Assembly (NCBI GenBank): GCA_002897995.1
Contig: BDTT01000059.1
Span: 1 to 64,000 of the forward strand
Source of the DNA: a bacterium BMS3Bbin10
Lineage (GTDB): Bacteria > Pseudomonadota > Alphaproteobacteria > Rhizobiales > Methyloligellaceae
DNA: 64,000 nucleotides
Direction: 5' to 3'
Of this stretch, positions 1 to 64,000 are shown piece by piece. Numbering within the stretch: position 1 is the first letter of the stretch; every line of letters begins with the position of its first letter. The notes beneath the pieces are model-generated. The model saw nothing but the letters and a program-made list of their open reading frames with translations. It had not been told where the DNA came from and made no database searches. Both the position numbers and the translations under genes were made by a program.

Positions 1-1
1 C

Positions 2-715
2 TACACCTGCCGCGGCAAGCCCGGCAATTTTGCACCGGGTGTCTCCGCACGCATCCTTCTGGGGCTTGCCGTTCCCCGCAACTTCCGGCCCAGGCAGCTC
101 ACCCATTCGGTGCGCATCGTCTGGCCCGGGGGCAAGGGCGACGCCAACCCGGCCAATGACACGGCGCTCGCTACGATTCCCATCGCTGCGCCAACCGCGC
201 CGCCAAAGACGGTAACGCCGGAAGTGGTTCCGCCCAAGTCCGGGCCACGACCCCCGCCGCGTTGCACCGGCGGCAAGCTGCGCGCCGGCAAGCGCTGCGT
301 GTGCCCGCGCGGGAAGATCGAGGTGAGGGGCAGATGCGTCCGGCCCAAAGCCGGGCCGCCACCCCCGCCGCGTTGTACCGGCGGCAAGGTGCGCGCCGGC
401 AAGCGCTGTGTCTGTCCGCGCGGAACGAATGACATTCTGGGCGTTTGCATCCCGGTCAAGGTTGCGCCGCCACCCCCGCCACCTCCGCCGCGTTGCACCG
501 GCGGCAAGGTGCGCGCCGGCAAACGCTGCGTATGCCCGCGCGGGAAGATTGAGGTGAGGGGCAGATGCGTCCGGCCTCCGCCGCCATCGCCGCCGCCTGC
601 GCCGCCGAAGCAGGGCACGATAATCGAGATGATCCCGATGCAGCCTCTCTGCCCCAGCGGTCAATACTGGAACAAATACGCCAAGCCTCCGCGATGCAGC
701 CCCGTTCCCAGGTGA
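2..715 (+). CDS. Proline-rich Cys-repeat protein, 5' end outside window
   Basis: The reading frame is open from the first bases and ends at TGA 713-715, so the start codon lies upstream of the window. About 35 residues from the left edge it reads like the end of a DUF11/CARDB-type beta-sandwich domain (DANPANDTA). After a Pro-rich stretch come three near-identical blocks of about 30 residues with the pattern RCTGGK-x-RAGKRCVCPRG-x-G-x-C, separated by runs of proline. The tail has one more Cys pair. Such C-x-CPxG repeats occur in exported or surface proteins of alphaproteobacteria, so an envelope or extracellular location is likely, but no function can be assigned. The blocks look like recent internal duplications because they are nearly identical at the DNA level. 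Confidence 0.75.
   Translation, partial: YTCRGKPGNFAPGVSARILLGLAVPRNFRPRQLTHSVRIVWPGGKGDANPANDTALATIPIAAPTAPPKTVTPEVVPPKSGPRPPPRCTGGKLRAGKRCVCPRGKIEVRGRCVRPKAGPPPPPRCTGGKVRAGKRCVCPRGTNDILGVCIPVKVAPPPPPPPPRCTGGKVRAGKRCVCPRGKIEVRGRCVRPPPPSPPPAPPKQGTIIEMIPMQPLCPSGQYWNKYAKPPRCSPVPR
252..576 (+). repeat. Three tandem ~95-bp coding repeats with proline spacers
   Basis: Units lie at about 252-346, 363-456 and 483-576. Each encodes one Cys-rich block of about 30 residues. Units 1 and 3 are nearly identical along their length. Unit 2 matches in its first half but diverges in its second (NDILGVCIPVK instead of KIEVRGRCVRP). The spacers are runs of CCN/CCG codons of different length, which suggests copy-number change by slippage or unequal recombination. 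Confidence 0.85.
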
Positions 716-1030
716 GGGCGCGGAGGGTTGCGTGCGGCCTCAACTGACAAGATAACCCATGAGGTCCCCGCGCCCATTCCGGGTCAGTTCCCTCAAACCT
801 GTCACGGAGTCAGTTTCAAGGAAACAGGGCCGGCACTGCCGATCAATGCCGGATTGCGGCCTCAGGCCAATTCGCGTAGGGAGAGTTGAGAGGGCATGAC
901 GCAATAGAGGTGCGCGGCGAGGAGTGATTCAAGCTCCAGGATGGGCCGCGGCTGGACTTCCTTATTGGCGTTTAATGCAGAGTTTTACAAATGTTCAATG
1001 CATTGAATAATATATTGTTTTAATGCGCCG
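716..1030. other. Non-coding stretch before tRNA-Arg
   Basis: I see no convincing gene here. The left part is GC-rich. The last ~60 bp are AT-rich and probably hold the tRNA promoter. A perfect palindrome at 994-1007 is listed separately. Confidence 0.6.
994..1007. promoter_or_regulatory. Perfect 14-bp palindrome upstream of tRNA-Arg
   Basis: TTCAATGCATTGAA is a perfect palindrome in an AT-rich stretch 24 bp before tRNA-Arg. It could be an operator or simply part of the promoter region. No regulator in the window points to it. Confidence 0.35.
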
Positions 1031-1107
1031 GGTCCCGTAGCTCAACCGGATAGAGCGGCGGATTTCTAATCCGCAGGTTGCAGGTTCGAGTCCTGCCGGG
1101 ATCGCCA
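1031..1107 (+). tRNA. tRNA-Arg (anticodon TCT)
   Basis: This is a 77-nt cloverleaf. The acceptor stem pairs 1031-1037 with 1097-1103, including one G-T wobble at the second pair. The anticodon loop is TTTCTAA flanked by GCGGA/TCCGC, giving TCT, which reads AGA/AGG. The T-loop is TTCGAGT, and the discriminator G is followed by an encoded CCA at 1105-1107. Confidence 0.97.
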
Positions 1108-1160
1108 TCCCCAGCATTTGCGGCTGAAAACCCGCACGATCTCGCCAGATTGCCCCCGTT

Positions 1161-2357
1161 TCAGCCGATCGCGCGCAGCCGCTTGAACCCGGCGTCCAGA
1201 TCGGCCTTCAGATCTTCCGTATTTTCCAGCCCGATGTGAAACCGCAGGGCCGGGCCTTCCCCCTTCCATTGGGTGGCTGTCCGGTAGGGCGTTGGATCGA
1301 AGGGGATCACCAGGCTCTCATACCCGCCCCATGACGCCCCCATCCCGAACAGCGTCAAACCATCGAGCATGGCCGCGACGGCTTTGTGCGAACAGTCCTT
1401 CAGAATGATCGAGAAGAGGCCGGACGCCCCCCTGAAATCACGTTTCCAGAGATCATGCTGCGGGTGGTCTTCGCGCGCGGGATGAATGACCCTCGCAACC
1501 TCGGGCCGCCCGGCGAGCCAGTCGGCCATCTCAAGCGCGGAGCGCCAGTGGCGCTCCAGCCGCAGCGAAATGGTTCGCAGGCCGCGCAGGCAAAGCTGTG
1601 TGTCCTCCGGCCCCGGGCACTGTCCCAAATCGCCATGCGTCTGCCGCAGTTGTTTGGCTAGGGCTTTGGTTGCCGTGATCGATCCCAGATTGGCGTCGGA
1701 ATGACCGCTGAAATATTTCGTTCCGGCATTCACGACCAGATCGGCGCCGAGCGCGAGCGGGTTGCAGTAGATTGGCGTTGCCCAGGTGTTATCAGCCAAT
1801 ACCGGCACATCCCGGGCGCGAGCGGCCCTGGCAATAGCCGGCAAATCCTGGATTTCGAATGTCTGCGATCCTGGAGACTCCGTGTAGACCAACTGCGTGT
1901 TGTCCTGGATAAGCTCGGCGATGCCATCTGCGATCAAGGGATCGAAATAAGTGATTTCAACGCCCAGCCGTTTCAGGATGCCTTCGCATATTTTGCGCGC
2001 GGGCTGATACACGGCGTCGGTTACAAGCACATGGCCGCCCGCGCTCACTACCGAAAGAAGGCTGATACCGCAGGCGGATAATCCTGAAGAGGTGAGCACC
2101 GTATGCGCGCCGCCTTCCAGTTCGGTTACCGCGTTCTCCAGCGCCCGTATGGTGGGGGTTCCGCGGCGGCCATAGGTATATTCCTGCGAGTGCGCGCTGA
2201 ACGCTTCCATGCTCGGATAGAGAATCGTCGATCCCCGGTACAGAGGCGGATTCACGAAACCGTGGCTGTCAAAGGGATTGCCGCCCAGATGCGCCAGCCG
2301 AGTCTCTATCTTGTGCCCCCCGGCGCCAGCCTTGCCGGATTCTTTTGATTTGGACAT
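1161..2357 (-). CDS. metC: Cystathionine beta-lyase
   Basis: A 398-residue PLP enzyme of the Cys/Met metabolism family (MetC/PatC type). It cleaves cystathionine to homocysteine, pyruvate and ammonia in methionine synthesis. The Schiff-base lysine is K214 in NAGTKYFSGHSD; YTYGRRGTPT near residue 60 and LADNTWATP near 188 are typical substrate and cofactor regions. I chose the ATG at 2357 because the homologous part starts soon after it, although the frame stays open upstream. It is divergent from aapJ, a pairing also known in rhizobia. Related gamma-synthases and gamma-lyases share the fold, but the MetC assignment fits best. Confidence 0.93.
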   Translation of the reverse strand: MSKSKESGKAGAGGHKIETRLAHLGGNPFDSHGFVNPPLYRGSTILYPSMEAFSAHSQEYTYGRRGTPTIRALENAVTELEGGAHTVLTSSGLSACGISLLSVVSAGGHVLVTDAVYQPARKICEGILKRLGVEITYFDPLIADGIAELIQDNTQLVYTESPGSQTFEIQDLPAIARAARARDVPVLADNTWATPIYCNPLALGADLVVNAGTKYFSGHSDANLGSITATKALAKQLRQTHGDLGQCPGPEDTQLCLRGLRTISLRLERHWRSALEMADWLAGRPEVARVIHPAREDHPQHDLWKRDFRGASGLFSIILKDCSHKAVAAMLDGLTLFGMGASWGGYESLVIPFDPTPYRTATQWKGEGPALRFHIGLENTEDLKADLDAGFKRLRAIG

Positions 2358-2491
2358 ATGGAACGCCTTCGGATGAGAAAATGTGGTTTGAACAGGCGGG
2401 AACACGGGCGTCAAGCCCTTGTCCCAACCTTTGGATTTTCTGGGATGGCGGCGCTCGCCATGACAGTGTAAACAAATGCGTGGAAAGTGCC

Positions 2492-3571
2492 ATGGGCAGG
2501 TTGCTGCGCATCGGTTTGGCGTTACGGGTTGCAGCAGTGAAAATTCGTTCAGGAATGAAATGGGGCCGGGTTGCGCTGCTCTTCGGCTTTTCGCTCTCGT
2601 TGGCCATCTCGCCCGCAATTGCCGCCACACTCGACGATGTTAAAGCCAAAGGCTTTCTGGAATGCGGGGTGAACTATGGACTTCCCGGATTTTCCGACAG
2701 CGATGTGAAGGGAAACTGGCGCGGCATGGACGTGGATATTTGCCGCGGCCTCGGCGCGGCAATATTCGGAAGCGCCGACAAGGTGAAGTTCGTGCCATTG
2801 ACGGCCAAGGAGCGGTTCACCGCGCTTCAGTCGGGCGACGTAGATGTTTTATCGCGCAACACGACCTGGACCATGACCCGCGATACCGCGCTCGGCCTCA
2901 ACTTTGTAGGCGTGACCTATTATGATGGCCAGGGATTCATGGTGCGCAAGAAACTCGGCGTCACCAGCGTTCTTGAACTTTCCGGCATAACCATCTGCAC
3001 CCAGTCCGGCACCACTACGGAAATGAATGTCGGCGATTTTTTCAATGCCAGGAAAATGCCCTTCAAACTTGCGACTTTTTCAAAAACCGAAGACACGGTT
3101 CAGGCCTATGAGGTGGGTGACTGCGATGCGTTTACGGCCGATGCCTCGCAGCTCTATGCGTTTCGCCTGAAACTGGCCGATCCGGACGCGCATGTGGTGT
3201 TGCCTGAAATTATCTCCAAGGAGCCGCTGGGCCCGGTTGTGCGGCAGGGCGATGACCAGTGGTTCAATTTGGTCAAATGGACGGTTTTTGCGCTGCTCGA
3301 TGCCGAAGAACTCGGTATAACCAGCGCCAACATCGATGAAAAGCGAGCGTCGAAAAATCCCGCGATCCGGCGGCTTCTGGGTCTTGACGGCGATCTCGGG
3401 CGCAAGCTGGGCCTGGACAATGACTGGGCGGTCCGGCTCATCAAGGCGGTCGGAAATTATGGTGAAATATTCAAACGGAATGTAGGGTCGGGTTCGCCGC
3501 TGAAGATCGCAAGAGGCGTGAACAGGCTTTGGAACAAGGGGGGCATCCATTACGCCCCGCCGGTACGTTAA
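2492..3571 (+). CDS. aapJ: General L-amino acid ABC transporter, periplasmic binding protein
   Basis: A family-3 solute-binding protein, close to rhizobial AapJ, that captures polar amino acids in the periplasm. The mature part begins near ATLDDVKAKGFLECGV and contains the family stretches KERFTALQSGDVDVLSRNTTWT, YYDGQGFMVRK and LPEIISKEPLGP. A signal peptide ends at SPAIAA. I chose ATG 2492 because GGAAAG lies about 6 bp upstream. ATG 2555, which gives a more standard signal peptide, is a real alternative. In known operons aapQ and aapM follow, but here the ATPase gene comes next after only 72 bp. Confidence 0.88.
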   Translation: MGRLLRIGLALRVAAVKIRSGMKWGRVALLFGFSLSLAISPAIAATLDDVKAKGFLECGVNYGLPGFSDSDVKGNWRGMDVDICRGLGAAIFGSADKVKFVPLTAKERFTALQSGDVDVLSRNTTWTMTRDTALGLNFVGVTYYDGQGFMVRKKLGVTSVLELSGITICTQSGTTTEMNVGDFFNARKMPFKLATFSKTEDTVQAYEVGDCDAFTADASQLYAFRLKLADPDAHVVLPEIISKEPLGPVVRQGDDQWFNLVKWTVFALLDAEELGITSANIDEKRASKNPAIRRLLGLDGDLGRKLGLDNDWAVRLIKAVGNYGEIFKRNVGSGSPLKIARGVNRLWNKGGIHYAPPVR

Positions 3572-3643
3572 TATTTATTGAGACAATGCTTGAGTGTGAG
3601 GCCCAAGAAACGCAATACTCGGGCACGGTTATGGGGGAGTAGC

Positions 3644-4477
3644 ATGGCAAACGCACCAAAACGGAAAAAAGCGCCGGCAAAGAAATCCGCGGACGGTTCG
3701 GGAAACGGCCGCGCCGCCAGCCCGGGCGAGATGACCGTCAGCGATGAGGTGGCGATCGATATCAGCGGCATGCATAAATGGTACGGTAATTTCCATGTTC
3801 TGAAAGACATCAATCTCAAAGTGAACAAGCGCGAGAGGATTGTGATCTGCGGTCCCTCCGGTTCAGGTAAATCCACGCTGATCCGCTGTATCAACCGGCT
3901 CGAAGAACACCAGAGGGGCGACATCATCGTCGATGGCATCGAACTCACGGGCGATCTGAAAAAGATCGATGAGATTCGCCGTGAAGTCGGCATGGTGTTC
4001 CAGCATTTCAATCTGTTCCCTCATTTGACCATCCTGGAAAACTGCACGCTTGGCCCCATCTGGGTGCGTAATCTGCCCAAGGCGGAAGCCGAAGAGATCG
4101 CAATGAAGTATCTGGAGCGCGTTCAGATTCCGGAGCAGGCGCTCAAATTTCCGGGCCAGCTCTCGGGCGGCCAGCAGCAGCGCGTCGCGATTGCGCGCTC
4201 CTTGTGCATGAGCCCCAAGATCATGCTGTTCGACGAGCCGACATCCGCGCTCGATCCGGAAATGATCAAGGAAGTGCTCGACGTGATGGTCAACCTGGCG
4301 CATGAGGGCATGACCATGCTCGTGGTGACCCATGAGATGGGTTTTGCCAAAGAGGTGGCCAACCGCGTCGTTTTCATGGACGAGGGGGAGATTATCGAGG
4401 AGAACGAGCCCGAGCCGTTCTTCGAAAATCCGCAGCATGAGCGCACAAAACTCTTCCTGAGCCAGATCCTGATCTAG
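3644..4477 (+). CDS. aapP: General L-amino acid ABC transporter, ATP-binding protein
   Basis: A 277-residue ABC ATPase that powers polar amino-acid import. Walker [10 protein letters not shown] is at about 70-78, the Q-loop at VFQHFN, the signature LSGGQQQR near 173-180 and Walker B IMLFDEP near 193-199. The C-terminus [18 protein letters not shown] matches AapP closely. A Lys-rich N-terminal tail of about 30 residues precedes the domain. ATG 3644 has a strong GGGGGAG site. The stop codon TAG lies in the CTAG that begins the repeat at 4474. No permease gene adjoins it, so the membrane partners would have to be encoded elsewhere. Confidence 0.92.
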
Positions 4478-4600
4478 TGCGTATCACCGATAAGCCTGTC
4501 CCCGCGAAGGCGGGGATGGAAACCGGTTATCGGAAAAATGATACGCATAAACAAAGCCAAGATCGCGGTTTTGATTCCATCAAAACATGAAGCGATCTAG
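4474..4600. repeat. Dispersed palindromic element, copy A
   Basis: A 127-bp intergenic element bounded by CTAG at 4474-4477 and 4597-4600. It folds as two hairpins. The first has nested perfect arms: TGCGTATCA 4478-4486 with 4539-4547, CCGATAA 4487-4493 with 4527-4533, and CCCCGC 4500-4505 with 4510-4515. The second is built on GATCGC/GCGATC and TTTTGAT/ATCAAAA around 4561-4597. Copy B at 33209-33336 is nearly identical. The left CTAG contains the TAG stop of aapP. Its style resembles intergenic palindromes common in Hyphomicrobiales genomes; it carries no coding frame. Confidence 0.9.
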
Positions 4601-4637
4601 CCGCGGTTGCCTGCCGGCGTTCTGAAAGGCGCGATTT

Positions 4638-5495
4638 TTAATCGCCCGTTTCGATGGGCAGGGTGTCGCCGGCGCCCCATTCGCTCCATGAGCCGTCGTA
4701 AACCGAGGTCTGGCGGTGGCCGAGTATTGCCAGCGCCAGGGTCAGAATGCTCGCGGTCACGCCGGAACCGCAGGTGTTGGCGATGGGCCGCGAGAGGTCA
4801 ACGCCGGCATTCCTGAAAATCTTTTTCAAGTCTTCCGCCGGCTTGAACGTGCCATCCGAGTTCAGCAGATCGGAGTAGGGCAGGTTGAGCGAGCCTGGAA
4901 TATGCCCCGATCTCAAGCCTTCTCTGGGTTCCGGAGCCTCCCCGCGAAAGCGGTCCGCGGCGCGCGCGTCGACGATTTGCGCCGATTTATCGGAGGTCAT
5001 GGCGAGGATTTCATCGCGGTCACGTATAAGTTCGGCATTTCGTCTGGAGGTGAAATGCCTTGGGCCGCGCGTTTGCGGCGGACCCTCCGCCAGGGGGCGG
5101 TCTTCAGCCTTCCATTTGGCAAGCCCGCCATTCAGCACGGCCACGTCTTCTTTGCCCATCGCCCGGAACGTCCACCACACCCGGGCGGCTGAAAATATGC
5201 CCTGTGCATCATAGATAACCAGCCGCATGCCATCTCCGATCCCCATCTTCCTCATGGCTGAGGAAAACTGCTCGGGGCTCGGCAGCATATGCGGCAGCGG
5301 AATGCGGGTGTCGGCAATCTTGTCGATATCGAAAAATACGGCCCCCGGTATGCGCGATTCCAGATGTTCCTGATAGGGGTCGCGCCCCGCGCCCGGCAAA
5401 TACCAGGTGGCATCGATTACGGCCAGATCCGGCGCATCGAGATGTTCGGCCAGCCAGCCGGTTTCCACCAGCCATTTGTCTGACAAATCCGGCAT
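4638..5495 (-). CDS. sseA: 3-Mercaptopyruvate sulfurtransferase
   Basis: A 285-residue two-domain rhodanese. The N-terminal domain (about 1-140) is the inactive one. The C-terminal domain carries catalytic Cys242 in the loop CGSGVTA, the form typical of mercaptopyruvate rather than thiosulfate sulfurtransferases. It moves sulfur from 3-mercaptopyruvate, a product of cysteine breakdown, to thiol acceptors in the cytoplasm. It probably forms a minus-strand transcript with alaX and cysK upstream (35 bp between sseA and alaX). The start ATG at 5495 gives the usual length. Confidence 0.92.
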   Translation of the reverse strand: MPDLSDKWLVETGWLAEHLDAPDLAVIDATWYLPGAGRDPYQEHLESRIPGAVFFDIDKIADTRIPLPHMLPSPEQFSSAMRKMGIGDGMRLVIYDAQGIFSAARVWWTFRAMGKEDVAVLNGGLAKWKAEDRPLAEGPPQTRGPRHFTSRRNAELIRDRDEILAMTSDKSAQIVDARAADRFRGEAPEPREGLRSGHIPGSLNLPYSDLLNSDGTFKPAEDLKKIFRNAGVDLSRPIANTCGSGVTASILTLALAILGHRQTSVYDGSWSEWGAGDTLPIETGD

Positions 5496-5530
5496 GGGTT
5501 CGTGGCCCTCCCAAATATTCCAGCTGCCCC

Positions 5531-6247
5531 TCAGGACAGGACTATGCGGACGCGCCTGTTTTGCGCGCCTTTCTTTTCAATCTTCGAGACCCGAAGCGAA
5601 CCGATTTCGCGCGTGTTCGCCACATGAGTGCCGCCGCAGGGTTGCAGATCGACATCGCCGACCGCGATCATTCGAACTTTCCCCGCGCCGGTCGGTGGTT
5701 TGACGGCCATGGTGCGCACAAGGTCCGGCTGCGCGGCCAATTCCTCATCGCTGATCCACTTCATGGAAACGGGCAAATCCCGCAGTGCCAGCTTGTTGAG
5801 TTCTTCCGACAAGGCATCCTTGTCGAGACCGGCATCGGGAATGTCGAAATCGAGCCGGCCCTGGCCCTCGCCAATGGAGCCCCCGGTTACAGGATAGGGG
5901 AGGACGGCACAAAGCAAATGCAGCGCCGTGTGGACCCGCATGCGAGCGTAGCGCAGGTCCCAGTCGAGGACGCATTGCACTTTTTCTCCCGCGCCAAGCG
6001 CGCTGGAGCCCTCCTCCGGCACATGAATGATCGCGCCGCTGTCCTTGTCGCAGAGGGTCGTGGCGATCGAAATATCCGTGCCGTCCGGGCGCTTCAGGGT
6101 GCCGGCGTCTCCAGGCTGGCCGCCGCCGGTGGGGTAAAATACGGTTCTGTCCAGAATGATGCCGCCGCGTTCATTGACCCCTGAGACTTCGGCTTCACAG
6201 CATTTTGCATAGCTGTCTTCACGAAACAGTTCCTGCGTCTTGTTCAT
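5531..6247 (-). CDS. alaX: Alanyl-tRNA editing protein (AlaX-type trans-editing deacylase)
   Basis: A 238-residue free-standing editing domain related to the second part of alanyl-tRNA synthetase. It hydrolyses Ser-tRNA-Ala, and possibly Gly-tRNA-Ala. The zinc and catalytic motifs are present: HTALH at 106-110 and C204-x3-H208 in QPCGGTHVA. The N-terminal TVFYPTGGGQPGDAGTL is the conserved glycine-rich stretch. The length matches the AlaX-M class with an N-terminal beta-barrel. It sits between cysK and sseA on the same strand, inside a sulfur amino-acid cluster. Confidence 0.92.
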   Translation of the reverse strand: MNKTQELFREDSYAKCCEAEVSGVNERGGIILDRTVFYPTGGGQPGDAGTLKRPDGTDISIATTLCDKDSGAIIHVPEEGSSALGAGEKVQCVLDWDLRYARMRVHTALHLLCAVLPYPVTGGSIGEGQGRLDFDIPDAGLDKDALSEELNKLALRDLPVSMKWISDEELAAQPDLVRTMAVKPPTGAGKVRMIAVGDVDLQPCGGTHVANTREIGSLRVSKIEKKGAQNRRVRIVLS

Positions 6248-6260
6248 ATTCGCATGCCCG

Positions 6261-6308
6261 CCATCGGCTCTTGTTTCACACAGACCATCGGCTCTTGTTT
6301 CACACAGA
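6261..6308. repeat. 24-bp perfect tandem duplication over the cysK stop codon
   Basis: Two identical 24-bp units at 6261-6284 and 6285-6308, beginning CCATCGGCTC and ending CACACAGA. The right copy contains the last codons and stop of cysK (minus strand). The left copy is a duplicate of that tail in the short gap before alaX. Confidence 0.93.
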
Positions 6309-7337
6309 AACGTCCGGGATTTCCGGAGAGGGCCGATCCAGCCAGGGCGGCGCCGGCAATCCCTTCTCCTTCAGGAAGGCCGGGTTGAACAGCTTGCTTT
6401 GATACCGGCTGCCATGGTCGCACAGAACTGTCACGATGGTGTGTCCGGGCCCTAAGTCTTTGGCCAGCCGGATTGCCCCCGCGACATTGATGCCGCTGGA
6501 GCCGCCCAGCAGCAGGCCTTCCTTCTCCGCCAGTTCGAACAGGACGGGAATGGCTTCTTCGTCGGGGATGATATAGGGGCGCTCGACCTTGATATCTTCA
6601 ATGATGCAGGTCGATCGCCCCAGCCCAATTCCCTCCGCGACCGAGCCCCCTTCAGACGCCTTCGCCTCGCCCGTCGAAAACAGAGAATACATCGCCGCGC
6701 CGCACGGGTCGGCGCAGCCGATAACGATGTCCGGGCTTTTTTCGCGCAAATAGGTTGAAACCCCCGCGATGGTGCCGCCGGTGCCGATGGCGCAGATAAA
6801 CCCGTCTATCCTGCCGCCCGTCTGCTCCCAGATCTCCGGGCCGGTGGTCGCATAGTGTGCCTTGCGGTTGTCCATATTGTTCCACTGATCCGCGAATAGC
6901 ACGCCATGGGGCTCGCTCTCGGCCAGCTTCTCCGCCAGCCGCCGCGCGATATGCTGGTAGTTGTTGGGGTTCTTGAAGGGCAGGGCGGGGACCTCGATCA
7001 GGGTGACTCCGGCAAGGCGCAGAATATCCTTCTTCTCCTGGCTCTGTGTCTCGGGGATAACAATCCAGGTCCGGTAATTGCGCGCGCTCGCCACGAGGGC
7101 GATTCCGATGCCGGTATTTCCCGCCGTCCCCTCAACGATCAGCCCGCCGGGCTTCAGATCGCCGCGCGCCTCCGCTTCGAGGATCATCTGCCGGGCGGCC
7201 CGGTCCTTGACCGATTGTCCCGGATTAAGGAATTCCGCCTTGCCGAGAATGGTGCAGCCGGTTGCCTGGGAAGGGCCCCGCAGCTTGATGAGAGGTGTGT
7301 TGCCGATCGCATCGACAACGCTTGTTTTTATATCCAA
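6300..7337 (-). CDS. cysK: Cysteine synthase A (O-acetylserine sulfhydrylase)
   Basis: A 345-residue fold-type II PLP enzyme that makes cysteine from O-acetylserine and sulfide. The Schiff-base lysine is K44 in GQSVKDRAA, the cofactor and substrate loop is EGTAGNTGIGIA near 88, and the phosphate loop is GTGGTIAG. It is longer than E. coli CysK by about 20 residues, with a tail SKLFNPAFLKEKGLPAPPWL seen in alphaproteobacterial homologues. ATG 7337 lies just upstream of the conserved IGNTPLIKL. It heads the minus-strand group cysK-alaX-sseA. Cystathionine beta-synthase activity is an alternative for this family but less likely. Confidence 0.92.
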   Translation of the reverse strand: MDIKTSVVDAIGNTPLIKLRGPSQATGCTILGKAEFLNPGQSVKDRAARQMILEAEARGDLKPGGLIVEGTAGNTGIGIALVASARNYRTWIVIPETQSQEKKDILRLAGVTLIEVPALPFKNPNNYQHIARRLAEKLAESEPHGVLFADQWNNMDNRKAHYATTGPEIWEQTGGRIDGFICAIGTGGTIAGVSTYLREKSPDIVIGCADPCGAAMYSLFSTGEAKASEGGSVAEGIGLGRSTCIIEDIKVERPYIIPDEEAIPVLFELAEKEGLLLGGSSGINVAGAIRLAKDLGPGHTIVTVLCDHGSRYQSKLFNPAFLKEKGLPAPPWLDRPSPEIPDVSV

Positions 7338-7599
7338 GGGAACTGCCTTCCAATTCCGGGGTTATGGCCTGAAGCAATACCGGTCAGCCTACAAATGGCG
7401 GACCCGCTCCGCAACCGCTACCCGCGCCGCCAAAAGTCGGCAGTTTGGCCTTGATACCCCGGCATGTGGCGGCGGAGCATCCACTTTCCGCAATTGCATG
7501 CCCGCTTCTGTCAGTTTGCCACACCTCAAACTTTCAAACCATCGTCGCAATAGGCTAGCGGCAATCAAATCCTCTGTGATATAGGATGCGCGTCCCGAG

Positions 7600-7684
7600 G
7601 CGGGCGTGGTGGAATTGGTAGACACGCCAGATTTAGGATCTGGTGGCTTTGGCCGTGGGGGTTCAAGTCCCTCCGCCCGCACCA
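7600..7684 (+). tRNA. tRNA-Leu (anticodon TAG)
   Basis: An 85-nt class II tRNA with a long variable arm. The acceptor stem pairs 7600-7606 with 7674-7680. The anticodon stem CCAGA/TCTGG holds the loop TTTAGGA, giving TAG, which reads CUN leucine codons. T-loop TTCAAGT, discriminator A, encoded CCA at 7682-7684. Confidence 0.97.
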
Positions 7685-7756
7685 AAACGTCAACGGCCCG
7701 GAATGATAAAGACGGTATCCCGAAACACTTAATCAGGTTCTAGAAGCAAGACAGTC

Positions 7757-9121
7757 ATGGAAATCACCGAAATAACATCGGACGGCCTGAAACGCGAACT
7801 CAAGGTCACAATCGGCGCAAGCGAACTCGAAAAGCGGGTCAAGGCGCGTCTGGACGAATTGAAGAATCAGGTCAATTTGAAAGGGTTCCGTCCCGGCAAG
7901 GTTCCCTTGAATCACCTGCGCAAGATTTATGGACGCTCCGTCATGGCCGAGGTGCTGGAAAAAACGATTTCCGAAAGCACCCAGAAAGCGATTTCGGACC
8001 GCAAGGAGCGCCCGGCGCTGGAACCGGATATTTCGGTGACCGAGGACAAGGACGAGATGGAGAAAGTGATCGCGGGAGACGCCGACCTCGCATACACCAT
8101 TTCATTCGAGGTGCTGCCGGAATTCGAAATTACCGACCTTGCGAAATTGAAATTCGAGAAGCTGATTGTCGACGTCGGCGAGGAGGAGATTGAGACAGGG
8201 CTGAAGAACATCCACGAAGACGCCGTCACCTACACAAAAAAAGAAGGCAAGGCCGAAGACGGCGATCAGGTCACGATTGACTATACCGGCAAGATCGACG
8301 GCAAGGAGTTTGACGGCGGCAGCGCCGAGGATGCGCCGATCGTTTTGGGCAAGGGGCAGTTTATCCCCGGTTTCGAAGAAGGTCTGACCGGCGTAAAGGC
8401 CGGCGACAAGAAGGTCATCGACTGCAAGTTCCCCGATGAATATCTGGCCAAGGAGCTGGCCGGGAAAAACGCCAGGTTCGACGTCACGGTCAAGGAGGTC
8501 GCGGCGCCGGAACTGGTGGAACTTGACGACGATTTCGCCAAAAAAATCGGTTTCGAAACTCTCGCCGCGCTGCGAGAGGGGGTGGAGGCCAAGCTCAAGG
8601 AAGACTTTGAGGCCACTTCGCGCGCAAAATTAAAACGCAGCCTGCTCGATGGCCTTGACGAAGCCCACAAATTCGAACTGCCGGCCTCGCTTATCGACCG
8701 GGAGTTCGGATCGGTCTGGCAACAGGTCAACTCGGAACTGGAAAAAGCCGGCCGCAGTTTTGAAGACGAAGGCACATCTGAGGAAAAGGCCCGCAAGGAA
8801 TATCAAGAGCTGGCCGAACGGCGTGTGCGTCTTGGTCTCGTGCTGTCGGAAATCGGCGAGAAGAATACCATCAAGATTTCCGACGAAGAAGTGCACCAGG
8901 CGCTTATCGAGCGCGCGCAGCAGTTCCCGGGCCAGGAACGTGAAGTCTACGAATATTATCAGAAAAACCCTGAAGCCCGGGCTGAACTTCGCGTGCCGAT
9001 TTTTGAAAACAAGGTTGTCGATTTTATTCTTGAGTTGGCGACGGTAAGCGAAAAGAAAGTTACGGCCAAAGAACTGTTCGAAGACGGCGAAAAAGATGGC
9101 GAAAAAGACGCCGACGCATAA
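7757..9121 (+). CDS. tig: Trigger factor, ribosome-associated chaperone and prolyl isomerase
   Basis: A 454-residue trigger factor. The N-terminal ribosome-binding domain has the signature GFRPGKVPL near residue 36. An FKBP-type PPIase domain lies at about 155-245 (GDQVTIDYTGKIDGKEFDGG, FIPGFEEGLTG). The C-terminal helical chaperone arms run to the acidic tail EDGEKDGEKDADA. It binds near the ribosome exit tunnel and shields nascent chains. It precedes clpP, clpX and lon, the usual bacterial order for this proteostasis cluster. The gap to clpP contains GC-rich palindromes but no clear terminator. Confidence 0.97.
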   Translation: MEITEITSDGLKRELKVTIGASELEKRVKARLDELKNQVNLKGFRPGKVPLNHLRKIYGRSVMAEVLEKTISESTQKAISDRKERPALEPDISVTEDKDEMEKVIAGDADLAYTISFEVLPEFEITDLAKLKFEKLIVDVGEEEIETGLKNIHEDAVTYTKKEGKAEDGDQVTIDYTGKIDGKEFDGGSAEDAPIVLGKGQFIPGFEEGLTGVKAGDKKVIDCKFPDEYLAKELAGKNARFDVTVKEVAAPELVELDDDFAKKIGFETLAALREGVEAKLKEDFEATSRAKLKRSLLDGLDEAHKFELPASLIDREFGSVWQQVNSELEKAGRSFEDEGTSEEKARKEYQELAERRVRLGLVLSEIGEKNTIKISDEEVHQALIERAQQFPGQEREVYEYYQKNPEARAELRVPIFENKVVDFILELATVSEKKVTAKELFEDGEKDGEKDADA

Positions 9122-9304
9122 CCGGACTTTAACGGCGCCAGAGGCGCCTGCGCCGCCGGGTGGATGCGAGACCGAGGTCTGATTTTTTTTCAGCCCGCGT
9201 TAACCCGTATTGAGACGAATCGGCTATCAGTTATGCCGGTTTTGCCTTGGGCCTGCCCAATTGGCACGGCATCAAGTGCAGATCGAACAAGGAGAAAAGC
9301 GCGC

Positions 9305-9967
9305 ATGCGAGACCCCATCGATACCTATATGAACACTCTCGTGCCCATGGTGGTCGAGCAAACCAACCGTGGCGAGCGGGCCTATGACATTTTTTCCCGG
9401 CTTCTCAAGGAGCGGATAATCTTTTTGACGGGTCCGGTTGAGGACACAGTGGCGTCTCTTGTAACGGCGCAAATGCTGTATCTTGAGGCGGAGAACCCGA
9501 AGAAAGAAATCTCAATGTACATCAATTCGCCCGGCGGGGCGGTGACCTCCGGCATGGCGATCTACGACACGATGCAGTTCATCCGTCCGCCCGTTTCGAC
9601 ATTGTGTATCGGGCAGGCTGCTTCAATGGGATCGCTGCTGCTGGCGGCGGGTGAGAAAGGCAAGCGGTTTGCCCTGCCTAATTCCCGCATCATGGTGCAC
9701 CAGCCCTCAGGCGGATTTCAGGGTCAGGCCACCGATATCGAACTTCACGCCAGGGAAATACTCGCTTTGCGTGAACGTCTCAACAAGGTTTATTCCCACC
9801 ATACCGGACAGTCGGTCGACAAGATCGCGACCGCACTTGAGCGAGACAACTTCATGACCGGGGAGGCGGCGCAGAAGTTTGGCATCATCGATGAAGTCAT
9901 CAAGCGCCGGGAGGCGCCGGACGACGAAAGCAGCGCCGATGACAAGTCCAGGGGGGACGATTCTTAG
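9305..9967 (+). CDS. clpP: ATP-dependent Clp protease proteolytic subunit
   Basis: A 220-residue serine protease that forms the double heptameric ring. The catalytic triad is visible: Ser107 in GQAASMGS, His132 in MVHQPSGG and Asp181 in ERDNFMT. The oxyanion region [14 protein letters not shown] is at about 75-88. I chose ATG 9305 because AAGGAGA lies about 8 bp upstream and the protein then has the usual length; the frame continues upstream without similarity. The C-terminal tail is acidic and Lys-rich. It works with ClpX, encoded next on the same strand. Confidence 0.97.
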
Positions 9968-10340
9968 ATAAAATCGGCATCCGGCCTCTACTTGGCTTGA
10001 GTCCTGCATTAGAATGCCCAATTGCAATATCACGAGAGTGTGTTGATTTGTAACTTGCCTGCGTATCAATGCCGACCAATTTGAAATGTAAACTTCCGGG
10101 CCCCTGAACGGAAACGCAATATGGCTGGCCCAGTAAGGTAACTATGTGGAGAGGATGCATTGCGCGATTAATCAATTCTTGAACAATGCGCGAATAGCAT
10201 GTTCAGTTCGTAGATAAGGGTGCTTTTCCTGTTTCTATCCGGCCTGCACGCATCCCGCTTGGATTAAGTCGTCAGTATGGTTTTGCCGGCAGCATTCCCT
10301 ACCTGCCACTGGACGGGAAACCGAGACCTGGGTGAGTAGT
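9968..10340 (+). other. 373-bp clpP-clpX spacer, no gene seen
   Basis: I find no convincing coding frame or RNA gene. The stretch is less GC-rich than the flanking genes and is long enough to carry an independent clpX promoter. I could not fix -35/-10 boxes with confidence. Near-identical ATTGCGCGA and AATGCGCGA lie about 30 bp apart near 10160-10195. Confidence 0.5.
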
Positions 10341-11606
10341 ATGAGCAAATCAAGCGGAAACGATTCCAAGAACACACTGTATTGTTCCTTCTGCGGGAAG
10401 AGTCAGCACGAAGTCCGGAAGCTGATCGCCGGACCGACCGTTTTCATCTGCGATGAATGCGTCGAGTTGTGCATGGACATCATCCGCGAGGAGAACAAGA
10501 GCTCGCTCGTGAAATCGAGTGACGGTGTTCCGCCGCCCGAAGAAATCTGCACGGTTCTCGACGACTATGTCATCGGTCAGGAACATGCCAAGCGCGTGCT
10601 CTCGGTCGCGGTTCACAATCACTATAAACGCCTCAACCACGCCGGAAAAAACAGCGATGTCGAGCTCTCCAAATCCAACATCCTGTTGATTGGCCCCACC
10701 GGGTGCGGAAAGACACTTCTTGCGCAAACCCTTGCCCGCATCCTCGACGTGCCATTCACCATGGCGGACGCAACAACGCTTACCGAAGCAGGCTATGTTG
10801 GCGAGGACGTTGAAAATATCATTCTGAAATTGCTGCAATCCGCCGACTACAATGTCGAGCGCGCGCAGCGCGGCATCGTCTATATCGATGAGGTCGACAA
10901 GATCAGCCGTAAATCCGACAACCCCTCCATCACCCGCGACGTTTCAGGCGAGGGCGTTCAGCAGGCGCTGCTGAAGATTATGGAAGGCACTGTGGCCAGT
11001 GTCCCGCCGCAAGGCGGACGCAAGCATCCCCAGCAGGAGTTCCTGCAGGTCGATACGACGAATATCCTCTTCATTTGCGGCGGCGCCTTCGCCGGGCTTG
11101 AGAAGATCATCGCCAAGCGCGGCCGCACGACCTCGATTGGGTTTGGCGCGACTGTCGAAGCGGACGATGAACGCAAAATGGGCGAGCTTCTCAAGAGCGT
11201 GGAGCCCGAGGATTTGCTGAAATTCGGCCTCATTCCGGAATTTATCGGACGTGTCCCGGTCCTCGCCACGCTGGAGGATCTCGATGAGGAGGTTCTGGTG
11301 AGAATCCTGTCCGAACCGAAAAATGCGCTTGTGAAACAGTATCAGCGCCTTTTCGAAATGGAGGATGTCCAGCTCACATTTTCCGAAGAAGCGTTATCCA
11401 GCATTGCGCGCAGGGCTATCCATCGCAAAACCGGCGCGCGGGGCCTGCGGTCCATCATGGAGGGAATATTGCTGGATACGATGTTTGATCTGCCCGGGTT
11501 CAAAGGCATTGAAGAGATCGTGATCTCTCCCGAGGTGGTTGACGGCAGCGCGCGTCCATTGCGGATTTATTCCGAACGTGCGGAAGAAATCGAGTCCAGC
11601 GCTTGA
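10341..11606 (+). CDS. clpX: ClpX, AAA+ unfoldase of the ClpXP protease
   Basis: A 421-residue protein. The N-terminal zinc-binding domain has C15, C18, C37 and C40. The AAA+ module shows Walker A GPTGCGKT near 118-125, Walker [11 protein letters not shown], the pore loop GYVGEDVE, and the IGF-type ClpP-docking loop as TSIGFGA. It unfolds tagged substrates and feeds them to ClpP; in alphaproteobacteria ClpXP also controls the cell cycle. ATG 10341 was preferred over GTG 10332 because it gives the standard N-terminus [10 protein letters not shown]. Confidence 0.97.
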
Positions 11607-11702
11607 TCGGCGGCCTTCGGCTTCCTACATTCTTTCCTGTCTGAGCCGCCGATTCCTGTCCATCATGAACCCGCTGCGCCGGGCTTTTACGGCTGGCGCC
11701 GC

Positions 11703-11755
11703 GCATGCTTGACCGGGAGACAGGTGGCGTCCACCATAACCGGCATGCTTGACCG
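11703..11755 (+). repeat. Direct repeat of GCATGCTTGACCG in the clpX-lon spacer
   Basis: The 13-mer GCATGCTTGACCG occurs at 11703-11715 and again at 11743-11755, exactly 40 bp apart, upstream of lon. Each copy holds CTTGAC, similar to the -35 box of alphaproteobacterial heat-shock promoters, but I see no convincing -10 at the right distance. A regulatory role is therefore only possible. Confidence 0.45.
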
Positions 11756-11903
11756 CAACACCGAGGCTGAATAAACGGCCGTATTGCGTTATAGAGTATC
11801 GTTCGTACGATTCGATGGGTATGCAGGTCGACGGATTTAACTTACGAATCGTCATAGTGTTGTGTGAGCGGGACAATACGACACGTCAGCCAGGATGGTT
11901 AAG

Positions 11904-14336
11904 ATGACCGAAGAGCAAGAAAAAGAACCAGTCAAATCAAGCAGGGGCGATGCCTATCCGGTATTGCCGCTTCGCGATATTGTGGTCTTCCCGCACATGA
12001 TCGTGCCACTTTTTGTCGGCCGCGAAAAATCGATCAACGCCCTGGAGGAAGTGACCGATACCGACAAGCAGATTCTGCTTGTCGCCCAGAAAAATGCCGG
12101 CGATGACGAGCCGTCTTCGAAGGATATTTACACGGTGGGGACTCTTGCCTCCGTGCTGCAGCTTCTCAAGTTGCCCGACGGGACGGTCAAGGTCCTGATC
12201 GAGGGGACCGAGCGCGTCGAGATCGATAAGTATCTCGAGAACGAAGAGTATTTCGAGGCCGTCACCAATCCCATCGAGGAGGATCTGGGGACGATTGATG
12301 AAATCGAAGCCTTGTCGCGCTCCGCCATCGGCCAGTTTGAAAGTTATGTCCGGCTTAACAAGAAGATCTCGCCTGAGGTGCTGGGGACAGTCACGCAGAT
12401 CGACGACTATGCGAAACTGGCGGACACGATCGCGTCGCATCTGGCAATCAAGATTGCCGACAAGCAGGAGATACTTGAAACCATCTCTGTCACGAGCCGG
12501 CTTGAACGCGTCTACACGCTTATGGAAAGCGAGATTTCGGTACTCCAGGTCGAGAAGAAAATTCGTTCGCGCGTGAAGCGGCAGATGGAGAAGACGCAGC
12601 GCGAGTATTATTTGAATGAGCAGATGAAGGCCATTCAGAAAGAACTCGGAGATGTGGAAGACGGCCGTGACGATATTTCCGAACTCGAGGAAAAGATCGA
12701 ATCCACGCGCCTCTCCAAGGAAGCAAAGGAAAAAGCCACCGCGGAATTGAAAAAGCTCAAGCAGATGAGCCCGATGTCGGCGGAAGCCACCGTTGTACGC
12801 AATTACCTGGATTGGCTTTTGAACATCCCGTGGGGCGTCAAGGGCAAGATCAAGAAGAACCTGGACGAAGCGCAGAAGATTCTCGATGAGGACCATTACG
12901 GTCTTGAGAAAGTCAAGGAACGCATCGTCGAGTATCTGGCGGTTCAGGCCCGCACCAACAAACTCAAAGGTCCGATCCTGTGCCTTGTCGGACCTCCCGG
13001 CGTTGGCAAGACGTCGCTTGGCAAATCAATCGCACGCGCCACGGGGCGTGAATTTTTGCGGATGTCTCTTGGCGGCGTGCGCGATGAAGCCGAGATTCGC
13101 GGTCATCGGCGGACCTATATCGGCTCGATGCCCGGCAAAGTCATCCAGTCCATGAAAAAGGCGAAGAAAACCAATCCGCTGTTCCTGCTCGATGAGATCG
13201 ACAAAATGGGGGCCGATTTCCGGGGCGATCCGGCGTCCGCCCTGCTTGAGGTGCTGGACCCCGAACAGAACCATAACTTCAACGACCATTATCTGGAGGT
13301 CGACTACGACCTCTCCAATGTCCTTTTCATCACCACGGCGAACACGCTGAACATTCCGCCCGCGCTGATGGATCGGATGGAAATCATCCGCATCGCCGGT
13401 TACACGGAAGATGAAAAAGTGGAAATTGCGCGGCGCCATCTGATCCCCGAGTTGCAGAAGACTCATGCCCTGTCGGAAAAAGAATGGAAAATTGACGCCG
13501 CCGCACTTAAGGAGGTGATCCGGCGCTATACGCGTGAAGCCGGGGTGCGCAACCTTGAACGCGAATTGGCCAAACTCGCCCGCAAGTCGGTGAAGGAACT
13601 TCTCACGTCCGAGAAGAAAGCCATCTCCATAACAATGGATAATATCCAGGATTTCCTGAGCATCCCGAAATTCCGGTATGGAGAGACCGAACGCGAAGAT
13701 CTGGTCGGCGTTGTCACGGGCCTTGCCTGGACCGAGACCGGCGGCGAGCTGCTCACCATTGAAGGCGTCATGATGCCCGGCAAGGGCAAGATGACGGTTA
13801 CCGGCAATTTGCGCGATGTCATGAAAGAGTCCATTCAGGCTGCAAATGCCTATGTAAAATCAAGGGCCGCCAACTTTGGCATCGAGCCGCCATTGTTCGA
13901 CAAGCGCGACATTCACGTCCATGTCCCCGAAGGCGCCACGCCGAAAGAGGGCCCCTCGGCCGGCGTCGCCATGGCGACGGCAATTATTTCCGTCATGACC
14001 GGCATCCCGGTTCGCAAGGATGTCGCCATGACCGGCGAAATAACCCTGCGGGGCCGTGTCCTCCAGATCGGCGGACTGAAGGAGAAACTTCTCGCGGCGC
14101 TGCGCGGAGGCGTAAAGACCGTAATTATTCCAGAAGAGAACGCCAAGGAACTCGTGGAAATACCGGACGAGCTGAAAAACAAGCTTGAAATTATTCCGGT
14201 TTCTCTGATTGACGATGTTCTTAAGATAGCACTTGCGCGTGCGCCGGAACCCATTGAATGGGACGAGGCGCGGGCGGCTGAAGCGGCTTCGGTCTCGAAG
14301 GAAAAAGACGCCTCTACCGGCGTAACGGCGCACTGA
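11904..14336 (+). CDS. lon: ATP-dependent protease La (Lon)
   Basis: An 810-residue LonA protease. The N-terminal substrate-binding domain starts at [16 protein letters not shown] coiled middle region is followed by the AAA+ domain with Walker [10 protein letters not shown] near 362. The C-terminal protease domain has the Ser-Lys dyad S685 ([10 protein letters not shown]) and K728 (GGLKEKL). It degrades damaged and regulatory proteins in the cytoplasm. ATG 11904 was chosen over ATG 11895 because AGGA lies at a good distance only from the second. Its position after clpX and before hup is typical for the class. Confidence 0.97.
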
Positions 14337-14447
14337 TTTTCATGCTGTGCGCGCCCGGCATGTCCCGCTTCCGCCGGCGACAGTAACTGTCGTACAAAAA
14401 AACCTAATTTTTGACAGTTTTCTGCGCTTTTTTCAGGTAGTATATCG

Positions 14448-14506
14448 CGAGTCGTTAGCGATTCGGGAAATGCCCGTATGCGTTAACAAGTGCAATTAGC
14501 GACTCG
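14448..14506 (+). promoter_or_regulatory. Inverted repeat and promoter-like region before hup
   Basis: CGAGTCG (14448-14454) and CGACTCG (14500-14506) form an inverted repeat of about 10 bp with one mismatch in the 5' leader of hup. A -35-like TTGACA is at 14411-14416 and an AT-rich TAGTATAT follows, but the spacing is longer than ideal. The arrangement suggests a hup promoter with a structured leader. Confidence 0.4.
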
Positions 14507-14535
14507 TTCAAAACAGCAATCGAAAGGACAGGCCC

Positions 14536-14811
14536 GTGAATAAAACAGAGCTGGTCTCACTCGTTGCGCAGAAAGCGCAGATTTCCAAAGAATCCGCAGC
14601 GGAAGCTGTCGATGCCACGTTCAACGGCATCGCGTCCGCCCTGCAGTCCGGCGATACCGTCAGGATCGTTGGCTTCGGAAACTTCCAGGTTGCACATCGC
14701 AAGGCATCAAATGGCCGCAACCCGCGTACCGGTGAACCCATCCAGATTCCGGCGTCGCAAATACCCAAATTCAAGGCTGGCAAGGCGCTCAAGGAAGCGG
14801 TCAACAGCTAA
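14536..14811 (+). CDS. hupB: HU-family DNA-binding protein
   Basis: A 91-residue histone-like protein, the standard HU length. It starts with MNKTELVSLVAQKAQISK, has the central GFGNFQVAHRKASNGRNPRTGEPI that forms the DNA-bending arm, and ends with a short helix. The dimer bends DNA and compacts the nucleoid. Start is GTG 14536 with AAAGGA upstream. A strong terminator follows 27 bp after the stop, so hup ends a transcript. HU and IHF subunits look alike; the arm sequence and single-gene position after lon favour HU. Confidence 0.95.
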   Translation: MNKTELVSLVAQKAQISKESAAEAVDATFNGIASALQSGDTVRIVGFGNFQVAHRKASNGRNPRTGEPIQIPASQIPKFKAGKALKEAVNS

Positions 14812-14837
14812 GGGTGACACACTGCATCATGCTTGAA

Positions 14838-14867
14838 AGCCCCGCCGGTTATGGCGGGGCTTTTTTT
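14838..14867 (+). terminator. Rho-independent terminator of hup
   Basis: A 9-bp GC-rich stem, AGCCCCGCC with GGCGGGGCT, surrounds a 6-nt loop and is followed by seven T. It ends the hup transcript and separates it from tRNA-Val. Confidence 0.95.
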
Positions 14868-14917
14868 CTCCTGACCTCTTGCCTTTGTCCGGCAAGGCGT
14901 CCTAATTCGTCGCGAAG

Positions 14918-14993
14918 GGGCGGTTAGCTCAGATGGGAGAGCACCTGGTTTACACCCAGGGGGTCGGCAGTTCGATCCTGTCACCGCCCACCA
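14918..14993 (+). tRNA. tRNA-Val (anticodon TAC)
   Basis: A 76-nt cloverleaf. Acceptor stem GGGCGGT 14918-14924 pairs with ACCGCCC 14983-14989. The anticodon stem CCTGG/CCAGG encloses TTTACAC, giving TAC. T-loop TTCGATC, discriminator A and encoded CCA. Confidence 0.97.
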
Positions 14994-14998
14994 TTTAT

Positions 14999-15028
14999 CG
15001 GTCAAGCCTGTATCGCCGGGCTTGACCG
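14999..15028. other. Perfect 10-bp stem-loop after tRNA-Val
   Basis: CGGTCAAGCC (14999-15008) and GGCTTGACCG (15019-15028) form a perfect 10-bp stem with a 10-nt loop directly after tRNA-Val. There is no T-tract, so it may act in 3' processing or as a weak terminator. Confidence 0.6.
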
Positions 15029-15092
15029 TAGTGATACACTGTCATACACCGGGTCGCTCTTCGGGACGCGGCTAAGATAAAGTCCCTTGCAA

Positions 15093-15169
15093 GGGGGTGT
15101 AGCTCAGTTGGTTAGAGCGCTGGCCTGTCACGCCAGAGGCCGCGGGTTCGAGTCCCGTCACTCCCGCCA
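15093..15169 (+). tRNA. tRNA-Asp (anticodon GTC)
   Basis: A 77-nt cloverleaf. Acceptor stem GGGGGTG 15093-15099 pairs with CACTCCC 15159-15165, with one G-T pair. The anticodon stem CTGGC/GCCAG encloses CTGTCAC, giving GTC. T-loop TTCGAGT, discriminator G and encoded CCA at 15167-15169. Confidence 0.97.
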
Positions 15170-15344
15170 CTTACATCCGAAAATTTCCCTGTTTTCAACA
15201 GTGTTGCGGACACTCGCCGTCGTGTCCGCTTCGTGCTTGCCATGCAAATTCAGGTGCGCTAAAGCCTCGCTTAAGTGAATACTTCTCCAATCGACTCATT
15301 GCAGCGGAGACGGACTATCCTCTACAATATCAATAAGGGAATCG

Positions 15345-15377
15345 GAGCCGGCCGCTGAATTGCCGGCCGGTTGGCTC
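15345..15377 (+). promoter_or_regulatory. Imperfect GC-rich stem-loop in the nuo leader
   Basis: GAGCC and GGCTC bracket GGCC-rich arms around CTGAATT, forming an imperfect hairpin about 85 bp before nuoA. There is no T-tract. The 291-bp space between tRNA-Asp and nuoA probably also holds the nuo promoter, which I could not fix. Confidence 0.35.
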
Positions 15378-15440
15378 TCGCAGTATCTGTGTGGCGATAG
15401 AATGCCCCGGCATCTCCGTCACTGGAGCGAAGGGCGCAAC

Positions 15441-15464
15441 ATGAAAAAGCGGGCGAGGTCATGA
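15441..15464 (+). CDS. Possible 7-codon leader peptide overlapping the nuoA start
   Basis: ATG 15441 opens MKKRARS and ends at TGA 15462-15464, which overlaps the nuoA start ATG 15461 as ATGA. AAGGG lies 6 bp upstream. This is the layout of a translationally coupled leader, but so short a frame can occur by chance. Confidence 0.3.
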
Positions 15465-15826
15465 ACGAACTGCTCCTGGACTATCTACCGGTCGTCATAT
15501 TCATGGGCGTTGCCCTTGTCATAGGCGTGATGATGATGGCCATGCCATTCATGGTTGCGGTTTCAAATCCCGACCCCGAAAAAGTCTCGGCCTATGAATG
15601 CGGGTTCAAGGCGTTTGACGACGCGCGAATGAAATTCGACGTGCGCTTCTATCTGGTCGCGCTGCTTTTCATCATCTTCGACCTTGAAGTGGCTTTCCTT
15701 TTCCCCTGGGCCGTGGCGTTCAAGGAGGTCGGCGCCTTCGGGTTCTGGTCCGTCATGGTTTTTCTCGGCGTGCTCACCATCGGCTTCATTTACGAATGGC
15801 GTAAAGGTGCGCTCGAATGGAATTGA
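15461..15826 (+). CDS. nuoA: NADH-quinone oxidoreductase subunit A
   Basis: A 121-residue membrane subunit of complex I with three predicted transmembrane helices. The conserved loop [32 protein letters not shown] is intact, including the Cys and the acidic pair in the membrane. It sits at the junction of membrane arm and quinone site. It is the first gene of a complete nuoA-N operon and its end overlaps nuoB by 10 bp. Confidence 0.97.
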
Positions 15827-16383
15827 TCCCTGCACCGGCATTTGACCATCGCCGCGACGGCGTGGGCGGGCCCGCGGGCTTGACCGAGATGTCGCCGTAT
15901 TTTGCGGAAATCTCCAACGAGCTGGCGGATAAGGGATTTATCGTCACATCCACCGATGAGATTATAAACTGGGCACGCACCGGTTCACTCATGTGGATGA
16001 CATTCGGTCTGGCATGTTGCGCGATTGAGATGATGCAGGCTTCGATGCCGCGTTACGATGTCGAGCGTTTCGGGTTTGCCCCGCGTGCCAGCCCGCGACA
16101 ATCTGACGTTATAATTGTTGCCGGAACATTGACCAACAAGATGGCACCGGCCATCCGTAAGGTCTATGACCAGATGCCCGAGCCTCGTTACGTTATTTCC
16201 ATGGGCAGTTGCGCCAACAGCGGCGGTTACTATCACTACTCCTACTCTGTCGTGCGGGGCTGCGACCGTGTGTTGCCGGTCGACATTTATGTGCCAGGCT
16301 GTCCTCCGACAGCTGAAGCGCTGCTATACGGGATTCTGCTTTTACAGAAGAAGATTCGCAGAACAGGAACAATAGAGCGCTAG
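15817..16383 (+). CDS. nuoB: NADH-quinone oxidoreductase subunit B
   Basis: A 188-residue peripheral-arm subunit carrying cluster N2, the last Fe-S centre before quinone. The four ligands are visible: the adjacent pair C67-C68 in [10 protein letters not shown]132 in MGSCANSGG and C162 in VPGCPPT. An N-terminal extension of about 25 residues precedes the conserved core. ATG 15817 overlaps the end of nuoA; a start a little further in cannot be excluded. Confidence 0.97.
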
Positions 16384-16406
16384 CCAGGCGGGCAGGCGGG
16401 GATAAG

Positions 16407-17036
16407 ATGGACGGTGCTCTCAGAGACATCGGGGAATATTTGGCCGAAGCGCTCGGCGACACGGTTGTCACCGGCTGGGGTGTTGCCCATGGAGATCTGA
16501 CGCTTGCGGTCGCGCGCGAATCCGTTCCTGAAACACTGAAGTTTCTGAAAGGCGACGCGCGCTGCCTGTTCGATTGTTTCATCGACATCGCCGGCGTCGA
16601 CTATCCTGAGCGCAAGCGCCGTTTCGATGTGGTTTATCATCTCCTCAGCCCGCGCCAGAATCTGCGTATCCGCGTCAAGACCAGCACCGATGAAACAACA
16701 CCGGTCCCAAGTGTGGTCGATATCTTTCCCGGCGCGAACTGGTTCGAGCGTGAAGCCTTCGATCTTTTCGGGATCCTGTTTTCAGGCCATCCCGATTTGC
16801 GCCGTATCCTGACGGACTACGGATTTCAGGGGCATCCCCTGCGCAAGGATTTCCCGCTCACCGGGTTTGTCGAGATGCGATATGACGAAGATCTGAAACG
16901 GGTCGTCTACGAGCCTGTAAAACTCGCCCAGGAGTTCCGTTCCTTTGACAATATGAGCCCGTGGGAGGGAGCTGAATATTTGCTCCCTGGCGACGAAAAA
17001 GCCGATACGTCCGAAAACGGGGAGACCTCTTCGTGA
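16407..17036 (+). CDS. nuoC: NADH-quinone oxidoreductase subunit C
   Basis: A 209-residue 30-kDa subunit of the hydrophilic arm. The family signature is at [15 protein letters not shown] and again at [40 protein letters not shown]. It docks against NuoD near the quinone chamber and carries no cofactor. nuoC and nuoD are separate genes, as is usual outside enterobacteria. GGGGAT precedes ATG 16407. Confidence 0.97.
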
Positions 17037-17126
17037 GGGAAACACACAAACCCCGTCGCAAGCACTGGTTTAACGCACGCATGGGCGGCGGATGCGCCAG
17101 AACATGCGCGAGACCGAGTTTGAGTA

Positions 17127-18311
17127 ATGGCTGAAACCGAGATCCGCAACTTCACCATCAATTTCGGGCCGCAGCATCCCGCTACCCATGGCGTGCTGCG
17201 CCTCGTTATGGAACTCGACGGGGAAGTCGTGGAGCGCTTGGATCCGCATATCGGACTTTTGCATCGCGGCACCGAGAAACTGATCGAGCATAAGACCTAC
17301 CTCCAGGCGGTGCCCTATTTCGACCGTCTCGATTATGTCGCGCCGATGAATCAGGAGCATGCGTTCGCGCTTGCGGTCGAAAAACTGCTGCGTATCGAAG
17401 TGCCCCGGCGGGGGCAGCTCATTCGCATCCTCTATTCGGAAATCGGCCGGATTTTGTCCCATCTGCTCAATGTCACGACACAGGCCATGGATGTGGGCGC
17501 GCTGACGCCGCCGCTCTGGGGCTTTGAGGAACGCGAAAAACTGATGATTTTCTACGAGCGTGCGTCGGGCTCGCGAATGCATGCGGCATATTTTCGCCCC
17601 GGAGGCGTGCATCAGGATCTGCCCGGCGAACTCATCGACGATATCGAGGCCTTCTGCGATCCTTTTTTGAAGGTGCTGGATGATATCGAGGGATTGCTGA
17701 CGGACAACCGTATTTTCAAGCAGCGCAACGCGGACATCGGCGTGGTTTCCCTTGAAGACGCCTTCGGCTGGGGGTTCTCGGGCGTCATGGTGCGTGGCGC
17801 CGGCGCGGCCTGGGATTTGCGCAAATCCCAGCCCTATGAATGTTATGAAGAGCTTGAATTCGACGTGCCCGTCGGCAAGAACGGCGATTGCTATGACCGG
17901 TATCTCGTTCGCATGGAAGAGATGCGCCAGTCCGTCGGCCTGATGCGGCAATGCTGTCAAAAATTGCGCGAACAGGGGGGGCCTATTTCGGTTTCAAATC
18001 GGAAAATCGTGCCGCCGAAACGAGGCGAAATGAAGCGCTCGATGGAAGCGCTGATTCATCATTTCAAACTCCACACGGAAGGCTATCACGTACCTAAAGG
18101 CGAGGTTTATTCGGCCGTGGAGGCCCCCAAGGGAGAATTTGGCGTCTATCTCATATCCGATGGCACGAACAAGCCCTACCGCTGCAAAATCCGCGCACCC
18201 GGTTTCGCCCATCTCCAGGCCCTGGATTTCCTGTGCTGCGGACACATGCTCGCCGACTGCTCAGCCATCATGGGTTCTATCGATATCGTCTTCGGGGAGG
18301 TGGACCGATGA
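17127..18311 (+). CDS. nuoD: NADH-quinone oxidoreductase subunit D
   Basis: A 394-residue 49-kDa subunit that forms the quinone-binding pocket with NuoB. It begins with [19 protein letters not shown], whose His residues line the quinone site, and has the hallmark [19 protein letters not shown]. The C-terminus DIVFGEVDR is conserved. It is separated from nuoC by 90 bp and overlaps nuoE by ATGA. Confidence 0.98.
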
Positions 18312-18973
18312 GCGTGCGCCGCCTTGACCCGATCCAGCCCGAGAGCTTCAAATTCTCGGCCGCGAACATGCGTTGGGCCAAGGCTCAGGTCAAAAAATAT
18401 CCCAAGGGTAAACAGGCCTCCGCCGTGATCCCGTTATTGTGGCGCGCGCAGGAGCAGCATGACGGCTGGCTGCCGGAACCGGCACTCAGGGTCGTGGCCG
18501 AGATGCTGGATATGGCCCCGATCCGCGTCTATGAGGTCGCCACCTTTTACACCATGTTCAACCTGTCTCCGGTTGGGAAAAATTTTGTTCAGCTGTGCGG
18601 AACGACGCCTTGCTGGCTGCGCGGGGCGGATGACCTGAAGGCGGTCTGCCGGCGCGTGATCGGAGAGCAGAATCAGGTGACCGAGGACGGCATGCTGTCC
18701 TGGCTGGAAGTGGAATGCCTCGGGGCCTGCACCAATGCTCCGATGGTCCAGATCAACAAGGACTATTTCGAAGATTTGACGGCGGAGAACTTTGAAGAAC
18801 TGCTGACCGATTTGCGCGAGGGCAGGGACGTGAAGCCGGGCCCGCAAAATGGCCGGCAATTCTCCTGTCCCGAGGGAGGGGCAACGACGCTGCTAAATGC
18901 TACAGCCTCTTCAAGTGCGAAACGCTCAACGAAATCAACAGCTAAAGCCAAGCCTGGGAGAGGCGGGAAATAA
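18308..18973 (+). CDS. nuoE: NADH-quinone oxidoreductase subunit E
   Basis: A 221-residue thioredoxin-like subunit with the [2Fe-2S] cluster N1a. The ligands are C97, C102, C137 and C141 ([21 protein letters not shown]). ATG 18308 overlaps the nuoD stop. A basic, low-complexity tail of about 40 residues ([21 protein letters not shown]) follows the core. Some alphaproteobacterial NuoE proteins carry a longer helix-hairpin-helix tail; here the tail is short. Confidence 0.97.
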
Positions 18974-20283
18974 TGCTGAAAGACCAGGACCGCATTTTCC
19001 GCAACCTTTATGGATTTGAGGATCCGGGCCTCAAGGGTGCGAAGAAGCGCGGCGCGTGGGACGGCACCAGGAAGTTTCTGGCCAATGGCCGCGACTGGGT
19101 CGTCAATGAGGTCAAGGCATCGGGTCTTCGCGGCCGCGGCGGCGCCGGGTTCCCGACGGGACTCAAGTGGTCCTTCATGCCCAAGGCGTCGGACGGACGC
19201 CCGCACTATCTCGTCGTCAATGCCGACGAATCGGAGCCCGGCACCTGCAAGGACCGGGAAATCATGCGCCACGATCCGCATTTGCTGATCGAGGGCAGCC
19301 TGATCGCCGGTTTCGCCATGGGGTCGAACACCGGATACATCTATATCCGCGGCGAGTTCATCCGCGAGCGCGAGGCGCTTCAGGCGGCCATCGACGAGGC
19401 CTATGACGCCAAGCTCATCGGCAAGAACAACAAGCATGGGTGGGATTTCGATCTCTATCTGCACCATGGCGCCGGCGCCTATATCTGCGGTGAGGAGACG
19501 GCCCTTCTGGAAAGCCTGGAAGGCAAGAAGGGCCAGCCGCGCCTCAAACCCCCATTCCCCGCGATGGCGGGGCTTTATGGCGCCCCCACCACGGTCAACA
19601 ATGTGGAGAGCATTGCGGTTGTGCCGGATATTCTCAGGCGCGGCGCAAGCTGGTTTTCCGGCCTTGGCCGCCCCAATAATGTGGGTACGAAACTTTTCTG
19701 CATTTCGGGGCATGTGAACCGGCCCTGCAATGTGGAAGAGGAGATGGGCATCACACTCAGGGAATTGCTTGAGCGCCACGCAGGCGGCGTGCGCGGGGGC
19801 TGGGGCAATCTTCTGGCCGTCATTCCCGGCGGCTCATCGGTCAGGTGCCTGCCCGCGGATCTGTGTCCGAACCTGATTATGGATTTCGATTCGCTGTCGG
19901 CCCTGAAATCGGGCCTTGGAACGGCCGCCGTTATCGTCATGGACAAGAGCACCGACATCATCCGCGCCATCGCCCGGCTGTCCTATTTTTACAAACATGA
20001 AAGCTGCGGCCAGTGCACGCCGTGCCGCGAGGGAACGGGGTGGATGTACCGCGTCCTCGATCGCATGGCGCGCGGGCAGGCGCACAAACGCGAAATCGAT
20101 ATGCTGCTCGAGGTGAGTTATCAGATCGAGGGCCACACAATCTGTGCGCTCGGCGACGCGGCCGCCTGGCCGGTTCAGGGGCTCATCACCCACTTCCGGC
20201 ATGTGATCGAGGAACGCATTGACCAGTACAGCGCCAGCCCGGAGCCCGAGGGCGAAGTGCGCGAACCGGTGGCGGCGGAGTAG
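18973..20283 (+). CDS. nuoF: NADH-quinone oxidoreductase subunit F
   Basis: A 436-residue 51-kDa subunit that binds NADH and FMN and starts electron entry. [13 protein letters not shown] at about 51-63 is the FMN/NADH glycine loop, and [14 protein letters not shown] and [19 protein letters not shown] are family signatures. The [4Fe-4S] cluster N3 ligands are in [12 protein letters not shown] near 344-350 and [11 protein letters not shown] near 390. Its ATG shares one base with the nuoE stop. Confidence 0.98.
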
Positions 20284-20307
20284 GTGAGGGAAAATTGAGG
20301 TCCGGAT

Positions 20308-22410
20308 ATGCCAAAACTGATCATTGACGGCGCCGAGATCGAGGTCGAGGACGGCATCACGCTGATTCAGGCGTGTGAGGAAGCCGGCGTGGAAATACCC
20401 CGTTTCTGCTATCACGAGCGCTTGTCGGTCGCCGGCAACTGCCGCATGTGCCTTGTCGAGGTGGCGGGCATGCCCAAGCCCATCGCGTCCTGCGCGCTCG
20501 GCGTCAATGATCTGCGCCCGGGGCCCAACGGCGAACCGCCGGAAATTATCACCAAGTCCAAAACCGTGAAAAAGGCGCGCGAAGGCGTGATGGAATTCCT
20601 GCTCATCAATCACCCGCTCGATTGCCCGATCTGCGATCAGGGCGGGGAATGCGATTTGCAGGACCAGGCCATGGCCTATGGCGTCGATGGCAGCCGCTTC
20701 AAGGAAAACAAGCGCGCCGTGGAAGACAAGTATATCGGGCCGCTTATCAAGACCATCATGAACCGCTGTATCCATTGTACGCGCTGCGTGCGGTTCATGA
20801 CCGAAGTGGCGGGCGTGGAAGAGCTCGGCATGGCGGGCCGGGGCGAGGACGTTGAAATCACCACCTATCTGGAGCAGGGCATGATGTCGGAGATGTCCGG
20901 CAATGTGATTGATCTGTGCCCCGTTGGCGCGCTGACCTCAAAGCCCTACGCCTTCGCGGCGCGGCCCTGGGAATTGCGCAAGACCGAATCCATCGACGTG
21001 ATGGACGCAATGGGCGCCAATATCCGGGTCGATACGCGCGGCCGCGAAGTCATGCGCATCCTGCCGCGCAACCATGACGAGATCAATGAGGAGTGGATTT
21101 CCGATAAATCGCGCTTCATCTGGGACGGGCTGCGGACCCAGCGCCTGGACCAGCCCTATGTGCGTGTCCGCGGCAAGTTGCGCACCGCCACCTGGGATGA
21201 GGCCTTTGCGGCCATCGCCAGAAAATTGAATCGCGCCAAGGGCTCCCGCATTGCGGCGCTCGCCGGCGACCTGGCCGGCGCGGAGGAAATGTTCGCGCTG
21301 AAAGACCTCATGACGCGGCTTGGCTCGCCCAATATCGACTGCCGTCAGGACGGGGCCGCCATTGATCCGGCAAAGGGGCGCGGCGGCTACCTGTTCAATT
21401 CAGGCCTGGGCGGAATCGATACGGCGGATGCACTGCTGCTGATTGGCTGTAATCCGAGAACCGAGGCCACCGTCCTGAATGCCCGCATCAGAAGGCGCTG
21501 GAGTTCGGGGCAGCTGAAAGTCGGATTGATCGGCCCCGAGGCCGATCTGTCTTACCGCTATGATTATATCGGCGCGGGTCCGCAGTCCCTGGCCGATGTC
21601 GCTTCCGGCAAGCACCCCTTTGCCAAGGTCCTGAAATCCGCCAAGCGGCCCATGCTCATTCTTGGAGCCGCCGCCCTGGCGCACTCCGGCGGCGGCGCTG
21701 TGATGGCCCACGCGGCAAGGCTCGCCGACATGACGGGTATGGCGGGCGAGGCGTGGAACGGGTTCAACGTCCTGCATCATGCCGCGTCCCGGGTCGCCGG
21801 GCTTGATATGGGGGTCCTGCCGGCAAAAGGCGGGCTGGACACGCAGGCAATCTTGAAGGCCGCGAAGGCCGGCAAGCTCGATGTGGTCTACCTGCTGGGG
21901 GCGGATGAAATAGATATGGCCTCCCTAGGGAATGCATTCGTCATTTATCAGGGCACCCATGGCGATGCAGGCGCGCACCGTGCCGATGTGATTCTGCCGG
22001 GTGCGGCCTATACGGAAAAAAGCGCCATCTACGTCAATACCGAAGGCCGCCCGCAAATGACCGATCGAGCGATTTTTCCGCCCGGCGACGCACGAGAAGA
22101 CTGGGCCATTATCCGGGCCCTGTCGGCGGTACTGGGAAAAACGCTCGACTGGGACGCCTTATCCGAGGTCCGGGACGCCATTTTTGCCGCCCACCCGCAT
22201 CTCGCGATGATCGACGAGGTGGTGGGCGATGGCGGTTTCGATCTGAAGAAGCTGGCCAGGGGATCGGCACGTATTGGCAAGCAGCCCTTCGGCCGGGCAG
22301 TGGACGATTTCTATCTTTCAAATCCAATTGCACGCGCATCGGCGGTCATGGGCGAGTTGAGCGCCATGACGGCGGGCGGAACATCGGGGGCAACCGGGAC
22401 CGATGGCTGA
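20308..22410 (+). CDS. nuoG: NADH-quinone oxidoreductase subunit G
   Basis: A 700-residue 75-kDa subunit. The N-terminus is a [2Fe-2S] ferredoxin domain ([19 protein letters not shown]), then a His-Cys [4Fe-4S] motif ([18 protein letters not shown]) and a second [4Fe-4S] set ([10 protein letters not shown] with CPVGAL). The C-terminal part is a molybdopterin-oxidoreductase fold without molybdenum. The tail is Gly/Ala-rich. Its end overlaps nuoH by 8 bp. Confidence 0.97.
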
Positions 22411-23425
22411 AATCTGGACCACATATATCTGGCCGGTTTTGGTCATCGCGGCGCACAGTATCGCGGTCCTGGTGATCCTGCTTGTGTTGATTGCCTTCCT
22501 GCTGCTGGCGGACAGGAAAATCTGGGCGGCGGTACAGCTCAGGCGCGGACCCAATGTGGTGGGACCCTTCGGCCTGCTGCAATCCTTTGCCGACATGCTG
22601 AAATTCATTTTGAAGGAACCGGTAATCCCGGCCGGGGCCAACAAGGGCGTGTTTCTGCTGGCGCCGCTGGTGTCTTCGGTTCTTGCGCTGTCCGCCTGGG
22701 CCGTCATCCCGGTCAATGCGGGCTGGGCCGTCGCCAACCTGAATATCGGTATACTCTATGTGTTCGCGGTTTCATCCCTTGAGGTCTATGGCGTCATCAT
22801 GGGCGGCTGGGCCTCGAACTCGAAATATCCGTTTCTCGGGGCGCTCAGGTCGGCGGCGCAAATGGTGTCCTATGAGGTCTCCATCGGCTTCGTCATCATC
22901 TCCGTGCTGCTATTGGTCGGCTCGTTGAACATGACGGACATCGTCATGGCGCAACAGGGCGAATTCGGAATGTTCAACTGGTTCTGGCTGCCGCTGTTCC
23001 CGCTGTTCATTATCTTCTTTATCTCGGCGTTGGCGGAGACAAACCGGCCGCCCTTCGACTTGCCGGAAGCAGAGTCGGAGCTCGTGGCCGGCTTCATGGT
23101 GGAATATTCCTCCTCTCCCTATCTGCTGTTCATGCTGGGTGAGTATGTCGCCATTGTTCTCATGTGCGCGCTCACAACGATCCTGTTTCTGGGAGGGTGG
23201 CTGCCCCCCTTCGACGTCGCGCCATTTAACTGGTTGCCGGGCGTCTTCTGGTTCGTCTTCAAGGTTTGCCTGGTTTTCTTCATGTTCTCGATGGTCAAGG
23301 CAATCGTGCCTCGTTACCGCTATGATCAATTGATGCGGCTGGGCTGGAAAGTATTTCTGCCCCTGTCGCTGTTCATGATCGTCGCCGTGGCCTCGGTTCT
23401 TCATTTCTTCGATCTGGCGCCATGA
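22403..23425 (+). CDS. nuoH: NADH-quinone oxidoreductase subunit H
   Basis: A 340-residue membrane subunit with about eight helices that links the quinone chamber to the proton path. Conserved stretches are [26 protein letters not shown], and [29 protein letters not shown] with its acidic cluster. The C-terminus carries [20 protein letters not shown]. The stop overlaps a possible upstream start of nuoI by ATGA. Confidence 0.98.
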
Positions 23426-23442
23426 ACGGAGGGGGGAACACA

Positions 23443-23934
23443 ATGCCTAACTTATTCCAGGCTGCGAAATCCCTGCTCTTGCTGGAGTTCGTATCGGCGT
23501 TCTGGCTTGGCATGAAATATTTTTTCAAACCAAAGGCAACGATCAATTACCCGTTCGAAAAGGGTCCGCTTAGCCCGCGCTTTCGAGGCGAACATGCGCT
23601 CAGGCGCTACCCCAATGGCGAGGAACGCTGCATTGCGTGCAAACTGTGCGAGGCCATTTGCCCGGCGCAGGCGATAACCATTGAAGCGGGGCCGAGACGC
23701 AATGACGGGACGCGCCGCACGACGCGCTACGACATCGACATGGTCAAATGCATCTATTGCGGCTTTTGCCAGGAGGCCTGCCCGGTGGATGCAATCGTGG
23801 AAGGGCCAAACTTCGAATTCGCGGTGGAGACACGCGAGGAACTTTATTACGACAAGGGGCGGCTGCTCGAAAATGGCGATCGCTGGGAGCGGGAAATTGC
23901 GAAGAACATTTCACTCGATGCTCCGTATCGCTAG
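23443..23934 (+). CDS. nuoI: NADH-quinone oxidoreductase subunit I
   Basis: A 163-residue ferredoxin-like subunit with two [4Fe-4S] clusters, N6a and N6b. The ligands are C63, C66, C69, C73 and C103, C106, C109, C113 in the standard CxxCxxCxxxCP spacing. I chose ATG 23443 because GGAGGGGGGA precedes it and the length equals the common alphaproteobacterial form. ATG 23422, which overlaps nuoH, would add seven residues. Confidence 0.97.
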
Positions 23935-23997
23935 GAAACCGGCCGCTATGGATTTGGCTACCGAGAAATTGAGCACGGCGCAAGAACGGATGAAAAG

Positions 23998-24612
23998 ATG
24001 CTGATCGCCGATCTGTTTTTCTATCTCTTTGCCGCCATTTGCGTGGCCGCGGCCTTTATGGTCATTTCCGCGCGCAATCCCGTGCACTCCGTGCTGTTCC
24101 TCATTCTGGCGTTCGTCAGTTCGGCGGGACTTTTTATTCTGCTCGGCGCGGAGTTTCTCGCCTTCATTCTGATCGTTGTCTATGTGGGCGCGGTCGCCGT
24201 CCTGTTTTTGTTTGTCGTCATGATGCTGGACGTGGACTTTGCCGAATTGCGCTCGGGCTTCCTGACTTATCTGCCGATAGGGGCCGTGATCGGCATCATC
24301 CTGCTGATTGAGCTGGTACTGGTGCTTGGATCATGGGTCATCACGCCGCAGATCGCATCGCATATCACGACACCAATCCCGCCGTCGAACGAGGTGTCCA
24401 ACATCGAAGCCCTGGGGCTCGTTCTCTATACCAAATATGTCTATTTCTTCCAGGCGGCGGGCGTTGTGCTGCTGATCTCCATGATCGGGGCGATCGTACT
24501 TACGCTGCAACATAAACCGGGCATCAAACGTCAGTCGGTCGCCCGGCAGGTTTCGCGCACACGCGACGAATCCATTGAAATCAAAAAAGTTGAATCGGGC
24601 AAGGGGCTCTAG
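23998..24612 (+). CDS. nuoJ: NADH-quinone oxidoreductase subunit J
   Basis: A 204-residue membrane subunit with five predicted helices. The typical start [14 protein letters not shown] is present as [16 protein letters not shown], followed by [30 protein letters not shown], the helix with the conserved pi-bulge. The C-terminal 35 residues are basic and cytoplasmic. Its end precedes nuoK by about 10 bp. Confidence 0.97.
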
Positions 24613-24622
24613 GGGTGTCGCG

Positions 24623-24934
24623 ATGATGAGCGTTGGACTGCCACATTATCTGACCCTTGCGGCGATTCTCTTCTCGCTGGGGATATTCGGAATTTTTCTC
24701 AACCGGAAAAACGTCATCGTCATCCTGATGTCGATTGAATTGATATTGCTGGCGGTGAACATCAACTTTGTCGCGTTTTCTTCTTTTCTGGGCGACCTGG
24801 TGGGTCAGGTTTTCGCACTTTTTGTCCTCACGGTCGCTGCGGCGGAGGCTGCTATCGGTCTCGCCATCGTGGTGGTCTATTACCGCAATCGCGGGTCCAT
24901 CGCCGTTGAAGACATAAACATGATGAAGGGTTAG
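24623..24934 (+). CDS. nuoK: NADH-quinone oxidoreductase subunit K
   Basis: A 103-residue subunit with three transmembrane helices, homologous to Mrp antiporter MnhC. The two conserved membrane glutamates are in [15 protein letters not shown] and [16 protein letters not shown] 24623 has AGGGG about 7 bp upstream; ATG 24626 is equally possible and would give 102 residues. The frame is open further upstream into nuoJ without similarity. Confidence 0.96.
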
Positions 24935-24945
24935 GGCCGGCGGTC

Positions 24946-26883
24946 ATGTATTACGCAATCGTCTTTCTTCCCCTGGCAGGGGCGCTCATCTCCGGCTTCT
25001 TCGGCCGCGCCCTTGGCGCGCGCACGAGCGCCGTCATCACGACCGTATTCGTATTGCTTTCCGCGGCCATGTCCTGGATCGCCTTTTTTCAGGTCGGCAT
25101 GGGCGGGCAGGAAACGCGCATAGAGCTGATGCAATGGTTTACCTCGGGCGAGATGCAGGTTTCCTGGGCGCTCCGCATCGACACGCTGACGGTTGTGATG
25201 CTCGTGGTCGTCAATTCCATCTCGGGTCTCGTGCATCTTTATTCAATCGGCTACATGGCCCATGATCCTTACCGGCCGCGGTTCTTCTCCTATCTGTCGC
25301 TGTTCACCTTTTCCATGCTGATGCTGGTGACATCGGACAACTTCCTGCAGCTGTTCTTTGGCTGGGAGGGGGTAGGGCTCATGTCCTATCTGCTTATCGG
25401 GTTCTGGTACCAGAAACCCGAGGCCAACGCCGCGGCCATCAAGGCTTTCATTGTGAACCGCGTCGGCGACTTCGGCTTCGCGCTCGGCATCTTCGCCATA
25501 TTCTATATTTTCGGCGCCGTCCAGTTCGACACGGTATTCGCCGCGGCGCCCGATCAGGTGGGAAAAACCTTCACATTCCTGAGTTGGGAGTTCGATGTCC
25601 TGACCGCAATCTGCCTGTTGCTGTTCATGGGCGCCATGGGAAAATCGGCGCAATTCCTTCTGCACACCTGGTTGCCCGATGCCATGGAAGGCCCGACACC
25701 GGTCTCCGCGCTCATCCATGCTGCGACAATGGTGACGGCCGGCGTGTTCATGGTGGCCCGGCTGTCGCCGCTGTTTGAGTTCACACCCACCGCACTTGCC
25801 GTAGTGACGTTCGTCGGCGCGACCACGGCATTCTTCGCCGCCACCGTCGGGCTCGTTCAGAACGACATCAAGCGCGTAATCGCCTATTCAACCTGTTCGC
25901 AGCTTGGCTACATGTTCGTGGCGCTCGGCGTTGGCGCCTATGGCGTGGCCATCTTCCACCTCTTCACCCATGCCTTTTTCAAGGCTCTGCTGTTTCTGGG
26001 GTCGGGTTCGGTCATTCACGCCCTTAACGATGAGCAGGACATGCGGCGCATGGGCGGCATATACAAGATGCTGCCCTACACATGGATTTTCATGGTGGTC
26101 GGGACGCTTGCCTTGACCGGGTTCCCGTTCACGGCGGGATATTTCTCCAAGGACGCTGTTATCGAATCTGCATTCGCGGCCGGCTCGAGCGTCGGCATGT
26201 ACGCCTTTGCCATGACGGTCCTGGCCGCACTCCTCACATCTTTCTATTCGTGGCGGCTTATCTTTATGACATTCCACGGCAAGACCCGGCTGGCCCCAGA
26301 AGATCTGAACAACGCGCATGAGTCGCCAAAGGTGATGCTCATACCGTTGTTCATTCTGGCAATCGGGGCGATCAGCGCCGGCTTCCTGTTCAAGGGCGTC
26401 TTCATCGGTGACGGCCAGGGGGACTTCTGGCGCGGCGCGCTCTTCACCCTGCCATCCAACAATATTCTCGAAGCCATCCATAATATCCCGGCGATGGTTG
26501 TCGCCGCGCCCTTCATCATGATGGTGCTGGGGTTCCTGATCGCCTGGTTGTTTTATCTGGTCACGCCTTCGGCCCCGGCGAACCTGGCGGAAGCATTCCG
26601 TCCGCTTTATCTGTTTCTGCTCAACAAATGGTATTTCGACGAACTCTATGATTGGGCGTTTACGCGTCCCGCATTTCGTATCGGCCGCTTCCTGTGGAAG
26701 ACGGGAGACGGAGCAGTCATTGACGGGGTCGGGCCCGACGGTATCGCCGCCCGGGTCATCGACATCACCAACCGCGTGGTTCGTCTGCAAAGCGGATATG
26801 TCTACCACTATGCCTTTGCCATGCTGATCGGGGTGGCGCTGCTCGTCACCTACTTCATGTTTGCCGGAGGGAGCGCGTCATGA
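24946..26883 (+). CDS. nuoL: NADH-quinone oxidoreductase subunit L
   Basis: A 645-residue antiporter-like proton pump with about sixteen helices. The core has [18 protein letters not shown] with its conserved Glu, [38 protein letters not shown] with the key Lys, and [18 protein letters not shown]. The long C-terminal part forms the lateral helix that runs along NuoM and NuoN. Its end overlaps nuoM by ATGA. Confidence 0.98.
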
Positions 26884-28397
26884 CCATCGGCTGGCCCATC
26901 CTTTCGGCGATCATATTCCTCCCTCTGCTGGGAGCGCTCTTCATATTGGCGATCCGCGGCGAGGATGAAATCGCGATCCGCAACGCGCGTTATGTGGCGC
27001 TCTGGACAACCGTCATAACCTTTTTGCTGTCGCTGGTGATCTGGGTGGAGTTCGATCCCACGACCCCCGTTTTCCAGTTTGTGGAAAAACGGGAATGGCT
27101 CGGCGCCGCGATCAACTACCATGTCGGAGTTGACGGCATTTCCATGCTGTTCGTTATTCTCACGACATTCCTGATGCCGCTGTGCGTGCTGGCGAGCTGG
27201 ACCTCCGTCAAGTCGCGGGTGAAGGAATATATGATTGCCTTCCTCGTCCTGGAAACGCTGATGATCGGCGTATTTTCCGCGCTTGATCTGGTGGTTTTCT
27301 ATCTCTTCTTCGAAGGCGGCCTTATCCCCATGTTCCTGATTATCGGGATCTGGGGCGGCCAGCGCCGCGTCTATGCCAGCTTCAAGTTCTTCCTCTACAC
27401 GCTTCTGGGTTCCGTGCTCATGCTGCTCGCCATCATGGCGATGTATTGGGAGGCGGGCACCACGGACATTGCCGTCCTGCTGGCCTACAACTTCCCGCCC
27501 GAGATGCAGGCCTGGCTGTGGTTTGCCTTCCTCGCGTCCTTCGCCGTGAAATTGCCGATGTGGCCGGTCCACACCTGGCTGCCGGATGCCCATGTGGAGG
27601 CGCCAACCGCAGGCTCCGTCGTTCTGGCGGCTGTTTTGCTGAAAATGGGCGGCTACGGGTTTCTGCGCTTCTCGATCCCGATGTTTCCGCTGGCGAGCGA
27701 GCAATTCGCATCACTGATTTTCCTGATGTCCATTGTCGCCATCATTTACACCTCGCTTGTGGCGCTGGCCCAGGAGGATATGAAAAAGCTCATTGCCTAC
27801 TCGTCCGTTGCGCATATGGGCTTTGTGACGATGGGGCTGTTTACGCTCACCACACAGGGCCTTGAGGGCGGCATTTTCCAGATGTTGAGCCACGGAATCG
27901 TATCGGCCGCCCTGTTCCTGTGCGTCGGGGTTATCTATGACCGAATGCATACGCGCCAGATCGACGCCTATGGCGGCCTCGTCAACCGCATGCCGCTCTA
28001 CGCCTTCTTCTTCATGGTCTTCACCATGGCCAATGTAGGACTTCCTGGCACAAGCGGATTTGTCGGCGAATTCCTGACGCTGGTCGGGGCGTTCCGTGTC
28101 AATACATGGGTTGCGTTCTTCGCTACCCTCGGCATCATCCTGTCGGCCGCCTATGCGCTGTGGCTCTACCGCCGGGTCATCTACGGCGTGCTCGAGAAGC
28201 CTGAGTTGAAGGCCATCAAAGACCTTGAGACCCGTGAAATCGCCGTCATGGTGCCTCTGGTCGCCCTGACGATATTCTTTGGTATCTATCCCGCGCCGCT
28301 GCTCGATGTCATGTCGGTATCAGTGGAGCACCTCATCAAGAATTACGAGGCAGCTCTCGCCGCCGCCGAACAGGCCCAATTGGCTTTGGTGCGATAG
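26880..28397 (+). CDS. nuoM: NADH-quinone oxidoreductase subunit M
   Basis: A 505-residue antiporter-like proton pump. Conserved motifs are [22 protein letters not shown], which has the critical Glu, [40 protein letters not shown], and [22 protein letters not shown] 26880 overlaps the end of nuoL. It ends 11 bp before nuoN. Confidence 0.98.
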
Positions 28398-28408
28398 GGG
28401 GAAATGAA

Positions 28409-29854
28409 ATGAACGAACAGGTTTCCCCATTTGCCAGTTACGTGATTGCGCTACCGGAAATCACGCTGGTTCTGGGCGCGATGGTTTTGCTGATGTTAGG
28501 GGTGTTTAGAGGCAGGGACGCAAGCGAAATCATAAGTTGGCTGTCGATCGTCCTTCTCATTGTGGTGGCCGGGCTTGTCCTGTTTATCCCGGCAACGGGA
28601 AAAGTGGCGTTCGACGGCGCGTTTATGATCGATGCCTTTTCGCGGTTTATGAAGTTTCTGACGCTCGTCGGCTCCGCGGCGGTTATCTTCATGTCGTTTG
28701 CCTATATGCGCCATGCGCGACTGGTGAAGTTCGAGTATCCCATTCTCATTTTGCTCGCGAGCGTGGGCATGCTGATGATGATCTCCGCCAATGACCTCAT
28801 CGCGCTTTATCTTGGTATCGAGCTTCAGAGCCTCGCGCTTTATGTGCTCGCCGCCTTTCGGACGGATTCCCTGCGTTCCAGCGAAGCGGGGCTCAAATAT
28901 TTTGTTTTGGGCGCGCTGTCATCGGGAATGCTGCTTTACGGCTGCTCGCTGATTTACGGCTTTACCGGCACCACGGGATTTTCCGGGATCGCCGACGGGA
29001 TAAACACGGTCGGCCCCAATCTTGGAATTATTCTGGGTCTGGTATTTTTCATGGCCGGGCTCGCCTTCAAGGTTTCGGCGGTTCCGTTCCATATGTGGAC
29101 CCCGGACGTCTATGAAGGCGCTCCGACACCGGTCACGGCCTTTTTCGCCACGGCGCCGAAGGTGGCGGCCATGGCGATGTTCCTGCGCGTCATCCTGTCA
29201 GCCTTCCCCGACATTACGCATCAATGGCAGCAGATCGTGGTCTTTATCTCGATCGCATCGATGGTGCTTGGCGCATTTGCCGCCATTGGCCAGCGCGATA
29301 TCAAACGGCTGATGGCCTATAGCTCCATCGGGCATATGGGCTTTGCACTTGTCGGACTGGCCGCGGGCGATGCGACGGGCGCGCAATCCGTGATTATTTA
29401 TCTCACTATTTATCTGGTGATGAATCTCGGCGTCTTCGCCTGCATTCTCGCCATGCGCCGCAGCGACGGCATGGTGGAGGAGATCGATGAACTGGCCGGT
29501 CTTTCCCGCAACAGCCCGATGATGGCGTTCTTGCTGGCGATGCTGTTCTTTTCCCTGGCCGGCATCCCGCCGCTCGCGGGCTTTTTCGCCAAATTCTATG
29601 TGTTTCTTGCGGCGATCAACGCCGGGCTGTACACCCTTGCCGTCATTGGTGTTTTATCAAGCGTTGTAGGGGCTTATTATTATCTGCGCATCATCAAGAT
29701 CATGTATCTCGACGAACCGGCGGAAAAGTTCGAACCCATGCCGGGCACGCTCAAGATCGTGCTCGGCCTGTCGGGGGGGCTGGTGATCCTCTTCTTCACC
29801 TATCCCGCGCCATTGGTTCAGGCTGCGAACGTAGCCGCCAAATCTCTGTTTTGA
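28409..29854 (+). CDS. nuoN: NADH-quinone oxidoreductase subunit N
   Basis: A 481-residue antiporter-like subunit, the last of the operon. Motifs include [20 protein letters not shown] with the membrane Glu, [35 protein letters not shown] with the key Lys, and [17 protein letters not shown]. Its stop is four bases before birA, so the nuo transcript probably runs on into birA and rnj. Confidence 0.98.
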
Positions 29855-29858
29855 GGGC

Positions 29859-30620
29859 ATGTCCACTCCCGATGTGCTGCTCCCCGCCGGCTATCGCCTG
29901 TGCGTTCATGAGACGCTGGATTCCACCAATTCCGAAGCGCTGCGCCGGGCAGGCGCGGGCGAGGAGGGGGGCTTATGGGTCTGGGCGCACTCGCAGAGAA
30001 CCGGGCGCGGGCGGCTCGGCCGCCGCTGGGTCTCTCTTGCGGGAAATTTATTCGCCACGCTATTGCTGCGCCCCAATTGCCGGCAGATGCATATGGCCCA
30101 ACTCAGTCTCGTGGCCGGGCTCGCGCTCCATGACGCAGTAGCCGGTTTGGCGGAGCGCGATATCTTGCCTCACCTCGCACTCAAATGGCCCAATGACCTG
30201 CTGCATGACGGGATGAAACTTGGCGGCGTTCTGCTGGAAAGCAAACTCAGCGCAGGCAGTGTGCCGGCCGTGGCAATGGGGGTCGGCGTCAATCTCGCGG
30301 CACATCCCGATGTAACGGACTATCCGGCCACGGATTTGGCGCGACACGGAATTTCCGCCACGCCCGCACGCGTCCTCGAAGGCCTCGCCGCCGCGTGCGA
30401 TGAGTGGCTTGGCGTCTGGAACGATGGCTCCGGCTTTGCGCATATTCGTGAAGCCTGGATGGCGCGCTCGCTGCCCGCGAACGCGCCGCTTCAGGTGAAA
30501 CTCACCGACTCGGCGTCTCGCGGTATCTATGGGGGCCTCGATGAGGACGGCGCGCTGATTCTGATTCTGGATGACGGAACGAAAAAACGAATAACCACTG
30601 GCGACGTGTTCCCGCTATAA
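29859..30620 (+). CDS. birA: Biotin-[acetyl-CoA-carboxylase] ligase, without DNA-binding domain
   Basis: A 253-residue biotin protein ligase that attaches biotin to the carboxyl carrier protein through biotinyl-AMP. The adenylate loop is GRGRLGRRW at about 50-57 and the catalytic lysine region is LKWPNDLL. A short C-terminal SH3-like domain ends with DDGTKKRITTGDVF. There is no N-terminal winged helix, so this is a class I ligase that does not repress biotin genes. It follows nuoN closely, a common alphaproteobacterial arrangement. Confidence 0.94.
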   Translation: MSTPDVLLPAGYRLCVHETLDSTNSEALRRAGAGEEGGLWVWAHSQRTGRGRLGRRWVSLAGNLFATLLLRPNCRQMHMAQLSLVAGLALHDAVAGLAERDILPHLALKWPNDLLHDGMKLGGVLLESKLSAGSVPAVAMGVGVNLAAHPDVTDYPATDLARHGISATPARVLEGLAAACDEWLGVWNDGSGFAHIREAWMARSLPANAPLQVKLTDSASRGIYGGLDEDGALILILDDGTKKRITTGDVFPL

Positions 30621-30654
30621 CAGCACGAACAAACCGGCAGGCACCCCATCCTTC

Positions 30655-32337
30655 ATGCCCAGAAATAATTCCAAGAACTCGAATCAACTCGTTTTTCTCG
30701 CCCTGGGGGGAATCGGGGAGATCGGGATGAACCTGTATCTTTATGGGGTCGGCCCCCCCCATAAGCGTCAGTGGCTGATGGTTGATCTGGGCGTGACGTT
30801 CGCCGGTCCGGCAGAACCGGGTATCGATCTTATTTTTCCCGATATCCGCTTCATCGAGGAGGAGCGCGACAATCTTGCAGGCATCATCCTCAGCCATGCC
30901 CACGAAGATCATTTCGGCGCGGTCATGTCCCTTTGGCCGAGGCTGCGGGCGCCGCTTTACGCCACACCGTTCACCGCAGCCCTCCTGCGCGCCAAACTTA
31001 TCGAGGAGGGCAAGGAGGGCGATATACCGATCGAGGAAATCCCGACGCGTTCAAAACTGGATATAGGGCCGTTCCATGTCGAGCTTGTCGACATGGCGCA
31101 CTCGATGCCCGAAAGCAACGGGCTCCTGATTCAAACCGATGCCGGCACCGCATTTCACACCAGCGACTGGAAACTCGATCCCACTCCGGTTGTTGGAGCG
31201 GTAACGGACGAAGCGCGGCTCAGAAAGATAGGCAAGGATAAGCTGGACGCGCTCATTTGCGATTCCACCAACGCCATGCGCACGGGACATTCCCCTTCGG
31301 AAGCCGATGTTGCGAAGACCATCGCCGGTATTATCGCGGACGCACCGCACCGGGTCGCGGTGACGACTTTTGCCTCCAATGTCGCGCGGCTTCGCTCGGC
31401 AATGGACGCCGCGGTATCCGCGGACCGTCACATCGTGATTGTCGGACGCGCCATGAAACGCATCGTGCAGGTGGCGGAAGAAACCGGGTATTTGCCGCCG
31501 GAATACGACTTCCTGACCGAAGACGATTATGGTCATTTGCCGCGCGAAAAGGTTATGGCCCTGTGCACGGGAAGCCAGGGCGAAGGGCGCGCGGCGCTTG
31601 CGCGCATCGCCGCGGGAGGCCATCCGCGCGTGACCCTGACACGCGGCGATATCGTGCTGTTTTCAAGCCGCACCATACCGGGCAATGAAAAAGCCGTGGG
31701 ACGCGTGCAAAATCAGCTGGCGGACCAGCAAATCAAAGTCATCACCGACGCCGATGCATTAATCCATGTTTCCGGCCATCCACGGAGCGGAGAACTGGAG
31801 AAACTTTATTCCTGGCTCAAACCTGAAACTGTGATTCCCATGCATGGCGAGGCACGGCATCTTGAAGCCCATGCAGACCTGGCCAGGGATATTGGCGTCA
31901 AAACCGTGATCCGCGCGCGCAACGGGTCACTGGTCCGCCTCTGCCCCGGTCCGGCCGGAATAATCGGCGATGCGCCGGCCGGACGCGTCTTTATGGATGG
32001 CCGACTGCCCGTATTGGCCGGCGAGGGGCCGGTGGAAGAGCGCAGACGCCTCTCCTTTGGAGGTGCGGTCGCCGTTTCGCTCGTGCTGTCGGCCAAAGGG
32101 GATATTGTTGCGGACCCGCAATTGACGATGATCGGCATTCCCGCCGCCACGGCGAAGGGCATCCCTTTTCCGGAGGTCATACTGGAAGCCGCTCATGGCG
32201 CGCTGAACGCGATACCGCGGCGGCGCCGCCGCGACAGCGCCCTGGTAGCGGAGGCCGTGCGCCGGGCCGTGCGCGCGGAAGTGAAGCTCCATTGGGGTAA
32301 AAAACCGCCCTGCAGTGTTATGGTCACGGTGATATAG
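30655..32337 (+). CDS. rnj: Ribonuclease J
   Basis: A 560-residue metallo-beta-lactamase-fold nuclease of the beta-CASP group. The zinc motif HAHEDH is at 81-86, with further ligands in DMAHSMPES and HTSDWKLD. The beta-CASP motifs lie around 240-400 (GRAMKRI, CTGSQGE, VSGHPRSGELEKL, PMHGEARHL). It degrades and matures RNA by 5'-to-3' exonuclease and endonuclease action. It is 34 bp downstream of birA. Confidence 0.95.
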   Translation: MPRNNSKNSNQLVFLALGGIGEIGMNLYLYGVGPPHKRQWLMVDLGVTFAGPAEPGIDLIFPDIRFIEEERDNLAGIILSHAHEDHFGAVMSLWPRLRAPLYATPFTAALLRAKLIEEGKEGDIPIEEIPTRSKLDIGPFHVELVDMAHSMPESNGLLIQTDAGTAFHTSDWKLDPTPVVGAVTDEARLRKIGKDKLDALICDSTNAMRTGHSPSEADVAKTIAGIIADAPHRVAVTTFASNVARLRSAMDAAVSADRHIVIVGRAMKRIVQVAEETGYLPPEYDFLTEDDYGHLPREKVMALCTGSQGEGRAALARIAAGGHPRVTLTRGDIVLFSSRTIPGNEKAVGRVQNQLADQQIKVITDADALIHVSGHPRSGELEKLYSWLKPETVIPMHGEARHLEAHADLARDIGVKTVIRARNGSLVRLCPGPAGIIGDAPAGRVFMDGRLPVLAGEGPVEERRRLSFGGAVAVSLVLSAKGDIVADPQLTMIGIPAATAKGIPFPEVILEAAHGALNAIPRRRRRDSALVAEAVRRAVRAEVKLHWGKKPPCSVMVTVI

Positions 32338-32501
32338 GGTGCCCTGTACAGGCCAATTCAATTTGTTATACGCGGTTGCGCTGACCTTGACTCATAGCCG
32401 AATGGGCAAGCCATTGAGATAATGGTTCTTTTTGCCTCAAGCACCGCTGGCCGTCAGCGCAACCTGGTATCAGCTCAACAACGGAGCCCATTGCTAAAAT
32501 C

Positions 32502-32906
32502 ATGATTGGACGACTTAATCACGTAGCCATTGCCGTGCCCGACATTGCAACCGCCGTGGCGTTATATCGCGACGCGCTGGGCGCGCCGGCGTCAGACCCC
32601 GTGCCCCAGCCGGATCATGGCGTGACGACGGTCTTTATCGAACTCCCCAATACCAAGATTGAGCTTCTTGAGCCCTTGGGCGAAAAGTCGCCCATCGCGA
32701 GTTTCCTGGAGCGCAATTCGGCCGGAGGGATCCACCATATCTGTTACGAGGTGGCCGATATTGCCGAAGCGCGCGACCGGTTGCTGCGGGAAGGCTTGCG
32801 TGTGCTCGGAGATGGGGAGCCAAAAACCGGCGCCCACGGAAAGCCGGTGCTGTTCCTGCATCCGAAAGATTTCAATGGCACTTTGATCGAACTCGAGCAG
32901 GCCTGA
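32502..32906 (+). CDS. mce: Methylmalonyl-CoA epimerase
   Basis: A 134-residue vicinal-oxygen-chelate protein with two beta-alpha-beta-beta-beta modules. The metal ligands are expected at His in LNHVAIAV, His in GGIHHICYEV and Glu in GTLIELEQA. It interconverts the R and S forms of methylmalonyl-CoA in propionate metabolism. The N-terminal start MIGRLNHVAIAVPDI is standard. The 164-bp space before it suggests its own promoter. Confidence 0.94.
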   Translation: MIGRLNHVAIAVPDIATAVALYRDALGAPASDPVPQPDHGVTTVFIELPNTKIELLEPLGEKSPIASFLERNSAGGIHHICYEVADIAEARDRLLREGLRVLGDGEPKTGAHGKPVLFLHPKDFNGTLIELEQA

Positions 32907-32924
32907 GGGGCGGAGGCCACATAC

Positions 32925-33212
32925 ATGAACCTGGCAATGGCTATCGCCATCTATTTTGTCTGCTGGTGGATCATCCTGTTTGCGGTTCTGCCCTTCGGCG
33001 TGACCACCCAGCAGGAAGCGGGCGAGGTCGTGCCCGGCACGACCGAAAGCGCGCCTGCCGTACCAAGACTGTTTCCCAAACTTGTTGTAACGACGATTGC
33101 CGCCACGGTTGTTTTCTCGCTGATTTACTTTCTGATGGAAGGGGGCGTGGTGACGCTCGACAACATACCGTTCCTGCCGCGCTATGACGGTTTCAGGGGC
33201 GGCCGTCCCTAG
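32925..33212 (+). CDS. DUF1467 family membrane protein
   Basis: A 95-residue protein with two predicted transmembrane segments: YFVCWWIILFAVLPFGV near the N-terminus and a second around TTIAATVVFSLIYFLM. The motif WWIILFAVLPFGVTTQQEAGEVVPGT marks DUF1467, a small alphaproteobacterial family usually found between mce and proS. The function is unknown. Its stop codon TAG lies inside the CTAG that begins repeat copy B. Confidence 0.88.
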   Translation: MNLAMAIAIYFVCWWIILFAVLPFGVTTQQEAGEVVPGTTESAPAVPRLFPKLVVTTIAATVVFSLIYFLMEGGVVTLDNIPFLPRYDGFRGGRP

Positions 33213-33336
33213 TGCGTTTCACCGATAAGCATGTCCCCGCGAAGGCGGGAATGGGAACCGGTTATCGGAAAAATGATACGCAAATACAAAAAGTTAGATC
33301 GCGGTTTTGATTCCATCAAAACATGAAACGATCCAG
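33209..33336. repeat. Dispersed palindromic element, copy B
   Basis: A 128-bp second copy of the element at 4474-4600, differing by scattered substitutions and in the A-rich linker between its two hairpins. The left end is CTAG (33209-33212) and includes the TAG stop of the DUF1467 gene. The right end is CCAG (33333-33336), probably a decayed CTAG. The nested hairpins are conserved, though TGCGTTTCA/TGATACGCA now has a mismatch. Confidence 0.9.
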
Positions 33337-33767
33337 GCGGAAATTTTCCCAAAAAAAAAGAAGCAAGGCACAAGTCCCTGCTTCCCAGTCGTCCTGCTCC
33401 ACCTTCATCCTCGAAACGCAAACACCTTGCGTATACGCAAAACAGACAAGAGGCGTTCCGGTTCGGGCCGCTCACAAAATCGAAGCCGATCCGGAGCGTT
33501 TGGAGCTGCCTTCCTCCCAAGACTTGGACCAAATAATGCGCCTCTTAATGAGGCTGTGACTTGTTCCGGTCCAGAACAAAAATCCTTTTTTTTTAGAGTA
33601 TCGGAATGACTCAGGCTTGTCATTTCCTTTTTGATCCGGCTGAGTGTGTTTTTTGAACAAATATATATTCTTATATTTCAATATGTTCTCAAGCCAAACG
33701 CAGCCACGACATTAGGGAGGCGGGACGTTAGGGGGCCATTAATTGAACAGGGCGTATAGTGAGGGTC
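33337..33767. other. Non-coding accessory spacer with AT-rich end
   Basis: I see no credible gene between repeat copy B and the orphan gene. The last ~150 bp are far more AT-rich than the surroundings. GAACA (33655-33659) and TGTTC (33684-33688) bracket an ATATAT-rich core and could be an operator or promoter region of the orphan gene. No terminator is obvious. Confidence 0.5.
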
Positions 33768-34223
33768 ATGAGACATAGAACATACTCCTATGAGGAGTTC
33801 CTCATCTATGGACTCGCGGTTGCGCTGGCGATCACAATGCTGTTCGCGCCGAGCGTCGCGCGCAGCGGGGCCTATGTGAGCGATCCTCTCGATTATTTTG
33901 GCCCGCGCTGGTCGAACGACCAGCATCATGAACGCGGGCTGATCGTGCGCCCCGGTTGCGTGGCGCTGCCCCCGGGCGCGGGCGCGGAGTATGTCCCGGG
34001 CCGTGACCCCTGGGGCCGCCCGGTCATACCGGTGGAGACCCCCAAGAGCTTCAGCAACAATTTTCCCGTGGAGGTCGAGATCGACGTCAATCTCGGCTCC
34101 AAGCAAATTGCCGGCCGGCAGATCGACATGTATGCCGGGCGTTTTGCCTTTGACCCGGCGGCAAATGAACTCTCCTTGAACGGGCGCGCATGGCAGCGGG
34201 ATTGCTTCCCCTCACCAAAGTAA
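33768..34223 (+). CDS. Hypothetical protein with N-terminal membrane segment
   Basis: A 151-residue protein I do not recognise. The N-terminus has the hydrophobic stretch FLIYGLAVALAITMLFAPSVA, a signal peptide or membrane anchor ending near VARSG. The rest is soluble and rich in Pro, Gly and Asp, with two cysteines (RPGCVALPPG and QRDCFPS) that could form a disulfide in the periplasm. Start ATG 33768 has GAGGG close upstream. It interrupts the usual DUF1467-proS neighbourhood and is probably accessory. Confidence 0.65.
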   Translation: MRHRTYSYEEFLIYGLAVALAITMLFAPSVARSGAYVSDPLDYFGPRWSNDQHHERGLIVRPGCVALPPGAGAEYVPGRDPWGRPVIPVETPKSFSNNFPVEVEIDVNLGSKQIAGRQIDMYAGRFAFDPAANELSLNGRAWQRDCFPSPK

Positions 34224-34344
34224 GTTATTAGCGCGCAGTCACTCCGCCGGTTTGCGCGCGGGCATTTTGTAGAGCCTTGGCATCTCCAGGGCGCTATGGT
34301 TGCCGCGAACAGACCAAACCTCGCAACAGCAACAGGCGGCGCCT

Positions 34345-35670
34345 ATGAGGCTGAGCCAGTATTTCCTGCCCATTCTGCGCGATGATCCCAAGGAAGCGGA
34401 GATCGTCTCGCACAGATTGATGTTGCGCGCAGGCATGATCCACCAAGCCAGCGCGGGTATCTATTCCTGGCTTCCCTTCGGACACCGGGTGCTCCGCAAG
34501 ATCGAACAGATCATACGCGAGGAACAGGACCGGGCAGGGGCCATCGAATTGCTCATGCCGACCATTCAGCCCGCGGGCATCTGGCGCGAAAGCGGACGCT
34601 ATGATGACTATGGCAAGGAGATGCTGCGCATCACCGACCGCCATGACCGCGAAATGTTGTACGGTCCGACCAACGAGGAACTCATTACGGAGATATTCCG
34701 GGACTCTGTAAAATCCTACCGGGACCTTCCGCGCAACCTCTATCACATCCAGTGGAAATTCCGGGACGAGATCAGGCCCCGCTTTGGCGTGATGCGGGCG
34801 CGCGAATTCCTGATGAAAGACGCCTATTCGTTCGATCTGAGCGCTGAGGAGGCCCGCAAGTCCTACAACAGGATGTTTGTCGCTTACTTAAGGACATTCG
34901 AGCGCATGGGGCTTAAATCGATCCCCATGGCCGCCGATACGGGGCCCATAGGGGGAGATCTCAGCCACGAATTCATCGTGCTGGCCGATACGGGCGAAAG
35001 CCGGGTTTATTGCGACCGCGACCTGATAGAGCGATCCGCACCTGGAGAAGACGTCGACTATGCGTCGGATTTGACCCCCGTCATAGATCAGTGGACCAGC
35101 AAATATGCGGCCACGGAAGACATACATGATGCGAAACGGTTTGAAGCGGAAGTGCCGTCGCCGTCGCGGGTTTCCGCACGCGGCATCGAGGTCGGACATA
35201 TTTTTTTCTTCGGCACAAAGTACACTGAGCCGATGAATTGCCGGGTACAGGGACCTGACGGGGCGCTGGTGACCATTCAATGCGGGTCATACGGCATCGG
35301 CGTGTCGCGGCTGCCCGCGGCCATCATCGAGGCAAGCCACGACGATGACGGCATAATATGGCCCGAGCCGGTCGCGCCATACCTGGTTGCCATTGTGAAT
35401 TTGAAAGCCGGGGATACCGAAACCGACGCGGCGTGTGAGAGCCTGTATTCCCAATTGGGCAATGCCGGGGTAGATGTTCTTTATGATGATACGGACGAGC
35501 GAGCCGGCGCCAAATTCGCAGCCATGGATTTGCTGGGTCTTCCCTGGCAGATCATCGTCGGGCCGCGGGGAATAAAACAGGGCGAGGTTGAGGTCAAGCG
35601 GCGCGCCACGGGGGAACGCCAATCCATGACGCCGGAGGCGGCTCTCACACGTATCTTGGACTTAAACTAG
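34345..35670 (+). CDS. proS: Prolyl-tRNA synthetase
   Basis: A 441-residue class II synthetase of the shorter alphaproteobacterial type that lacks the long editing insertion of E. coli ProS. Motif 2 is around [32 protein letters not shown], and motif 3 is [16 protein letters not shown]. The C-terminal anticodon-binding domain covers about 340-441. The start [23 protein letters not shown] matches the family, so I set it at ATG 34345 although the frame is open upstream. Confidence 0.96.
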
Positions 35671-35700
35671 CGTTCAAACGAAATTAATCCGGGCAGGCAT

Positions 35701-36972
35701 ATGAGCGTGACAGCGCATACAGGACGGCCATTTGCAGCATTCGAGTGGATGATCGCGTTGCGGTATTTACGGGCGCGGCGCAAGGAAGGGTTTATCTCGG
35801 TCATCGCCGGATTCTCTTTCATCGGCATCGTATTGGGGGTGGCGACGCTTATCATTGTGCTGTCGGTTATGAACGGGTTCCGCAACGAGTTGTTCGACAA
35901 GATCCTCGGACTGAACGGTCACGTCGTCATTCACTCCATGACCGGAAATTTCACCGATTTTGAAGAGGTGGCGGAGAGGCTGCGCAAAGTTAAGGGAGTC
36001 GAGCGGGTTCTGCCGCTGATCGAGGGGCAGGCCATGGTCTCCACCACGGCGCTGGCAAGCGGCGCGCTGATACGCGGACTCTCGGAAAAAAGCCTTAAAT
36101 CGCTCACCGCCATATCCGAGAATGTGCGCACCGGAACCCTCGACAATTTTGACGACGGCACCGGCATTGCGATGGGCGCGCGGCTTGCAAATCAATTGCG
36201 GGTCAAGGTCGGCGACAAGGTAACGCTCGTGTCGCCGCGCGGCGCCTCGACACCCTTTGGCACCGCGCCGCGGGTAAAGCGCTATAATCTGAGCGCCATA
36301 TTCGAGATGGGCATGTCGGAGTATGACAATACCATCATCTTCATGCCGCTGAATGAGGCTCAGCGATATTTCAACAAGCAAAAGAGGGTATCCGTTCTGG
36401 AAGTGGTGGTGGACAAACCCGACCGCGTCGGCGAACTGCGCCCGGCCATCCTGAAGGCGGGCGGACCATCCATCTATGTGACGGACTGGCGCCAGCGCAA
36501 TGCGAGCTTTTTCAGCGCATTGCAGGTCGAACGCAACGTCATGTTCATCATTCTCACGCTGATCGTGCTGGTCGCAGCCCTGAATATCGTTTCCGGCCTC
36601 ATTATGCTGGTGAAAGACAAGGGGGCCGATATCGCGATCTTGCGGACCATGGGTGCGACGCGCGGCGCCATTATGCGCATCTTTTTCATTACCGGGGCAA
36701 GCATCGGCGTTGTGGGCACCATCGCCGGGCTGCTGCTGGGCATTGTGGTGTGTCTCAATATCGAATCGATCCGCCAGTTTGTGTCCTATCTGACCAGCAC
36801 CAATCTTTTCTCACCTGAACTTTATTATCTTTCTCAATTGCCCGCTGAACTCGACACAGGAGAAGTCACGACCGTGGCGCTCATGGCGTTGACGTTGTCG
36901 GTACTGGCCACCTTGTATCCCTCGTGGCGGGCAAGTCAGCTCGACCCCGTTGAAGCCCTGCGTTACGAGTGA
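35701..36972 (+). CDS. lolC: Lipoprotein-releasing ABC transporter permease (LolC/LolE family)
   Basis: A 423-residue inner-membrane protein with one N-terminal helix, a periplasmic domain of about 220 residues, and three C-terminal helices (FtsX-like domain). It starts with FEWMIALRYLRARRKEGFISVIAGFSFIGI, typical of LolC/E, and ends SWRASQLDPVEALRYE. With LolD it extracts lipoproteins from the inner membrane for transfer to LolA. Only one permease gene is present, as in species that use a homodimeric LolF-like protein. Confidence 0.93.
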   Translation: MSVTAHTGRPFAAFEWMIALRYLRARRKEGFISVIAGFSFIGIVLGVATLIIVLSVMNGFRNELFDKILGLNGHVVIHSMTGNFTDFEEVAERLRKVKGVERVLPLIEGQAMVSTTALASGALIRGLSEKSLKSLTAISENVRTGTLDNFDDGTGIAMGARLANQLRVKVGDKVTLVSPRGASTPFGTAPRVKRYNLSAIFEMGMSEYDNTIIFMPLNEAQRYFNKQKRVSVLEVVVDKPDRVGELRPAILKAGGPSIYVTDWRQRNASFFSALQVERNVMFIILTLIVLVAALNIVSGLIMLVKDKGADIAILRTMGATRGAIMRIFFITGASIGVVGTIAGLLLGIVVCLNIESIRQFVSYLTSTNLFSPELYYLSQLPAELDTGEVTTVALMALTLSVLATLYPSWRASQLDPVEALRYE

Positions 36973-37685
36973 GACCCTTGGACGCCCGAAACAGGATACC
37001 TTTGCTGAGCCTTCGCGAGCTCGATCTGACCTTTCATCAGGGCGAGCGGGATATCGAAATCCTCAAACACGCTTCGGGCGATGTTTTTGCGGGCGAAACC
37101 CTTGGACTGCTCGGGCCGTCGGGCGCCGGCAAGTCTTCATTGCTGCATATCCTGGGGCTTCTCGATCGCCCGAATGCGGGACAGGTTATTCTCGAAGGCG
37201 CCGACTGCATTGCGCTTTCCGATCGCGAGCGGACGCTGATCCGGCGCTCCAAACTTGGGTTTGTGTATCAGTTTCACCATCTGCTTCCCGAATTCAGCGC
37301 GCTGGAGAATGTGGTGCTTCCGCAGCTGATCCTCGGCACTCCCAAAGCCGAGGCGGAAGCTCATGCACGCCAGCTGCTTGGCGATCTGGGGCTTTCCGAC
37401 AGGCTTGAGCATCGCCCCGGCCAGCTTTCGGGCGGCGAACAGCAGCGCGTCGCGATTGCCCGCGGCGTAGCAAATTCTCCCAAAGTTCTGCTGGCGGACG
37501 AGCCCACCGGAAACCTCGATCCGGAAACCGCGGAGGTCGTCTTCCAGCAGCTCCTAAAACTGGTCGAGAACACCGGTCTTACGGCGATCATCGCAACCCA
37601 CAATCTCGAACTTGCCCGGCGCATGACCCGCATATGGAGGCTGGACCAGGGCAAGCTTGCGGAAGTCGCGCCTGTTGATATCTAG
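36969..37685 (+). CDS. lolD: Lipoprotein-releasing ABC transporter ATP-binding protein
   Basis: A 238-residue ABC ATPase of the MacB/LolD type. Walker A GPSGAGKS is near 49-56, the Q-loop at FVYQFHHLLPEFSALENV, the LolD-typical stretch, the signature LSGGEQQR and Walker B LLADEPTGNLD. The start is GTG 36969, overlapping the lolC stop by 4 bp. It supplies energy for release of outer-membrane lipoproteins. Confidence 0.95.
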   Translation: MRPLDARNRIPLLSLRELDLTFHQGERDIEILKHASGDVFAGETLGLLGPSGAGKSSLLHILGLLDRPNAGQVILEGADCIALSDRERTLIRRSKLGFVYQFHHLLPEFSALENVVLPQLILGTPKAEAEAHARQLLGDLGLSDRLEHRPGQLSGGEQQRVAIARGVANSPKVLLADEPTGNLDPETAEVVFQQLLKLVENTGLTAIIATHNLELARRMTRIWRLDQGKLAEVAPVDI

Positions 37686-37767
37686 GATGGCGTGGGTTCC
37701 CCGATTCCTCTGATCGGGCGAATCTGCCACGCTGACGCCGAAACCGGCATCCAGGTGAGGGTCGATT

Positions 37768-41310
<3,543 letters not shown>

Positions 41311-41477
41311 GTTCGCGCTTATAAGGCGGCCATCTCACACGCGGATGCCAAGCGGTGGGCCAGTAAGGACGGATTTCCACCGGCCTTGAAGGTTCCGCCT
41401 CTTTCCGGTGCGTCACTTAATCCCAAGATGGCGTCAACTCATCCGCGGCGGTCGAACCGGAAAAAAGGAGCGCAGTC

Positions 41478-42653
41478 ATGGCACTGCCGACATTTAATAT
41501 GCGCCAGCTTCTTGAAGCAGGCGTGCATTTTGGACATCAGACACACCGCTGGAACCCGAAGATGGGACCCTACATCTTTGGATCGCGGAACAAGATTCAC
41601 ATTATCGATCTGGCGCAAACCGTGCCGCTCTTGCATCAGGCGCTCGTCACCGTATCGGACACGATCGCCAAGGGCGGGCGTCTGCTGTTTGTCGGCACCA
41701 AGCGGCAGGCTTCCGATGCGATTGCGGAAGGCGCCAAGCAATGCGCGCAATATTATATCAATCACCGCTGGCTCGGCGGGACGCTGACAAACTGGCAGAC
41801 GATTTCAAAATCGATAAAACGCCTGCGTCAGCTCGATGAATTGCTCGAAGGGGAGAGCCAGGGTCTCACCAAAAAAGAATTGCTGCAACTGACGCGCGAA
41901 CGCGAGAAGATCGAACGCGCCCTGGGCGGCATCAAGGACATCGGTGGCTTGCCCAACCTTCTGTTCGTGATCGACACCAACAAGGAAGCCATTGCCATCG
42001 CCGAGGCGCGCAAGCTGAATATTCCGGTTATTGCTATTGTCGATACAAACTGCAATCCGGATCCGATCACGTTTCCGATCCCCGGAAACGACGATGCGGC
42101 CCGCGCCATCACCCTCTATTGCGATCTGATTTCCCGCGCTGCGATCGATGGCATCGAGCGCGCGCAGGGTGCGTCCGGCATCGATATTGGCAGTGCGGCG
42201 GACCCGGCGGCTGAAGCAGCCCTGACGGATGATGGCGAACCGGCGCCGAAACCAAAGAAACAGGACGCTGAAAAGGAAGCCAAGGGCAAGGACGACGGGA
42301 AGCCGGCCTCGGGCGGGGATGAAAAGGAAGCCGATAAGGCGGATGCCGCCAAAGAGCCCGCCACGGACAAAAAAGAGGCCAAAAAGCAAGACGAGACTCC
42401 GGCCAAGATAACTGGCGGATTTGAAAAACTCGAAAAACCGGATGGTGAGGCGGACGACCTCAAGGAACTCACCGGCGTCGGCCCGGTACTGGAAAAAACA
42501 CTCAATGAGTTCGGTATTTTCCACTACCGGCAAATCGCCGCGCTGGAAAAAGCGGATATCGCGGAGATTGATGAAGCGCTCAATTTCAAAGGCCGCATCG
42601 AGCGCGACGACTGGATCAAACAGTCCAAGGAACTGGCAAAGAAAAGCGATTGA
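41478..42653 (+). CDS. rpsB: 30S ribosomal protein S2 with long C-terminal extension
   Basis: A 391-residue protein. Residues 1 to about 235 are a complete S2 ([59 protein letters not shown]). Residues of about 236-325 are a charged low-complexity linker rich in Lys, Asp, Glu and Ala. Residues 326-391 form a small helical module starting [22 protein letters not shown], with the GVGP helix-hairpin-helix motif. Typical S2 is about 240-260 residues. AAAAAAGGAG precedes the ATG. Similar modules occur at the end of some alphaproteobacterial ribosomal proteins. Confidence 0.96.
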
Positions 42654-42714
42654 GGTGGGTGCGGAACGCGCAGCCGGGCAATAAGCCAGAGGACGACTTC
42701 AATAGGAATATGAC

Positions 42715-43641
42715 ATGACGACCGTTACTGCAGCGATGGTGAAGGAATTGCGCGGGAAGACCGGCGCGGGAATGATGGACTGCAAGACAGCGCTTACCGA
42801 AAATGCCGGGGATATGGAAGCTGCCGTCGATTGGCTCAGGACCAAGGGGCTGTCCACGGCCGCCAAGAAAGCGGGTCGCGTAGCGGCAGAGGGCCTGGTT
42901 GGCCTGTACACCGACGCAAACAGGGGCGCCCTGGTTGAGATCAATTCGGAAACGGACTTCGTGGCCCGCAATGACCAGTTCCAGGATATGGTCTCCACCA
43001 TCGCCAAACTCTCTCTCGATGCCGAAGATACAGACGCATTGTCCGCCATGCCCTACGGCAAGGGCGATCTCAGCGTTGAAGATTATCTCAAGGAAATGGT
43101 TGGCTCGATCGGCGAGAATATGGTGCTGCGCCGAAGCGAGCGTCTCCAGGTCTCCGATGGCGTGGTCGGCAGCTATGTCCACAATGCGGCAGCCCCGGGG
43201 CTGGGCAAGATCGGCGTTCTGGTCGCCCTGGAATCGTCAGGAGACAAAGGCAAACTTGAGGATATCGCCCGCAAGCTCGCGATGCATGTGGCGGCGGCAA
43301 ATCCGTTAGCCGTAAGTCAGGAAGGAATTGATCCGGCGGTCATTGAACGCGAACGTGCGGTGCTGAGTGAGCAGGCCAGGGAATCGGGCAAGCCTGAAAA
43401 CATTATCGAAAAGATGGTCGAGGGCCGGTTGCGCAAATATTATGAGGAAGTTGCGCTCCTGTCCCAGGTCTATGTGATTGACGGCGAAAGCAAGGTGGCC
43501 GATGCGTTAAAGGCGGCGGCGTCCGAAATTGGAAGCGAGATCAAAATTACCGGATTTGCGCGCTTTGCCCTGGGCGAAGGCGTGGAAAAGAAAGAGGGGG
43601 ACTTTGCCGCCGAGGTCGCGGCGGCGGTCACCGGAAGCTAG
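42715..43641 (+). CDS. tsf: Translation elongation factor Ts
   Basis: A 308-residue guanine-nucleotide exchange factor for EF-Tu. The N-terminal UBA-like domain has [21 protein letters not shown], and the core has EGLVGLYTD, the second signature [10 protein letters not shown], then the coiled subdomain and C-terminal strand. The TAG stop at 43639-43641 lies in the CTAG that opens the 268-bp inverted-repeat element. In most proteobacteria pyrH would follow, but it is missing here. Confidence 0.97.
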
Positions 43642-43905
43642 AGCAACTTCCGACCATACGGGACCGTTTGATGGAGTCAAATCCGCCCACTCTGCCAGGC
43701 GCGGTGCGCCGCGCAACCTGGTTGGTTGGGCAAGCGACGCAACGCCGCGGATGGGCGGATTTGGCCCACCGAAGGCCGGTTTTTCGCGCCCGCTGGACTG
43801 CGTTGCGGTCCGCTTGTGGTCGGCCAGACCGCGGCGCGAACCGCGCCTTGCCAGCAAACGCGAAAAATCGGTCAAACGATTCCGTATGGTCGGAAGTTGC
43901 TCTAG
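43638..43905. mobile_element. MITE-like element with 34-bp terminal inverted repeats
   Basis: A 268-bp non-coding element bounded by CTAG at both ends (43638-43641 and 43902-43905). The terminal inverted repeats are 34 bp with 32 matches; the first 24 positions are perfect, beginning CTAGAGCAACTTCCGACC. Inside, the perfect 12-bp arms CAAATCCGCCCA (43678-43689) and TGGGCGGATTTG (43752-43763) form a second hairpin. It encodes no protein, so it fits a non-autonomous element moved by a transposase in trans. A TA or CTAG target duplication would fit the IS630 or IS5 families. The left end supplies the tsf stop codon. Confidence 0.88.
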
Positions 43906-44158
43906 GCCGCGCGCACCTGCGGGCGCACGCCGGCACGCACAATTTGGCACTCGCCCTTGCCCGTGAGGACGGAATACACATAATTGGATCATTGACCTCG
44001 TTGGCGAGTGCAGTCTCCATATGGAATTATTGTTTGATGCGCGGGGGAGGGAAGTGTAGGTCGCGCAGGGTTCAGGCGGGACAATGCACTGTTCGGCGCC
44101 TGGCTGCGGCAATCGGTAATCCGGTCCCGGCGCATGGCTGCTCATAGGGAGTGCGAAC
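43906..44158 (+). other. Tsf-frr spacer without pyrH
   Basis: This 253-bp stretch between the inverted-repeat element and frr holds no recognisable gene. I looked for pieces of UMP kinase in all frames and saw none. The last bases, ATAGGGAG, give the frr ribosome-binding site, and a promoter for frr must lie here or inside the element. Confidence 0.6.
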
Positions 44159-44716
44159 ATGTCCAAGTTTGATCTCAAGGATTTAGAACGGCGCATGAAT
44201 GGCGCCGTGAATGTGCTCCAGAAGGAGTTTGGCAGTTTGAGAACGGGTAGAGCGAACGCCAGCCTTCTGGACCCGGTAACCGTTGACGCCTATGGCACAC
44301 CCATGCCGCTCAATCAGTTGGCGACGGTCCTGGCGCCGGAGCCGCGCATGATTACCGTTCAGGTTTGGGACAGGTCGCAGGTCGATGCGGTCGACCGGGC
44401 GATCCGCGAAGCGGATCTTGGCCTGAATCCGATCGGGGAAGGCCAGGTGCTGCGCATTCCCATTCCGGAACTGAATGAGGAGCGGCGTCAGGAAATGGCC
44501 AAGCTCGCGGCCAAATATGCCGAACAGGCGCGTGTCGCCGTTCGCAATGTGCGGCGCGATGGCATGGAACAACTCAAACGCCAGGAAAAAAATGGCGAGA
44601 TCGGCCAGGACGAGCAACATACTCATGGCGCCGAAGTTCAGGAAATCACCGACGCCACCATCAAGAAGATAGATGAAGCGCTTTCGTCCAAAGAAGAAGA
44701 GATCATGCAAATCTGA
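44159..44716 (+). CDS. frr: Ribosome recycling factor
   Basis: A 185-residue protein of standard length that splits post-termination ribosomes with EF-G. Motifs are [34 protein letters not shown] near the hinge and the C-terminal helix [32 protein letters not shown]. Its usual upstream neighbour pyrH is absent. It is followed 57 bp later by uppS. Confidence 0.97.
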
Positions 44717-44773
44717 ATCTTCGAGCCGCCGCCGGCGGCGCACTGAAACGCACAAAAACCTGAATACGGAACC

Positions 44774-45532
44774 GTGGCAATACCGGAACAAAATCTCAGC
44801 CAGACAGCGAGCAGCCCCGCGATGCCGCAACATGTCGCCATTATCATGGATGGCAATGGGCGCTGGGCCGCAAAGCGCGGATTGTCGCGATCGGAAGGCC
44901 ACAAGCACGGCGTGGAGAGCGTCCGGGCCGCGGTGAGGGCGGCAATTGACCTGAACCTTCCATATCTGACGCTGTTCAGTTTCTCGTCGGAAAACTGGTC
45001 GCGGCCCCAATCCGAAATCCGTGATCTCATGACCCTGCTGCGCCGCTTTATCCGGACGGACCTGGCGGATTTGCACAGGCAGGGCGTGCGCATCCGCATC
45101 ATCGGCGCGCGCAAAGGCATCGAAGGGGACATCGTGCGGCTGATCGAGGACGCCGTCGCCCTGACCTCCAAAAATTCCGGCCTGCAACTGACCGTGGCTT
45201 TCAACTATGGCTCGCGCGATGAGATCGCCCGCGCGGCAAGGCGCATGGCTGAACTGGTGCGGGAGGGCAAGCTCGAACCCGAAGACATTACGCCGCAAGC
45301 CATGAGCGAATTTCTCGACACCTCGGGACTGCCCGACCCGGATCTGCTGATCCGCACCAGTGGCGAGATCCGCCTGTCCAACTTCCTGCTCTGGCAATGC
45401 GCCTATACCGAGTTTGTCTTCCTCGATATCTACTGGCCGGATTTCACGGGCGATACTCTGGCGTCGGCAATCGAGTTATTCCGCGACCGGGAGCGCAGAT
45501 TTGGCGGCTTGCGGGCAGGGTCCACCGCGTGA
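44774..45532 (+). CDS. uppS: Undecaprenyl diphosphate synthase
   Basis: A 252-residue cis-prenyltransferase that makes the C55 carrier lipid for peptidoglycan and O-antigen. The catalytic Asp is D26 in IIMDGNGRWA, with GHKHGVESVR, SFSSENWSRP and the C-terminal LLIRTSGEIRLSNFLLWQ. GTG 44774 is used here; an ATG at 44822 just before PQHVAIIMDG would shorten it by 16 residues. Its end overlaps the cdsA start. Confidence 0.95.
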   Translation: MAIPEQNLSQTASSPAMPQHVAIIMDGNGRWAAKRGLSRSEGHKHGVESVRAAVRAAIDLNLPYLTLFSFSSENWSRPQSEIRDLMTLLRRFIRTDLADLHRQGVRIRIIGARKGIEGDIVRLIEDAVALTSKNSGLQLTVAFNYGSRDEIARAARRMAELVREGKLEPEDITPQAMSEFLDTSGLPDPDLLIRTSGEIRLSNFLLWQCAYTEFVFLDIYWPDFTGDTLASAIELFRDRERRFGGLRAGSTA

Positions 45533-46386
45533 CCGGCAGGAACCGCCGCTCAGGCGAGCCAGCATCGAAATCAGATGGTGAATTGGCGCAGCGAACCGGC
45601 TCCGCGCTCTCGCTCGCCGCGCTCGCCGGCCTTCTGACCTATTCCGGCGTCTGGCCTTTTACCCTCATGATTGCCGCCGGCAGCGCCATTCTCGCCTGGG
45701 AGTGGGGCCGGCTTGTCCGCAGCGCGCGCATGGACGCCGCATTCTATGTCCACGCGGCCGCGGCCATCGCAGCGTGTATAAGCGCTGGCGCGGACGCCGC
45801 GTGGCTCGCAATACCGGTGCTTGGCGCCGGCGCTCTACTCGCCGCAATCATGACAAAAGTCCCCGGGGCGCGGGCATGGTCTGCGCTCGGGGTCCTCTAT
45901 CTGGGGCTGCCGGGGGTCCTGCTCGTGTTCTTCCGGTCTGATGCCGCGTTTGGAATTGCCGCCATCTTTTTTCTGTTCCTGGTGGTCTGGTCGGCTGATA
46001 CCGCCGCCTACTTCACAGGACGCGCAGTCGGCGGACCGAAACTGGCCCCGAAGATTTCTCCGGGAAAGACGTGGTCGGGACTGGCGGGCGGGCTCACGGT
46101 TCCCACTTTGCTGGCATACGGATTTGCGGTATGGCTTGGTGACACACGGGCCCTTGCCCTTGCGCTTCTGGGTGCGGGACTGGCATTCGCAAGTCAGATT
46201 GGCGATCTGGCGGAGTCTGCCATCAAACGAAAATTTCAGGTCAAGGACACGGGGCAATTGCTGCCGGGCCATGGCGGCTTGTTTGACCGGGTCGACGGGC
46301 TGATCGGTGCGGTACTGGTCGCGGGCGGGATTGCCGCGGCCCGCAACCTTTCCGATCCGGGCGAGGCGCTCCTGATGTGGCCGTGA
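45529..46386 (+). CDS. cdsA: Phosphatidate cytidylyltransferase
   Basis: A 285-residue integral membrane enzyme with about seven helices that makes CDP-diacylglycerol, the precursor of phospholipids. The family signature is SAIKRKFQVKDTGQLLPGHGGLFDRVDG near the C-terminus. I chose GTG 45529 because it overlaps the uppS stop (GTGA) and gives a standard length; the frame continues upstream inside uppS without similarity. Its end overlaps a possible upstream start of dxr. Confidence 0.94.
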   Translation: MTGRNRRSGEPASKSDGELAQRTGSALSLAALAGLLTYSGVWPFTLMIAAGSAILAWEWGRLVRSARMDAAFYVHAAAAIAACISAGADAAWLAIPVLGAGALLAAIMTKVPGARAWSALGVLYLGLPGVLLVFFRSDAAFGIAAIFFLFLVVWSADTAAYFTGRAVGGPKLAPKISPGKTWSGLAGGLTVPTLLAYGFAVWLGDTRALALALLGAGLAFASQIGDLAESAIKRKFQVKDTGQLLPGHGGLFDRVDGLIGAVLVAGGIAAARNLSDPGEALLMWP

Positions 46387-46433
46387 TATTGGCTCCACGA
46401 AGGGTTATGCTGGCCGACACCAGGGAACAGGAA

Positions 46434-47648
46434 ATGCATTTGGGCAGAGCAGGAGCGCAGGTAAAGCCAGCGAATTCGCGGCCTCCAAGGCGGGTCAGCG
46501 TATTGGGGGCAACCGGTTCAATCGGCCGTTCCACGCTGGATCTTATCGGCCGGGACCCCGCGAGCTTTCATGTGGTCGCATTATCGGGCAATCGCAATGC
46601 AGAATTGCTCGCTAAACAGGCGATCGCGCATAATGCCGAACTTGCGGTTCTGGCCGATCCGTCCGGCTATAGCGAGCTAAAGGAAGCGCTTGCGGGAACA
46701 CCGGTGGAAGCCGCGGCAGGCGAAGAAGCGCTGATGGAGGCGGTTGGGCGCCCGGTTGACTGGGTCATGGCCGCAATTGTGGGTTCGGCCGGGCTTCGTC
46801 CGACCCTCGAAGCCGTCCGCCAGGGCACATGCGTGGCGCTCGCCAACAAGGAATGCCTTGTCTCCGCCGGCGATATCTTCATGGAGACGGTTGCGAAATC
46901 CGGTACGCGGCTCCTTCCCGTCGATTCAGAACATTCCGCCGGTTTCCAGGCGATCGATCTGAATGTCCGCGAATCGATTGAAAAAATCGTTCTGACAGCA
47001 TCCGGCGGACCGTTCCGGACATGGACCGCCGAGCAAATGGCGAAAGCCTCGCCGCAAGACGCATTGAAACACCCGAACTGGTCCATGGGCCCCAAGAACA
47101 CCATCGATTCCGCCACCTTGATGAACAAGGGTCTGGAACTCATTGAGGCCTATCACCTCTTTCCCGTGGGGCCCGAACAGCTCGATGTCGTGATCCACCC
47201 CCAATCCATTGTGCATTGCCTGGTGGAATATTCCGACGGGTCTGTTCTGGCGCAGCTGAGTTCGCCGGACATGCGCACGCCAATTGCCTATTCTCTGGCC
47301 TGGCCGGCGCGCATGTGGGCGCCGACCGAGCGCCTCGATTTGGTCAAAATCGGATCGCTTAGCTTCGAGGCACCCGATTATGAAAGGTTTCCGGCGCTGC
47401 GGCTCGCCCGCGAGGCTTTGGAAAGCGACAATGGCGCGACTACGGTATTGAACGCTGCAAACGAGATAGCGGTTGACGCATTTCTTGATTGCAGGATAGG
47501 ACTGCCGTCCATCTCCGCGCTTGTCGCAGCGGCAATGGAAGCGGCGGACCGCGCTGGACTGTCGAAGCCCAGATCACTTGATGAGGTTCTCGATCTCGAC
47601 GAGCAAAGCCGCGGACTGGCACGCTCATTGCTTAAAGAGCTGAAATAG
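46434..47648 (+). CDS. dxr: 1-Deoxy-D-xylulose 5-phosphate reductoisomerase
   Basis: A 404-residue NADPH enzyme, the second step of the MEP isoprenoid pathway. The nucleotide loop is VLGATGSIGRSTLDLI, the metal and substrate region LLPVDSEHSAGFQ, ASGGPFR and NWSMGPKNTIDSATLMNKGLELIEA. I chose ATG 46434, which has AGGGA 7 bp upstream. Starts at ATG 46407 and GTG 46377 are alternatives, the last overlapping cdsA. It supplies isoprenoid units for UppS and quinones. Confidence 0.95.
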   Translation: MHLGRAGAQVKPANSRPPRRVSVLGATGSIGRSTLDLIGRDPASFHVVALSGNRNAELLAKQAIAHNAELAVLADPSGYSELKEALAGTPVEAAAGEEALMEAVGRPVDWVMAAIVGSAGLRPTLEAVRQGTCVALANKECLVSAGDIFMETVAKSGTRLLPVDSEHSAGFQAIDLNVRESIEKIVLTASGGPFRTWTAEQMAKASPQDALKHPNWSMGPKNTIDSATLMNKGLELIEAYHLFPVGPEQLDVVIHPQSIVHCLVEYSDGSVLAQLSSPDMRTPIAYSLAWPARMWAPTERLDLVKIGSLSFEAPDYERFPALRLAREALESDNGATTVLNAANEIAVDAFLDCRIGLPSISALVAAAMEAADRAGLSKPRSLDEVLDLDEQSRGLARSLLKELK

Positions 47649-47697
47649 CGTCACGGCCCCATCGCGGTTTTTTTTAGCGGACTGGAGAAGTAACTCA

Positions 47698-48843
47698 ATG
47701 GAAATATTAACGAAATTGGCTGGCTTTGGAGATTCCTTCTTGTCGTATCTTCTGCCGTTCCTGTTCGTATTGACCGTTGTCGTATTCTTTCACGAACTCG
47801 GTCATTTCATTGTGGCGCGCTGGTGCAAAGTAACGGTCCGTGTGTTTTCGATTGGATTCGGCAAGGAGATTTTCGGGTTTTACGACAAGAAGGGAACACG
47901 TTGGCGGCTATCCTGGATACCGCTTGGGGGTTACGTAAAGTTCCTTGGTGACGAGGATGCGGCCAGCGCTCCCGACCGGGAGGCCATGCGGAAAATGAGC
48001 GAAGAGGAACTGGCGGGCAGTTTCCACACCAAGCCGCTGGCTTCGCGCGCCGCTGTTGTGGTCGCCGGGCCAATTGCAAATTTCCTCCTGGCCATCGTCA
48101 TTTTCGCCTTCATGTTCACCTTCGTCGGCCAGCGCCAGACATTGCCGATTGTCGACGCGGTAACCGAAGGCAGCGCGGCGTCGCAAGCCGGTTTCAAACC
48201 GGGCGACCGTATCCTCAGCATCGATGGCGAGCCGATCGAGAGTTTTTCGGAAATGCAGCGCATCGTGAGCATCAGCGCCGATCAGGAGCTGGCTATTGTT
48301 GTGGATCGGGGCGGGTCCGAGCTCGCCCTCAGAGCAACTCCGCGCAAGCAGGAAATGACGGACGTGTTTGGCAATACGATTCGCCGCGGCCTGCTGGGCA
48401 TTCGCCGCAGCGCCTCGCCGGATGACTGGGTGCTGAAAAAATACGACCCGGCAACGGCTATCTGGATGGGAACCAAGGAGACTTATTTCGTGGTCTCCCG
48501 GACGCTCAGCTATCTCTATCAGGTGGTTACCGGCAGGGAAAAAGCGGATCAACTCGGCGGCCCCATTCGAATCGCGCAAGTTTCGGGGCAAGTCGCTACG
48601 GCGGGATTCTTCGCCCTCATGAACCTTGCCGCAATCCTGTCGGTGAGTATTGGTCTCATTAACCTGTTCCCAATTCCCATGCTCGACGGCGGACATCTGT
48701 TGTTTTATGCCATAGAGGCGGTCCGCGGACGGCCACTCAGCGAACGCACTCAGGAAATTGGCTTTAGAATTGGTTTGGCGCTGGTACTTATGCTAATGAT
48801 CTTTGCGACCTGGAACGATGTGATTCACCTCACGTCATTGTGA
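47698..48843 (+). CDS. rseP: Site-2 intramembrane zinc protease
   Basis: A 381-residue RIP metalloprotease. The zinc motif HELGH is at 32-36 in the first helix, and the third ligand is in NLFPIPMLDGGHL near the C-terminus. One PDZ domain lies at about 140-215 (EGSAASQAGFKPGDRILSIDGEPI). In the inner membrane it cleaves anti-sigma factors and leftover signal peptides. Single PDZ copies are common in alphaproteobacteria, whereas E. coli has two. Confidence 0.95.
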   Translation: MEILTKLAGFGDSFLSYLLPFLFVLTVVVFFHELGHFIVARWCKVTVRVFSIGFGKEIFGFYDKKGTRWRLSWIPLGGYVKFLGDEDAASAPDREAMRKMSEEELAGSFHTKPLASRAAVVVAGPIANFLLAIVIFAFMFTFVGQRQTLPIVDAVTEGSAASQAGFKPGDRILSIDGEPIESFSEMQRIVSISADQELAIVVDRGGSELALRATPRKQEMTDVFGNTIRRGLLGIRRSASPDDWVLKKYDPATAIWMGTKETYFVVSRTLSYLYQVVTGREKADQLGGPIRIAQVSGQVATAGFFALMNLAAILSVSIGLINLFPIPMLDGGHLLFYAIEAVRGRPLSERTQEIGFRIGLALVLMLMIFATWNDVIHLTSL

Positions 48844-48868
48844 GGGAATCCGGTTTCGGCCGGGCAGG

Positions 48869-48896
48869 CGTGACAAGTTGGCAACTGCTTGTCACG
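48869..48896. other. Perfect 9-bp stem-loop between rseP and bamA
   Basis: CGTGACAAG (48869-48877) pairs with CTTGTCACG (48888-48896) around a 10-nt loop in the 154-bp rseP-bamA gap. An A-rich run follows, not a T-run. On the minus strand the same hairpin would be preceded by T; on the plus strand it may be an attenuator, operator or processing site for bamA. Confidence 0.5.
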
Positions 48897-48997
48897 GTTG
48901 GAAAAAAGAACAAAAAACGGCCACAAAGGAATGTCCTTCTGGCCCAGCTTGTTATACGTTCACGGGGCTCAGCGTAGCAGGGGACACATAGCCTAAA

Positions 48998-51328
48998 ATG
49001 TATGTTGGAAAGTCAGGAGTCGGGGGGCTGTTTTTACTCCTGCTGCTTTTTGCTGCCGCACCGGTTACCGTGCTTTTCGGCATTTCAGCAGGCGGAACGG
49101 CCGCGTGGGCTCAGTCCGCGCCTGTAATCCGGACAATTCAGGTGCAGGGCAACCGCCGCGTCGAGCCCGAAACAGTACGCTCCTATCTGCAATTTTCACC
49201 GGGCAGCCGCTACAATCCTCTGAAAGTCGATGAGTCCCTGAAGGCCCTGTTTTCCACTGGCCTGTTTTCCGATGTCAGGATCCGCCGCCAGGGAACGACA
49301 GTGATCGTTAAAGTCGTCGAAAACCCAATTGTTAACCGCGTGGCCTTTGAGGGGAACAGCGAGATAGACGACGACACGCTCAAGGCGGAAGTTCAGATGA
49401 AATCCCGGGCTGTTTTTACCCGCGCCAGAGTGCAGTCGGATGTACAAAGAATCCTGAATATTTACCGCCGCTCCGGGCGATTTGCGGCGCGGGTCGAGCC
49501 GAAGATCATCAATCAGGAATACAACCGCATCGATCTCGTCTTTGAAATCCAGGAAGGTCCGAAGACAACCGTCCGCAGCATCAGTTTTGTGGGCAATGAA
49601 TCCTTCAAGGATTCGGAGCTCCGGGAAATCATTACGACATCTGAAACCGGGCTCCTGAGTTTCCTCAGCCCGACCAATATTTATGATCCGGACCGGCTCA
49701 ATCTGGATAGGGAACTGTTGCGGCAATATTACCTCAAGAATGGCTACGCCGACGCCCGTGTGATCGCTGCGACGGCTGACCTTGACCGCGACGGGAAGGG
49801 GTTCTTCATCAATTTCACCGTTGAGGAAGGCGAGCTGTACAAATTCGGCGCAATCGACATCGAGACCAATCTTTCTTCGCTCGATCCTGAGGCCGTGCGT
49901 GAGCAAATCCAAACCCGCACGGGGCAAATCTACGACGCCTCCCAGATCGACAAGTCGCTTGAGAATATTACCAACGAGGTCGCGACGCTTGGCTATGCAT
50001 TTGCCCGCGTGCGTCCGCGCGTTGACCGCGATACGGTCTCCCGGGTCATTTCAATCACCTATGTGATTGAGGAAGGTCCGAGGGTCTATATCCAACGGAT
50101 AGATATTGTCGGCAATGTGCGCACACTCGATAATGTCATCCGCCGGGAATTCCGCCTGGCGGAAGGCGATGCATATAATCGATTGCTTGTAGACTCCGCT
50201 CGCCGCAGGCTGGTCAGGCTCCAGTATTTTAAGAAGGTTACGATCAATAACGAGCCGGGCAGCGCGCCAGACCGTATCATCCTCATCGTCAGGGTGACCG
50301 AGCAAGCCACCGGTGAGCTTTCCTTCGGCGGCGGCTGGTCGAGTGCAAGCGGTCCGGTTCTGGATATCAGTCTGAGCGAACGGAACCTGCTCGGCCGGGG
50401 CCAGTTCATACGCCTCCGGGCATTGGGCGGTTTCGATGACCTCAATATCGATTTTTCCTTTACAGAACCGAAGTTTATGGGCCGAAACTTATCGGCCGGC
50501 TTCGACATTTTCTTTAAGGAAAGCGATCGTGGCAGCGAATCCTCCTTTAATTCGAAAAAGATCGGCGGCGCTATTCGTTTGGGTATACCCCTGAACGAGA
50601 ACTGGCGCCTGAGCACCAGCTACAGCATTGTCAATGAGGAAATACTTGATGTTCAGTCGGATGCATCCCTGGCGATCAAGGACGCGGAAGGCGAGACTCT
50701 GGTATCATCGGTCGGTTATTCACTCACTTATGATACCCGAAACAATATTAAGAGCCCCTCGCGCGGCTACTATTTCAGCGTTGGACAGGAACTGGCCGGG
50801 CTCGGAGGCGACGTAAACTTTATTCGCACACAGGCCGATGCCCGGGCCTTTTATCCAATCCGGAAGAAAATGACGCTGGCGGCGCGTGTTCAGGGCGGAT
50901 ATATCGCGGGGTTTGGCGGTGATGATGTGCGGATACTTGACCTGTTTTTCCGAGGATCGGAGTCCATTCGAGGGTTTGATAACTCTGGTATAGGTCCCCG
51001 CGATCTGGTCACCGGCGACGCGCTCGGCGGAAAAATATACGGAGCGAGTTCGCTTGAGCTGCGCTTTCCGGTTCCCAAAGTACCGGAAAAACTGGGTCTC
51101 TCGGCCGCGGTATTCTTCGATGCCGCAACACTCTTTGACGCGAGCAGTCGCGCCAACACGCTGGTGACCAGCCTTGGCGACGACGGAACGATCAGGACGT
51201 CGGCCGGGTTCAGTCTGATCTGGGAATCGCCGCTTGGGCCATTGCGCGCCGATTTCGCCCAGGCACTTACGTCAGAATCTTACGACGATACGAAGTTTTT
51301 CCACTTCGGAGCGGCGGCTCGATTCTAA
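48998..51328 (+). CDS. bamA: Outer membrane protein assembly factor BamA
   Basis: A 776-residue Omp85 protein. A signal peptide ends near TAAWAQS. Five POTRA domains follow from VIRTIQVQGNRRVEPETV to about residue 430, then the C-terminal beta-barrel with the VRGF-type loop present as SIRGFDNSGIGPRD and the final Phe in FHFGAAARF. It inserts beta-barrel proteins in the outer membrane. There is no skp gene before lpxD. Confidence 0.97.
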   Translation: MYVGKSGVGGLFLLLLLFAAAPVTVLFGISAGGTAAWAQSAPVIRTIQVQGNRRVEPETVRSYLQFSPGSRYNPLKVDESLKALFSTGLFSDVRIRRQGTTVIVKVVENPIVNRVAFEGNSEIDDDTLKAEVQMKSRAVFTRARVQSDVQRILNIYRRSGRFAARVEPKIINQEYNRIDLVFEIQEGPKTTVRSISFVGNESFKDSELREIITTSETGLLSFLSPTNIYDPDRLNLDRELLRQYYLKNGYADARVIAATADLDRDGKGFFINFTVEEGELYKFGAIDIETNLSSLDPEAVREQIQTRTGQIYDASQIDKSLENITNEVATLGYAFARVRPRVDRDTVSRVISITYVIEEGPRVYIQRIDIVGNVRTLDNVIRREFRLAEGDAYNRLLVDSARRRLVRLQYFKKVTINNEPGSAPDRIILIVRVTEQATGELSFGGGWSSASGPVLDISLSERNLLGRGQFIRLRALGGFDDLNIDFSFTEPKFMGRNLSAGFDIFFKESDRGSESSFNSKKIGGAIRLGIPLNENWRLSTSYSIVNEEILDVQSDASLAIKDAEGETLVSSVGYSLTYDTRNNIKSPSRGYYFSVGQELAGLGGDVNFIRTQADARAFYPIRKKMTLAARVQGGYIAGFGGDDVRILDLFFRGSESIRGFDNSGIGPRDLVTGDALGGKIYGASSLELRFPVPKVPEKLGLSAAVFFDAATLFDASSRANTLVTSLGDDGTIRTSAGFSLIWESPLGPLRADFAQALTSESYDDTKFFHFGAAARF

Positions 51329-51404
51329 AGGGCAATTTTGCCACTTGGTCTTTTCTGAAAATCCTGAGATTGATCAAGAGTTGCGTTTGGATAAAGAATG
51401 CGCG

Positions 51405-52466
51405 ATGGAACACCCAGGATTCTTTAAGATTGCAGGCCCCTTTTCTCTTGGCGATCTGCTTAAAAACGCTGAGGCGCGTCCGGGTCCCGATGTCGATACG
51501 GGTCTGGAGATATGCAATGTCATGCCCCTGGACGAGGCCGGCGCAAGTCACATTACCTTCTTCAACAATCCAAAATATCTGAAGAGTTATGCAAAGACCC
51601 GCGCAGCGGCATGTTTCGTTGCGGAAAGTTATGCCGAACGCGCTCCAGAAGGAGTCGCCGCCCTTGTGTCGGATGACCCCTATCGGTCCTTTGCCTTGTC
51701 GCTGGCAATGTTCTACCCCGAAGCGATGCGTCCCAGGACAATAGGGCCGGCGGATGAGGGCTTTGCCGCGGGCATACATCCGTCGGCTGAACTTGAGGAC
51801 AATGTTACCGTGGAGCCCGGCGCCGTTGTCGGCCCTGAAGCCCGGATCGGAAGCGGCACCGTTATCGCCGCCGGCGCGTCAATCGGTTATCGGGTCTGCA
51901 TCGGACGCGATTGCTACATTGGCCCGAATACGACAGTCATACATGCATTGCTCGGAGACCGGGTAATACTGCACGCCGGTATAAGTATTGGACAGGACGG
52001 GTTTGGCTTCGCCATGGGGGCGCAGGGTCATTTGAAGGTGCCCCAAATCGGACGGGTGATCATCCAGGACAATGTTGAAGTTGGCGCCAACAGCGCAATA
52101 GACCGGGGTGCTTTGAAAGATACGATTATCGGCGAAGGCACAAGAATTGATAATATTGTTCAAATCGGGCACAACGTTGTGATCGGGCGTCACTGCGTCA
52201 TTGTTTCCCAGGTCGGAATTGCCGGTTCGGTAGAGTTGGGTGATGGAGTTGTCCTCGGCGGGCAGGTCGGCATTAGCGGACACGTCAATGTCGGAGCGGG
52301 AGCGCAAATAGCAGCAACCAGCAGCGTACGGAGCAATGTTCCTCCTGGAGCAAAATGGGGAGGCACTCCCGCCAAACCCTTGTCGCATTGGTTCCGGGAA
52401 ATTGCCCTGGTGCAGAAACTCGCCAGGGACCGGACAGCAGCTTTGAGAAACAACAGCCGCTCATAG
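51405..52466 (+). CDS. lpxD: UDP-3-O-acylglucosamine N-acyltransferase
   Basis: A 353-residue left-handed beta-helix enzyme that adds the second acyl chain in lipid A synthesis. An N-terminal uridine-binding domain (about 1-110, HITFFNNPKYLKS) precedes hexapeptide repeats such as IGSGTVIAAGASIG. The catalytic His lies in the IDNIVQIGHNVVIG region. I chose ATG 51405, 77 bp after bamA. The frame is open into bamA, but that part has no similarity. Confidence 0.95.
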   Translation: MEHPGFFKIAGPFSLGDLLKNAEARPGPDVDTGLEICNVMPLDEAGASHITFFNNPKYLKSYAKTRAAACFVAESYAERAPEGVAALVSDDPYRSFALSLAMFYPEAMRPRTIGPADEGFAAGIHPSAELEDNVTVEPGAVVGPEARIGSGTVIAAGASIGYRVCIGRDCYIGPNTTVIHALLGDRVILHAGISIGQDGFGFAMGAQGHLKVPQIGRVIIQDNVEVGANSAIDRGALKDTIIGEGTRIDNIVQIGHNVVIGRHCVIVSQVGIAGSVELGDGVVLGGQVGISGHVNVGAGAQIAATSSVRSNVPPGAKWGGTPAKPLSHWFREIALVQKLARDRTAALRNNSRS

Positions 52467-52510
52467 CCCATGCAGGGGCGAGTTGCTGACGAGAAAATGG
52501 AGCGCGCGAA

Positions 52511-52978
52511 ATGAGCGGCAAAGGGGGGAAAAAGGAGCTGAGAAGCCTGGATATCGGGCACATAATGAAGCTCCTCCCGCACCGGTATCCGTTCTTGCTG
52601 ATAGACCGGATCATCGAGATGGACGGCGATCAGTCAGCCATCGGCGTCAAGAATGTCACTATCAACGAACATTTCTTTCAGGGGCATTTTCCAATCCACC
52701 CCGTCATGCCGGGCGTGCTTCTGATCGAGGGCATGGCGCAGACCGCCGGGGCATTATGCGTCGCCAACCTGGAAGAAAGCTACGAACCCAATCTGGTGTA
52801 TTTCATGGCCATCGACAGGGCCCGGTTCCGCAGGCCGGTGGTGCCCGGAGACACGGTTTATTATCATATGAAAAAAATCAGGAACCGCGGGCGCGTGTGG
52901 CGCTTCAAAGGTGAGGCGAAGGTCGACGGCAAAATAGTTGCAGAGTCCGAGATCAGCGCCATGATCGTGGAATCCTGA
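52511..52978 (+). CDS. fabZ: 3-Hydroxyacyl-[ACP] dehydratase
   Basis: A 155-residue hotdog-fold enzyme of type II fatty acid synthesis. The catalytic His59 and Glu73 are in [24 protein letters not shown]. The N-terminal [21 protein letters not shown] is the usual signature. It competes with the lipid A pathway for 3-hydroxyacyl-ACP, which explains its place between lpxD and lpxA. It lies 44 bp after lpxD and 19 bp before lpxA. Confidence 0.97.
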
Positions 52979-52997
52979 TCTATACGGCCCGTATAAA

Positions 52998-53792
52998 ATG
53001 ACCAACATTCATTCGAACGCTGTCGTCGCCCCAAACGCTAAATTGGGGCCGAATGTCGAAATCGGCCCGTTTTGCGTGGTCGGCGAGCATGTTGAGCTTG
53101 GCGAGGGGTGCAAGCTCCATTCCCACGTGGTGATCGAGGGCCGTACAAGGCTCGGCGCCAATTGCGAAGTCTTTCCTTTCGCGTCCCTGGGCCATATCCC
53201 TCAGGACTTGAAATATAGCGGTGAGGAGAGCCGGCTGGAGATCGGCAGCAACAATATTATCCGCGAATGCGTCACAATGCATCTTGGCACCGAAGGCGGA
53301 GGGCTGGTAACGAAAATCGGGTCGCACGGCCTGTTCATGGCGCAGTCGCATGTCGCCCATGACTGTCAGATTGGCGACCATGTTATTCTTGCAAACAGTG
53401 CGGCGGTCGCCGGCCATTGCATAATTGGCGACCACGCCATTCTTGGCGGATTGTCCGCAATCCATCAGTTTGTGCGGATCGGCGAGCATGCCTTTATCGG
53501 CGGAATGTCCGCTGTGGAGAGTGATGTCATTCCTTATGGAATGGTTGTCGGCCCGCGAGCCACGTTGAAAGGTTTGAACGTTATCGGGATCAGGCGGCGC
53601 GGTCTTGATCGAACGCAAATCAAGCAACTGCGCGCGGCCTATGACCTCCTGTTCACATCGGAAGGCACGCTATCGGAGCGAATGCAGAGAGTGGAAGAGG
53701 CGTTTTCCGGAGATGAGCGCGTGATGCAGATCATCGATTTCGTCAAGTCGGATTCCTCGCGTTCCATAGCGCTCCCGAAAAATGGCAAATAG
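52998..53792 (+). CDS. lpxA: UDP-N-acetylglucosamine O-acyltransferase
   Basis: A 264-residue left-handed beta-helix acyltransferase, the first step of lipid A synthesis. Many hexapeptide repeats are visible from HSNAVVAPNAKLGPNVEIG on. The catalytic His, about residue 121, is in SHVAHDCQIGDHVILAN. The C-terminal helical part is GLNVIGIRRRGLDRTQI. It forms a trimer in the cytoplasm. Confidence 0.97.
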   Translation: MTNIHSNAVVAPNAKLGPNVEIGPFCVVGEHVELGEGCKLHSHVVIEGRTRLGANCEVFPFASLGHIPQDLKYSGEESRLEIGSNNIIRECVTMHLGTEGGGLVTKIGSHGLFMAQSHVAHDCQIGDHVILANSAAVAGHCIIGDHAILGGLSAIHQFVRIGEHAFIGGMSAVESDVIPYGMVVGPRATLKGLNVIGIRRRGLDRTQIKQLRAAYDLLFTSEGTLSERMQRVEEAFSGDERVMQIIDFVKSDSSRSIALPKNGK

Positions 53793-53824
53793 CACATCCG
53801 CAATCGACATGTCTCGTTGAGAAA

Positions 53825-54697
53825 ATGGCCATCGCACCTGCAAAAAGCCCGAGCGGTCTCACAATCATTGCAGGCGGCGGGCAAATGCCCCTGAAAGTTG
53901 CCAATGCGGCAACCTCCGCCGGGCGCGCCGTGCACATCTTCGCTCTGAGGGGCGCGGCGGAACCGGAGATTGAGAACTTTTCCCACACCTGGATCAACTT
54001 CGGTCATATCGGGAAGATCCTGTCCGTATCGAAGGCGGAGAATTGCGGGGAAATGGTCATTGTCGGATCGGCAAGGCGGCCCAGATTGGCTGACCTGAGA
54101 ATTGACTTTGGGGCGCTGTGGAGCTTGCCCTCTCTTTTGGGGTTAATGGCAGGCGGCGACAATTCTGTCCTGACCGGTATAATCGAGTTTTTCGAAAGCA
54201 AGGGATTCAAGGTCTTGGGAGCCCATGAAATCGCACCCGAACTGATGGCCGGCAAGGGCGTGTTCAGCAGGCGGCGACCGGGAAAGGCGGACCGGAAGGA
54301 TATTGCGATCGGTCTTGAGGTGATCGCGGCGCTCGGCGCGCTCGACGTCGGGCAGGCAACCGTTGTCGCTCAACAATACGTCCTGGCCGTGGAGGCGGCG
54401 GAAGGCACGGACAGAATGCTTCAGCGCTGCAAGGATCTGAACAAATGGGGCAAGAGCGGCAGCCGCAAACGCTCGGGCGTTCTTGTCAAATGCGCCAAGC
54501 CCGGCCAGGAACGCCGAATCGACTTGCCGACGGTCGGGCCCGAGACCATACGCCATGCCTCAAAGGCCGGGCTGGCCGGGATAGCCATCGCCGCCAATGA
54601 GGTGCTGATCGTCGATCGTGAGCAGTTCATAAAGGCGGCCGACGATGCCGGGCTGTTTGTCATCGGCGTGGACATGCAAGACGGCAAGCCGGCATGA
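53825..54697 (+). CDS. lpxI: UDP-2,3-diacylglucosamine pyrophosphatase LpxI
   Basis: A 290-residue DUF1009-type protein that hydrolyses UDP-2,3-diacylglucosamine to lipid X, the job done by LpxH in enterobacteria. The N-terminal Rossmann-like part is GLTIIAGGGQMPLKVANAA, and the C-terminal catalytic part has KCAKPGQERRIDLPTVGPETI and AGLAGIAIAANEVLIVD. It overlaps lpxB by 4 bp. LpxI between lpxA and lpxB is the classic alphaproteobacterial arrangement. Confidence 0.96.
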   Translation: MAIAPAKSPSGLTIIAGGGQMPLKVANAATSAGRAVHIFALRGAAEPEIENFSHTWINFGHIGKILSVSKAENCGEMVIVGSARRPRLADLRIDFGALWSLPSLLGLMAGGDNSVLTGIIEFFESKGFKVLGAHEIAPELMAGKGVFSRRRPGKADRKDIAIGLEVIAALGALDVGQATVVAQQYVLAVEAAEGTDRMLQRCKDLNKWGKSGSRKRSGVLVKCAKPGQERRIDLPTVGPETIRHASKAGLAGIAIAANEVLIVDREQFIKAADDAGLFVIGVDMQDGKPA

Positions 54698-55872
54698 ACG
54701 AACGCAAGGAGCCGCTGCGGCTCTTTCTCGTGGCGGGCGAACATTCTGGCGATCAAATTGGCGGCAAGCTCATTCCGGCCCTTCGCAGGCTGGCGGAGCG
54801 GGAAATCGAATTTTCCGGGGTGGGCGGCGAAGCCATGGCCGCTCAAGGATGCGCATCGCTTTTCCCCCTGTCCGATGTCGCCGTCATGGGCCCCCTGGCA
54901 ATACTGGCGCAACTGCGCACCATTGTGAAACGCGTCTATCAAAGCGTAGACGCCGCGGTGGAGATGAAACCCGACGCCCTCGTTATCATCGACAGCCCGG
55001 AGTTCACGCACCCGATTGCCAGGCGTGTAAGACGCCGGTTGCCGGCAATACCTGTCATCAATTATGTCTCGCCGACCGTGTGGAACTGGCGGCCGGGCCG
55101 GGCGCGTAAAATGCGCGGCTATATTGACCATGTATTGGCCATTCTCCCGTTTGAGCCAGCCGCGCATGAAAGGCTTGGCGGACCGGATTGCAGTTATGCC
55201 GGCCATCCTCTGATCGAGCGCCTGGAGTGGATTGAATCACTCGATCCGGCCGAACTTGCAGCATCATTGGGAGTGACGACAGAACACCCCGTGGTCGCGG
55301 TTTTGCCGGGCAGCCGGTCCAACGAGGTCAAGCGCGTAATGGACGCCTACGGAGACGCCCTGAGGCGCGTCATGGAAACCTCCGGCCCTTTGAATGTGAT
55401 TATTCCGGTTGTGCCCAGTGTTGAAGAGCTGATCCGCGAGGGCATCGCAAAATGGCCTGTAATCCCGCATCTGATTACCGGAGAAGAGAAGAAGTTTCAG
55501 GCATTTCGACTCGCCGATGCGGCGCTTGCCACATCCGGCACCGTTACATTGGAATTGGCGCTGGCGGGCACGCCAATGGTCGTCGCTTACCGGACGGAGC
55601 CCATCGTTGCGATGTTCCGCTGGGTGGCGAAGGCGCATTCCATTGTGTTGCCCAATCTGATTTTGGAAGAGAATGTGTTCCCGGAGTTTTTCCAGGAGGC
55701 ATGTTCAGCGGAAAATCTCTCGGACGCGCTGCTGGCGCTGCTGGACAGGGACGGGGCGCAAAGAAAACGTCAGATCGATGCATCGCGCGCTCTGGCATCG
55801 CGCATGAAACTTGCCAGCGGGAGCCCAAGCGACCACGCCGCCAAAGTCATCCTCTCCCTGATCAGACAATAA
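54694..55872 (+). CDS. lpxB: Lipid-A-disaccharide synthase
   Basis: A 392-residue GT-B-fold glycosyltransferase (GT19) that joins UDP-diacylglucosamine with lipid X. Typical regions are VAGEHSGDQIGGKLIPAL, FSGVGGEAMAAQG, VIIDSPEFTHPIARRVR, NYVSPTVWNWRPGRARKM and the donor-site LPGSRSNEVKRV, then ATSGTVTLELALAGTPMVVAYR. It ends the bamA-lpx operon and converges with gltA 34 bp away. Confidence 0.97.
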   Translation: MNERKEPLRLFLVAGEHSGDQIGGKLIPALRRLAEREIEFSGVGGEAMAAQGCASLFPLSDVAVMGPLAILAQLRTIVKRVYQSVDAAVEMKPDALVIIDSPEFTHPIARRVRRRLPAIPVINYVSPTVWNWRPGRARKMRGYIDHVLAILPFEPAAHERLGGPDCSYAGHPLIERLEWIESLDPAELAASLGVTTEHPVVAVLPGSRSNEVKRVMDAYGDALRRVMETSGPLNVIIPVVPSVEELIREGIAKWPVIPHLITGEEKKFQAFRLADAALATSGTVTLELALAGTPMVVAYRTEPIVAMFRWVAKAHSIVLPNLILEENVFPEFFQEACSAENLSDALLALLDRDGAQRKRQIDASRALASRMKLASGSPSDHAAKVILSLIRQ

Positions 55873-55906
55873 AGGGTCCGGTGACATGCAACGCGGCGTC
55901 CTGGTT

Positions 55907-57241
55907 TCAGCCTCGCTCCGTCACCGGCACATATGGCCGCTCTTTCGGGCCGGTATATAGCTGGCGCGGACGGCCAATGCGCTGGTCGGGATCCTCAATC
56001 ATCTCTCTCCACTGCGCAATCCAGCCCACCGTACGGGCGAGTGCAAACAGGACTGTGAACATGGATGTGGGAAAGCCAAGCGCGCGCAGGGTGATGCCCG
56101 AATAGAAGTCGATATTGGGATAGAGCTTGCGTTCGACGAAATAGTCGTCCTCAAGCGCGATCCGCTCCAGTTCGATGGCCACCAGCAATGCCGGATCCGT
56201 GTCCGCTCCCACGGCTTCAAGAACCTCATGGCAATTCTGTTGCATGATTTTGGCCCGTGGGTCGTAATTCTTGTAAACGCGATGGCCAAAACCCATCAGC
56301 CGGAAGGGGTCGTCCTTGTCCTTGGCCCGTTTCACATATTCCGGAATTCTGTCGACGGTCCCGATCTCCTCCAGCATCCGCAACGCCGCTTCGTTGGCGC
56401 CGCCATGAGCGGGGCCCCACAAACAGGCGATTCCGGCCGAAATACAGGCAAACGGATTGGCGCCCGATGATCCTGCGAGACGCACCGTCGATGTCGAGGC
56501 ATTCTGCTCATGGTCGGCATGCAGAATAAAAATATTGTCCATGGCGGCGGCAAGAACCGGATCGGATTCATATTTGTCGCACGGCACGGCAAAGCACATA
56601 TGCAGGAAATTGGAGGCGTAATCGAGATCGTTGCGCGGATACACGAATGGCTGGCCAATGGAGTATTTATAGGCCATGGCGGCAATGGTCGGCAGTTTCG
56701 CGATCATCCGGATGGCCGCGATTTCCCGCTGCATCGGATCGGTGATATCGGTCGAGTCATGGTAAAATGCGGAAAGTGCGCCCATGACGCCGACCATGAT
56801 GGCCATGGGGTGGGCGTCGCGGCGGAAACCGGTGAAAAACCGGTTCATTTGCTCATGCACCATGGTGTGCATGGTCACGCGCTGTTCAAAATCTTCCAGT
56901 TCCGACTTCGCTGGCAGCTCGCCATACAGCAGCAGATAGCAGGTTTCGAGAAAGCTGCCGTTTTCGGCAAGCTGATCGATGGGGTAGCCCCGATACAGCA
57001 AAATACCTTCCTCACCGTCAATATAGGTGATCTTCGATTCACAGCTCGCCGTCGAGGTGTATCCCGGGTCAAACGTGAAACAGCCGGTCTCCTGGTAGAG
57101 ATGCGAGATATCGATGACGTCGGGCCCGATGCTTCCTTGGTAGATCGGCAGATCGATATCCTTCCCGCCTACTGCCAGTCTCGCGGATTTCTGATTGTCC
57201 TTAGCGGATGCAAGCCGTTGGGAATCACCAGATGCGCTCAT
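55907..57241 (-). CDS. gltA: Citrate synthase
   Basis: A 444-residue type II (hexameric-type) citrate synthase, entry to the TCA cycle. Catalytic residues are in [25 protein letters not shown] and [15 protein letters not shown]. The N-terminal [32 protein letters not shown] is typical of the NADH-regulated Gram-negative type. I chose ATG 57241 because GGAGG lies about 7 bp upstream; the frame extends further without similarity. It lies 192 bp downstream of gltX. Confidence 0.97.
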
Positions 57242-57433
57242 GTGAGACCTCCATTGTCTAGCCAAAAGGCGGCCCCGCGACAGGACCGGGACAGCTATAG
57301 GTTGAATTGAAAAGTTGTCCCAATGCCTAATCGATTTCCCCGACCGGAGCAAGATCACCATTGGACGCAAAGCCGCCTGACCGGCCGATTTGGTGCGGTA
57401 CGTGGATAACTCGGTATTTGCCGGATAGCTGCT

Positions 57434-58855
57434 TTACGAAACCTGGTCCCGGATACGCGCCAGGGACTCTTCCTTGCCGAGAACCGCAAGCACATCGAAA
57501 ATACCGGGCGAAGTGGTGCGGCCCGTGAGAGCCGCACGCAATGGTTGTGCGACCTTGCCGAGCTTGAGACCGGACTTGTCCGCAAATTCACGTATGACGG
57601 CTTCAACTTCCGGCGCGCTCCACTCCTGAAGCGCCTCAAGCGGCTGAAGCAATGCACGCAGCACGTTACACGCATCGCCATCCAGCAGTTTGCCGGCCGC
57701 TTCGTTGATTTCCAGTGGCCGCGATGCAAACACGAACCGTCCCGCGTCGAGAATTTCGACCAGCGTTTTGGCGCGCTCCTTCAGACCCGGCATGGCCTGC
57801 GACAATTTCCGCCAGGACTCTTCGTTGCCGGTATTGGGCGGCCGCTCCTCATCTGGCAGTTCCGGTATGATCGCGCGAACCATCGCGGCGAGCGTTTCGT
57901 CATCGGTCCGCCGGATATAATGCCCGTTGAGATTTTCCAGTTTGCTGAAATCGAACCGGGACGGGGAGCGCCCGATTTCCGTCAGATCGAACCACTTTAT
58001 CATTTCGGCCGTGGAGAAAATTTCGTCGTCTCCATGGCTCCAGCCAAGACGCACCAGATAATTCCGCAAAGCCTCGGGCAGGTACCCCATCGCCCGGTAG
58101 GCCGCTATACCGAGCGCGCCGTGCCGCTTCGACAGTTTGGCGCCATCGGATCCATGGATCAGCGGGACATGGGCGAAGACCGGCCAATCCCAGCCAAGAG
58201 CGGTATAAATCTGCGCCTGACGCGTTGCGTTGGTGAGATGATCCGCGCCCCGGATCACATGCGTTACGCCCATGTCGTGATCATCCGCCACAACAGCCAG
58301 ATTGTATGTCGGCGAACCATCGCTGCGCAGAATCACCAGATCGTCGATATCCTTGTTGGCGACCGCGACCTTGCCCTGAACCTGGTCGTCGATAACCGTT
58401 TCGCCATCCCGGGGGGCCTTGAAGCGGATGACAGGGTCAACACCCGCCGGGGCGTCGGCAGGGTCGCGGTCGCGCCATGTACCGTCATAGACCGCCGTGC
58501 GGCCTTCGGCGCGCGCGCATTCGCGCATCTTTTCAAGCTCCTGAGGCGTCGCGTAGCATTTATATGCATTGCCCTCGCTGAGAAGCCGGTCCACCACCTC
58601 CCGGTGCCGGTCCGCGCGCCGGTGCTGATAAACAGGCTCGCCGTCCCATTCGAGCTCCAGCCAGGAAAGACCGTCAAGAATGGCGTCAATCGCCTCGGGC
58701 GTTGAACGCTGCCTGTCGGTATCTTCGATACGCAGCAGCATTTGCCCGCCCTTCGCCTTGGCGTAGAGCCAGTTGAAAAGGGCCGTACGCGCCCCGCCAA
58801 TATGCAGAAAACCGGTGGGCGAGGGGGCAAACCGGGTCACCACTCCATGAGTCAT
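57434..58855 (-). CDS. gltX: Glutamyl-tRNA synthetase
   Basis: A 473-residue class I synthetase. The HIGH motif is present as FLHIGGART at about 16-24 and KMSKS as KLSKRHG near 245. The C-terminal helical anticodon-binding domain has typical length. The enzyme may be discriminating or non-discriminating; many alphaproteobacteria have two GltX copies and use one for Gln-tRNA via GatCAB. It is divergent from comEC. Confidence 0.96.
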
Positions 58856-58982
58856 GTGGTTCCTCCACGTGCTGACAATGTGTGTAAATCAACAAAGAAT
58901 TCGGGCATCCCCGCGCGCTCATGTAGCATAAGTATCAGGTTCACGTTAAGGGCCGGGCGCTTTCGGGCGGGGGAAACGGGCA

Positions 58983-61196
58983 TTGGCAGAGTGGCCTGAG
59001 CACACTCAGCGTCGTCAAATCCACACCGGATGGCCGGGGTGGCGCCCCGGGTTGCGCCTTGCCAGGATGCTCGAAGACGAAAATGACCGATGGTTCCTTT
59101 GGGTGCCGGTCTGTTTCGGTGCGGGCATCGGCCTCTATTTCGCGCTGCCGGAAGAGCCCCCGTTTTATTCCATCATTGCCGCGCTCGGAATCATACTCAG
59201 CCTTTGTCTCGCCACCCGAAATATACCTTTTCTCTGGACCCTTTGCGTTGCCTGTCTCTGCGCGGCGCTCGGTTTCACCAATGCCAAATTGCGCACGCTC
59301 AGCGTTGCACAACCCGCAATGGAGCGCGCCGGCGGCTTTCAGGTTCTCAGGGGCTGGATTGAGAAAACCGAGGCCCGGTTGCCGGTTGGGCACCGCATCA
59401 CTCTTCGGCCGTTTGCCGCCCGGGGCGGGAAAAAGGGGAAACTGCCATACCGGGTGCGATACACCAGCCGCTTTGAAGAGGCTCCCGTCACGGGCTCGGC
59501 AGTCGAAGTGCGCCTGCGCCTGCGCCGTGTGCCCGAACCGGTGATGCCGGGCGGCTTCGATTTTTCACGCAAAGCCTATTTTGCGGGTCTTGGCGCGGTG
59601 GGTTTTGCGCTTGCGCCGGGCAAGCCGCTCACCGGCGTCCCGCCGCCGCCATTCGATATCCGCCTGCGGGCAAAAATCGACCGGCTGCGCCGCGGTATCG
59701 AACGGAGCATACTGGAGAGCGTTCCTGGAGAACGCGGAGCGTTTGTGATCGCGCTGATAACGGGAGAGCGCGGCCGCATTCCCAAAGAAACTCTCACCGC
59801 ACTGAGGGACTCAGGGCTCGCCCATATGCTCGCGATTTCCGGGCTTCATATGGCGCTGATGGCGGGATCCCTGTACTGGCTCCTGCGGGCGGGGGCGGCG
59901 GGCTTTCCAGCCCTGGCGTTGCGATACCCGATCAAAAAGTGGGCCGCCATGCTGGCGCTGCTCGGGGCCGGGTTTTATCTCTCCATCTCGGGGGGATCAA
60001 TCGCCACGCAGCGCGCATTCCTGATGACGGGAATAGTCTTTACCGCGATCCTGCTCGACCGGCCGGCACTCACTCTGCGCAACGTCGCTCTTGCCGCCGT
60101 CGTGATCCTCGGCCTGTTCCCCGAAAGCTTGCTCGACGTCTCGTTCCAGATGTCATTCGCCGCCGTGACGGCGCTGGTGGCTGTCTATGAACGCACGAGA
60201 AAGCGAAAATCCGCCGCATTCACACACACGCTCCACGGCCGGGCCCTCCGAAAGGCAGGCGGGTACCTTGCCGGGATTGCCCTCACAACACTGGTGGCCG
60301 GCATCGCCGTCGCGCCGTTCGCCGCATTCCACTTTCACAAACTCGCGCAATTCAGCCTGCTCGCCAACCTCGCCGCGATGCCGCCATTCGGCCTTGCAGT
60401 GATGCCCGCGGCGCTTGTGGTGCTGCTCATGATGCCATTCGGTCTGGAAGCCTTGCCATTGCAGTTTATGGCCTGGGGCATCGACCAGGTCGTATCCGTC
60501 GCCAAGGAAGTTTCGAGCTGGCCGGCCGCCACGGTCCGCGTAGCTACAATGCCGTCCGCCTCGCTCCTTGCCCTGACCCTCGGCGGTCTGTGGCTGTGCC
60601 TGTGGCGGAAGCCCTGGCGGCTGGCCGGGATTGGCATTGCCGGTATCGGCCTTGTGCTGGCGGGGGGAAACCCGCGCCCGGACTTGCTCGTTGGGCGCGA
60701 TGGAAAACTGCTCGCCGTGCGCACGAGCGCCGATAACCTCTCCGTGACGGGAGGCAAGCGGGCCAGCTACTCCCTGGAGCAGTGGCTGCGCGCCGATGGC
60801 GACCCGCGCGATCCGGCCTCCGCGCTCAAGAGCGGCGCCTTCAAATGCGATGAACTGGCCTGCATTGCAACGGTTAAAGGCAGGACGGTCGCCTTTGTCC
60901 GGCACCCCGCCGCGCTCGCCGAGGAATGCGCGCGAGCCGACATCGTCGTGGCGCAAATTCCGCTCAACCGGCGTTGCCCCAAGGCGCGCGTAACCGTCGA
61001 CCGGATAGACTTGTGGGCCGATGGCGCACATGCGCTCTATCTCGACGGGCAATCCATCCGCATCGAGACGGTCGCGCAATTCAGGGGCGCGCGCCCCTGG
61101 TCGCGCAATACCGTGCGGAAGCGCAAAAAACCTCTAACCGATGGCAACGCCTACGCGGGTGAACCAGGGGACGGGGATGAGAAAAAAAGCCGCTAA
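58983..61196 (+). CDS. comEC: ComEC/Rec2 family membrane protein
   Basis: A 737-residue polytopic membrane protein. An N-terminal DUF4131 domain with two helices and an OB-like part is followed by the Competence domain: [35 protein letters not shown] near residue 280, then seven or more helices. The C-terminal cytoplasmic part should be a metallo-beta-lactamase domain but lacks an HxHxDH motif. ComEC carries DNA through the inner membrane during transformation. The start is uncertain: TTG 58983 with GGGGGAAA upstream, or ATG 59067. The stop overlaps that of lexA. Confidence 0.9.
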
Positions 61197-61891
61197 TAAA
61201 CGCGGATCAACCCCACCAGTGTGCCTTGAACATCGACCCTGTCCGGCCCGAAAATGCGGGTTTCATAGGCTGGATTCGCCGCTTCGAGCGCAATCGAATC
61301 GCCGCGGCGGCGCAGGCGCTTGAGCGTGGCTTCCTCATTGTCGACGAGCGCCACGACGATATCACCGGTATTGGCGGTATCGCTGCGGCGAATAATGACC
61401 GTGTCGCCTTCCAGAATGCCCGCCTCGATCATCGAATCCCCTTTAACATCGAGCGCGAAATGCTCGCCCTTGGCCAGCAGATCCGGCGGCACGTCGATGG
61501 TGCGGCTGCGATGCTGGATGGCCTCGATGGGGACGCCGGCGGCGATCTGCCCCATGACGGGAATGGACACATTGTTCGACGATGGGGTTCCGTCGTCCGA
61601 TATACGCACGCGCCCCAGAGAGCCCTCGATAACGCTCGGCGAAAACCCACGGCCGCCGCCCAGGCCGGGATTGACCGATTCCGGCAGCTTCAATATCTCC
61701 AGCGCGCGCGCCCGGTGGGGCAGGCGGCGGATAAAGCCGCGTTCTTCAAGCGCGGTAATGAGCCGGTGAATCCCGGATTTCGATTTAAGGTCGAGCGCCT
61801 CTTTCATTTCATCGAATGACGGCGGCACTCCCTGTTCCTTCACCCGCTCGTGGATGAACATCAGCAACTCTTTTTGTTTTCGCGTCAGCAT
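61193..61891 (-). CDS. lexA: LexA repressor
   Basis: A 232-residue SOS repressor. The N-terminal winged helix ([45 protein letters not shown]) binds DNA. The C-terminal S24 peptidase domain has the cleavage site Ala-Gly in [11 protein letters not shown], the catalytic Ser in KGDSMIEAG and the catalytic Lys in [15 protein letters not shown] precedes the ATG. A LexA box lies upstream, so it represses itself. It is tail-to-tail with comEC, with a 4-bp overlap at the stop codons. Confidence 0.97.
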
Positions 61892-61984
61892 CTAAGCCCC
61901 TCGCTGGTCATTGCCGCGTCCAATGCGCGGTGTCCGAATCAAACTAGGCACCAGATATGGACAAATCATGAACATTTTATACAT

Positions 61985-61999
61985 GTTCCAGTTGTGTTC
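61985..61999 (-). promoter_or_regulatory. LexA box in the lexA promoter
   Basis: GTTC-N7-GTTC, the alphaproteobacterial SOS operator, is perfect at 61985-61999, about 95 bp upstream of the lexA start. On the minus strand a -10-like TATAAAAT follows directly (around 61974-61981), so a bound repressor would cover the promoter. A second palindrome, GAACAT-N7-ATGTTC at 61970-61988, overlaps it. Confidence 0.85.
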
Positions 62000-62183
62000 C
62001 GCAAGGGGGTGCGAGTCGGAGATGTTCGGTGGGGTTGCTTGGGGGTTTGCCGAGCGCGGGAGAGTGACCTTGCCACGATTCGGAAGTACGGAAGAATAAC
62101 AGCTACGCCCGTAACATTTAGCCTTGCCCAGGCCCGCAAAATGAACCGCGGGGCGCAGACTCTTTGCTAACAATATCCCCACG

Positions 62184-62267
62184 CGTCACCCCGGCGAAAG
62201 CCGGGGTCCAGTTTTGGTGGAGCGAGACGCGAGGCCGGTCTGGATTCCGGCTTTCGCCAGAATGACG
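62184..62267. repeat. Intergenic inverted-repeat element in the lexA-moeA gap
   Basis: Arms of 28 bp at 62184-62211 and 62240-62267 are inverted copies with a few mismatches. They centre on CCGGCGAAAGCCGG, itself near-palindromic. Such elements, CGTCA-x-CCGGCGAAAGCCGG-x-CCAG, are scattered between genes in many alphaproteobacteria. It lies in the 417-bp gap together with the lexA promoter; the rest of the gap shows no gene. Confidence 0.85.
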
Positions 62268-62308
62268 GAAGAAGCCGGGATGGCGGGGAGCGCGCCTGGA
62301 GGCCCGTT

Positions 62309-63529
62309 TCAAAAATCCAGCGGCAATATCGCTACTGCCTCGCCCGCCAGTGCCGCTGGAGCCCCCGGCGACCGCACAATGAGGCAGTCGGCCTGCGACA
62401 GGGGCGAGAGCAGGGAGCTGTCCTGGGAGCGCACGGGGCGCACGAGCGCAGCGCCGTCCGGCCCGCTCTCGAATGTCGCGCGCATATAATGCTGGCGGGG
62501 GCCGTTTTCGCCGACGCCTTCGGCCAGGACCCCCGGTCTTTCCGCCGCCGCGCTGCTGTCCTGTGCGAGCAGTTTTTCAAGCATCGGAATGAGAAAAATC
62601 CGCGCGCATATCAGGGCCGAAACCGGGTTGCCGGGAAGCCCCACTATGCGCTGCGGCCCCAGCGTCCCGAACATCAGCGGTTTTCCGGGGCGCATGGCGA
62701 TCTTCCAGAAATCGAGTTCCATACCGGCGGAGCGCAACGCGCCCTGCACAAGATCATGGTCGCCCACCGACGCGCCGCCGATGGTCAGCAGGATGTCGGC
62801 CTCGCGCGCCCGGGCAATATGCTCCGCCAGGCTGTCCGCCGTGTCGCGGGCGATGCCGATGCGCTCGCCCCGGCCGCCGGCCGCCTCGACCATTGCCGCC
62901 AGGCCAAAGGGAATCGATGAAACAATCTGCCCCGGTTTCAGTTCATCCCCCGGCATGACCAGTTCATCCCCCGTCGCCAGGATCGCCACCACGGGTTTGC
63001 GGCGGACCTTGAGCTGCGTCACGTTCATGGCGGCCGCGAGCGCCAGATCGCGCGCGCCGAGTTTCCGGCCCGCCCGGAGCAGGGTGTCGCCTTCGGCAAA
63101 ATCATACCCGCGCGGGCGGATAAAGTTGCCCGGCTCCGCACGCACCTTCACCACGACCGTATTGCCGTCACGCTGCGTATCTTCCTGCATGACGACCGCA
63201 TCTGCGCCTTCAGGCACCGCGCCGCCGGTAAAAATACGCACCGCTTGCCCCGCCCCGACCTGCGCCTCGAAGGGGTGCCCGGCGCCGGCATCGCCGATGA
63301 CGCTCAAGTCGCAGGGTATGCCGCCCAGATCCGCGGCGCGCACCGCATAGCCATCCATTGCCGACGCATCGAAGGGCGGCTGGGTGATGCAGGCTGCAAC
63401 CCCTTGCGCCAGAACGCGGCCATGGCCCTCTTCAAGGGGAATTGTTTCGATACCCACGGGCTCAAGGCCGGCGAGAACGCGGCTGCGCGCCTCGTCCACT
63501 GCGAGCAAGGGCTTGCGCGGCTCAGTCAC
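62309..63529 (-). CDS. moeA: Molybdopterin molybdenumtransferase
   Basis: A 406-residue MoeA protein that inserts molybdate into adenylated molybdopterin. Recognisable stretches are [53 protein letters not shown], and [15 protein letters not shown] with [18 protein letters not shown] placed the start at GTG 63529, which overlaps the moaC stop and gives the usual length. ATG 63556 or 63586 would add residues that overlap moaC further. Confidence 0.93.
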
Positions 63530-64000
63530 GCCTGTCGCCCGCTTCGCCGGCCACATAACGACCGGACCGCCCGCCGGATTTCTCAATCAGGCGGATGCCG
63601 GAGAACGACATCCCCCGGTCAACCGCTTTCACCATGTCATAGATGGTGAGGCAGGCGAGGGACACGGCGGTCAGGGCTTCCATTTCCACACCGGTTTTGC
63701 CCGAGACCTTGGCCATCGCCGTGACGGCGATCCCGGCGGGGTCTTTTGAGAGTTGAAAATCGACCGTGACCTGAGACAACGCCAGGGGATGGCAGAGCGG
63801 AATGAGTTCATGGGTGCGCTTGGCCGCCATGATCCCGGCAAGACGCGCCGTGGCCAGCACATCGCCCTTTTTGGCATTGCCTTCCTCGATCAGCGCAAGG
63901 GTCTCAGGGAGCATGGAGACGAAACCCTCCGCAACCGCGATGCGCGTGGTCACGTCCTTGTCCGCCACATCGACCATATGCGCCTCGCCGCGTTCGTTCA
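63522..64000 (-). CDS. moaC: Cyclic pyranopterin monophosphate synthase, 5' end outside window
   Basis: The C-terminal ~159 residues of MoaC. At the right edge the frame continues through [17 protein letters not shown], the normal N-terminal family motif, so the start codon lies just outside the window. Further motifs are [30 protein letters not shown] and [23 protein letters not shown]. With MoaA it forms cyclic pyranopterin monophosphate. It is translationally coupled to moeA by an 8-bp overlap. Confidence 0.95.

Follow-up and report, generated by a model that had tools for sequence, protein, structure and literature searches.

How has a bacterium come to lack pyrH at the place where this gene is expected, and what takes over the work of its product? 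The gene, whose product makes UDP, is normally indispensable. The question is raised by a stretch of 64,000 nucleotides, here called the window, which belongs to contig C59 of a draft assembly (G000; 3.18 Mb in 137 contigs, with a recorded completeness of 97.7%). The gene order in it is dnaE, rpsB, tsf, an element with terminal inverted repeats (TIRs), frr, and uppS. On the plus strand, rpsB (41478–42653) encodes ribosomal protein S2 with a long C-terminal extension of the PRK12311 type, tsf (42715–43641) encodes EF-Ts (over the cut-off of NCBIfam TIGR00116), frr (44159–44716) encodes the ribosome recycling factor (over the cut-off of NCBIfam TIGR00496), and uppS (44774–45532), the next gene in the conserved order, encodes a polyprenyl diphosphate synthase. 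As a preliminary description of this DNA had observed, there is no pyrH frame between the end of tsf at 43641 and the start of frr at 44159.

The gene has been lost in every genome of the genus sample. This sample consists of eight drafts (G000–G007) that are 80–99% complete, four of them at 97–98% and one at 99%; it is counted as eight genomes, not fifteen, because the named loci L101–L107 share DNA with G001–G007. When the eight genomes were searched with the PyrH profile TIGR02075 (cut-off 243.9 bits), none had a match above this threshold, and the remaining matches reached at most 36.7 bits. The contigs of G000 yielded a single match (36.6 bits), in a frame that is an aspartate kinase according to NCBIfam. 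The search also covered 17 further genomes of the family, and each of them has PyrH: the match exceeds the cut-off in 12 and is fragmentary or split in five (E ≤ 2.5e-42). Elsewhere in the order, 15 of 16 genomes from other families exceed the cut-off; the exception, G030, has no Frr match either, which points to a probable assembly gap. When 80 named loci containing frr were compared, 73 had a pyrH match upstream of it; the other seven belong to the sisters of the same genus. The proposal that pyrH was lost from the tsf–frr interval is therefore well founded, whereas the companion idea that it had moved elsewhere is not supported by the whole-genome profile search, in which none of the eight genomes had a PyrH above the cut-off.

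An assembly error in this interval had been named as an observation that would undo the loss. In all seven sister genomes, tsf and frr lie on a single contig with no pyrH between them, separated by 162–279 bp that hold no TIR of the element; the spacer of the window measures 517 bp, or 253 bp minus the insertion. Judging by the titles of the sister records (SZUA-148, IB1_shallow, PL25a, B33T3L11, UBA2767, OFTM203, and OFTM332), the genomes probably stem from more than one sampling project, so that a single assembly error common to all of them is unlikely. A related possibility is that pyrH was relocated out of the operon and sits in gaps of the drafts, none of the eight being complete, and G030, from another family, is an example of a gap that mimics a loss. 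Against this, eight drafts would each need to miss the same relocated gene, and every genome of the genus has an intact native site on a single contig, with a decayed relic in it. We consider this relocation very improbable.

Relatives of PyrH in the AA-kinase family were considered as hidden copies of it in G000 and rejected. The family search in this genome returned three frames only, which were named argB, aspartate kinase, and proB. An extra AA-kinase frame of 325 residues occurs in G002, G004, G005, and G007; the G004 copy is a carbamate kinase, and the longer piece of an extra fragment pair in G002 is proB. The carbamate kinase frame of G004 (L278:695–1663) is preceded by a frame of 218 residues.

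A small part of pyrH appears to have stayed behind in the spacer. Compared with pyrH of L117, the window spacer gives an ungapped match of 40 nt at 43947–43986 on the plus strand, with a score of 24 that none of 200 dinucleotide shuffles reached (shuffle maximum 17). The codons of this stretch read ALALAREDGIHII, matching the PyrH sequence AIALARDNxIPII, and those of L106 read AIALAREGVIPII. In the nucleotide test, six of the eight genus spacers beat all 200 shuffles; the spacers of L102 and L105 were each equalled by one shuffle, and the best match of L105 lies elsewhere in its spacer. At the protein level, most single spacers were not significant, with 2 to 181 of 200 shuffles reaching the score. 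Judged by its nucleotide similarity, the spacer has kept a 40-bp relic of the 3′ coding end of pyrH, which is newly found here. We propose that the ancestor of this Hyphomicrobiales genus lost pyrH out of an rpsB-tsf-pyrH-frr operon. Comparison with relatives shows that the lost segment runs from just past the end of tsf into the final portion of pyrH, and one deletion would be the simplest course.

The relic encloses a putative promoter for frr. The eight tsf–frr spacers of the genus can be aligned only poorly (53% mean column identity); in their core, CTTGC and CATAATT are invariant, and TTGCYS-N16-CATAAT is present in all eight. In the window, the candidate promoter TTGCCC-16-CATAAT occupies 43957–43984 on the plus strand, within the pyrH relic. 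It is one of two promoter-like sites, compared with 0.1 expected by shuffling, and the second hexamer of the core lies 87–205 bp upstream of frr in each of the eight genomes.

The same core has a counterpart inside the intact pyrH of 12 genomes of the family. There, the Leu codon is CTT and the Ile codon is ATA in 12 of 12 cases, counts that are not independent because the genomes are related. Both codons are uncommon in the background of the pyrH stretches (CTT in 148 of 1267 Leu codons, ATA in 58 of 934 Ile codons). The stretch of 10 pyrH codons that begins at this counterpart ranks first of 227 in synonymous conservation (0.77 versus a mean of 0.54). The second hexamer ends in ATAAT in 10 of these 12 genes and in ATAGT in the other two (G009 and G014).

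These observations modify the expectation that frr would need a new promoter after the loss. There does seem to be a separate promoter for frr, but it looks old, because the same bases already lie within the pyrH coding sequence of relatives. It is possible that the core was conserved for another reason, as an RNA element or a protein-binding element: sigma-70-like matches alone are no proof of function, and the promoter is read from the sequence. However, the hexamers and their spacing fit a promoter, the site stands upstream of frr in all eight genomes, and at gathering scores Rfam recognises four tRNAs in the window and no other RNA family. We regard such another role as rather improbable. 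Our preferred reading is that frr probably kept an old promoter that was embedded in pyrH and predates the loss. The end of pyrH would already have held this promoter within its coding sequence, and selection on it would have preserved the stretch as the sole recognisable remnant of the gene; the piece may have survived, in other words, because the promoter was preserved.

Operons are known in general to contain promoters that lie within the 3′ end of a preceding gene. The promoter-like stretch of pyrH resembles these, as it lies in coding sequence with conserved uncommon codons; unlike them, it has outlived its host gene, of which little else remains. This suggests a route by which an operon may lose a gene without silencing its neighbour, namely, through survival of the embedded promoter. 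An embedded promoter-like stretch (CTTGCC...ATAAT) is also seen in pyrH of the more distant loci L109, L118, and L128, and it may therefore be a wider feature of frr regulation in the Hyphomicrobiales.

We next consider the element that adjoins tsf. The TIRs reported at the start of the interval are present, with arms of 34 nt at 43638–43671 and 43872–43905 that are 94% complementary. The element had been described as 268 bp long with CTAG at both ends; a TIR element is indeed present, but the element proper is 262 bp (43641–43902, no strand assigned). The difference arises because TA is duplicated at the target (43639–43640 and 43903–43904), and CTAG on either side represents the target together with its duplication. 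The nearest sister, L101, displays the empty site AACTAGGCC, where the window reads CTA-GAGCAAC...GTTGCTC-TAGGCC. The insertion target is the stop codon of tsf, and the TAG at 43639–43641 is rebuilt by the element. The transcript of the element is predicted to fold into one long hairpin (−178 kcal/mol, z = −12.7). From its TIRs, its other copies, the empty site in L101, and the hairpin fold, we class it as a MITE-like, non-autonomous element.

Five near-full copies occur in G000, including that of the window, and the four others have 86–95% identity to the 268-bp stretch. TA is found at both flanks in four of the five; L003 has CA on the left. Further remains in this genome are partial copies, including half copies cut off at contig ends, and TIR-only palindromes. 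No transposase gene lies inside the element, 262 bp being too short for one. One kind of MITE stems from Tc1/mariner-IS630-type elements, and a TA target inside CTAG is linked to IS630. The window element is like such MITEs in being short and multicopy, with no recognised gene, near-perfect TIRs, and a TA target in CTAG; it differs from them in that the places examined revealed no transposase parent. On inspection, no reading frame beside the TIR-only sites L010, L011, and L017 was recognised as a transposase, and plasmid and phage records gave no match to the MITE. The TIR-only palindromes themselves are about 50 bp long and consist of the two terminal repeats without an interior (L011, G000:C103 near 44146; L017, G000:C114 near 75959; L010, G000:C122 near 5787).

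Recombination between copies of the element had been suggested as the event that removed pyrH. The seven sisters speak against this, as they have neither pyrH nor the element at the site. The loss of pyrH is thus older than the insertion, and the MITE came in after it, so that neither the loss nor the repair can be put down to the MITE. In our account, the MITE would have entered the tsf stop codon later, in the lineage of G000 and upstream of the promoter, leaving tsf, the relic promoter, and frr intact. The MITE itself is ordinary; the unusual feature is that genomes of ordinary size have naturally lost an enzyme that is normally essential.

Which enzyme, then, phosphorylates UMP in this genus? 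Three families of NMP kinases were searched in it, Adk (PF00406), Cmk (PF02224), and Tmk (PF02223). One full-length Adk is present in seven of the eight genomes, and none was found in G003, which is 80% complete. The eight other PF00406 matches in the genus are all partial and all fall within cmk places; no second full-length PF00406 protein, as a eukaryote-type UMP/CMP kinase would be, stands beside Adk in the eight genomes. Each of the eight has one full-length Cmk and one Tmk. A second PF02224 match in G007 covers 37 positions and lies just over the cut-off (27.9 versus 26 bits); weaker partial matches occur in G000 and G006, and two of the three are at adk places. The Cmk of G000 scores 189.8 bits with TIGR00017 (cut-off 135.55), which marks it as a bacterial (d)CMP kinase. 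The suggestion that a different UMP/CMP kinase had replaced PyrH is therefore not supported, since the genus holds no second full-length protein of the Adk, Cmk, or Tmk family. With no spare NMP kinase found, a resident enzyme becomes the first suspect, Cmk before the others, or else an unrecognised one.

Polyphosphate kinases of the PPK2 type offer another way of producing UDP, from UMP and polyphosphate, and some PPK2 enzymes accept UMP. PPK2 is present in seven of the eight genus genomes, with one to four matches each; it was not found in G003 (80% complete). It is, however, no less frequent in PyrH-bearing relatives, of which all 10 searched have it (again with one to four matches), so nothing ties PPK2 to the loss of pyrH. 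As a genus-specific substitute, PPK2 was rejected for this lack of specificity, and we consider its role here quite doubtful.

The case for Cmk draws on E. coli. In the portion of PMC3386227 available to us, overexpression of cmk allowed deletion of the entire pyrH locus, and the deletion strain grew even uninduced, which its authors attribute to leaky expression or carry-over. The accessible text of PMC3603445 gives Cmk a low UMP kinase activity and cites an earlier mssA/smbA suppression. By this precedent, the resident CMP kinase of the genus may now act on UMP as a UMP/CMP kinase.

The sequence of Cmk itself was compared with that of control proteins. Relative to the divergence from the outgroup, the stem branch of the genus is longest for cmk (0.42), followed by tmk (0.30), frr (0.25), and adk (0.15), in a comparison of seven genus and seven other genomes from which G003 was left out. 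Columns that separate all eight genus members from 18 relatives number six in Cmk and three each in adk and frr. Against the same seven relatives, genus-specific columns number 17 of 209 in Cmk, 15 of 207 in Tmk, nine in frr, and four in adk, which places Cmk hardly above Tmk. The nucleotide-contact residues reported in the available text of PMC3603445 (Arg41, Arg110, Arg131, Asp132, Asp185, and Arg188) are unchanged in the eight Cmks. One strict genus-specific change, Asp129 to Glu, falls at a position that is invariant in the 18 relatives. The same change is found in the Cmks of the solved structures 3r8c and 37fc, whose lineages we take to have PyrH. Ser101, presumably with a role in sugar binding, is Ala in five of the eight genus members and Ser in all 18 relatives; Ala is also found in the PyrH-bearing G042. 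As proof of a new specificity, the site changes in Cmk were set aside, being weakened by the Tmk control and by 3r8c and 37fc. The signs of a takeover in the sequence of the genus Cmk are mixed and weak. The genus Tmk (L211, L212, L214–L216, and L218–L220) has a long stem too, and it carries two strict genus-specific changes, Ser to Thr and Ala to Gly, in alignment columns 38 and 41.

The UMP kinase could instead be an unrecognised protein, possibly acquired horizontally, that belongs neither to the AA-kinase family nor to those of Adk, Cmk, and Tmk. The searches of the genus found no known UMP kinase, and the unchanged contact residues of Cmk named in PMC3603445, as far as its available text goes, agree with this possibility. 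However, no candidate was seen, and a new gene would be unnecessary if the dose of Cmk suffices, as in E. coli. We therefore treat the unrecognised protein as a tentative and less likely explanation. Resident Cmk would be the likeliest enzyme to phosphorylate UMP in the genus, an assignment that rests on analogy with E. coli and for which we rate the chances as about even. The broader statement, that the genus has no UMP kinase of any known family and relies on a bifunctional Cmk or an undescribed enzyme, with pyrH trimmed to the frr promoter, seems to us somewhat better than an even bet. The account as a whole, from the loss of pyrH through a surviving embedded promoter and a takeover by Cmk to a later MITE, is one in which our belief and our doubt are evenly matched.

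The situation resembles the replacement of pyrH in E. coli (Bergmiller, Ackermann and Silander 2012, PMC3386227), as far as the available text describes it: pyrH is gone, a resident Cmk-type kinase is present, and no homologue of PyrH is needed. In contrast, the loss in this genus is natural, genus-wide, and found in genomes of 2.4–5.4 Mb, and the role of Cmk is putative. The consulted part of PMC3386227 proposes that essential genes whose loss can be compensated in the laboratory are those lost in evolution, and the genus-wide natural loss would be a field test of this proposal for the same pyrH/cmk pair. The paper also implies that pyrH, for which a suppressor exists, already belongs to its group of genes that lack full conservation or are dispensable in certain taxa, and absence of pyrH somewhere is thus not unheard of. 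The literature searched, at the level of titles and the first lines of abstracts, yielded no case in which pyrH had been lost or replaced naturally. PyrH is regarded as an antibacterial target (abstract of PMC12847342), given the supposed dependence of bacteria on it. The genus Cmk offers an opportunity to learn whether, and by what means, the specificity of a CMP kinase can widen to include UMP.

Across the class, 388 genomes with a completeness of at least 97 were drawn; 375 of them have some PyrH match and 358 exceed the cut-off. The 22 genomes without a PyrH match better than 1e-20 include a single one larger than 1.8 Mb, G000. Genomes without PyrH in this draw include those of the families f64 (six of six), f74 (six of seven), f80 (six of six), and f124 (one of one); except in f80, these genomes give no PyrH match at all. 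Like these reduced alphaproteobacterial genomes, the genus has no PyrH match over the cut-off; unlike the genus, whose genomes are of ordinary size, they measure 0.9–1.8 Mb and possibly belong to host-dependent or streamlined bacteria. The f80 genomes (G100, G175, G234, G283, G326, and G403) are single-contig assemblies of 1.2–1.3 Mb with PyrH matches of only 6.3e-9 to 5.2e-11, far below the cut-off, and the loss in this family is possibly independent. In four of the six f80 Cmks (L258–L263), DGRD is replaced by EGRD or GGRD; convergence with the genus Cmk was considered for this replacement and set aside, the f80 Cmks being divergent overall.
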